From: Bacteroidota bacterium | GTDB lineage: Bacteria; Bacteroidota; Ignavibacteria; Kapaibacteriales; UBA961 | Length of the DNA stretch: 36,628 bases | Assembly: GCA_020852855.1 (NCBI GenBank) | Contig: JADZAA010000071.1 | Span: forward strand, 1-36,628 | Direction of reading: 5' to 3' | Shown here: positions 1-36,628 of the stretch, piece by piece | How positions within the stretch are numbered: the first letter of the stretch is position 1 | Layout: the number at the start of each line of letters is the position of its first letter | Position numbers and translations under genes: made by a program | The notes under the pieces: generated by a model | Seen by the model: the letters and a program-made list of their open reading frames with translations, nothing else | Told to the model about the DNA's origin: nothing | Database searches by the model: none

Positions 1-138
1 GAAGAAAGGAAGAAGGCATTTTGGACTATGTTTTCGCACTATCAGAAACCAAACAATGAATTGCAGAAGATTTGTGTAATAAATTATTGAACTCTATGTA
101 ATTCTTTCTTTAATTTCTTAATTTTCAGCAGGAATGCT

Positions 139-1344
139 ATGAGAATGACTGTTGCGTTTCTATTGACCGCATTTTGCATCGCAAGCATTGCGACAGCACA
201 GACCGACTCCGCGTTTAAGCCCAACGGCAAGGTATGGGGCTTGATGTTCGGCGATTATTTTTACAGAGCCAACGGAGATAATCCCGGCTATTCAGCAAAA
301 GGACAATACGTAAATATATCGGAAAATTTTCACGCTTTCCAATTAAGAAGATTATATCTCGGATATGATTACAATGCAACGCCAAGCATGAAAGTTCGCG
401 CTTTGCTGGAAGTAAACGATAAAAGCATAATTGCTACGGGCGGCTATGTTCCGTTTGTAAAGCAAGCATACCTTGAATGGAAGAATCCCGCCGATATAGG
501 CACGTCCACAGTTCTCAACATAGGTTTAATACCGGTACCTCTTTTTACAAATATCGAGAAAGCCTGGGGCTGGCGTTCTGTAGGAAAAACAATTATTGAC
601 TATCGCGGAATTATGACTACCGCAGATTTCGGCGCATCGCTTTCGGGCTCGTTCGACGCAGGCAATGATACTTACGGTTACAGCTTGATGATAGGTAACG
701 GCACCGGAGTAAAAGCACCGGATTTTACACGTGCAAAATTTGCCTCGCGAGAAAAAGAATTTTACTTATTAACGTATGCATTGTTGCTGGATAAAAAATT
801 AACCGTAGATGCATTCTTAGATTATCGCGACGGCGAAACCGACCCTGTTACGGGTGCGCATATCGAAAGAAAAATGTTGCACGGGTTTGCCTCTTATACT
901 ATTCCGAAAATACTGACCATAAGCGTTGAAGGCGGGCTGATAAACAATATCAACGCCGCATTAAGGCGTGTTTCGGCAGATACAGCCGTAAAAACAGTAA
1001 TATCCGCCGATATCAAAGAAACGTTTTTCTCGATTTACGCCACCGCAACGCTTGGATTCATTTCGGATAAATTAGAAATGCTGGCCCGGTACGACTTGTT
1101 TAACAATGATGCGAATTTCGACCCGCTTAACGTATATGCAACAGCACTTGTTACCGACAATAATTACTACCGCAATTACAAGGAAGGAATGATTCTGATA
1201 GGATTAGCATATAGACCCGCAAGCAATATCAGTTTTATACCCAATGTGGAAATTAACTCCTACACAAAACATAAGGGAGGAGTTGTACCGGAGCGCACAA
1301 ACGACATAACTCCTAGAATTACGTTTTACTATGTATTGAAATAA
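139..1344 (+). CDS. Outer-membrane porin-like beta-barrel protein
   Basis: The 401-residue product begins with a clear signal peptide (about residues 1-20, ending ATAQ), so it is exported. The rest alternates short polar and aromatic strands (RRLYLGYDY, SMKVRALLEV, VKQAYLEW) and ends in ITFYYVLK, which is typical of an outer-membrane beta-barrel. The length and the strand pattern resemble the phosphate-selective porin (OprO/OprP) superfamily, so a diffusion channel is the best guess; the substrate cannot be read from the sequence. The ATG at 139 is preceded by an AGGAA Shine-Dalgarno-like stretch about 5 bases upstream. An ATG five bases earlier runs straight into a stop. No neighbour hints at the solute. 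Family assignment is moderate; the outer-membrane barrel call is firmer. Confidence 0.72.
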   Translation: MRMTVAFLLTAFCIASIATAQTDSAFKPNGKVWGLMFGDYFYRANGDNPGYSAKGQYVNISENFHAFQLRRLYLGYDYNATPSMKVRALLEVNDKSIIATGGYVPFVKQAYLEWKNPADIGTSTVLNIGLIPVPLFTNIEKAWGWRSVGKTIIDYRGIMTTADFGASLSGSFDAGNDTYGYSLMIGNGTGVKAPDFTRAKFASREKEFYLLTYALLLDKKLTVDAFLDYRDGETDPVTGAHIERKMLHGFASYTIPKILTISVEGGLINNINAALRRVSADTAVKTVISADIKETFFSIYATATLGFISDKLEMLARYDLFNNDANFDPLNVYATALVTDNNYYRNYKEGMILIGLAYRPASNISFIPNVEINSYTKHKGGVVPERTNDITPRITFYYVLK

Positions 1345-1554
1345 ATAAACGCCCGTATTCTGAGCAGGCATAAGCGGGCAGGCAATTCATCGGAAATAAA
1401 TTTGCCGGCACACCTGAATAGCGTCGCCGTTGATTAGGCAATAATCTAAAACGGAAGTCGTCAAATGTTTGCTTTTCGGCGGCAGACTTGCAAAATTATT
1501 ATTTGAATCATCTAAAAAATAAATACTCTGCTACGACAATACACGGGAACTGCG

Positions 1555-1562
1555 TATTTTTG
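1555..1562 (+). promoter_or_regulatory. Candidate -7 box of Bacteroidota type before tRNA-Leu
   Basis: TATTTTTG fits the TAnnTTTG -7 consensus of Bacteroidota housekeeping promoters. It ends 32 bases before the first base of the mature tRNA-Leu, a sensible distance for a short tRNA leader. I see no good -33 TTG at the usual distance, so the assignment rests on one motif. Confidence 0.35.
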
Positions 1563-1594
1563 CAACAAATTACGCGGAACAAGTCCGAAAAATT

Positions 1595-1676
1595 GCGGAT
1601 GTGGCGAAATTGGCAGACGCGCCAGACTTAGGATCTGGTGGTTAACACCGTGGGAGTTCGAGTCTCCCCATCCGCA
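1595..1676 (+). tRNA. tRNA-Leu (anticodon UAG)
   Basis: The acceptor strands GCGGATG (1595-1601) and CATCCGC (1669-1675) pair perfectly, with A1676 as discriminator base. The anticodon stem CCAGA/TCTGG encloses the loop CTTAGGA, placing the anticodon TAG at 1629-1631, which reads leucine CUN codons. A long variable arm (about 1639-1650) and the T-arm GGGAG-TTCGAGT-CTCCC complete a class II tRNA, as expected for leucine. The 3' CCA is not encoded: the bases after A1676 are CAT. It lies 45 bases upstream of tig and may be transcribed with it. Confidence 0.97.
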
Positions 1677-1720
1677 CATTTTACAAAGATTTACACAATT
1701 TTTCCGAATAAGGGAACACA

Positions 1721-3073
1721 TTGGAAACCTCTATCACGACTATTGATGCCTGTACGCGCGAAATTGAAATTACACTAACGAACGACGACCTCACTCCGCA
1801 TTATGAGCGTGCCTACAAAGAAGCGCAAAAAGAGGTTGAAATACACGGCTTCCGTAAGGGAAAAGTTCCGATGAACATCGTTAAGCAACGGTTCGGGCGC
1901 GTTATAGAGCAGAACGCACTAGACTCTATCGCCAACAACGAGTTCAATAAAATCGTTCGTACCGATAATATTAAATTCGTAGGACAGCCTTCACTTCGCG
2001 ATATCCGCAAAGACCCGGAATTCATCACATTCGTAATTCGCTACGAAGTAATGCCGGACATTGAAATTACGGAGTATCGCAATCTTGAAATACGCAAGCC
2101 CGTTTTCACGGTAACGGACGACCAAATACAATTGGCAATAAACGATATTTGCTTGCGATACGCCACTATGGAGCCGGCCGAAGTCGCTTCGGATAATATG
2201 CACATTGTCAAAGCGCGTTTTACGCCGCTTGACGACGAAACATCTATGCCGATTGTGGGAGCAAAAAGCGAAGACTCGAGCTTCTTTTTGCGCAATGAAG
2301 AGATGGACGATAATTTGCGCGGTTTGCTGCTCGATGCAAAAGTAGACGATACGCTTACTTTTGTGGAAGATGCGCCGGACGAGAACACTTTGCCCTCGCG
2401 CTTCCGAGTTACAGTATTGGAAATATCGCGCGTTGTTCCCGCTGAATTTACTGACGAGATTGTGCGGCAATATTCTGAAGGAGCATTGAAAACCGTAGAT
2501 GAAATGCGTGCCGATATAGAAAAATTTATCGAACATCAATCCGCCGACGTTTCCCGTGCGGAAATGGAACGTCAGGTAATCGAGCAAATTTCCGAAGCTC
2601 AAACATTCGAAGTTCCGGGGTCAATGGTACAACGCATTATGCAATCAATGTTGGATAATGTACGCCGCCGTCTCGACCAGCCCGGCTTGGAAAAGATAAC
2701 CGTAGACGATGTAGCCGAGGAATTCCGTCCCCGCGCTCTCGAAATTGCACGCTGGCAAATCCTAAGCGACAAAATAGCCGAAATCGAGGGAGTAGACATT
2801 GAGGATAAAGACATTGACCCTTACGTTGAGCATCTAAAGCTTAAATCGCCTAAACTCAACGAAACGCAAGTGCGGAATTTCGTGTTGCAGCAAGAAGGGC
2901 TAATATCAGAAATTTTCCAGCGCAAAACGTTCGACAAACTCTTTGAATACGCGATAATAACGGAAGTTCCGTCCGACGAATACTTTGCGGAAGAAAATGT
3001 GCCGTTCCACCCCGATGATAACGTGCGTCGCTATTTCGGCACTCAACCTGACGACTCCATTATATTACCTTAA
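1721..3073 (+). CDS. tig: Trigger factor, ribosome-associated chaperone
   Basis: Trigger factor binds ribosomal protein L23 at the exit tunnel and shields nascent chains in the cytoplasm. The 450-residue product carries the ribosome-binding signature GFRKGKVP (residues 43-50), followed by the family's N-terminal domain and a long helical C-terminal chaperone domain rich in Glu, Arg and Gln. The middle segment (about 155-240), where the FKBP-type prolyl isomerase domain sits, is short and divergent, so isomerase activity is doubtful. The start is a TTG at 1721 with AGGGAA five bases upstream; it places the first beta-strand (SITTIDACTREIEITL) where the family has it. It heads the order tig-clpP-clpX, a common bacterial arrangement coupling folding and proteolysis. 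The protein ends with an acidic, Pro-rich tail. Confidence 0.93.
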   Translation: METSITTIDACTREIEITLTNDDLTPHYERAYKEAQKEVEIHGFRKGKVPMNIVKQRFGRVIEQNALDSIANNEFNKIVRTDNIKFVGQPSLRDIRKDPEFITFVIRYEVMPDIEITEYRNLEIRKPVFTVTDDQIQLAINDICLRYATMEPAEVASDNMHIVKARFTPLDDETSMPIVGAKSEDSSFFLRNEEMDDNLRGLLLDAKVDDTLTFVEDAPDENTLPSRFRVTVLEISRVVPAEFTDEIVRQYSEGALKTVDEMRADIEKFIEHQSADVSRAEMERQVIEQISEAQTFEVPGSMVQRIMQSMLDNVRRRLDQPGLEKITVDDVAEEFRPRALEIARWQILSDKIAEIEGVDIEDKDIDPYVEHLKLKSPKLNETQVRNFVLQQEGLISEIFQRKTFDKLFEYAIITEVPSDEYFAEENVPFHPDDNVRRYFGTQPDDSIILP

Positions 3074-3275
3074 AAAATCAGAACACAACGAAATATAGGC
3101 GACAATTCGAGAGCGGCAACATTTTCCTGACAGAAGTAATCGGCTGTACTTTCGTAAGTTAAGCAAACTACCCTCGAATATCGCTCTTTTGCCGCTTATT
3201 GAATATCCTTGTTGCCGAATACTGTAAAAGCAACGGCAGCCGGATAGTGTTTCGGATACATAAAAAACCAAGAGA

Positions 3276-3944
3276 ATGCCACGTTTCGACCAAGGAGAAA
3301 ATTTGCGTATGATTAACCTGCCCGTTACAAATCAATTAGTTCCAATGGTGGTTGAGCAGACCGGCCGGGGCGAACGTGCCTACGATATTTACTCTCGATT
3401 GCTAAAGGAGCGTATTATTTTCGTAGGAACACCGATAGACGATTACACGGCAAGCCTGATTATCGCACAATTGCTGTTTCTCGACAGCGAAGACCCGACA
3501 AAAGACATAAACCTCTACATCAATTCGCCAGGCGGCAGCGTTTCGGCGGGACTGGCCATATACGACACGATGCAATTTGTTCGTGCGGATATATGTACGA
3601 TTTGCGTGGGCATGGCCGCTTCAATGGCACAAGTATTGCTATGTGCCGGAGCAAATGGCAAGCGATTCGCATTGCCACATTCGCGAATAATGATGCATCA
3701 GCCGCTCGGCGGAACGCAAGGCCAGGCCAGCGACATTGAAATATATACTCGGGAAATGTTGCGTATTCGCGATATGCTTTACGAAATCATTGCCGAACAT
3801 ACGGGCAAAGAAGTTGCAACCGTATTGCAAGACGCAGACCGCGATAAATATCTTTCCGCACAGGAAGCGCTTGACTACGGCATAATAGACAAAATTTTGT
3901 TGCGCAATCCGGCGGAAAAAACAACAAAGACTAATTCGGATTAA
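3276..3944 (+). CDS. clpP: ATP-dependent Clp protease proteolytic subunit
   Basis: ClpP forms the tetradecameric serine-protease barrel that degrades substrates unfolded by ClpX or ClpA/C. The catalytic triad is present with family spacing: Ser116 in GMAASMAQ, His141 in MMHQPLGG and Asp190 in [10 protein letters not shown]. The hydrophobic-pocket and handle regions ([31 protein letters not shown]) are also standard. The motif after the serine reads SMAQ instead of the usual SMGA, a small deviation. The start is uncertain: ATG 3276 has only a weak Shine-Dalgarno, whereas AAGGAG at 3292-3297 sits upstream of an in-frame TTG at 3303 and ATG at 3309, which would remove nine or eleven N-terminal residues. 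Both shorter forms fit the family's variable N-terminus. It is followed by a strong terminator and then clpX. Confidence 0.95.
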
Positions 3945-3965
3945 TGCGCCGACCAATATTATCAA

Positions 3966-4015
3966 GATTTGCAGGGGCGCGTCTTTTTCCGAGATACGCC
4001 CCTGCAAATCGTTTT
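3966..4015 (+). terminator. Intrinsic terminator after clpP
   Basis: A perfect 14-base-pair stem (3966-3979 with 3997-4010; core GCAGGGGCG/CGCCCCTGC) with a 17-base loop is followed by GTTTTT. It lies 22 bases past the clpP stop and 36 bases before the clpX start, so clpX is either read through or has its own promoter. Confidence 0.88.
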
Positions 4016-4050
4016 TACCGCATTTCTTTCTATAGAAAAACGCTTGAATC

Positions 4051-5340
4051 GTGAAAAAAGACAAATACTCCGATAATAATCTTTACTGTTCGTTTTGCGG
4101 GCGCGGCGCCGCCGAGGTAGGCAATTTGATTGCCGGCGACAATGTGTATATCTGCGATGTCTGCGTGTTTAACTCCGTAGAAATGCTTCGTAAGAATGCC
4201 CCACAGCAGCAAGCACCTCAGATGCCGCGCAAAAAAAGCAGCAGAAAATTGCCGCGTCCTTCGGAAATCAAAAAACAACTCGATGAATATGTAATCGGTC
4301 AAGACTATGCCAAGCGCGTACTCTCGGTAGCCGTCTATAACCACTATAAGCGTGTGCAAACCGATGATACAGACGGCGGACAGTTTGCCGACGTAGAAAT
4401 AGAAAAAAGCAATATTTTGCTTATCGGGCCTACCGGCACCGGAAAAACTCTGCTGGCCCGCACTTTGGCTCGCGTTCTCGACGTGCCGTTTGCAATTGCC
4501 GATGCCACAACAATTACGGAATCCGGCTACGTGGGCGACGACGTGGAAACCGTATTGGTGCATCTTTTGCAAAATTGCGATTACGACGTAGAGCGTGCCG
4601 AGCGCGGCATTATTTACATTGACGAAATTGACAAAATATCGCGCCGCAGCGATTCGCAGAGTATTACGCGTGACGTATCGGGCGAAGGCGTACAGCAGGC
4701 TTTATTAAAAATTTTGGAAGGAACCGTAGCGGGAATACCGCCTCGCGGCGGACGCAAGCACCCGGAGCAATCGTTAATCTACGTCAATACAAAAAATATT
4801 TTGTTTATATGCGGCGGTGCATTCGAAGGCATCGAAAAAACCGTAGCCCGGCGTATGAGCAATAAATCAATCGGATTTATGGCCGACGCTTCAATGACTG
4901 TGGAGGAAACAGCCGAGCTTATACGCCACACAGAGCCCCAGGATTTGTTGCGTTTCGGATTTATTCCCGAACTCATAGGTCGGTTGCCTGTAATTGCCCC
5001 GCTATCTCCTCTTAGCGACGATGCCATGCGAGATATTTTGATAAATCCAAAAAATGCTTTGCTGAAACAATATCAGAAATTGTTCATAATGGAAGGCGTA
5101 GAGCTTTCGTTCAGTGAATCTGCATTGGCAGAAATCGTAGACCGAGCCAAAAAGCGCAAGACAGGCGCACGCGGCTTGCGTGCAATAATGGAAGAAATTA
5201 TGTTGCCGATTATGTTTTCACTGCCGGATAAGCGCAATATCCGCAAATGCGCAATATCAACAGATGCGTCCGGCGAAATATCGCCCGTGTATGAATTAGC
5301 CGGCGGCGAGCAAGCCGCATTGCATAAAAAAGCCGAATAA
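4051..5340 (+). CDS. clpX: ClpX, ATP-dependent unfoldase of the Clp protease
   Basis: ClpX is the AAA+ hexamer that recognises, unfolds and feeds proteins to ClpP. The 429-residue product has the N-terminal four-cysteine zinc-binding domain (Cys13, Cys16, Cys35, Cys38), Walker A GPTGTGKT (126-133), the pore-loop GYVG (159-162), Walker [11 protein letters not shown] (about 187-196), the ClpP-side RKH loop (GGRKHP) and the sensor-2 region [15 protein letters not shown]. Length and order are standard. Translation starts at GTG 4051; the zinc domain fixes the start closely because only twelve residues precede Cys13. The upstream region lacks a good Shine-Dalgarno. It directly follows clpP, its partner, but a strong hairpin separates the two, suggesting partly independent expression. 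Confidence 0.96.
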
Positions 5341-5386
5341 ATATCGGCATTGTACAATAGAAATGCAGGACATTTTTCCCTATATT

Positions 5387-5520
5387 TTGACAAAGTGCTC
5401 AAACCGTGTATTTTAGGTAAGATTTTTGTGGAAATATCCACTCATAACTTGAAATAGTGCGTATTCGGCAAAATATTAGCCTTATATCTTGATATAGAGG
5501 CTCCTTGTCGAATATTCGAC
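5387..5520 (+). promoter_or_regulatory. Possible tandem promoter elements and a palindrome before the envelope lipoprotein
   Basis: The 233-base gap after clpX contains TTGACA (5387-5392) spaced 16 bases from TATTTT (5409-5414). Two similar blocks follow: TTGAAA at 5449 and TTGATA at 5489, each followed 17-19 bases later by an AT-rich hexamer. The last block ends in a perfect 14-base palindrome, GTCGAATATTCGAC (5507-5520). These resemble sigma-70-type promoters, but Bacteroidota-group sigma factors often use other motifs, so this is a tentative reading. Confidence 0.28.
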
Positions 5521-5573
5521 GATAATACTTCTATTTTGGGGATAAAATTATCCATAGTTTGGAGTACCTGCCC

Positions 5574-7454
5574 ATGAAGGAACGTGCTGTTGCCTTTACG
5601 CTTGCTTTTATTTGCGCAACGCTGGCTATGGCGTTTGCAGGTTGCGGTTCGCCCTCCCCAATAATAATGGAGCAATTCGGAGGCGTTTCCGATATACCCG
5701 AAGGTGAAGAGGCTTTTATCTATTGGACATTTGCAAACGCCGACTATGTGCTCGTTGACGGTCAGGATAAACGCTACGCTATAAGCGACCGAATGATTAC
5801 GCGCCCGCCGGCAACCACAAGCTATCGCGTTACAGCCAAGCGCGACAACGATTCGCTTGCGCAGGAATGGACGGTAAATGTATATCGCTCTGCAAAAAAG
5901 CAACAAAATTCCGACCCGGCCGGCGGAGAACGTTTCGCGTCATCAACGGTTGCTCCCGCATCATCAGGCTATTTTCGCGGTGGCAATACCTCGCTCGGCA
6001 CAAAACCCGCACATATAAAAGTAATCAGCTTCACGCCTTTCTCGCTCGACGAAACTGAATTTCACGTGAAATCTTTGGTTTATGACAGCAACGGACTATT
6101 TATTCCGGGAAAAATCCGCGAGGCAAGCGAAGGCGAATGGTACGGACGATACAGTTGCGGTGAAGTATCGGAGGAGCATAAAGTTACCTCAATAGTCGAG
6201 CGTTCCGGCGATGTACCGCTCCCTGCTATTGCAATTGCTCTCGACCGTTCATTCGGAATGGCAGAATTCGGTACAGCACCTTTTCAGGCGATACGCTCAT
6301 ATCTTAGCGAACTGCCCGCAAATTCCTCGGTTTCATTTTCTACGTTCAATCAAAACAATGCGCAACAGATACCTTTAATCGGCGCAGATGCTGCCTCTAT
6401 TACGGCTGATTTTCTTACTGCACCGGCCGCCGAAGGACTTTCGGCTACATATCGCGCTGCCGATTATGCCCTGAAATCAATCGAAAATGTATATAATAAA
6501 AATAAAGTTGTAATTCTGATAACTGCGGGAACTGACAATGCATCTACGCTTTTCACCGTAGAAGACGTTGTAGCCCGCGCCCGAAATGCGAAAGTGCCGA
6601 TATACGTAATTGCTCTCGGCGAAGCTCCGCAACTTTATGATTTGCGTTATCTTGTAATGAAAACCGGCGGGCGGCTATATCAAACGGCTACGGGAAATAT
6701 GACCGAAATCTCCGCTGTTCTCAAGGAAATTGCGGAAGGGCAAATGTATTATTACGATATTAACCTGCCTGCACCGGGCAATACGCAATCTTGCGAGGTA
6801 GTTACTTCGCTTATTGTTTTACCGTCCGACGGTTCGTCCTTTTCGGATAAAATAACGATATACGACCGCCGGCGCGCCGACGCGCCTATGTATCAATCAA
6901 TCGCTTTGTTTTATGACGACAACACCGTAGTTCCAGAAGAGTACAAGGACAACATCAAACAAATTGCGGCTGTTCTGAAAGCAAATCCCAATAAAAAAAT
7001 AGAATTGTCCGGTCATAGTTCATTGGCAAACAGCGATGCCGATGCCATTGCTCTGGCAAATCAGCGCACACAGGCTGTAAAGCGCATATTTACGGCGGCC
7101 GGTATAGAGGATAATCGTATTCACATTCGCAATATGAGTAATAGAAAGCCCGCATATTACTTTGAAGATACAAAATGGCAGACCATATCGAACTGCCGAG
7201 TAGATATCCGTTGGTTGGACCCCGCGCTTCTCCCTTATGAAATAGCTGCACAGCGCGTAAGTTCGGAAGACGAGGCTCTGCAATTTACCGAAGAATGGGA
7301 ACGACGGGGAATTAAATCATATTATGAACGTGCTATGGTAAAACATACTCCCATGTACATTGTGAAGCTTTGGGGCTACGGTACGGCAGAAGAAGCCGAA
7401 AATGCAGCCAAGATTCTTGCAAAGCAATATAAAGTAGATTTACGGCCGGAGTAA
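5574..7454 (+). CDS. Envelope lipoprotein with Ig-like, vWA, OmpA and SPOR domains
   Basis: Starting at ATG 5574 (GGAG nine bases upstream) the product has 626 residues. A lipoprotein signal ends at FAGC with the lipidated Cys24. Then follow an Ig-like segment (about 31-105, ending in PPATTSYRVTAKR), a linker, a von Willebrand A-like domain (about 212-392; ALDRSFGM, VVILITAGTDNAS), an OmpA-like peptidoglycan-binding domain (about 442-547; IELSGHSSLANSD, ALANQRTQAVKRIF) and a SPOR-like domain (about 553-626; MYIVKLWGYGTAEEAENAAKILA). OmpA and SPOR domains both bind the cell wall, so I infer an outer-membrane-anchored protein that grips peptidoglycan, perhaps at division sites, and presents a vWA adhesion or assembly module. 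The MIDAS metal motif DxSxS is not intact (DRSFGM), so metal binding is doubtful. An earlier TTG at 5559 in the same frame is less likely. Confidence 0.8.
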   Translation: MKERAVAFTLAFICATLAMAFAGCGSPSPIIMEQFGGVSDIPEGEEAFIYWTFANADYVLVDGQDKRYAISDRMITRPPATTSYRVTAKRDNDSLAQEWTVNVYRSAKKQQNSDPAGGERFASSTVAPASSGYFRGGNTSLGTKPAHIKVISFTPFSLDETEFHVKSLVYDSNGLFIPGKIREASEGEWYGRYSCGEVSEEHKVTSIVERSGDVPLPAIAIALDRSFGMAEFGTAPFQAIRSYLSELPANSSVSFSTFNQNNAQQIPLIGADAASITADFLTAPAAEGLSATYRAADYALKSIENVYNKNKVVILITAGTDNASTLFTVEDVVARARNAKVPIYVIALGEAPQLYDLRYLVMKTGGRLYQTATGNMTEISAVLKEIAEGQMYYYDINLPAPGNTQSCEVVTSLIVLPSDGSSFSDKITIYDRRRADAPMYQSIALFYDDNTVVPEEYKDNIKQIAAVLKANPNKKIELSGHSSLANSDADAIALANQRTQAVKRIFTAAGIEDNRIHIRNMSNRKPAYYFEDTKWQTISNCRVDIRWLDPALLPYEIAAQRVSSEDEALQFTEEWERRGIKSYYERAMVKHTPMYIVKLWGYGTAEEAENAAKILAKQYKVDLRPE

Positions 7455-7537
7455 ATCATACGCCGACCGATAGATACGGCAGAACAACATAAAATAATTA
7501 CCGTAAAAATATCTCGGAAATAACGGACAACTGAACT

Positions 7538-8230
7538 ATGAGCGAAGAAGTACGGCAAATGTTTGCCGAAATTGCGCCTCGTTACGATATTGCAAATTCT
7601 ACATTATCGCTCGGAACACACAGACGTTGGCGCAAACGTGCAGTCCGCTTATCGGAAGCAGGCAACGGAATGAGCGTGCTGGACTGTGCTACGGGAACAG
7701 GCGACCTTGCAATGGAGTTCAAACGCGCCGTAGGAGCTGACGGCAATGTAACAGGTACCGATTTTTGCAAAGAAATGATGCAAACCGCTCCTCAAAAAGC
7801 CGCCGCCGCCGGATTAGATATTCACTACGAAACTGCCGATGTTACCGCACTACGCTACCCCGACAACTCTTTCGATATCACAAGCATAAGCTTTGGTATT
7901 CGCAACGTGGATGACCCATCGCAAGCACTGCGAGAAATGGCGCGGACTACACGGCCGGGCGGCAAAGTCGTTGTGATAGAATTTGGCCAACCACAAGGAC
8001 TTTTCGGCGCATTGTACAATCTGTACAGTCGGTATATTATCCCGACCGTAGGCGGTGCTCTCAGCGGAAAAAAAAGCGCGTATTCATATTTAGCCAGAAC
8101 GTCCGCGCAATTCCCGGCCGGTGAAAAGTTTCTTGCATTAATGCGCGAAACGAAAGTATTCTCAAGTGTTAGTGCCACACCGCTTACTTTCGGCGTTGCA
8201 TTTACTTACATTGGAATTAAAAAACGTTAG
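7538..8230 (+). CDS. menG: Demethylmenaquinone methyltransferase (MenG/UbiE family)
   Basis: This enzyme transfers a methyl group from S-adenosylmethionine to demethylmenaquinone, the last step of menaquinone synthesis; in ubiquinone makers the same family (ubiE) also methylates a benzoquinol. The 230-residue product has the family's N-terminal pattern YDIANSTLSLGTHRRWR (residues 16-32), the SAM-binding glycine motif VLDCATGTGDLA (47-58) and the second family pattern RTTRPGGKVVVIEFGQP. The ending GVAFTYIGIKK matches the usual C-terminus. Menaquinone as product is inferred from the apparent group of the organism. It stands 83 bases after the lipoprotein gene, without other quinone genes nearby. 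Confidence 0.92.
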   Translation: MSEEVRQMFAEIAPRYDIANSTLSLGTHRRWRKRAVRLSEAGNGMSVLDCATGTGDLAMEFKRAVGADGNVTGTDFCKEMMQTAPQKAAAAGLDIHYETADVTALRYPDNSFDITSISFGIRNVDDPSQALREMARTTRPGGKVVVIEFGQPQGLFGALYNLYSRYIIPTVGGALSGKKSAYSYLARTSAQFPAGEKFLALMRETKVFSSVSATPLTFGVAFTYIGIKKR

Positions 8231-8255
8231 AATATTTTATTCGTTTTTTCAAAAC

Positions 8256-8284
8256 TTGATATATTGCCGGGCACGCAATATGTA
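8256..8284 (+). promoter_or_regulatory. Candidate promoter before the zinc-ribbon membrane protein
   Basis: TTGATA (8256-8261) and TATGTA (8279-8284) are 17 bases apart, 37 bases before the ATG at 8322. The AAAGGA just before the start supports translation from that ATG. The same TTGATATA-type string occurs in the gap before the lipoprotein gene at 5489. Confidence 0.3.
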
Positions 8285-8321
8285 ACGCCGATTCAAAAAC
8301 TGCGATTGAAAGGAAATAATC

Positions 8322-9422
8322 ATGGCTTTAAGCGGTAAGAAACTCGAGCGCACGGCAAAATTCACACGCTATTTCATTTCGATTATTTTATGCATATTCC
8401 TGATTTTATTATCCGATAAAATCGTCGGTGATCTCGATGGCGCTGCAACTTTACCGATGCCGGAGAATTTTGAAAATAAAAGCGTTCTGTCAACTTCCGA
8501 CAAACAATTGAAAAATGAAAATTTAGCTCTGGATAATCTGAATTTAAAGATTGCGACAACCGAAAAGACCATGGCGACGGCAAAAGATAATTATATCAAT
8601 GAAAAGCAGTCGTTTGATAATTGGGTGCAAACCCGAAAAACATTAGGCTCCCCCGAAAATGACCAAGAAGTGATAAGTCGTGCAAAGAAAATAGATGAAT
8701 ATTACAAGATTGAACAGGATTGGCGAACAAGACTTAACTCACTCCAAGAACAAATCAAACAAGTTGAAAAAAGAAAGCAAATTATTCAGAACAAAATTGA
8801 TAAAGAAAAGGAAATCGCATACAAACAATATGACGAAGCTATTAAATGGTACGAACTTAACGTATTTTTAATCAGACTTGTTTTCGTAGTTCCTCTTCTT
8901 GCTCTCGGTATTTTCTTTTTCGTTCGCCGCCGACAGAATAAATTCTGGGCGCTTTATTTCGGCTTTACGCTTTTTTCGCTTTATGCCTTTTTCTTCGGCT
9001 TAGTGCCGTATTTGCCAAGCTACGGCGGCTATGTTCGATATTCCGTAGGCGTTATTTTATCTGCAATCAGCGGATATTACACGATAAAATATATCGGAAA
9101 ATTTATTGAGAGAAAGCAAGCCGAATTAAAAATATCGACGCAGGAACGTGCAAAAAACGTACAAACAGCAATGGCTGAGAAGGCTTTGGAAAATCATATA
9201 TGCCCTTCTTGCGGCAAAGATTTTATCCCTAAAAAATGGGAATTAACAACCAAAGAAACCGGTACGGAGCAAACTAAAAATACGGTGAGTTTCTATGCGG
9301 AAAGCTTTTGTCGCTACTGCGGTCTGGAGCTTTTCAAAAATTGCGAAAATTGCGGCAAAAGAGTATTCGCTCATATTCCCTTCTGCTCGTCCTGCGGTTG
9401 CAAAACAACAAAAAATAATTAA
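8322..9422 (+). CDS. Unrecognised membrane protein with coiled coil and C-terminal zinc ribbons
   Basis: I do not recognise this 366-residue protein as a named family. It has an N-terminal membrane segment (about 16-31), a long charged, probably coiled-coil region (about 58-178), and three further hydrophobic segments (about 181-201, 207-231 and 238-258). The C-terminal cytoplasm-type region holds four cysteine pairs: Cys294/Cys297, Cys330/Cys333, Cys341/Cys344 and Cys355/Cys358, each in a CxxC knuckle. These could make two zinc ribbons. The likely topology places the coiled coil on the outer side and the zinc ribbons inside, but that is inference. ATG 8322 has AAAGGA about 6 bases upstream. 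Directly downstream lies a decayed transposase, so the gene sits at the edge of a rearranged patch. No function is proposed. Confidence 0.75.
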   Translation: MALSGKKLERTAKFTRYFISIILCIFLILLSDKIVGDLDGAATLPMPENFENKSVLSTSDKQLKNENLALDNLNLKIATTEKTMATAKDNYINEKQSFDNWVQTRKTLGSPENDQEVISRAKKIDEYYKIEQDWRTRLNSLQEQIKQVEKRKQIIQNKIDKEKEIAYKQYDEAIKWYELNVFLIRLVFVVPLLALGIFFFVRRRQNKFWALYFGFTLFSLYAFFFGLVPYLPSYGGYVRYSVGVILSAISGYYTIKYIGKFIERKQAELKISTQERAKNVQTAMAEKALENHICPSCGKDFIPKKWELTTKETGTEQTKNTVSFYAESFCRYCGLELFKNCENCGKRVFAHIPFCSSCGCKTTKNN

Positions 9423-9511
9423 TACTGCACCGCTATTTACACGCCGCTCTTTGTTATACTCAAACCGAAAAAGATTGCAATGATTTCGACTGAAATGCGT
9501 AGCTCTATTTT

Positions 9512-10172
9512 ATGAATTTCACACTTTCAGATAACGAGCGACGGCAATTAGAAATCTTCCGGCGTAATGTTGGAAGTCGGGCGGAATATGTGAAGACAAC
9601 AATTTTGCTGATGTCGGATAAATCTGTGCCGGCAGATAAAATAGCGAATTATTTAGGCGTAGATTCCGGCATGGTATATCGTTATGTCGAGCGTTATCGT
9701 TTTTTGGGGTTGGAAAAATATCTTGCTACAAATTATCAGGGTTATTCCGGTCGTTTATCTGATGCTGTAATATCGGCTCTTCGGTCTGAACTCAACAGCA
9801 AACTCTATTCTGACAGAAAGACAGCAAAGAGATTATTTCTTGTATAGCTGCTGATTTTGGCATAACCTACACGTCTTCGGGCATCATAGACCTATTGCAT
9901 CGTATAGGGTTTGCGTAGCACTTAACGATTGGATAAGCGGCACAAAAACGGAGCCGATATATTTGCCTGCTTACTCTCCGAATTTAAATATAATCGAGCG
10001 TTTATGGAAATTTATGCGCAAGAAAATAATAAACACTATGTTTTACCGCAAAAATGAGCTGTTTCGCAAAGCGGTACTCTCCTTTTTCGAGAACATATCG
10101 CACTATAAAGACGAGCTAGCCGCCCTGCCGACTCTGAACTTCCATATTCGAAAATTGCAAAACAATTCGTAA
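9512..10172 (+). pseudogene. Decayed IS630-family transposase
   Basis: The 5' part (9512-9847) encodes an IS630-type N-terminus with a helix-turn-helix region (DKIANYLGVDSGMVYRYVERYR) and the phrase SDRKTAKRLF. Around 9835-9849 the frame shifts; the continuation AADFGITYTSSGIIDLLHRIGF is readable from 9847 in another frame. At about 9912 it jumps to a third frame, which encodes the C-terminal catalytic end (ALNDWI, then YLPAYSPNLNIIERLWKFMR, to 10172). The central part holding the first catalytic aspartates is missing: the element is about 660 bases where intact copies need roughly 1 kb of coding sequence. It therefore cannot make an active DDE transposase. I could not identify terminal inverted repeats or a TA target duplication with confidence. 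Confidence 0.85.
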
Positions 10173-10240
10173 CGGATATATATTTGCCTGAATATTTTAA
10201 TGCCGCAACCGATTATTCTGCGAATACCGCTCAACTTATC

Positions 10241-11962
10241 CTAATGTTCTTGCAAATCATTGGCTTCGATAAGTTCGCGTGCCGCATCGAGTGCAAAATT
10301 CGTTACAGCCTCCCCGCCTATCAGTTTGGCTACTTCGCCCACTCTATCGCCCAACGAGAGAGATTTGGCAGAAACCACGACTCGTCCGTCGCGCTCGAAC
10401 TTTTCCACAGCTATATGGGCATCGGCAAGAGCTGCAATTTGCGGCAGATGCGTAATTGCTATAAGCTGATGAAAAGCCGCCAATTCGCGCATGGCAAACC
10501 CTACTTTTCGTGCAATTCTGCCGCTTACGCCCACGTCTATTTCGTCGAACACCAACATAGGCAGACGGTCGTTTTTTGCGAGTATACCTTTCATTGCAAG
10601 CATAACGCGCGAAATTTCACCGCCCGAGGCAACGCGCACAAGCGGCTTCGGCTCTTCGCCTTTATTCATTGACGCATAAAATTCTATACGGTCAAGTCCG
10701 TCCGCATCGGCTGCCGAAAAAGAGCCGTTTATCTCGGCTGCAATAGACGTTTCGCCGATTTCTTCTACGGCAGATTGCTCGCATCTGACGCAGAATTTCG
10801 CATTCGGCATACCGAGATTGCTCAATATTCCCTCTATGCCGCGTTCAAGCAATTCCGCCATACGTGCGCGTTCAGCCGACAAACGTTTACCCGCAGTACC
10901 GAGCAATTTTCTGCCCTCAATTATTTCGTTGCGCAAACGTTCAATCTCGGTTTCAAAGTTTTCCGTTAAATCTAATTCTACACAAAGAGTATTTAATTTC
11001 TCCGTTAAATTTTCACCGTATTTTTTCTGCATTTTGGCGTATTGTTGCAAACGCTCACGCAGAAATTCCATACGTCCCGGCCGAAAATCCAGTTGACTTT
11101 GAAAATTTTTGGCAAACCTGGCAATTTCTTCAACCGTAATAATCGCTTGTTTGCATTCGGCGATATATTCCGACGAATCGGCAGCATAATCGCTTAATTG
11201 CTCCAAAAGATGCATGACTTTTGTTAAACGGTCGCGTGCCGACGCATCATCACCATAAAGAATGCGATGAATTTCATTGGTAATATCGTGTATTTTTTCT
11301 GAATTTTCAATCACCGAAAGCTCGGCTTCAAGCCGTTCCCGTTCCCCTTCAATCGGCGCAAGCAGTTCAAGCTCTGCACGTTGAAATTCCTTGAAATCAC
11401 GCTCTTGGCGCAATGTACGGGCACGTCCGCGCAATTCCGCCAAAGCACGGCAACGTTTTTGCAAGCCGTGATATGCTGCGGCGTATTCATCTCTTGCGCA
11501 GGACGGAACTCCGGACTCGTCGAGCAAAGCGATATGCCGCTCTACACGAAGCAACGATTGATGACTGTGTTGCCCGTGAAAATCCACAAGGGCATTGCCT
11601 AACTCGCGTACAAAAGCCGTCTGCGCGGGCGAATCATTCACAAAACAGCGTGAGCCTCCCTTTGCATTGAGCTCGCGCCGCAGAATCAGCTCTTCATTAT
11701 CGGCTTCGTATTCGTGTTCTGCCAATATTTTTCCAGCTTTCGAGTTTTTTTGCGCCTCGAACACAGCCTCTATTACGGCTTTATCCGCTCCTGTCCGTAT
11801 CATATCGGAGGAAATGCGCTCGCCGATGGCCGCCATTAATGCATCTACAATAATGGATTTACCGGCACCGGTTTCGCCGGTAATGATGTTCAGCCCGCGC
11901 TCGAATTGCAGAGTAATGTTCTCAACAAGAGCAAAATTCCGAACGGAAAGTGAAATAAGCAT
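10241..11962 (-). CDS. recN: DNA repair protein RecN (SMC-like ATPase)
   Basis: RecN is a cytoplasmic SMC-family ATPase recruited early to double-strand breaks. From the ATG at 11962 the product has 573 residues and opens with MLISLSVRNFALVEN, the usual RecN N-terminus. Walker A GETGAGKS (29-36) and the C-terminal half of the ATPase (RVASGGEISRVMLA signature, Walker B MLVFDEIDVGVSGR, then ITHLPQIAALADAH) flank a long coiled-coil region rich in Glu, Arg and Leu. A longer frame would begin at a TTG at 11989, adding nine residues with no family support. The transcript may begin just after a -7-like box at 12009-12002. The gene runs towards the dead transposase, 68 bases away. Confidence 0.95.
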   Translation of the reverse strand: MLISLSVRNFALVENITLQFERGLNIITGETGAGKSIIVDALMAAIGERISSDMIRTGADKAVIEAVFEAQKNSKAGKILAEHEYEADNEELILRRELNAKGGSRCFVNDSPAQTAFVRELGNALVDFHGQHSHQSLLRVERHIALLDESGVPSCARDEYAAAYHGLQKRCRALAELRGRARTLRQERDFKEFQRAELELLAPIEGERERLEAELSVIENSEKIHDITNEIHRILYGDDASARDRLTKVMHLLEQLSDYAADSSEYIAECKQAIITVEEIARFAKNFQSQLDFRPGRMEFLRERLQQYAKMQKKYGENLTEKLNTLCVELDLTENFETEIERLRNEIIEGRKLLGTAGKRLSAERARMAELLERGIEGILSNLGMPNAKFCVRCEQSAVEEIGETSIAAEINGSFSAADADGLDRIEFYASMNKGEEPKPLVRVASGGEISRVMLAMKGILAKNDRLPMLVFDEIDVGVSGRIARKVGFAMRELAAFHQLIAITHLPQIAALADAHIAVEKFERDGRVVVSAKSLSLGDRVGEVAKLIGGEAVTNFALDAARELIEANDLQEH

Positions 11963-12465
11963 TTGGAGCAGATTACAGAAAGCCGACAATGAATTTTACT
12001 GCAAAATTACGCCAATTCAGCCTGACACGACGGCAACAAGCATAATGCAACGATATTTTTACCGTTTACTGTATCTGAAAAAGGTAAATTCAATTTTTCG
12101 GAATGTGTCGGCCGGATACAAAAAAAAAGAAAATAAATTTGATGCACAAACTGATTTTACTCCTGTTTTATCGGGCGAAGTCTGCGATATTTATTGCAAA
12201 GGCAAATAATAAGCGAATGAAAATCATTCAAGATTAAAGCACGAATTAAACTCAAGGAAAAATACGTCTGAAAAATATCCGCCCGACTTTGATAAAATGT
12301 AAATAAATGCTTGCTTTGCGCTCGGCCGCACGGTAATTTACCGCGCACATATTCTGTGTAATTCGGCGATGCATATCAGTGTGGATATTAGCTTGTCCTT
12401 GAAAATATTCAGGCATTTTTGCAACCGATGTTCCGAAAAACCGAAGTAAAAACGAGTTGTATTTT
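11963..12465. other. Gene-free stretch between recN and the TonB receptor gene
   Basis: About 500 bases with no credible gene. It holds the probable recN promoter at its left end and an A/T-rich middle (a run of nine A at about 12120). A small palindrome CGGTAATTTACCG lies at 12331-12343. I see no clear terminator for the receptor gene, which ends at 12466. Confidence 0.5.
12002..12009 (-). promoter_or_regulatory. Candidate -7 box for recN
   Basis: Read on the minus strand this is TAATTTTG, matching TAnnTTTG, 39 bases before the recN ATG. A TTG lies 24 bases further upstream, slightly farther than the usual -33 spacing. The agreement in position makes it plausible, but the motif is short. 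Confidence 0.35.
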
Positions 12466-15198
12466 TCAGAAAGAATATGCGGCGCGCAAAGTTGTCATTC
12501 GTCCTATATCGGGCGCACCAACAAATTCCCGGTGACGAAAATCGAGCAGATTATTCGCGGAGAAGACAAGGCGCAGCCCTTGAACGCGGCGAATGTCGTA
12601 AGATGCGGTTAAATCTATCAGGCTGTACGGATTAACCAAGCCGTTAAATATACCGGAAACCATCTCGAAACCGCCATTCCAACGCCAGCGTATCCCCATG
12701 TCCAATCCGATTTCCGCATCGGCATAATTCATAGACAGCGATGCTTTGTATTTCGGTGCATTAAGCGGGACATCGGCTATATTATCAACGTTTTTGAACA
12801 GATTATTACTGACAAACGAAGCCGTTCCCGCAAGAGTCAATTGATTATTCGGATGAAATTCCAAGGCAATATCACTGCCCCAAAGACTTATGAAGCCGAA
12901 GTTTCGAGGTGAAAAAAGAATTGCAGTAGGATCATGAACCCCTGCAACGGCAGCCGTACCGAGCGGAATTTGGGCATAATTTTCTGCAAGAAGCGCGGCG
13001 GCGAGTTTTGCAGTCAGCGAATCGTTGAGTGCCTGCCCCAAAATCGGCGCGAGATAAGCGGCCGTTTTATTTACGTCAAAAAATACGTTGGGAGTAAATG
13101 GCCGGCTTGTGCTGATAAAATTATTGATTTTCGACGAATATATACTGACCGATGCACGAAGCGTATTGCTAAGTATGCCGCCGTATCCTATCTCGAAAGT
13201 TTGCGTAACGGTAGGCTTGAGTCCGCCTATATCATTAACATTTTGAACAGGGTCGAATTTTCCCGTAGCAGTATTCAGCATCTTGAACTCACCGCCTACA
13301 TCGGTGCTCGCAGGCTTAAGCGACTGCAATAATTGTATAAGCGGTTGCTTCAAAGAATCGGGCAAAAGTTGAGATTTAGCTATGCCGTCCGCCACAAGCG
13401 AAGTAGCTGCGCCCCACAAATTGCCCGTTTCGGACAACGACATAGACAACGTTCTATCCTGTAGAAAAGACGACCGAAACAGAGGGTGCCCGTCGCTGTC
13501 GCGCATAAAACGGAATCCGGCGGCAGGAGTACCTTGCACGTATACCGCCACGCCGTAATCGTCGGGAAACCCGGCGGCACGAAAAGCATTGTCGGTATAG
13601 CGAATATCCGCAAACAAATCGAAAGGATATGGCGCGGCATAGCCTGAATTGTAGGTAAGCCTTAAAGCTTGCCCTTCGAAAAGCTTGAATACCAATGCTG
13701 CACGAGGCGACAGCACAACGTTGTTCAGCTTATTGTGATAATCGCAACGGCCGGCCAGAATCACGTCGAGCGCATTGTCGAGCAATGAAGTTTTGGACTG
13801 TATGTATGCGCCGAATTCGTTTATAGCATCACGGCTTTCGTTTTCGCCCATAATCGTTTTTTCGGTTTCCGGGCGTGTCAGAAATATGTCGCCGCCATAA
13901 ACAAACTCTTGCCCTTCGCCGAGCAGGGTTGAGTGTTGCAACCGGCCGACTATTTGTTTTGAGTGGTCAATAACAGGCTGGCCGTTGCGGAACAGGAAAG
14001 TTTCGCCGGAATTACTGAAATTGACAAAACTCTGCGCCATAAGCCGCCCGCAGTCCAATCGTAGCAGCGCGTAGCCATAGCCCCAATTTTTTGCTTGTGC
14101 CGCGCTCAAATCGGTTAATTCTATACTTTGCAACGCAACCGAATAGCCGGCCTGTGCGGTAATTTGTGCTTCGTCGCCGAGCAGATAATCAATTCTTCCA
14201 TCAACGCCGAAACGCTCGAAAGCAAAGTCGCGCTCACCTATTCTTACGGCTTCTATTTCTTTATTTTTATCGAGTACGGTAGAATCTTTACTTATGCGGT
14301 TTATCTCGTCTTTGCGGTTTTTCTGTTCTACGGAATCGCTATACTGCCAATCGCGGCCTCGTGTATAATTGCCCGATATTTTATAGCCGAAATTCTCACC
14401 TGCGGTTCCCGCATGACGTGCCGTCACGCTTAGAAATTCACGCTCGCCTCCGCTAAGTTCAAGCGTTGTTCCTTTCGACGCGAACGGCGATTTCGTAATA
14501 ATATTCACAACTCCGTTTGCAGCGTTTGGGCCGTACAAAGCAGACCCCGGCCCGAGTGCTACCTCTACGCGCTCTATATCCGCATTAGTAATCGGAGTCA
14601 GGTACGATATATTTGCCCGCAACGAAGGCACTGCCGCATTACGATAATCCGTCAGCATCATCAATTGCCCGCTGAACACATTGCTGAATCCGCGTGTGGT
14701 TACGGTTTGCTGCCCAACGCCGCTTTGCGCTATATCAACACCCGATACGCCGCGCAAATATTCGGCCGGTGCCGCCGCGTTAACGTTCCGAATCTGACGC
14801 AGTTCAACCACGTATACTGCGGAAGGGGCTTCCGATGCTTTTTCGGATATGCGCGATGCCGTTACAACAATATTATCCATTTGTGCCGGCTGAATTTCAA
14901 GCGATGCATCGTATAATTTATCGCCCGAAACCGCTAATTTTGCCCCGTAGATAGAGCGGTAGCCTACGTAATGAATACGCGGCAGATAATCGCCGGATTT
15001 CACGTTACGGATAATAAACTTTCCTTTCGCATTGGTTCGTGCGCCGAGCGCGACCGTAGTGTCGTCGGCGCGGAGAAATTTCACCGTAACACCTATAAGC
15101 GGCCGGCCGTCGCCGTCTGTGATTGTTCCGTGTATGGATTGCGATAATGCAACAGCCGGAACGATTAATGTAATCATTAAAACTGTCAGGAGTTTCAT
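12466..15198 (-). CDS. TonB-dependent outer-membrane receptor with carboxypeptidase-like N-terminal domain
   Basis: These receptors import large or scarce ligands across the outer membrane, powered by TonB-ExbBD. The 910-residue product has a signal peptide (MKLLTVLMITLIVPAVALSQ), a CarboxypepD_reg-like beta-sandwich (about 20-105; GTITDGDGRPLIGVTVKFL), a plug domain (about 115-235; VTTRGFSNVFSG, ERVEVALGPGSALYGPNA, NGVVNIITK) and a 22-strand-type barrel ending in FRHREFVGAPDIG and a terminal Phe. ATG 15198 is fixed by the signal peptide. The ligand is unknown: the receptor stands alone, without a SusD partner or siderophore genes, so classification beyond TonB-dependent receptor is not supported. 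The 318 bases upstream are shared with the divergent MBL-fold gene. Confidence 0.93.
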   Translation of the reverse strand: MKLLTVLMITLIVPAVALSQSIHGTITDGDGRPLIGVTVKFLRADDTTVALGARTNAKGKFIIRNVKSGDYLPRIHYVGYRSIYGAKLAVSGDKLYDASLEIQPAQMDNIVVTASRISEKASEAPSAVYVVELRQIRNVNAAAPAEYLRGVSGVDIAQSGVGQQTVTTRGFSNVFSGQLMMLTDYRNAAVPSLRANISYLTPITNADIERVEVALGPGSALYGPNAANGVVNIITKSPFASKGTTLELSGGEREFLSVTARHAGTAGENFGYKISGNYTRGRDWQYSDSVEQKNRKDEINRISKDSTVLDKNKEIEAVRIGERDFAFERFGVDGRIDYLLGDEAQITAQAGYSVALQSIELTDLSAAQAKNWGYGYALLRLDCGRLMAQSFVNFSNSGETFLFRNGQPVIDHSKQIVGRLQHSTLLGEGQEFVYGGDIFLTRPETEKTIMGENESRDAINEFGAYIQSKTSLLDNALDVILAGRCDYHNKLNNVVLSPRAALVFKLFEGQALRLTYNSGYAAPYPFDLFADIRYTDNAFRAAGFPDDYGVAVYVQGTPAAGFRFMRDSDGHPLFRSSFLQDRTLSMSLSETGNLWGAATSLVADGIAKSQLLPDSLKQPLIQLLQSLKPASTDVGGEFKMLNTATGKFDPVQNVNDIGGLKPTVTQTFEIGYGGILSNTLRASVSIYSSKINNFISTSRPFTPNVFFDVNKTAAYLAPILGQALNDSLTAKLAAALLAENYAQIPLGTAAVAGVHDPTAILFSPRNFGFISLWGSDIALEFHPNNQLTLAGTASFVSNNLFKNVDNIADVPLNAPKYKASLSMNYADAEIGLDMGIRWRWNGGFEMVSGIFNGLVNPYSLIDLTASYDIRRVQGLRLVFSANNLLDFRHREFVGAPDIGRMTTLRAAYSF

Positions 15199-15516
15199 AG
15201 GTTTAGCTTTAGGATGCCGGAATATTTCACGCCGTTTTCACAAGTTGTGTCAGCGGCGCATTTTTCAATTGTAAACTACGATTTTTTTACTGTAAAATCG
15301 CTTATTGACCGCATCTGATTATAAAAATACCGGCGACTTGGCTTACCTTGCGAATATTCGAAATCGAAAACAGTTGCGCGGTTTTTTGAGGAGTACCGAA
15401 AATACGATAGTACCTAATATTTTTTTTGGTATTTTACGGTAAAATTGCGGAATTACAGTGCATTTTTTGTATTGTCAATCGCCGGCTTTCACTTACAAGA
15501 ATTTTATTACAGCCGA
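15199..15516. other. Divergent intergenic region between the TonB receptor and MBL-fold genes
   Basis: This 318-base region must hold promoters for both directions. An AT-rich hairpin (CGATTTT 15279-15285 with AAAATCG 15294-15300, 8-base loop) lies on the receptor side. TACCTTGC and TAAAATTGC strings on the plus strand resemble, but do not match, TAnnTTTG. A TTG-started extension of the MBL frame from 15445 reads through part of it and is not credible as coding. Confidence 0.4.
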
Positions 15517-16362
15517 ATGTATATCAAATTGCCCGACGGTAAATTTCGACTGACCAATGACGGAACATTGGAATTATTTTTCATCGGCACCGGATTTGCC
15601 TTTGCCCGTACTCTGTTCCAGACGAATTTTTTTATAGTCAAAGGCGATACTCATATTCTCGTGGACTTCGGTTCAACAGGGCCTAATGCGCTGGCGGCAG
15701 TAGGAATAGAGCCAACCGACATTAGTGTATTCCTACCGACGCACAGCCATTGCGACCATATCGGCGGTGTGGAATTTTTGAGTTTGCTTAATCGATACGT
15801 AGGCGTTTCAGTTCTCAAAAAGCCGAAACTGCGTATGATTATTAACGAGGAATATCAAGATATTCTTTGGAATATGTCGTTGCGCGGCGGTATGGAGTTC
15901 AACGAAGTCAGTGCCTATGGAAACAGACTTACTTTCGATGATTATTACGATGTTGCGCGCCCCACGCTCAAGACAACTTCGCCGCGTGAAACATGGGAGA
16001 TAGACTTTAACGGTATTAAAATCGAGATTTTTCGCGTTAATCATATACCCGGTAATTCTACTTCTGCCGGTACGGCATTTATTACATACGGTCTGTTTAT
16101 AGATAACCGCATCATGATTTCAGGTGATACGAAATTCGATATGTCGCTTATCGAACTTTACGCCGACCGTGCCGAATATATTTTTCATGATGCGAGCTTA
16201 TCGCCTAATCCGGTTCATGCAAGCTTAAGCGAGCTGCGCGGCCTGCCGGCCGATATAAAAAAGAAAATGTTTTTGATGCATTATTCTGACGATTGGCGCA
16301 ATTTTCCCGTAGATGATTTTGCCGGTTATGCGCGGCAAGGGGAGCGTTATATTTTCGACTGA
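15517..16362 (+). CDS. MBL-fold metal-dependent hydrolase
   Basis: The 281-residue product has the metallo-beta-lactamase fold signature THSHCDHIGG, giving metal ligands His76, His78, Asp80 and His81. It also has later ligand candidates in NHIPG, ISGDTKFD and LMHYSDD. This arrangement is like the RNase Z / phosphodiesterase / PqsE-type broad group (Lactamase_B_2) rather than true beta-lactamases. No signal peptide is seen, so it is probably cytoplasmic. I cannot name a substrate. The frame is open back to a TTG at 15445, but the ATG at 15517 gives the expected short lead-in (MYIKLPDGKFRLT) before the first beta-strand LELFFIGTG. It is divergent from the TonB receptor and precedes motB by 164 bases. 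Confidence 0.85.
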   Translation: MYIKLPDGKFRLTNDGTLELFFIGTGFAFARTLFQTNFFIVKGDTHILVDFGSTGPNALAAVGIEPTDISVFLPTHSHCDHIGGVEFLSLLNRYVGVSVLKKPKLRMIINEEYQDILWNMSLRGGMEFNEVSAYGNRLTFDDYYDVARPTLKTTSPRETWEIDFNGIKIEIFRVNHIPGNSTSAGTAFITYGLFIDNRIMISGDTKFDMSLIELYADRAEYIFHDASLSPNPVHASLSELRGLPADIKKKMFLMHYSDDWRNFPVDDFAGYARQGERYIFD

Positions 16363-16526
16363 TAACGGCGCACATGCGACCGCAGGCAATGGGCAGGCGG
16401 ACTCGCGGTGAATAGTATATCGAAAACAGCGGCATATTCTTTGCAAGGAATTTTGCGGCGGCAAATTTTTCTGCGGTTGCGCCGTATGTTCTTGCCGACA
16501 AGCTGTATGCGCAAAAAAGGACTATC

Positions 16527-17300
16527 ATGCTACGCAAACGTCGCGAGCCGGAAAACGACCACAGCAGCCAAGACCGTTATCTGATAACGTATTCGGATTT
16601 AATTACATTGCTTTTGGGGCTTTTTGTAATTTTGTACGCTTCGGCGCAAGTGGATACGGGAAAATACAAAGAGTTCTCGATGGCGATGTCGGAGTATTTC
16701 AAGCCCGACTCTAAAAGTTCCCCAAAAAGCGACCGATTATTGCCCGGCAGCGAGGGTATTCCGCAACCTATATTGCCGCGCAGTACGGAGAAAACATTAG
16801 ACCAATTACAACAGGAAACGGTGCGTGCGCTCGACAAGCAATTAGCAGCCAATACCGTTGAAATTCTGCGAACTCCGTCGCATTTACGGTTGCGATTATC
16901 GGAAAAATTACTGTTTTTATCGGGGAAAGCCGATATTCAGCCGGCCGGAGCGGTAATATTGGATTCTTTGGCCGCTATTTTGCGGGGGATTCCACAAGAC
17001 ATTGTTGTAGAAGGATACACAGACAGCATTCCTATTCGCACGTTTCAATTCGAGTCGAATTTTCATCTTTCGGCAGAACGTGCTTTGAATGTAGGCTATT
17101 ATCTTCTGCAAGCCGGAGTTCCGTCTGAATCGTTTTCGGTGCAAGGCTTTGGAGAAACACGCCCCGTCGCGCCAAACTCCACGCCGGATGGCCGCGCTCG
17201 CAATCGCCGTGTAGAGATTTTGCTGTCGAGCAAATCACCGGAGATGCCGTCGGACCAAGGCTATATACGCGATTCGACAAGTGCCGGAGCGCAACGCTGA
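16527..17300 (+). CDS. motB: MotB-like flagellar stator protein
   Basis: MotB pairs with MotA to form the proton- or sodium-driven stator and anchors it to peptidoglycan. The 257-residue product has a short positive N-terminus, one transmembrane helix (about 18-41) carrying the essential aspartate, Asp24, in YSDLITLLLGLFVILYA, and a periplasmic OmpA/MotB domain (about 120-232; IVVEGYTDSIPIRTF, NFHLSAERALNVGYYLL, VQGFGETRPVAPNSTPDGR, NRRVEILL). This combination separates MotB from ordinary OmpA proteins. No motA lies upstream or downstream, so its partner must be encoded elsewhere or the protein serves another stator-like system. It heads a plus-strand block with FliW and CsrA, which supports a flagellar role. 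ATG 16527 follows an AAAGGA about 7 bases upstream. Confidence 0.85.
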   Translation: MLRKRREPENDHSSQDRYLITYSDLITLLLGLFVILYASAQVDTGKYKEFSMAMSEYFKPDSKSSPKSDRLLPGSEGIPQPILPRSTEKTLDQLQQETVRALDKQLAANTVEILRTPSHLRLRLSEKLLFLSGKADIQPAGAVILDSLAAILRGIPQDIVVEGYTDSIPIRTFQFESNFHLSAERALNVGYYLLQAGVPSESFSVQGFGETRPVAPNSTPDGRARNRRVEILLSSKSPEMPSDQGYIRDSTSAGAQR

Positions 17301-17339
17301 TTTTTTTAATATTATAAATTGATGTGCCCCCAAATAACT

Positions 17340-18185
17340 ATGAGCCAAACAGAAGAAAACGAAGACACTCTTAGAACACCCGATTTCGGCGATGTTTCAT
17401 TTGTCGGCAATCACGTATTTACTTTTCACGAAGGATTGCACGGCTTCGAGCAGTTGCGCCGTTTCATATTGGTTTCCGAAGAGGCGACCGAGCCGTTTAA
17501 GTGGCTTATTTCCATAGATAATCCCGCAATAGGATTTCCGTTGATAAATCCTATGCATATAGACGCTAATTATCATATAGGCGAAGAAATATCGCCCAAT
17601 GCCGTGCCTATGGTAGTCGTAACGCTTACAAACGATTATATGGAAACGGCGGCCAATATGAAATCACCCATAGTTTTCGATTGCGTAGCCATGACCGCAC
17701 GGCAAATCACGCTTTCGGGAAGCGACTATTCGCACGCTTTCAAGCTGATGAGCCGCGAGCAAAGCAACAACGGAAATACGCGCCGCCTCTACACAGCCCA
17801 ATTCGGCATTGTGGACGTGGCAACAGATAATATTCTGACTTTTGCCGATGGTCTTTTGGGCTTCGACTACTTGCGCGAGTTCGTGCTTATCAGCGTGGAA
17901 GAAACCGAGCCGATGAAATGGCTTATTTCTCTTGACGAGCCGTCTATCGGGTTCCCGTTGCTTAGCCCATGGCTGATAGACCCCGATTATGATATGCGCG
18001 GACAGTTTGACGCTTCTTCGCAGGTGGCCTTTGCAGTAGTTACATTGGTAAACCCGCAGGGAAAAATGAGCGCGAATATGAAAGCACCGATTATCATAGG
18101 CGATGACCGAAACGGTCGGCAAATTATTCTTGCCTCCGATAAATACTCGCCAACGCAAGAAATCGGCGGCGCAACAGCTTCGTAG
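17340..18185 (+). CDS. fliW: Tandem FliW protein (two FliW domains in one chain)
   Basis: FliW binds CsrA and relieves its repression of flagellin translation, and also binds flagellin. Normal FliW proteins are about 130-150 residues; this one has 281 and contains two full copies: domain 1 at about 16-130 and domain 2 at about 155-269. Both share the order GLxGFxxLRxFxLxS, ET/ATEPxKWLISxDxPxIGFPL, AxMK-type NMK[SA]PI and RQIxL. It ends 30 bases before csrA, its expected partner. The start could be ATG 17322 or 17340; I chose 17340 because the extra MCPQIT peptide lacks support. No Shine-Dalgarno is visible for either. Domain identity is strong; the meaning of the duplication is inference. Confidence 0.92.
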   Translation: MSQTEENEDTLRTPDFGDVSFVGNHVFTFHEGLHGFEQLRRFILVSEEATEPFKWLISIDNPAIGFPLINPMHIDANYHIGEEISPNAVPMVVVTLTNDYMETAANMKSPIVFDCVAMTARQITLSGSDYSHAFKLMSREQSNNGNTRRLYTAQFGIVDVATDNILTFADGLLGFDYLREFVLISVEETEPMKWLISLDEPSIGFPLLSPWLIDPDYDMRGQFDASSQVAFAVVTLVNPQGKMSANMKAPIIIGDDRNGRQIILASDKYSPTQEIGGATAS

Positions 18186-18215
18186 CCTTCGTATTTACAA
18201 CTTTCTTTTATACCT

Positions 18216-18458
18216 ATGCTGGTGCTGTCGAGGAAAGCGGGCGAAGTGATAAATATCGGAAACAATATCCGAATCACCATTATCGGCTGCGACCGGGGTG
18301 TCGCACGAGTCGGAATCGATGCACCCAAAGATATACCTGTGCATCGTAAAGAAATATACGACAAAATAGTTGAAATGAATAAAAATGCGGCTAAAACCAA
18401 TGCCGAAGCTTTGCGTGTGGCAATGGAACAAACCTTTATACGAAAAGCCGAAAAATAA
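18216..18458 (+). CDS. csrA: CsrA, post-transcriptional regulator
   Basis: CsrA is a small dimeric RNA-binding protein that binds GGA motifs in mRNA leaders, classically blocking translation of flagellin in organisms with FliW. The 80-residue product begins MLVLSRKAGEVINIG and contains IRITIIG, ARVGIDAPKDIPVHRKEIY, the standard core, followed by a C-terminal helix extended beyond the 61 residues of the E. coli protein. Such extensions occur in FliW-containing lineages, where they help form the FliW-binding surface. It sits between fliW and a receiver-domain gene; its stop TAA overlaps an ATG of the next frame (TAATG at 18456). Confidence 0.97.
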   Translation: MLVLSRKAGEVINIGNNIRITIIGCDRGVARVGIDAPKDIPVHRKEIYDKIVEMNKNAAKTNAEALRVAMEQTFIRKAEK

Positions 18459-18502
18459 TGCGTTGCCACGCATCAACCGATTATTTTTGGATAGAGATAT
18501 TT

Positions 18503-19090
18503 ATGCAGGAACTGCCGATTCTCATTGTAGACGACGACACATGGATGCAGCGTATACTTGCCAAAATAGTGGCGAGTTACGGATTTACACCCTATTTTGC
18601 AAGTAATGGTTTCGACGGAGTGGCTATGGCAATAGACCTTCGTCCGGTAGTTGTATTGTTAGACGTACTTATGCCCGAATTATCCGGACATCAGACGCTT
18701 CATCTGCTTAAACGTATTGGCCCCACCAAAGATATTCCCGTGGTTATGGTATCGTCTGTATCGGACGTTGGAAACATCAGCCTGTCTATCAAAGCGGGGG
18801 CATCGGGATTTATTGGCAAACCGTTCACACGGGCTACTATTTTCGATAAAATTCGCGATATACTCGGCAAAGATATTATAGCACAGGCAGCACTCCGCAC
18901 CGAAGCAGGCGAAGCCGCACCTCTTCCGGAAGCCGAGGCCGTTGCCGAATCTTTTGCCATAGCCGATGCGGGCGGTGCAGTAAAGCAAAAGTCCGCAGCC
19001 GCCGCACCGCAAGCAATCAGCCAGCATTACAAAGAAGATGATCGTAAGAATATAGAGGCGATTAAAGACTTATTGCAAAAACGAAAATAA
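18503..19090 (+). CDS. Stand-alone response-regulator receiver protein
   Basis: The product (196 residues from ATG 18503) is a CheY-like receiver domain (about 5-122): acidic pocket Asp10-Asp12, phospho-acceptor Asp54 in VLLDVLMPE, switch Ser84/Ser85 and Lys106 in GFIGKPF. After it comes an Ala/Glu/Pro-rich linker and a short charged C-terminal helix (HYKEDDRKNIEAIKDLLQK), with no DNA-binding or enzymatic output domain. It may therefore act by protein contact, like CheY, or as part of a phosphorelay. The frame can be read from an ATG at 18458 overlapping the csrA stop; that would couple translation but add fifteen residues before the first beta-strand that do not look like a receiver. Position after csrA hints at motility control. 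No kinase is adjacent. Confidence 0.88.
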   Translation: MQELPILIVDDDTWMQRILAKIVASYGFTPYFASNGFDGVAMAIDLRPVVVLLDVLMPELSGHQTLHLLKRIGPTKDIPVVMVSSVSDVGNISLSIKAGASGFIGKPFTRATIFDKIRDILGKDIIAQAALRTEAGEAAPLPEAEAVAESFAIADAGGAVKQKSAAAAPQAISQHYKEDDRKNIEAIKDLLQKRK

Positions 19091-19121
19091 TCGCCACGCT
19101 TATTTATCGGATTTTGGTGAT

Positions 19122-20858
19122 TTAACCGGAATATTCTTCGATTTTCCGCGCAAAATCATGTACTGCGCGGCTACGGTGGCTGATTGCATTTTTTTCGTCG
19201 GGCGACATCTCGGCAAATGACATGGCGTACCCGTCGGGAATAAACAGCGAGTCGTAACCGAATCCGCCGTCGCCTGCTTCCGCCTGCGCTATATTACCCG
19301 CACAGATTCCTTCTGCAAAAAACGTTCGGACACCGTCCGTAAAGCATAGAATCGAGCGGAATCGTGCGGCACGATTATTCGTATTTTTAAGTTTTGCAAG
19401 CAGTTTGGCGCGATTGTCCGAATCTTGCGCCGCTACGCCAGCATAGCGTGCCGAGCGAACGCCCGGTGCACCGCCGAGTGCCTCTACTTCCAATCCCGTA
19501 TCGTCTGCAAGCGACGGCAATCCCGTCCGTCGAAAAACTTCCTGCACTTTTATGTAGGCATTTTCTTCGAGTGTTTTTCCCGTTTCCTCTATCGTTAAAC
19601 CAGCGATGCCGGCCTCGTCAAGCGTCAGTAATTTTACATTGAAAGCAGTGATAATATCATATAAAACAGCCGATATTTCCGTGATTTTATGCCGATTATT
19701 AGTAGACAAAACAATAGTTTGAGTAACTGAGCTTTTCATTTTATGAACTGAAAATTGTGCGGCTGCCGGACGAACTATTTCTACAGCACGCACGAAGTCT
19801 GCGCAAAAATCAGATACTCCGGTACGCGAATAGTGCCCTAAATGACCTATACGAACAACGTTATTGCGTAATCGGTCTTGTCCGTTTGCAATTAGAATGC
19901 CGAATGTATCGCGCAGAACAGATACAAGACGCTCGCCGAAATCGGGGGTGCGAACGACGGTCAATGCGTTCGACGGAATATCGGGAAGCAACGAAAGTCC
20001 GGTTTTTTCGACGCTACTGCGAATCATTGCCGCCAAATTCTCGTGCCGTTCCGCTATATTCGGCAAAGTTTCGCGCCGCATCATATCGAGTGCCGCGTCA
20101 AGCCCCGACAGAATATTTACGGCCGGTGTAAATACGGTTAAGCCTTCATTAAGCGATTTTTTTGCGGCGTGAAGGTCGAAATACATAGTAGGCGCACGGT
20201 TAGGCCGAGCGGCCGCTTGCCACGCTCTTTCGCTAAGTGCTACGAATGCAAGTCCGGGCGGACACATAAATGCTTTTTGCGAAGAGACTACGGCTACGTC
20301 AAGTTGCCATTCGTCCATCGGTATATCATAAACGCCTATACTTGTAATACAGTCGGCGCATACGAGCGCACGGCTGCCAGCTTGCTTAACAGCTTGGCAA
20401 ATGCCTCTTAAATCGGACAAAGCACCGGTTGAAGTTTCGCTATGCACAATCCATACGGCATCGGCATCAAATCCTTTCAATACAGACGCAACTTCTTCCG
20501 GTTGAACAACCTGCCCCCAAGTACGTGAAATCCCCCTGACTTCGAATCCAAAATATTCGAGCATAGTTTTCCATCGTGCCGCGAATCGCCCGTTATTTAT
20601 AACGACTACTTTGTCGCCATTGCGATGAATTGCCCGCATTGCCGCCTCTATTCCGCCGGTACCGGAGCAGGTTATAGGCAGAACGGGTTGCTTAGTTCGA
20701 AAAATGTCTTGTAAACCATCGGCTATGCGGCGCATCATAACGCGGAACTCCGTACTTTTATGGTGCGGCTGCGGCGCAGCAACGGCACTCATAACGTCGA
20801 GCGGAACAGGAGTAGGACCGGGTGTGAAAATTCTAAGTGAATTACGGTTTTCTATCAT
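19122..20858 (-). CDS. Fused class V aminotransferase and RdgB/HAM1 nucleotide pyrophosphatase
   Basis: One 578-residue frame joins two enzymes. Residues 1-370 form a PLP-dependent class V aminotransferase of the alanine-glyoxylate/serine-pyruvate type: FTPGPTPVP start, SGTGGIEAAM, cofactor lysine Lys195 in SSQKAFMCPPGLAF, VRIGHLGH near the end. Residues 374-578 are a full RdgB/HAM1 dITP/XTP pyrophosphatase, which clears non-canonical purine nucleotides: STNNRHKITEI, SLADDTGLEVEALGGAPG, RSARYAG, GGFGYDSLFIP, FAEMSPDEKNAISHRSRA. The second domain starts exactly with a methionine, Met374. At the junction the other two frames contain TAA or TGA beside this ATG, so a one-base insertion or deletion could have merged two adjacent genes, either in evolution or by sequencing error. 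Both halves look complete. Confidence 0.85.
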   Translation of the reverse strand: MIENRNSLRIFTPGPTPVPLDVMSAVAAPQPHHKSTEFRVMMRRIADGLQDIFRTKQPVLPITCSGTGGIEAAMRAIHRNGDKVVVINNGRFAARWKTMLEYFGFEVRGISRTWGQVVQPEEVASVLKGFDADAVWIVHSETSTGALSDLRGICQAVKQAGSRALVCADCITSIGVYDIPMDEWQLDVAVVSSQKAFMCPPGLAFVALSERAWQAAARPNRAPTMYFDLHAAKKSLNEGLTVFTPAVNILSGLDAALDMMRRETLPNIAERHENLAAMIRSSVEKTGLSLLPDIPSNALTVVRTPDFGERLVSVLRDTFGILIANGQDRLRNNVVRIGHLGHYSRTGVSDFCADFVRAVEIVRPAAAQFSVHKMKSSVTQTIVLSTNNRHKITEISAVLYDIITAFNVKLLTLDEAGIAGLTIEETGKTLEENAYIKVQEVFRRTGLPSLADDTGLEVEALGGAPGVRSARYAGVAAQDSDNRAKLLAKLKNTNNRAARFRSILCFTDGVRTFFAEGICAGNIAQAEAGDGGFGYDSLFIPDGYAMSFAEMSPDEKNAISHRSRAVHDFARKIEEYSG

Positions 20859-21003
20859 CTGAACAACTTATGTTTTATACAGTTAGAACCTGTGTATGAT
20901 TTGCTTCGTCAATAAAAAACGCAGCAAACAAATGTTTTGATTAGAGCATCTGAACTTGTATAATCCGCATTTTAAGACTAGATTCGCCGAGCGATTCCGG
21001 AAC

Positions 21004-21021
21004 TTGTGCCGTCAGGCACAA
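21004..21021. repeat. Small palindrome TTGTGCC-GTCA-GGCACAA
   Basis: A perfect 7-base-pair inverted repeat with loop GTCA, followed by ATATCGGCAAC. Similar short hairpins followed by ATCGGxA strings occur as dispersed, REP-like elements in some Bacteroidota genomes, from general recollection. It could not be compared with other copies here. Confidence 0.55.
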
Positions 21022-21066
21022 TATATCGGCAACAAAAGAAAGCGTCTTTTGATAGTGTCCCATACA

Positions 21067-21151
21067 GGACACAACATATTTTTCCGGTTTCATATTTGCT
21101 TTTCTTTGCGCCTCTGCGAGAAATGGACACAATATTCTCCGGTTTCATATT
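21067..21151. repeat. Imperfect direct repeat, two copies of about 28 bases
   Basis: Copy 1 (21067-21096) and copy 2 (21125-21151) share GGACACAA, then TATT(T/C)T, then CCGGTTTCATATT. They are 58 bases apart start to start. Together with nearby hairpins they suggest the remnant of a repeated intergenic element. Confidence 0.65.
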
Positions 21152-21164
21152 CCTGTCGATATAC

Positions 21165-21179
21165 AATCCCTGCGGGATT
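21165..21179. repeat. Small palindrome AATCCC-TGC-GGGATT
   Basis: A 6-base-pair perfect inverted repeat with a three-base loop, 14 bases past the second direct-repeat copy, followed about 30 bases on by ATATATCGGTAGAG. Probably part of the same repeat element as the hairpin at 21004. Confidence 0.5.
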
Positions 21180-21515
21180 TCAAGAAAAACAGCTGTGTCG
21201 CGCAGGTACGAGATATATCGGTAGAGATAATTTACCGCAATGATAAAAAGTAAAGTATGAAAAGGTCGCCAAACATTTTCAAATTATGGCTGTAAAAATA
21301 ATCCTAAGCAAGTTCCCAGGCAAAATTATACTGTTTTTTCCCGAAAAGCATAAATTTATCGCGAAAGTACGGTGTTGTAAATGTTTTGTTGTTATTATTA
21401 TCCGTTTTGGCATACAGCCTTTACGTGTTCAGATTACAATCGGTCTGTCATAAAAACAATTCTGCCAAAAAAGTCTTAAGCCGTCGCTTCTTTTTCCGAG
21501 ATGAAATATTTGCCG

Positions 21516-21523
21516 TATATTTG
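21516..21523 (+). promoter_or_regulatory. Candidate -7 box before the cobalamin adenosyltransferase
   Basis: TATATTTG matches TAnnTTTG and lies 73 bases before the ATG at 21597. No clear -33 TTG at the proper distance. The promoter would drive the 21597-24284 gene group. Confidence 0.3.
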
Positions 21524-21596
21524 AGTTACGGCTTGCGCCGACAGTGCTTCTTCGGCCGCACAGCGCACACTTGCCAATCAATTATAATTCCAAAGT

Positions 21597-22154
21597 ATGG
21601 CTACAAAAATATACACTAAGACAGGCGATAAAGGAACAACCGCACTTTTTGGTGGGCAGCGCGTGGCAAAACACTCGCCACGCATAGAAACCTATGGTAC
21701 GATTGACGAGCTTAATTCCGTGATAGGGCTTGCCCTTACGACGGAAATGCCGCCTGATTTGCGCGAGCATTTGTCGGCCGTATCATCTTTGCTTTTTACG
21801 GCCGGCTCGGATTTGGCCACACCGCTCGAACCTGTACCGAAATACGGTATTCCGCGCTTATCCGAGGGCGATGTAGTCCATCTCGAAGTGCTGATTGACG
21901 CTTATACGTCCGAATTGCCGCAACTGAAGAATTTTATTCTACCCGGAGGCACGCCCTGCGCCGCATACCTGCATTTGGCGCGAACAGTATGCCGCCGCGC
22001 CGAACGCTCCGCCGTTGTCGTTGCCGCCGAAGAGCATATAGGAGATATACCCGTGAAATTCCTTAATCGCTTGTCGGATTACTTGTTTACCGCTGCCCGT
22101 TACGCCAATTTCCGCGCCGGCATTACCGATACGGCTTGGCGAACTCGTCCGTAA
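21597..22154 (+). CDS. Cob(I)alamin adenosyltransferase, PduO type
   Basis: The enzyme transfers the adenosyl group of ATP to cob(I)alamin, giving coenzyme B12 for enzymes such as methylmalonyl-CoA mutase. The 185-residue product has the PduO ATP-binding motif YTKTGDKGTTALFGG (6-20), the RIETYGTIDELNSVIG segment, RRAER (133-137) and NRLSDYLF (157-164), all family hallmarks. Length is typical. A stand-alone copy without cobalamin biosynthesis genes suggests cofactor salvage or activation of imported B12, which is inference. It starts a tight plus-strand series: recO begins 57 bases later and the CNNM/CorC gene follows 30 bases after that, but the three have no obvious shared pathway. Confidence 0.93.
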   Translation: MATKIYTKTGDKGTTALFGGQRVAKHSPRIETYGTIDELNSVIGLALTTEMPPDLREHLSAVSSLLFTAGSDLATPLEPVPKYGIPRLSEGDVVHLEVLIDAYTSELPQLKNFILPGGTPCAAYLHLARTVCRRAERSAVVVAAEEHIGDIPVKFLNRLSDYLFTAARYANFRAGITDTAWRTRP

Positions 22155-22211
22155 ATCGGAAGAGGTTCGGTACTTGTAAAATTTGCCATTGAAAATGGGA
22201 GATATGCAAAT

Positions 22212-22952
22212 ATGATTGCAAACAGCGAAGCGATTATACTGCAATCGAGAAAATTCGGCGACACAAGCAAAATTATCGGTGCTTTTACCAAAGAATTCGG
22301 CAAAATATCGTTGCTGGCAAAAGGAGCACGAAGCCCAAAAAGCAAATTCGGTGCGGCACTCGACCAAATTTCGCAATGTAGCGTAACTTTCTATCGAAAA
22401 CAGAATCGCGACTTGTATATTCTGTCGAAAGCAGAAATTACCGTTCCACGCCGTCGTTTAACGGAATCATACGAACGGCTTACGGCGGCTCTCGCACTTG
22501 CCGAAGCGGTGGACACTTCGCAGGATACGGGCGAACAAAATGTCGCGCTTTTCGATTTGTTAATCGAGGCGCTTAATACACTTAACATTGCGGAAGATAA
22601 CGAATACTCGGTTGTTGCGGCTTTCCAAATCCGCTTAGCACGGCTTATGGGTTTTGCTATGACTACGAGAATACGCGGCATGTGCAAAATCCGCCCTGCA
22701 TATCATTTTTCTTTTGCCGACGGCGCCATTCTTTCAGCAAACGACTACCGCGTACCGTCAAACGGCTGGGCATTTTCTCCGGCAGAATATGAAGTGCTTG
22801 ACGCATTGTCCAATTGCCAGATTGCCGAAGCGGCCGCCATAGGGCAAACCATTGCGCAAAAAGCGAAAATTCACGATTTTCTTGCGCATTATTTTCGCTT
22901 TCATCTGGAAAAAACAATGCGCTATCGAACGCACGAGTTATTGTTGGAATAA
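22212..22952 (+). CDS. recO: DNA repair protein RecO
   Basis: RecO helps load RecA on SSB-coated single-stranded DNA in the RecFOR gap-repair pathway. The 246-residue protein has the N-terminal OB-fold (SEAIILQSRKFGDTSKIIGAFTKEFGKISLLAKGARSPKSKFG, read as two motifs: RKFGDTSKI and LLAKGARSPKSKFG), the central helical domain and the C-terminal segment ending HLEKTMRYRTHELLLE. Many RecO proteins have a four-cysteine zinc finger in the C-terminal half; here only one cysteine (in RGMCKIRP) is present, so zinc binding is lost, as in the E. coli protein. The PxYHFSFADGAILS phrase keeps the position of that loop. It overlaps no neighbour and is likely co-transcribed with the flanking genes. Confidence 0.9.
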   Translation: MIANSEAIILQSRKFGDTSKIIGAFTKEFGKISLLAKGARSPKSKFGAALDQISQCSVTFYRKQNRDLYILSKAEITVPRRRLTESYERLTAALALAEAVDTSQDTGEQNVALFDLLIEALNTLNIAEDNEYSVVAAFQIRLARLMGFAMTTRIRGMCKIRPAYHFSFADGAILSANDYRVPSNGWAFSPAEYEVLDALSNCQIAEAAAIGQTIAQKAKIHDFLAHYFRFHLEKTMRYRTHELLLE

Positions 22953-22982
22953 GTTGTATAAAAGCCTGAACGCTCCCAATAT

Positions 22983-24284
22983 ATGCTGCTGAATATTCTG
23001 CTTACACTTCTTTTGGTGTTTTTGAACGGCTTTTTCGTTGCTGCGGAATTTGCCATTGTAAAGGTGCGCCTTTCGCAAATAGAAATGCACGTTCGTTCGG
23101 GTAATTTCTTTGCCAAAACTGCACGGCAGGTATTGGAGCATCTCGATGCATATCTTTCGGCTACACAGCTTGGCATTACGCTTGCAAGTTTGGGATTGGG
23201 TTGGATAGGCGAAAGCGTCGTGGCTCACATTATCATAGAAATCATGGCATTTGCGGGCATGGACGTACCGCCCGAAACCGTGCATACAATAGCCATTCCC
23301 GTAGCATTTGTTTTGATTACCTTTATGCACATTGTTTTTGGCGAATTGATTCCCAAGTCGCTGGCAATTCAACGATCCGAAAAGGTAACGATGGCAGTTG
23401 CACTGCCCATGCGCGGATTCTATATTTTATTCAAACCGTTTATTTGGACGCTGAACGGATTCGCCAATTTTATACTCAGGCAAATGAGTATAGAGCCAGC
23501 CGGCGAGCACGACCTGCATAGTGCCGACGAAATACGCTATTTGATAGAGGAAAGCAGCAGAAGCGGCGTTATAGAAACCTCCGAACATGAGCTGATTGAA
23601 AATGTCTTCGAGTTTCAGGAAACAACCGCCAATCAAATCATGGTGCCGCGTAATCGTGTTGTGGCACTTGAAATTTCGCTGCAAGGTGCGCAAATCCTCG
23701 ATAAAGTTATCGAGGAAGGGTATTCGCGTATGCCGGTATATGAGGGTTCTATTGACAATATTTTAGGCGTGGTTTATGCAAAAGATTTAATTGCCATGAT
23801 GAATTATCCTGACGTTATTATTTTGCAAGATGTGTTGCGTCCGGCATTTTTTGCGCGGGAAACCGAAAAAATCCATCATTTATTGCGCAACATGCAGAAG
23901 CATAAAGTGCACCTGGCGGTAGTGATTGACGAGTTCGGCGGCACAGCCGGTATTCTGACGCTTGAGGACATTATCGAGGAGCTTGTAGGCGAAATACAAG
24001 ACGAGTACGACGAAGAAAAGCCGCTTATAGAAGAGAAAACCGAGAATGAATGGATTATCGAAGCATCGGCTCCGGTGTTCGACGTAAACGAATTTTTACC
24101 GTTTCCGTTGCCCGAAGCAGAGGAATACGAAACCGTAGGCGGTCTTATTAACCGAACGGCCGGAAAGATTCCTGAAACCGATGAAATTATACGTCTAAAT
24201 GAATATGAATGTATTATTCTGAAAGGCACACGCCGACGTGTGGAAACCGTAAAATTACGCCTTTACACAGAAGAAAGCATTTAA
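22983..24284 (+). CDS. CNNM/CorC-type membrane protein with CBS pair
   Basis: This 433-residue protein has the DUF21/CNNM transmembrane domain (about 1-150; LLNILLTLLLVFLNGFFVAAEFA, read as an N-terminal helix, and IVFGELIPKSLAIQ), a tandem CBS domain (about 195-320; MVPRNRVVAL, YSRMPVYEGSIDNILGVVYAKDL, VVIDEFGGTAGILTLEDIIEELVGEI) and a C-terminal CorC_HlyC domain (about 335-430; YETVGGLI, RLNEYECIILKG). The family was once labelled hemolysin; members such as CorC and YhdP act in magnesium or cobalt efflux, in the cytoplasmic membrane. The exact ion is not shown here. ATG 22983 lies 30 bases after recO and starts with the first membrane helix. It converges on the oxidoreductase gene on the other strand. 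Confidence 0.9.
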   Translation: MLLNILLTLLLVFLNGFFVAAEFAIVKVRLSQIEMHVRSGNFFAKTARQVLEHLDAYLSATQLGITLASLGLGWIGESVVAHIIIEIMAFAGMDVPPETVHTIAIPVAFVLITFMHIVFGELIPKSLAIQRSEKVTMAVALPMRGFYILFKPFIWTLNGFANFILRQMSIEPAGEHDLHSADEIRYLIEESSRSGVIETSEHELIENVFEFQETTANQIMVPRNRVVALEISLQGAQILDKVIEEGYSRMPVYEGSIDNILGVVYAKDLIAMMNYPDVIILQDVLRPAFFARETEKIHHLLRNMQKHKVHLAVVIDEFGGTAGILTLEDIIEELVGEIQDEYDEEKPLIEEKTENEWIIEASAPVFDVNEFLPFPLPEAEEYETVGGLINRTAGKIPETDEIIRLNEYECIILKGTRRRVETVKLRLYTEESI

Positions 24285-24300
24285 TATTTTAAAGGATAAA

Positions 24301-24329
24301 ATATCCGTAAATCCGTATATCCGTAAATC
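24301..24329. repeat. Short tandem repeat, 16-base unit
   Basis: ATATCCGTAAATCCGT is followed directly by ATATCCGTAAATC, 1.8 copies of a 16-base unit, just after the CNNM/CorC stop. No role is evident. Confidence 0.7.
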
Positions 24330-24412
24330 AGCAACGCAACAAATTAACGGTAAAAATTTGCTTGGGATTTTCTGCTTTCGACCCTAAATCTTACCATAAA
24401 TTAGATGTTGGC

Positions 24413-24447
24413 AAAAAAAATATAGCGCCCCGGGCGGGACGCCATAT
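24413..24447 (-). terminator. Intrinsic terminator of the Fe-S oxidoreductase gene
   Basis: On the minus strand the sequence reads ATATGGCGTCCC, loop GCCC, GGGGCGCTATAT, then a run of eight T. The stem is twelve base pairs including two G-T wobbles. It lies about 100 bases past the stop of the minus-strand gene, well placed to end that transcript where it meets the convergent CNNM/CorC gene. Confidence 0.85.
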
Positions 24448-24549
24448 AAAAAATTCTTTTCTGCCGATATTTTGTACCTGCGGCACTGCTTTTCCAAAAT
24501 TCCGTCCGAGATTGAATATTGGCAGAAAAAAATGAAAAACATCGGTACT

Positions 24550-26676
24550 TTATTTGCGTGCCGAGTCAAGCAGTATTTCGGCAATGTCGCGTACTTGCAC
24601 CGTATCGGCTTTGTCGGCAGCCTTTACGCCGTCTGTTATCATTGTAATGCAGAACGGACAGTTTACGGCTATTGTTTCCGCGCCGGTAGACAATAATTCA
24701 TTGGTACGCGAAACATTTACGCGCTCTCCTATTGTTTCTTCCATAAATACTCTTGCACCGCCCGCACCGCAACAAAATGCACGGTCGCCATGGCGTTCCG
24801 GTTCGATAATTTCAAGACCGGGAATACTGTTCAGGGTTGCTCGCGGTGCTTCAAATTCTTGATTATATCTCCCTAAGTAGCACGAATCATGATAGGCTAC
24901 AGCCTGCTTGGAGGCTTCGGCCGTCAGTTTTAGCCGGCCGGAATCAATCATTTTTTTGATAAATTGAGAATGATGGTCCACTTCGTAATTTCCGCCGAAT
25001 TGAGGATATTCGTTCCGAAGCGTATTCAAGCCGTGCGGACAAGCGGTTACTATATGGCGCACTCTGTAATTATTCAGTGTTTCCACGTTAGCCTGCATCA
25101 GCATATCCGCCAAATACTCATTGCCTGCACGCCGCGCCGGGTCGCCTGTGCAACGCTCTTCCGTACCCAATATGCGAAAATCTACACCGGCTATTTGCAT
25201 CAATTCGGCAAATGCAGTCGTAATCTTTTTGGCACGCTCGTCAAAACTTCCGGCGCAACCTACCCAAAACAGAACTTCCATTTCGGGGTCTTCGGCAACT
25301 GTTTTTATCCCCTTGCCTTCTGCCCAATTTGCGCGGTCGGCATCGGAAAATCCGCCCCACGGCACGCTGTTGGTTTCCATATTGCTGAAAACATTGGGCA
25401 GTAATGCAGATTCTTCGTTGAACGACGACTCCATCATCACCAAAGAACGCCGCATACCTACGATAGCCGGCACATGCTCTATACTTACGGGACATTCCTG
25501 CATACATGCGCCGCAAGTAGTGCAAGCCCATAATGCATCGGGAGTTATGTAGTCGCCGATAAGTTTTTTGCCCCATATTTTCTGCTCGGACGGAGTAAGC
25601 GTTGCATCAAAAATTTCTTGATGAATTTCTTCAAATTCCGCAGTGCTTTTTCCATTGATAATTTCTTGTGCAGCCGCTTGCACATCATCGCGCAATGCGT
25701 TTTTTGCATAATCGTCGAGTTTTGCCAGCAATGGCCCCTTGTCCATAGTTCTGTGATGAATCTGAACTATAACTTCGCGCGGGTCGAGCGGCTTACCCGT
25801 TTGAAACGCCGGACATACGCTTGTGCATCGTCCGCAATGAGTGCAGGTATAGCCGTCCAGAATGGTTTTCCATGTGAAATCTTCCATATCGGACACGCCG
25901 AATTTGGTAGCGGTCTCGTCGGTAAAGTCAATTTTTTCGAGAGTATTCGGAAATTCGGTTGCTCCGAAAAATACGTTCGGAATCGAGGTTAAAACGTGCA
26001 AATGCTTGGAATACGGCAAGTAATTCGTAAATCCCAAAATAAGCAAGATATGCATCCACCACGAAATTTTGAACGTGATGAATAAAGTGTCAGGCGATAG
26101 TACTCCCGCAAGAAATTTTGCTAAAACGGACGATACCGGACGGAAAGCCCAAGAGAAATCTTCGCCGAGAGCTATTCGCGCCGAATTTTGTAGCAATAAA
26201 GAGCTTACAATGAAGAAAATGGTAAGCAGAATCATTGCCGCTTCTACCGTTTCGCTTTTCACTTGCAGGCGTTTTACCTTTGTAATGTATCGCCGCCAAA
26301 GAGCCATTAAAGTTGCACATACTATCAGCAGACAAAATATGTCTATCAACAGTGTAAACAGACTGTACACAGGCCCCAAAAACGACAGACTTGCTCCGGG
26401 AAAAATGCCTTCTATCACCGCTTCGGCAGCCGCGGACAGAAGTATTAAAAAACCCCAGAAGATACCTGCATGAACCGGCCCTGCAATTTTATCGCGTAAA
26501 ATTTTTGTCTGTGCAAATCCTACGAGCAATGTTTGTTTCAGCCGCGCTTCTATATTGTTCAATCTATTTTCCGGCCGGGTAAATTTCATGTAGGAAATAA
26601 GCCTTGCGGTGCTTCGTGCCATAAATCCGCCCGCTGCGGCCAGCACAAGAAGAAATATATAGTTTTCAAGATGCAT
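24550..26676 (-). CDS. Membrane-bound Fe-S oxidoreductase, EtfD/HdrD-like
   Basis: The 708-residue product combines an N-terminal membrane part with about five to six helices (roughly 5-225), resembling the NarI-type cytochrome b domain, with candidate heme histidines His69, His209, His225 and His227. Then come two four-cysteine [4Fe-4S] motifs (Cys278/281/284/288 and Cys385/388/391/395) and two CCG domains of the HdrD kind (FWVGCAGSFDERA, TACPHGLN; YHDSCYLGRYN, RAFCCGAGGARVFMEE, NCPFCITM). This architecture is that of proteins linking electron-transferring flavoprotein to the quinone pool (EtfD), which serves acyl-CoA oxidation. No etfAB lies in the window, so the electron donor is inferred. 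ATG 26676 has AGGAA about seven bases upstream. The gene has its own terminator. Confidence 0.88.
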   Translation of the reverse strand: MHLENYIFLLVLAAAGGFMARSTARLISYMKFTRPENRLNNIEARLKQTLLVGFAQTKILRDKIAGPVHAGIFWGFLILLSAAAEAVIEGIFPGASLSFLGPVYSLFTLLIDIFCLLIVCATLMALWRRYITKVKRLQVKSETVEAAMILLTIFFIVSSLLLQNSARIALGEDFSWAFRPVSSVLAKFLAGVLSPDTLFITFKISWWMHILLILGFTNYLPYSKHLHVLTSIPNVFFGATEFPNTLEKIDFTDETATKFGVSDMEDFTWKTILDGYTCTHCGRCTSVCPAFQTGKPLDPREVIVQIHHRTMDKGPLLAKLDDYAKNALRDDVQAAAQEIINGKSTAEFEEIHQEIFDATLTPSEQKIWGKKLIGDYITPDALWACTTCGACMQECPVSIEHVPAIVGMRRSLVMMESSFNEESALLPNVFSNMETNSVPWGGFSDADRANWAEGKGIKTVAEDPEMEVLFWVGCAGSFDERAKKITTAFAELMQIAGVDFRILGTEERCTGDPARRAGNEYLADMLMQANVETLNNYRVRHIVTACPHGLNTLRNEYPQFGGNYEVDHHSQFIKKMIDSGRLKLTAEASKQAVAYHDSCYLGRYNQEFEAPRATLNSIPGLEIIEPERHGDRAFCCGAGGARVFMEETIGERVNVSRTNELLSTGAETIAVNCPFCITMITDGVKAADKADTVQVRDIAEILLDSARK

Positions 26677-26929
26677 ATTGTGTTCCTATGGAAAATTATG
26701 AACAAATTCTGCGCAAATTGCGCGTAAAATTTGCGAAAATTACGGGAAATCGCATCTAATTCCGCATTTACGGTCGGAATTTTGCTTCAAAAACACGTTA
26801 TAGTTGTTATATTAAGATTATTAAAGAGTGTTTTTCGCAACTTTGCGGCGTAATGCCTGCAATGTTTTCAGGATTTTTTTTGAGTAACGGCGTATTTTGT
26901 ACGCAATCTGACGGAAGGAATTTCATACG

Positions 26930-28186
26930 ATGCAATCTCCGAGAGGAACAAAAGATATTTTCCCGTTGCAAAGCAAGGCATGGCGCGAAACGGAGCAAAA
27001 AATGGCTGATGCGGCACGAAGTTTCGGCTATGGCGAAATTCGCATACCGATATTCGAGCATACCGGTGTGTTTGCGCGTGCCATAGGCGAGGAAACCGAT
27101 ATTGTGGGCAAGGAAATGTACACTTTTGTCGACCGAGGCGGCGACTCCATGACGCTTCGTCCTGAATTTACGGCAGGTGTTATCCGTGCCGCCGCGCAAC
27201 ATTCTATTTTGGGGCAAAGCCCTTTGCATCGTTTTTGGTATTGCGGACCGTTGTTTCGCTACGAACGTCCGCAGAAAGGACGTTTTCGCCAATTTCATCA
27301 GTTCGGAGCCGAATGTATAGGCGCAGATTCACCCGAAAGCGATGCAGAAATTATTCTTCTCGCAAGGCAATGCCTCATTGCGGCCGGAATAAATGGTTTT
27401 CGTCTGCAAATCAATACTCTCGGCAACAGCGAATCACGCGCCGCTTACAGAGCGCGACTTTCCGATTTTTTGCAATCTGTCGCCGAGCGACTTTCCGATG
27501 AAAGCCGCCGCCGAATGGAGCGTAACCCGCTTCGCGTTCTCGACTCGAAAGATGAGCGCGACCGTGAAGCATTAGTTAATGCGCCGTCGCTGACTGATTT
27601 TCTTGACTTGGAAAGCAAAGTACATTTCGAGCTCGTTCTCAAAATTCTCGATTCGCAGGGCATACCTTATGAAATTCACTCGCGATTAGTGCGCGGACTC
27701 GATTATTACAGTCATACGGTATTTGAGTTTATCGGCGATTCATTAGGCTCGCAAGACGCTTTGGGCGGCGGCGGACGCTATAATAATATGTTCGAGTATT
27801 TTGGTGCAAAATCTGCGCCGGCAGTCGGATTTTCGCTTGGAATGGAACGCATTATGCTTACTCTCGAGCAACAAAGTCCGGTATTGTATTCGCCCGAAAG
27901 GCCTGACGTGTCGCTGATTGCTCTTGGCGAAGAGTCCGTAAATACTGTATGGAAATACGCCGACGTTTTACGCGCCGAAGGGTTGTCGGTTATTACCGAC
28001 GTTCTCGGACGCTCGATGAAATCGTTGATGAAAGAAGCCGATAAATTTAGTATTCCTGTCGTTCTTATTGTAGGCGAAAATGAATTGGCCGCCGGAACTG
28101 TTATTTTACGCGATATGCGGAACGGCGGGCAACGCGAATGTCCGTCCAATAAAATCGTAGCGGCAATCAGGGAAATAATCGGATAA
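26930..28186 (+). CDS. hisS: Histidyl-tRNA synthetase
   Basis: Class II synthetase that charges tRNA-His in the cytoplasm. The 418-residue product has MQSPRGTKDIFP at the N-terminus, motif 1 around residues 40-55, motif 2 (109-128; LFRYERPQKGRFRQFHQFG), the histidine-binding peptide RGLDYYSHTVFEF (255-267), motif 3 (PAVGFSLGMERIML, 297-310) and a C-terminal anticodon-binding domain. Length is normal. ATG 26930 is preceded by GGAAGGAA about ten bases upstream. It diverges from the oxidoreductase gene across a 253-base gap, which must hold both promoters; I could not pick out a convincing box there. A separate hisZ-like paralogue is not suggested, because the catalytic residues are complete. 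Confidence 0.96.
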   Translation: MQSPRGTKDIFPLQSKAWRETEQKMADAARSFGYGEIRIPIFEHTGVFARAIGEETDIVGKEMYTFVDRGGDSMTLRPEFTAGVIRAAAQHSILGQSPLHRFWYCGPLFRYERPQKGRFRQFHQFGAECIGADSPESDAEIILLARQCLIAAGINGFRLQINTLGNSESRAAYRARLSDFLQSVAERLSDESRRRMERNPLRVLDSKDERDREALVNAPSLTDFLDLESKVHFELVLKILDSQGIPYEIHSRLVRGLDYYSHTVFEFIGDSLGSQDALGGGGRYNNMFEYFGAKSAPAVGFSLGMERIMLTLEQQSPVLYSPERPDVSLIALGEESVNTVWKYADVLRAEGLSVITDVLGRSMKSLMKEADKFSIPVVLIVGENELAAGTVILRDMRNGGQRECPSNKIVAAIREIIG

Positions 28187-28387
28187 AAGAGAAACAACAA
28201 TAAAAATGCAGGAATGCGGACAAAACTTCTTTTACAAGGCGAAATAGCCATACGAATATTAAGGTTGTTAAAAGAAAAAACATTTCGCCGATAATTGTTG
28301 CAAAGCATCGGTGCATTTCGCCGCTTTACTAAGTGAAAATTTCTGTATCGGCTACTTAATTTCATCAAAAAGCAAACAGATGAAACC

Positions 28388-31300
28388 ATGAAGTACATAA
28401 AATTCCGTTGGCTGCTAATTGTTTTTATAGCGGCTGTTCTGTCGTCGTACAGCAACATGGCAGGGCAATGTATGATGGTTGAATTGCCGCTTGACGAATG
28501 TTTCCGGCAGTCGAAACTTGTGATAGAAGGAACTATAACCGAAACTTCTGTATTTCGCAATAACGCGAACGCTATGATTTATACCGCATATCGAGTTGCG
28601 GTGCGCACGGCATACAAGCCTTCCGGCAAGACTTTGCCGCCGCGCTTGCTCGATATTATAGTTGAAGGTGGCATAATGGGCAACGAAGCGGTTACGGTAA
28701 CTTACGCGCCTACTCTCGCAACCGGAATGAGCGCAGTATTTTTCTTGGCACTGCCGCCCGACGCTACACCGTTCGTCGGCGGACTGTACGAACGTTACGG
28801 ATTATACGGCGCAGCGCAAGGAGTAATCGTTTTAATCGGCAATAAAGCACACGGCGTATTTAATAGCCGTTCTACTGCGGAATTACGCACAATACTTGCA
28901 AGGATTGCCGGCGAACCGCCGATAGAATTTGAAGGAATACCCTCTGTTTTACATACAAAATCACTTGTAAATAAATCCGAGAAAACCCTTGCGGCAGTTG
29001 TTACTTCAATCAACCCGTCAATTATCACCGGCGGTACATTCAGCGTTCTGACCATTAACGGTTCGGGTTTCGGCAATTCATATACCGGCAATGCCCGCGT
29101 GGCATTTATGAATGCAAATGACGGCGGTGCAACTACAATGAATGCACCGGCGAATCACATAGTTTCGTGGTCTGATACAAAGGCAGAGGTATTGGTGCCG
29201 CCCGGAGCGGGAACAGGAACGGTAAGAATAACCGGCGTAGATGGTACGCAAGCCGTTTCTTCGCAAACGCTTACTGTATATTACTCGTTGATTGACGCAG
29301 TAACTGGCGGAACTTACAGCCCGTCGTATCTTGCCGCGTCCGGCGGCGGCTATGTAATTCAACTCAGTTCTTCCGTATTTAACAATAAACCGGCCGTAAA
29401 TTCATTCAGGCGTGCGCTGACCTCTTGGCGTTGTGCTACATTCGTTAATTTTTCCGTATCCTATACGCCCACCTCGATAACGTGCTATAACGGTACGGAC
29501 GGCGTTTGCGTTGTGGCATTTGCCAACGCCGGTTGTAATACGCCTGCGGGAATATTGGCGGCTACGTATAATTTTTGGAGTACCTGCAACGGAACAAATT
29601 GGCATATACGCGAATTTGATATAATGGCGGCTAATCCGGCACCGCTTGGCGGCTGGAATTTCGGGCCGGGCGCGACTGCCGGCGGAAAATTCGACTTTGA
29701 GTCCGTTATCCTTCATGAACTTGGCCATGCAGGGCAACTCGGGCACATTATCAATGCCTCGAAAGTGATGCATTGGAGCATTGGTCAGAATATTGACCGC
29801 CGCACTTTGGGACAAGAAGATATAGACGGTGGATCCGACGTTGTTGCGCGGGCGGCGGCAACGCGCCCATGCGCACCTCAATCAATGAGTCCTTTAACAC
29901 CCGAAAATTGTCAGTTGCCGATTGCGCCCGAAACTGCGTTTTCAGCTTCGCCTATTGCAGGCTGCGCTCCGCTTACCGTACAATTTACCGACCAAAGTTT
30001 AAATTCGCCTACTTCTTGGCAATGGGATGTAAACAATGACGGAATTAATGACTACTTTATAAAAAATCCAACTCATACATATACATTACCCGGTACGTAT
30101 TCCGTAAAACTAAAAACCTCGAATGTAGCCGGTGATTCTACATTAGTCAAGACAAATTACATTACGGTATATCAAAATCCGAAGGCAAATGCCGGACAAA
30201 ATGTGTCCGCTTGCTACGGGTCGGTTGTTCAGATTGGCGGTTCGCCTTCTGCTTCGAACGGTACGCCGAACTACACATACTCATGGACGGGAACGGGTGC
30301 TGCGTTTCTTAATTTCACTGCAATACCGAATCCTATCATTACGCTGAATTTTGCCGATAGCGTACAATGCATTCTTACCGTAAATGACGCTAATTCTTGC
30401 ATAGTGCGCGATACGGTTATTGTTTCGGCATATCCGCAAATTTCGGCAACTGCCGGTAATGACAGGCAATTATGTGCGGGCAGCTCGACTATGCTCGGCG
30501 CAACGCCTACCGCTTCCGGTGGACGCGCTCCGCTTATTTACAGCTGGAGTCCGGGTGCAACGCTCAACGACTCCGCCGCGTCACGCCCCACCGCAACACC
30601 AAAGCAAACTACCGATTACATTCTTACTGTTCGCGACGGAAATAATTGCATAGTGCGCGATACAGTTCGTATTTCTGTTTTTCCCGCTCCAACTCTAAAT
30701 GCCGGACGAGATACAACCGTTTGTGCGGGGAATTCGAGATTATTGGGTGGCAGCCCCACAGTTTCAGGTGGTTCGCCGCCGTTTATATATTCATGGCAAC
30801 CATCGACCGGGCTTTCTTCTACTATAATTGCCAATCCTTTGGCCACGCCGAATTCTACGACACGATATATTCTTACAGTAACAGATGCAAATAATTGCCA
30901 ATGGTATGATACTGTTACGCTGACTGTACTTCCGTCGCCGCCGGCTGTAATTATCCGTACTTCAAAATCACCGTCTATATGTGCAGGCGATACGGTAACT
31001 CTCGATGCAGGTTCGGGTTATTCATTCTATCGCTGGTCGACCGGTGCTACCACACAATCAATTAAAGTATGGGAAGCGGGCACATATTCAGTAGAGGCGG
31101 GAAATGCAAACGGTTGCTCAACTGTTGCGGTAAATCCGATTAACGTAACGCTGAATCCGCGTCCTTATGCGAATATAAACGGCCCTAATTCTGTTTGCAG
31201 CGGTGCTGTTTCAACATATTTAACGACTGTCGAAACCGGTGCGGTATATGAATGGAGCGTTTCGGGCGGTACTATTCAATCCGGACAAGGGCAGTCGCAA

Positions 31301-32086
31301 ATATCTGTTAAATGGACAGGAACTAACGGCTCACTTCATCTACGAAAAACATTCACTGCTACGGACTGTGTTGCCAATAATTCTATTTCAGTGGCAATCA
31401 GCAACACTATTAGACCAATATTAAGTGCAAAAAAAACAGCGGCTTGCGAGGGAGACTCATTATTGATTGAAGCACCGGCGGGCTACGCCTCTTACAAATG
31501 GTCAAACGGGGCCGCGGAACGCTTTGTAATTGTTCGTTCTTCCGGTAATTATTCCGTCACGGTAACCGACAACAGCGGTTGCTCCGGTACAAGCGAGCCT
31601 ATGGCGATAGCTTTCTATCCGTCGCCTGCACGCCCCCTCATAAACCGTCGTGGCGACACGCTTTTTTCTACTTCGGCGGCACGTTATCAGTGGAAATATA
31701 AGGGTGCAATAGTATCGGGAGAAACGCGGCAGTTTCTGCCTATTAAGCAAATTGGTGACTATTCGGTTGCTATTTGGGATGGAAATGGTTGTACTTCCGA
31801 ATCAAGCGAATATATTGTAGGCTCTATCTCAAGTGTAGGCTATATTTACAATGAGGAATTCCGTGTTTTTCCTAATCCTTCGGACGGTAATGAATTTACG
31901 ATTGACTGGGGTAATACGCCTGCTGTTTTCGAGGCTTATTCTGCCGCCGGAATAAAAGTAGCAAACGGTATATTAAATGGTGCGCCTAAAATAGTTTCGC
32001 TTTCAGAATTATCGGCCGGAACTTATTTGATAGTTGCACGGCGCGGCACCGAAATGCGCTACGCTACTTTGGTAAAAATACGTTAA
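28388..32086 (+). CDS. Secreted metzincin-like protease with PKD repeats and type IX sorting domain
   Basis: The 1232-residue protein starts with a signal peptide (about 1-26). An IPT/TIG-like domain spans about 203-298. The catalytic region carries HELGHAGQLGH (443-453), the HExxHxxxxxH zinc spacing of metzincins with Glu444 as base, and a likely Met-turn methionine, Met461, close after it; the family's glycine in the middle is replaced by Gln450. Then follow a PKD domain (516-597) and three related Ig-like repeats of about 84 residues (598-682, 683-766, 767-850), each with ACAG/CAGxS and YILTVxDxNNC. Two further Ig-like segments come before the C-terminal domain (about 1150-1232; FRVFPNPSDGNEFTIDW, LSAGTYLIV), a type IX secretion signal. 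It is probably exported to the cell surface or medium, acting on protein; the substrate is unknown. The gene stands alone. Confidence 0.87.
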   Translation: MKYIKFRWLLIVFIAAVLSSYSNMAGQCMMVELPLDECFRQSKLVIEGTITETSVFRNNANAMIYTAYRVAVRTAYKPSGKTLPPRLLDIIVEGGIMGNEAVTVTYAPTLATGMSAVFFLALPPDATPFVGGLYERYGLYGAAQGVIVLIGNKAHGVFNSRSTAELRTILARIAGEPPIEFEGIPSVLHTKSLVNKSEKTLAAVVTSINPSIITGGTFSVLTINGSGFGNSYTGNARVAFMNANDGGATTMNAPANHIVSWSDTKAEVLVPPGAGTGTVRITGVDGTQAVSSQTLTVYYSLIDAVTGGTYSPSYLAASGGGYVIQLSSSVFNNKPAVNSFRRALTSWRCATFVNFSVSYTPTSITCYNGTDGVCVVAFANAGCNTPAGILAATYNFWSTCNGTNWHIREFDIMAANPAPLGGWNFGPGATAGGKFDFESVILHELGHAGQLGHIINASKVMHWSIGQNIDRRTLGQEDIDGGSDVVARAAATRPCAPQSMSPLTPENCQLPIAPETAFSASPIAGCAPLTVQFTDQSLNSPTSWQWDVNNDGINDYFIKNPTHTYTLPGTYSVKLKTSNVAGDSTLVKTNYITVYQNPKANAGQNVSACYGSVVQIGGSPSASNGTPNYTYSWTGTGAAFLNFTAIPNPIITLNFADSVQCILTVNDANSCIVRDTVIVSAYPQISATAGNDRQLCAGSSTMLGATPTASGGRAPLIYSWSPGATLNDSAASRPTATPKQTTDYILTVRDGNNCIVRDTVRISVFPAPTLNAGRDTTVCAGNSRLLGGSPTVSGGSPPFIYSWQPSTGLSSTIIANPLATPNSTTRYILTVTDANNCQWYDTVTLTVLPSPPAVIIRTSKSPSICAGDTVTLDAGSGYSFYRWSTGATTQSIKVWEAGTYSVEAGNANGCSTVAVNPINVTLNPRPYANINGPNSVCSGAVSTYLTTVETGAVYEWSVSGGTIQSGQGQSQISVKWTGTNGSLHLRKTFTATDCVANNSISVAISNTIRPILSAKKTAACEGDSLLIEAPAGYASYKWSNGAAERFVIVRSSGNYSVTVTDNSGCSGTSEPMAIAFYPSPARPLINRRGDTLFSTSAARYQWKYKGAIVSGETRQFLPIKQIGDYSVAIWDGNGCTSESSEYIVGSISSVGYIYNEEFRVFPNPSDGNEFTIDWGNTPAVFEAYSAAGIKVANGILNGAPKIVSLSELSAGTYLIVARRGTEMRYATLVKIR

Positions 32087-32314
32087 TCCAATTCGCACCA
32101 ATATCAGCAACAAATTCTCTCGGAATTTGCGCTTAGATATAGATGCGGATATTTACAAGCTTGTTTTGTTGGAATAAAACTAATCCTGATGAGATAGCCA
32201 TTGCCGATATGGCCGGCTGATACGGAAAAATTTACAGAAGACTTCGGCGGTCAAATAATACGACCTTTCATTCATCTAAATAATTTCTGTTAACGGCTTA
32301 ACTTAAACTGAATA

Positions 32315-32866
32315 ATGAAAGATTGGACATACGTAATAAATAGCATCACCGAGCTGTCTCGGGCTGAATTCGGGCAACTGACAAACGAACAATTGCATTG
32401 GAAACCTAATGCGGACACTTGGAGCATTGCTCAAAATTTAGAGCATTTGATAGTAGTCAATGAAACTTACCATCCTATCCTGGCTTCGTTAAAAGACGGA
32501 ACTTACAAGACACCCTTTATTGCAAAAATCGGGTTTATGGTTTCATTTACAGGCAAAATAATTTTAGCCTCTGTTCAACCGGATAGAAAACAGAAAACGA
32601 AAACATTTCCGATTTGGGAGCCTAACATCAGCCAAACAAACGACAATATTCTCGAACGATTTGAAAATCATCAGAGGATATTGTGCAAAAAAATCGAAGA
32701 TGCCAAAGAATTTGCAGACAAGGGAGTTGCAATTTATTCACCGACAAATAAAAACATCGTTTACAAGCTGGAAACTGCGTTCGACATTATAACTTCACAC
32801 GAAAAAAGGCACATAGAGCAAGCAAAAGAAGTTCTGGGTTTGCTAAGAAACAACAACAACGGCTAG
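32315..32866 (+). CDS. DinB-family metal-dependent protein
   Basis: DinB/YfiT-like proteins are four-helix bundles with a three-histidine metal site; several act as thiol S-transferases, and many are uncharacterised. The 183-residue product has W29-K30-P31 in the LHWKPNADTWSIAQNLEHL entry motif typical of the group, and its probable metal ligands are His44, His162 and His166 (HEKRHIEQA). No signal peptide. The gene is the first of a plus-strand trio (with the Crp/Fnr regulator 35 bases downstream), in a stretch visibly richer in A and T than the left part of the window. The function in this context is not known; co-expression with a regulator of the Crp/Fnr group is inferred from spacing. Confidence 0.87.
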   Translation: MKDWTYVINSITELSRAEFGQLTNEQLHWKPNADTWSIAQNLEHLIVVNETYHPILASLKDGTYKTPFIAKIGFMVSFTGKIILASVQPDRKQKTKTFPIWEPNISQTNDNILERFENHQRILCKKIEDAKEFADKGVAIYSPTNKNIVYKLETAFDIITSHEKRHIEQAKEVLGLLRNNNNG

Positions 32867-32901
32867 TATGGATTTCTTGTGTGGCAAATCGAATTTAATG
32901 C

Positions 32902-33525
32902 TTGGAAAGATGTGTATATTCGACAAATCAATGCCTGAACAGATTTAAAATAACATTGCCGAAATTTTATCTTGACAAAATAAACGGACTTATAGCAAGT
33001 TTCGACAAAGAAACTCTCGCTTCATTAGAAATGATTAGCCGCTCAAGATTTTTTTTGAAGGGCGACTATCTGTTGCGAGCTGATAATATTTGCAATAAAA
33101 GTTATTGGGTTGAAAATGGAATATTGCGCAAATTTTATTATCACAATAGCAGAGAAATTACAACCGAATTTTACTTCGCGAATGATTTGGCAATTTCGTT
33201 TGACAGCTATATTTTACAGAAACCAAGCAGAGAATATATACAGGCTCTCACGGACACGGCGGTAAATGTAACAGATTATACAAATTTTCAGAATCTGAAA
33301 GCAAAGCATCCTCAATTGCAGGATCTCGACTTTTTATTAACCGAATATTATGCATTATGGCTCGAAGAAAAGGTGTTTGAGCTTTACACTCAGAATGCAA
33401 CCCAGCGTTATAAAACCTTGTTGAGGAAATCGCCACATATTATTCAACAAGTTCAACTGACTCAAATTGCTTCGTATCTTAACATATCGTTAGAAACATT
33501 GAGCCGAATCAGGGCAAACATTTAA
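32902..33525 (+). CDS. Crp/Fnr-family transcriptional regulator
   Basis: The protein has an N-terminal cyclic-nucleotide-binding-type beta-roll (about 38-135; FFLKGDYLLRADNICNKSYWVENG, read as a beta-roll pair, and REITTEFYFANDLAISFDSY) and a C-terminal helix-turn-helix (QLTQIASYLNISLETLSRIR, ending RANI). This is the Bacteroidota-style Crp/Fnr group, which usually lacks a conserved nucleotide-binding Arg, so the ligand is unclear. No iron-sulfur cysteine cluster is seen. The start is uncertain: TTG 32902 opens the frame, an in-frame TTG at 32956 is possible, and the first internal ATG is too far in. A perfect inverted repeat overlaps its stop codon (33524-33550), and a second one precedes the next gene. 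Self-regulation or control of the downstream gene is inferred. Confidence 0.85.
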   Translation: MERCVYSTNQCLNRFKITLPKFYLDKINGLIASFDKETLASLEMISRSRFFLKGDYLLRADNICNKSYWVENGILRKFYYHNSREITTEFYFANDLAISFDSYILQKPSREYIQALTDTAVNVTDYTNFQNLKAKHPQLQDLDFLLTEYYALWLEEKVFELYTQNATQRYKTLLRKSPHIIQQVQLTQIASYLNISLETLSRIRANI

Positions 33526-33550
33526 TTATTTGACTTTACATCAAATAATT
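33524..33550. promoter_or_regulatory. Perfect 10-base inverted repeat at the end of the Crp/Fnr gene
   Basis: AATTATTTGA (33524-33533) and TCAAATAATT (33541-33550) are exact reverse complements, separated by CTTTACA. The inner core TTTGA-N7-TCAAA resembles the dyad of Crp/Fnr-family sites, though with one extra base between the halves. There is no T-run after it, so it is not a standard terminator. It overlaps the stop codon of the regulator and precedes the DUF418 gene. Confidence 0.5.
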
Positions 33551-33563
33551 TCCGTAATTATAT

Positions 33564-33601
33564 TTTTACCTTTGCGAAAATATAATTTGACAAAGGTAAA
33601 A
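33564..33601 (+). promoter_or_regulatory. Perfect 11-base inverted repeat containing a -7 box, before DUF418
   Basis: TTTTACCTTTG (33564-33574) and CAAAGGTAAAA (33591-33601) are exact reverse complements 16 bases apart. The left arm contains TACCTTTG, which matches the TAnnTTTG -7 box; the right arm touches the ATG at 33603. RNA from this promoter would begin inside the dyad, so the repeat more likely acts as DNA operator or as a partial leader structure than as a terminator. Confidence 0.55.
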
Positions 33602-33602
33602 T

Positions 33603-34682
33603 ATGAAGCAACGAATCATCGGCTTTGACTTAGCAAGGGCTTACGCTATATTCGGAATGTATGTTGTAAATTTCAATATTGTTTTCGGGGACTACTACGA
33701 CCGTAGTTTAGCGGGACAATTACTTTCATTTTTCAGCGGTAATTCAAGTACGGTTTTTGTAATGCTTGCAGGTATGGGCATTGCATTAATGACTAATCGC
33801 ATCAATGAATATACAGCCGAAGATAAAAGCCGATTGAAATCAATTGTAAGAAAACGGGCTTGGTTTTTATTTGCAGCCGGATTGTTGCTTTACGTTTGGT
33901 GGCCGGCCGACATACTGCATTTTTATGGCGGCTATATGCACATTGCGACATTACTCCTTTTTATAGACAAAAAATACTACCTGTATACAGGCTTTGCAGC
34001 CATAGCTGCCTTTCATTTTCTTTTATTGATTATACCATACGAAACCGGTTGGGACTTTGCGAGCCTGCAATACAATAATTTTTGGACCATCGGCGGTTTT
34101 TTGAGGAACACTATTTACAACGGTTGGAACTCTGTTTTTCCATGGCTCTCTTATTTTGTTATCGGTATGTATCTTGGAAGATTAGACTGGACATTACCGG
34201 ATACGCAAAGGAAAATGTTCGTTACAGGACTTATTATGTATATATCCGTATCAATTCTGCAACTTGCAGTAAACCGCCTGCCAATAAATGATGACATTAA
34301 ATTCTATGTAAATGCCGACTACCTGCCGCCATTTTTACCTTTTGTGTTAAGTACGCTTGGATTTGGTCTTATGTTGATTTCCGCATTTATGTATATAGGT
34401 AAATTTATTGGTCGAAATAAATTTGCCGATAATCTGGCAAAGACGGGACAGATGACTTTAACCCATTATATTTCACACTTGACTATAGGTATGTTACTGC
34501 TTGCATTTCTTGTAGATAAACAATATTCAGGGCAAATAAACAGGCAGACACCATTAAATCCGGCAATAATTTTCAGCTTTGCATCAGGTTATTTTATTCT
34601 AAGTTTTTATTTCAGTAAAATTTGGACAAAGAAATTCAAAAACGGACCGTTTGAAACCATTATGCGGAAAATATCGGGATAG
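33603..34682 (+). CDS. DUF418-family membrane protein
   Basis: This 359-residue protein has about nine to ten hydrophobic segments. It begins IIGFDLARAYAIFGMYVVNF, the N-terminal arginine-containing signature of the DUF418/acyltransferase-like group, and ends with KTGQMTLTHYISHLTIGM and a GPFETIMRKIS tail that fits the DUF418 C-terminus (usually GPLEWLWR). The family is found in the cytoplasmic membrane and its role is not firmly known; transferase activity on sugars or lipids is suspected from the remote likeness to heparan N-acetyltransferases. ATG 33603 follows the inverted repeat and a -7-like box. It is the third gene of the DinB-Crp/Fnr trio and a natural candidate for regulation by the Crp/Fnr protein. 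Confidence 0.82.
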   Translation: MKQRIIGFDLARAYAIFGMYVVNFNIVFGDYYDRSLAGQLLSFFSGNSSTVFVMLAGMGIALMTNRINEYTAEDKSRLKSIVRKRAWFLFAAGLLLYVWWPADILHFYGGYMHIATLLLFIDKKYYLYTGFAAIAAFHFLLLIIPYETGWDFASLQYNNFWTIGGFLRNTIYNGWNSVFPWLSYFVIGMYLGRLDWTLPDTQRKMFVTGLIMYISVSILQLAVNRLPINDDIKFYVNADYLPPFLPFVLSTLGFGLMLISAFMYIGKFIGRNKFADNLAKTGQMTLTHYISHLTIGMLLLAFLVDKQYSGQINRQTPLNPAIIFSFASGYFILSFYFSKIWTKKFKNGPFETIMRKISG

Positions 34683-34991
34683 CAGAAAAGACTGTTCGAC
34701 AGCAAACAAATCGGTAAAATTTACAGTAATTCTATTTATTTTCGTAATAGAGCTGTTACATCGTCTTAAAGTTATTTATTCCTGCAGAGCAGCCAACGGC
34801 AATCACAATATCAATCAATGCAATGAAAATCGGCGCATCAGAATATTGTCCGACCGATTAAGAGCGCGTAGCATTGATTTTTACAATGACGTATCAGAGA
34901 TTTGCGCAGGTTTATGGAACTATTATCTAACAACTTGGTTTACAATGCAACAACAAATCTAATACAATGATTATATTCGCACAAATTATTG
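34683..34991. other. Gene-free stretch before the propeller gene
   Basis: About 310 bases. A short plus-strand open frame runs from inside the DUF418 end to 34962 but has no recognisable content and overlaps the real gene; I take it as non-coding. No hairpin, tRNA or repeat is evident. Confidence 0.5.
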
Positions 34992-34997
34992 TATAAT
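34992..34997 (+). promoter_or_regulatory. TATAAT box before the secreted propeller gene
   Basis: An exact TATAAT lies 19 bases before the ATG at 35017, with AGAGG at 35007-35011 as Shine-Dalgarno. The -35 position (TGATTA near 34968) is poor. A very short leader would result, so the box could be fortuitous. Confidence 0.3.
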
Positions 34998-35016
34998 TAT
35001 ATCCGCAGAGGTTCCC

Positions 35017-36198
35017 ATGCGTTTCTATATTTCGATTTTTATTGTTGTGCTGTTGGCACAAGTTTCTCTTTTTGCCCAATGGGAACAAATCAAAGGACCG
35101 GATGGTGAATATTACATACTGAGTATAGTATCACAAAACAATTATCTCTATGCGGGAACAGGTAGCGGTGTATTTCGCAGTACCGATAATGGCGTAACTT
35201 GGCAAAAGAAAAGTAGTGGTCTGAATGCTCTCTCTGTCACATGTCTTCTTCAATTAGGTAACTATCAGTATGCGGGCACGTATGGTGGTGGAGTGTACCG
35301 TAGCAGCGATAATGGTGATAGTTGGCAACAGAATATCAGCGGTCTGAATTCGCTTTATGTTTATTGTCTTATTAAATTTGGCGACTATCTGTATGTAGGC
35401 ATGGATAATGGAGTGTATAGTAGTAGCGATAATGGTGATAATTGGCGGAGCAGCGGTCTGAGTACTCTGACTATTTATACCCTTCTTCAATTCGGCGACT
35501 ATCTGTATGCGGGCACGGGTAAAGGAGTGTATAGTAGCAGCGATGATGGTTATAGTTGGCAACAGAAGAATAGCGGTCTGAATACTCTGTCTTTTTATAC
35601 CCTTCTTCAATTCAGTGACTATCTGTATGCGGGCGGACAGTGGGGAGGAGTGCATCGTAGCACCGATAAAGGTGAAAATTGGCAGAGTAGTGGCATAAAT
35701 GAAACAAGCATCTATTCTATTACTCAATTCGGAGAATATCTTTATGTGAGTACATTTAATCATGGTGTATATCTTAGCACCGATAAAGGTGATAGCTGGA
35801 TTAATATTGGTTTAATGGAACAAGATGTGCGTACTCTTGTTATAAGTGGTGGTTATCTTTTTGCCGGAACATATGGCAACGGCATTTGGAAAATACCATT
35901 ATCAGCGACAAATATTGAAGAAAGAGAAGAAAATGAGAATCTCGGCTCAAGTATTCGTACATATCCGAATCCGAGCGAAGGGACATTGACCATAGAAATT
36001 GAAGATGCAAATGCAAGTAATGATATATATGATGTGATGATGTATGATATGTATGGTCGTCAGATGGGTATATATCAGATACACAATAAACAAACAATAG
36101 ATGTGAATACTCTCCCGATAGGACAATATCAGCTTAAAGTGCAAAATGCACAAACACAGAGTATATTTGTACCAAGTATTTTTAGCATTATGAGGTAA
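35017..36198 (+). CDS. Secreted seven-blade beta-propeller with type IX sorting domain
   Basis: The 393-residue product has a signal peptide (residues 1-20, cut before QWEQ), seven repeats of about 38-42 residues (30-295) and a C-terminal type IX sorting domain (about 311-393; RTYPNPSEGTLTIEI, LPIGQYQLKV). Each repeat follows YLYAGTxxGVYxSxDxGxxWxxxxSGL, the pattern of BNR/sortilin-like propellers, so a seven-bladed disc is expected. Blades 3-5 are especially alike. Proteins of this kind are usually exported to the surface and bind protein or polysaccharide; no enzyme motif is evident. ATG 35017 has AGAGG five bases upstream. Its stop lies two bases before the start of a related but broken gene, suggesting tandem duplication. 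Confidence 0.88.
   Translation: MRFYISIFIVVLLAQVSLFAQWEQIKGPDGEYYILSIVSQNNYLYAGTGSGVFRSTDNGVTWQKKSSGLNALSVTCLLQLGNYQYAGTYGGGVYRSSDNGDSWQQNISGLNSLYVYCLIKFGDYLYVGMDNGVYSSSDNGDNWRSSGLSTLTIYTLLQFGDYLYAGTGKGVYSSSDDGYSWQQKNSGLNTLSFYTLLQFSDYLYAGGQWGGVHRSTDKGENWQSSGINETSIYSITQFGEYLYVSTFNHGVYLSTDKGDSWINIGLMEQDVRTLVISGGYLFAGTYGNGIWKIPLSATNIEEREENENLGSSIRTYPNPSEGTLTIEIEDANASNDIYDVMMYDMYGRQMGIYQIHNKQTIDVNTLPIGQYQLKVQNAQTQSIFVPSIFSIMR
35455..35640 (+). repeat. Near-identical blade repeats at DNA level, 120-base period
   Basis: Within the propeller gene, TTTATACCCTTCTTCAATTC occurs at 35474-35493 and again at 35594-35613, and ACTATCTGTATGCGGGC recurs shortly after each. The exact 120-base spacing is one blade (40 codons). 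This level of identity points to recent blade duplication or gene conversion. Confidence 0.8.
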
Positions 36199-36200
36199 AC

Positions 36201-36499
36201 ATGAAAAAAGTAATATCAATAATTGTGATTTTTATTCTTGGCGCATTAAATGCCCAAGCACAATGGACACAAGGCAAAGGACTGTATGGCAGTAAAATTA
36301 TTTCTTTGGCAGTGAGCGGAACGATAGTTTTTGCAGGAATGGATGCCGTTATCGTAGTACCGACGATGGTAATTCATGGACTCGTGCCAAGATGATTGTG
36401 GGTAGTATTTATTCTCTTTTTGTTAGCGACTCAACTCTTGCAGTAAGTATGCACAAAGATGGCGATGATTTTGCACCGATATGGGGTAAATATCAATAG
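36201..36499 (+). pseudogene. Frameshifted, truncated relative of the secreted propeller
   Basis: ATG 36201 opens a signal peptide (MKKVISIIVIFILGALNAQA) and the start of a first propeller blade (YGSKIISLAVSGTIVFAGMDA). The frame then leaves the pattern at about 36350 and stops at 36395. One missing T in GTTAT (expected GTTTAT) explains it: from 36350 the next frame reads YRSTDDGNSWTRAK and then MIVGSIYSLFVSDSTLAVS, ending in a TAG at 36497. So about one and a half blades remain, then a stop. It may be a real pseudogene or an error in the assembly; it sits two bases after the intact propeller. Confidence 0.75.
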
Positions 36500-36628
36500 A
36501 TGGGAAGCTATTGCGACAACTAACTTTTGAGCCGTAATAAAGCCAAGAATAGTTTGCAAAGTCATGCAGATACACATATACGCATGGACAGCGTGTAGTT
36601 TATTCCGGTAAGATATTAAAGGGCGCAA
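36500..36628. other. Right end of window
   Basis: No gene can be supported here. Near 36588 the plus strand reads GQRVVYSGKILKGA, which might be the start of another blade or fragment continuing beyond the window. Confidence 0.3.

Follow-up and report, generated by a model that had tools for sequence, protein, structure and literature searches.

Results

Gene content of the locus

We analyzed a 36,628-nucleotide stretch of DNA from a Bacteroidota bacterium of the order Kapaibacteriales, hereafter called the window. On the reverse strand, positions 19122–20858 form a single open frame of 578 codons, running from ATG to TAA and encoding two enzyme domains. The fused open reading frame (ORF), its parts and its flanking genes, the latter taken from the ORF list and Pfam, are as follows.

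18458–19090, forward strand: response-regulator gene, convergent, downstream of the fused gene
19122–20858, reverse strand: fused ORF of 578 residues, class V aminotransferase (AT) plus RdgB/HAM1; the sole match in the genome to either half
19770–20858, reverse strand: AT half, residues 1–363, with Pfam Aminotran_5 at residues 30–327 and the PLP lysine Lys195
19722–19772, reverse strand: linker, residues 363–379, stop-free in the fused frame, with AlphaFold2 pLDDT below 50 at residues 364–376; it holds Met374 and the out-of-frame TGA and TAA
19122–19739, reverse strand: RdgB/HAM1 half from Met374, with Pfam Ham1p_like at residues 382–570 and a TIGR00042 score above the cut-off
21597–22154, forward strand: cobalamin adenosyltransferase gene, divergent, upstream of the fused gene

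The fused gene stands alone in the window, with no co-directional partner downstream. Between it and the divergent cobalamin adenosyltransferase gene lies an intergenic stretch of 738 bases (20859–21596) that gave no Rfam match; the sole Rfam match in the window was a tRNA at 1595–1676. Promoter and terminator scans returned 8 and 6 candidates against shuffle means of 4.0 and 3.9, respectively, and no independent evidence connected any of them with a gene start.

Two other genes of the window were recorded on the forward strand. The gene at 15445–16362, beside flagellar-type genes (MotB plug/OmpA, FliW), encodes a protein of the metallo-beta-lactamase fold; Anti-Pycsar Apyc1 is its best match in Pfam (107.4 bits against a cut-off of 50). 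The gene at 35017–36198 encodes a Por_Secre_tail domain (secretion-system C-terminal sorting) together with BNR/Sortilin-like matches.

Domains of the fused reading frame

Pfam placed Aminotran_5 on residues 30–327 (74.7 bits, gathering cut-off 21.5) and Ham1p_like on residues 382–570 (197.3 bits, cut-off 22.5), and the RdgB half passed the curated cut-off of the NCBIfam RdgB/HAM1 profile TIGR00042 (167.1 against 145.35 bits). A preliminary description of this DNA had reported a 578-residue frame holding a complete class V aminotransferase with Lys195 and a complete RdgB domain; the ORF was recovered exactly, both Pfam domains scored above their cut-offs, and residue 195 is indeed a lysine, invariant in a 10-row AT alignment. 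From its role in the class V family, we take Lys195 to be the Schiff-base (PLP) lysine. In the 10-row alignment, AT homology in the fused frame extends as far as the position where AT proteins usually end. In the corresponding 10-row RdgB alignment, the RdgB half retains all invariant columns, and the motif regions TNNxHK, ADDTGLEV, PGVxSARYAG, GFGYD and SHRxxA are kept; these regions are presumably catalytic, as in the RdgB family. The best sequence matches in the PDB were 1iug for the AT half (residues 10–348, 1.2e-44) and 3tqu for the RdgB half (residues 8–198 of the 205-residue half, 4.1e-34). Because both halves are strong members of their families, a chance reading of non-coding DNA was ruled out as the source of the open frame. 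The computed mass of the fused chain is 63.0 kDa.

The AT half resembles class V serine/alanine-glyoxylate-type aminotransferases (PDB 1iug, 6pk1 and 2dr1), which it matches over residues 8–350 with the PLP lysine conserved; unlike these proteins, the fused ORF bears a C-terminal RdgB. A more specific function was considered and dropped. The AT half scored below the cut-off of every matching NCBIfam aminotransferase model, among them the equivalogs BhcA (L-aspartate--glyoxylate aminotransferase, NF045640; 241.5 against 650 bits) and 2-aminoethylphosphonate aminotransferase (TIGR03301; 147.3 against 360.8 bits), so it is named at the subfamily level and its substrate is left unnamed.

RdgB/HAM1 proteins are usually stand-alone and about 200 residues long, a property that membership of the family does not require. 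Compared with the family (TIGR00042; PDB 1k7k and 3tqu), the RdgB domain here is full-length, scores above the profile cut-off and keeps every invariant column, but it is not stand-alone: it follows the aminotransferase at the C-terminus with no stop between the domains, which leaves its domain membership unaffected. The NCBIfam model PRK02491, a nucleoside-triphosphate diphosphatase of 328 positions with its RdgB part at 120–315, likewise combines an RdgB domain with extra N-terminal sequence. It differs in that it matched residues 372–568 of the fused ORF only, at 124.8 bits against a cut-off of 301, and its N-terminal part showed no match to the aminotransferase.

An AlphaFold2 model built from a 73-row alignment had a mean pLDDT of 70.3, with block means of 78–98 in the RdgB half and 25–90 in the AT half. 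Residues 364–376 fell below 50, as would fit a flexible linker joining two separate domains; since much of the AT half was also poorly modelled, the low confidence of the linker says little for a flexible tether, and normal folding of the AT half is unproven by the model.

Occurrence of the fusion

A search of its own genome revealed no second match to the AT or the RdgB half at E ≤ 0.001, so that no RdgB other than the fused gene was found in the assembly. When the entire fused protein served as query, an uninterrupted AT-RdgB chain was detected once among 123 genomes of the order (E ≤ 1e-85), once among 391 of the class and once among 395 of the phylum (both E ≤ 1e-88), in every case in its own genome. 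These three genome sets overlap, and in the class and phylum searches no more than three candidate sites were scored for each listed genome; a very divergent fusion could also miss the E limits. The preliminary description had proposed looking for the same two-domain architecture in related genomes, and none turned up; as no other genome of the three sets carries an uninterrupted two-domain chain, the fusion does not form a recurrent family there. No genome labelled as belonging to the same genus was present in the lists of relatives, order, class or phylum.

None of the 650 plasmid records with a match covered 80% of the fused query, and a pattern scan of genome contigs returned 8 loci that matched the AT half only, none with both domains. 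The RdgB half alone matched 153 of 159 genomes in a class sample, where RdgB frames longer than 400 residues were confined to the order among the matches listed. A literature search found nothing on an aminotransferase-RdgB fusion, on other RdgB or Ham1 fusions, or on a link between RdgB and the carboxymuconolactone decarboxylase (CMD) family described below.

Aminotransferase and rdgB genes in related genomes

Matches were found in 60 of 61 genomes, its own included. In 31 of 60 relatives, AT and RdgB are encoded by adjacent separate genes, their matches falling on the same strand of one contig and no more than 406 bases from each other; in the other 29 they lie apart, on other contigs, or this AT is missing, and some of these cases may be contig breaks. 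A further relative from the same order (G069), found later, raises the adjacent pairs to 32. The preliminary description had called the two proteins usually separate and unrelated. Separate genes are what the relatives have, but in about half of those examined the genes are neighbours.

Relative to AT, the RdgB frame is shifted by one in 27 of the 32 pairs, lies in the other shifted frame in 3 (G022, G036 and G056) and is the same in 2 (G006 and G069). An exact 4-nt ATGA overlap occurs in 17 pairs (15 by tally, with G003 and G033 added from their junction sequences). In G006, from the same family, and in G069, the common frame of AT and RdgB is interrupted by just one stop between the genes. 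A 770-residue open frame tabulated for G069 was considered as a second AT-RdgB fusion and rejected: its AT (355 residues, ending in a stop) is separate from an RdgB-CMD protein of 410 residues in the same frame. G003, G006 and G009 are congeners, yet the ATGA form, one frame off, occurs in G003 and G009 and the same-frame form in G006, a difference within one genus that marks the junction as labile.

One study (PMC10666635) links 4-nt and 1-nt overlaps, which it describes as much the most frequent spacings between co-oriented genes, to translational coupling. The one-frame shift in 27 of 32 pairs, 17 of them with ATGA, points to coupled adjacent AT and rdgB genes as the likely ancestral state. 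The relatives, in which the pairs often overlap as ATGA, thus support the adjacent, coupled genes that the preliminary description had pictured.

Sequence of the junction

The Met374 codon occupies 19739–19737 on the reverse strand. In the second frame, a TGA at 19738–19736 overlaps the RdgB-side ATG as ATGA, and the third frame has a TAA at 19743–19741; these are the stops that had been noted beforehand in the other two frames by the RdgB ATG. Residue 374, given there as the first of the RdgB domain, is a methionine, but in the RdgB alignment the conserved start lies six residues downstream, at Gln380, where the shortest RdgB N-termini of relatives begin. The AT proteins of relatives mostly end within about 10 residues of window residue 366 (10-row alignment, in which single-row ends are loose). 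From these AT ends and RdgB starts, the linker was defined as residues 363–379 (51 nt).

When the 51-nt linker was shuffled, 7,352 of 20,000 shuffles contained no in-frame stop, so an open junction is no great coincidence once the frame is shared. Codon log-odds over residues 362–373 were -0.01 for the fused frame and -3.07 for the ATGA frame. The TAA frame scored -3.32 with its stop counted and about -0.35, near neutral, over the ten codons before the stop; codon usage therefore disfavours the ATGA frame only, one of the two alternatives.

Met374 also bears on how RdgB is produced. Its ATG is close to the RdgB start of relatives and could still initiate a free RdgB, and coupled re-initiation at overlapping gene ends is, according to PMC10666635, common in prokaryotes. 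RdgB might then be made mainly by ribosomes that initiate internally, at Met374 or at another start close by, with the free form doing the work and the long form a by-product. As no stop ends AT translation upstream of Met374, however, termination-reinitiation is impossible here. No observation spoke in favour of internal initiation, and we regard it as a highly doubtful main source of RdgB.

Assessment of assembly error

The assembly consists of 138 contigs with an estimated completeness of 99.22%. In the organism, the two genes could be separate and coupled, and a one-base indel error could have joined them in the assembly. In line with such an error, a stop occurs in each of the other two frames at the RdgB ATG, 27 of the 32 adjacent pairs have RdgB shifted by one frame, and the fusion is known from a single assembly in 138 contigs. 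Assembly quality was examined in 681,729 bases of its own genome (682 kb), the window included. Homology-based checking by tblastn against 287 ORFs of G003 spanned 28,287 aligned bases only and found no frameshift-like pair in them. A codon-based detector, which finds 147 of 300 artificial breaks (about 49%), gave 21 candidates in the 682 kb; a looser threshold gave 36 candidates at a sensitivity of 176/300, and a stricter first version, with a sensitivity of 34/200 on control breaks, flagged one pair. Eight of the 21 candidate pairs were scanned with Pfam. In three, the ORFs belonged to different families (AICARFT/IMPCHase and FAA hydrolase, HlyD and ABC transporter, ribosomal L2 and S19); in four, one ORF only had a match; in one, neither did. 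In none of the eight was one family split across both ORFs. The remaining 13 candidates, weak on at least one side, were dismissed by eye only. Of the other window proteins, 19 of the 20 scanned had Pfam matches.

The 682 kb thus yielded no clear case of a gene disrupted by a frameshift, at a detector sensitivity of about half. If no candidate is true, including the 13 judged by eye, this bounds indels roughly at 9e-6 per base and 5e-4 for the junction. The longest homopolymer in the linker is 4, the ATGA frame is worse on codons than the fused frame, and same-frame arrangements of AT and RdgB exist in relatives. The failure to find clearly broken genes, the completeness estimate, the short homopolymers and the same-frame relatives favour a real fusion, and a sequencing or assembly error is unlikely. 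The preliminary description had posed a choice between a true gene fusion and a one-base indel; its adjacent, coupled genes agree with the likely ancestral state, but it missed a third route, loss of the stop by substitution, for which the same-frame genes of G006 and G069 offer a starting point.

A second neighbour of RdgB

Downstream of rdgB, relatives have a second neighbouring gene, which encodes a CMD-family protein (PF02627). CMD was searched in 46 genomes, 45 of which had an RdgB for comparison; G045 showed neither RdgB nor CMD in the searches. Among the 45, RdgB and CMD lie in one frame in 11, are adjacent in 18 and are apart in 11 (its own genome included, some at contig ends), and 5 have no CMD. 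Single RdgB-CMD chains of about 400–430 residues were seen in L039, L048, L050, L054, L058, L062, L069, L073 and others (families f2 and f6, and f1 in part, with two members). Pfam confirmed PF02627 in two of these fused proteins (L039 and L073) and in the homologue from its own genome, a 216-residue ORF (L083:3276-3926; G000:C5) that, unlike that of many relatives, is on another contig than rdgB. On an RdgB tree of 33 rows, RdgB-CMD fusion maps to three changes; several deep forks are weak and losses may be included. The RdgB-CMD chains resemble the fused ORF in joining rdgB to a neighbour of the same cluster, but the join is at the other end of RdgB and to a CMD-family domain.

This neighbourhood raises the question of a functional link. 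The AT and RdgB activities might be coupled through substrate or regulation, or in a joint complex, and the fusion might have been selected for that. Genes for subunits of heteromeric complexes show an enrichment of short overlaps (PMC10666635), AT and rdgB are neighbours in 31 of 60 relatives, rdgB and CMD are adjacent or fused in 29 of 45, and fusions occur at both junctions of the cluster. On the other hand, 29 of 60 relatives, a number that includes contig breaks, do not show AT and RdgB side by side, and CMD is on another contig in its own genome. We know of no substrate shared by AT and RdgB, which counts against the idea. Selection for such a link appears quite improbable. The same low standing applies to a broader picture, in which a conserved AT-RdgB-CMD cluster of the order would encode cooperating products, conceivably a co-translationally assembled complex that connects the removal of deaminated purine nucleotides with amino-group metabolism; the AT-RdgB and RdgB-CMD fusions would mark the partnership, and the 578-residue protein would be a permanent version of one of its halves. 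Judging from gene neighbourhood, CMD may be a functional partner.

Discussion

We consider the 578-codon frame to be a real, lineage-specific fusion, with a probability of roughly three in four. Ancestrally, a gene for a serine/alanine-glyoxylate-type class V aminotransferase would have stood directly upstream of rdgB, with ends overlapping or nearly so and coupling probable. The separating stop codon would then have been lost, either through a substitution, once both genes were in one frame, or through a short indel in the labile junction. In G006 and G069 a lone stop divides the two in-frame genes, so stop loss alone could yield the fusion and an indel is unnecessary.

One mRNA would be translated into one protein of about 63 kDa, whose two domains would fold and act separately, connected through a linker some 17 residues long. 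Both activities would be kept: the N-terminal domain would be a putative PLP-dependent aminotransferase with Lys195 as the Schiff-base lysine, and the C-terminal domain a putative ITP/XTP/dITP pyrophosphohydrolase. The protein is a new fusion of known families, small and lineage-specific, and not a new kind of system.

If real, the fused gene would be a clean example of overlapping bacterial genes becoming a multidomain enzyme, and possible intermediates, namely pairs one frame apart, in-frame pairs divided by a stop and the fused gene, would be visible among its relatives. The conserved aminotransferase-RdgB-CMD neighbourhood, for which our searches returned no explanation, is a candidate functional link.
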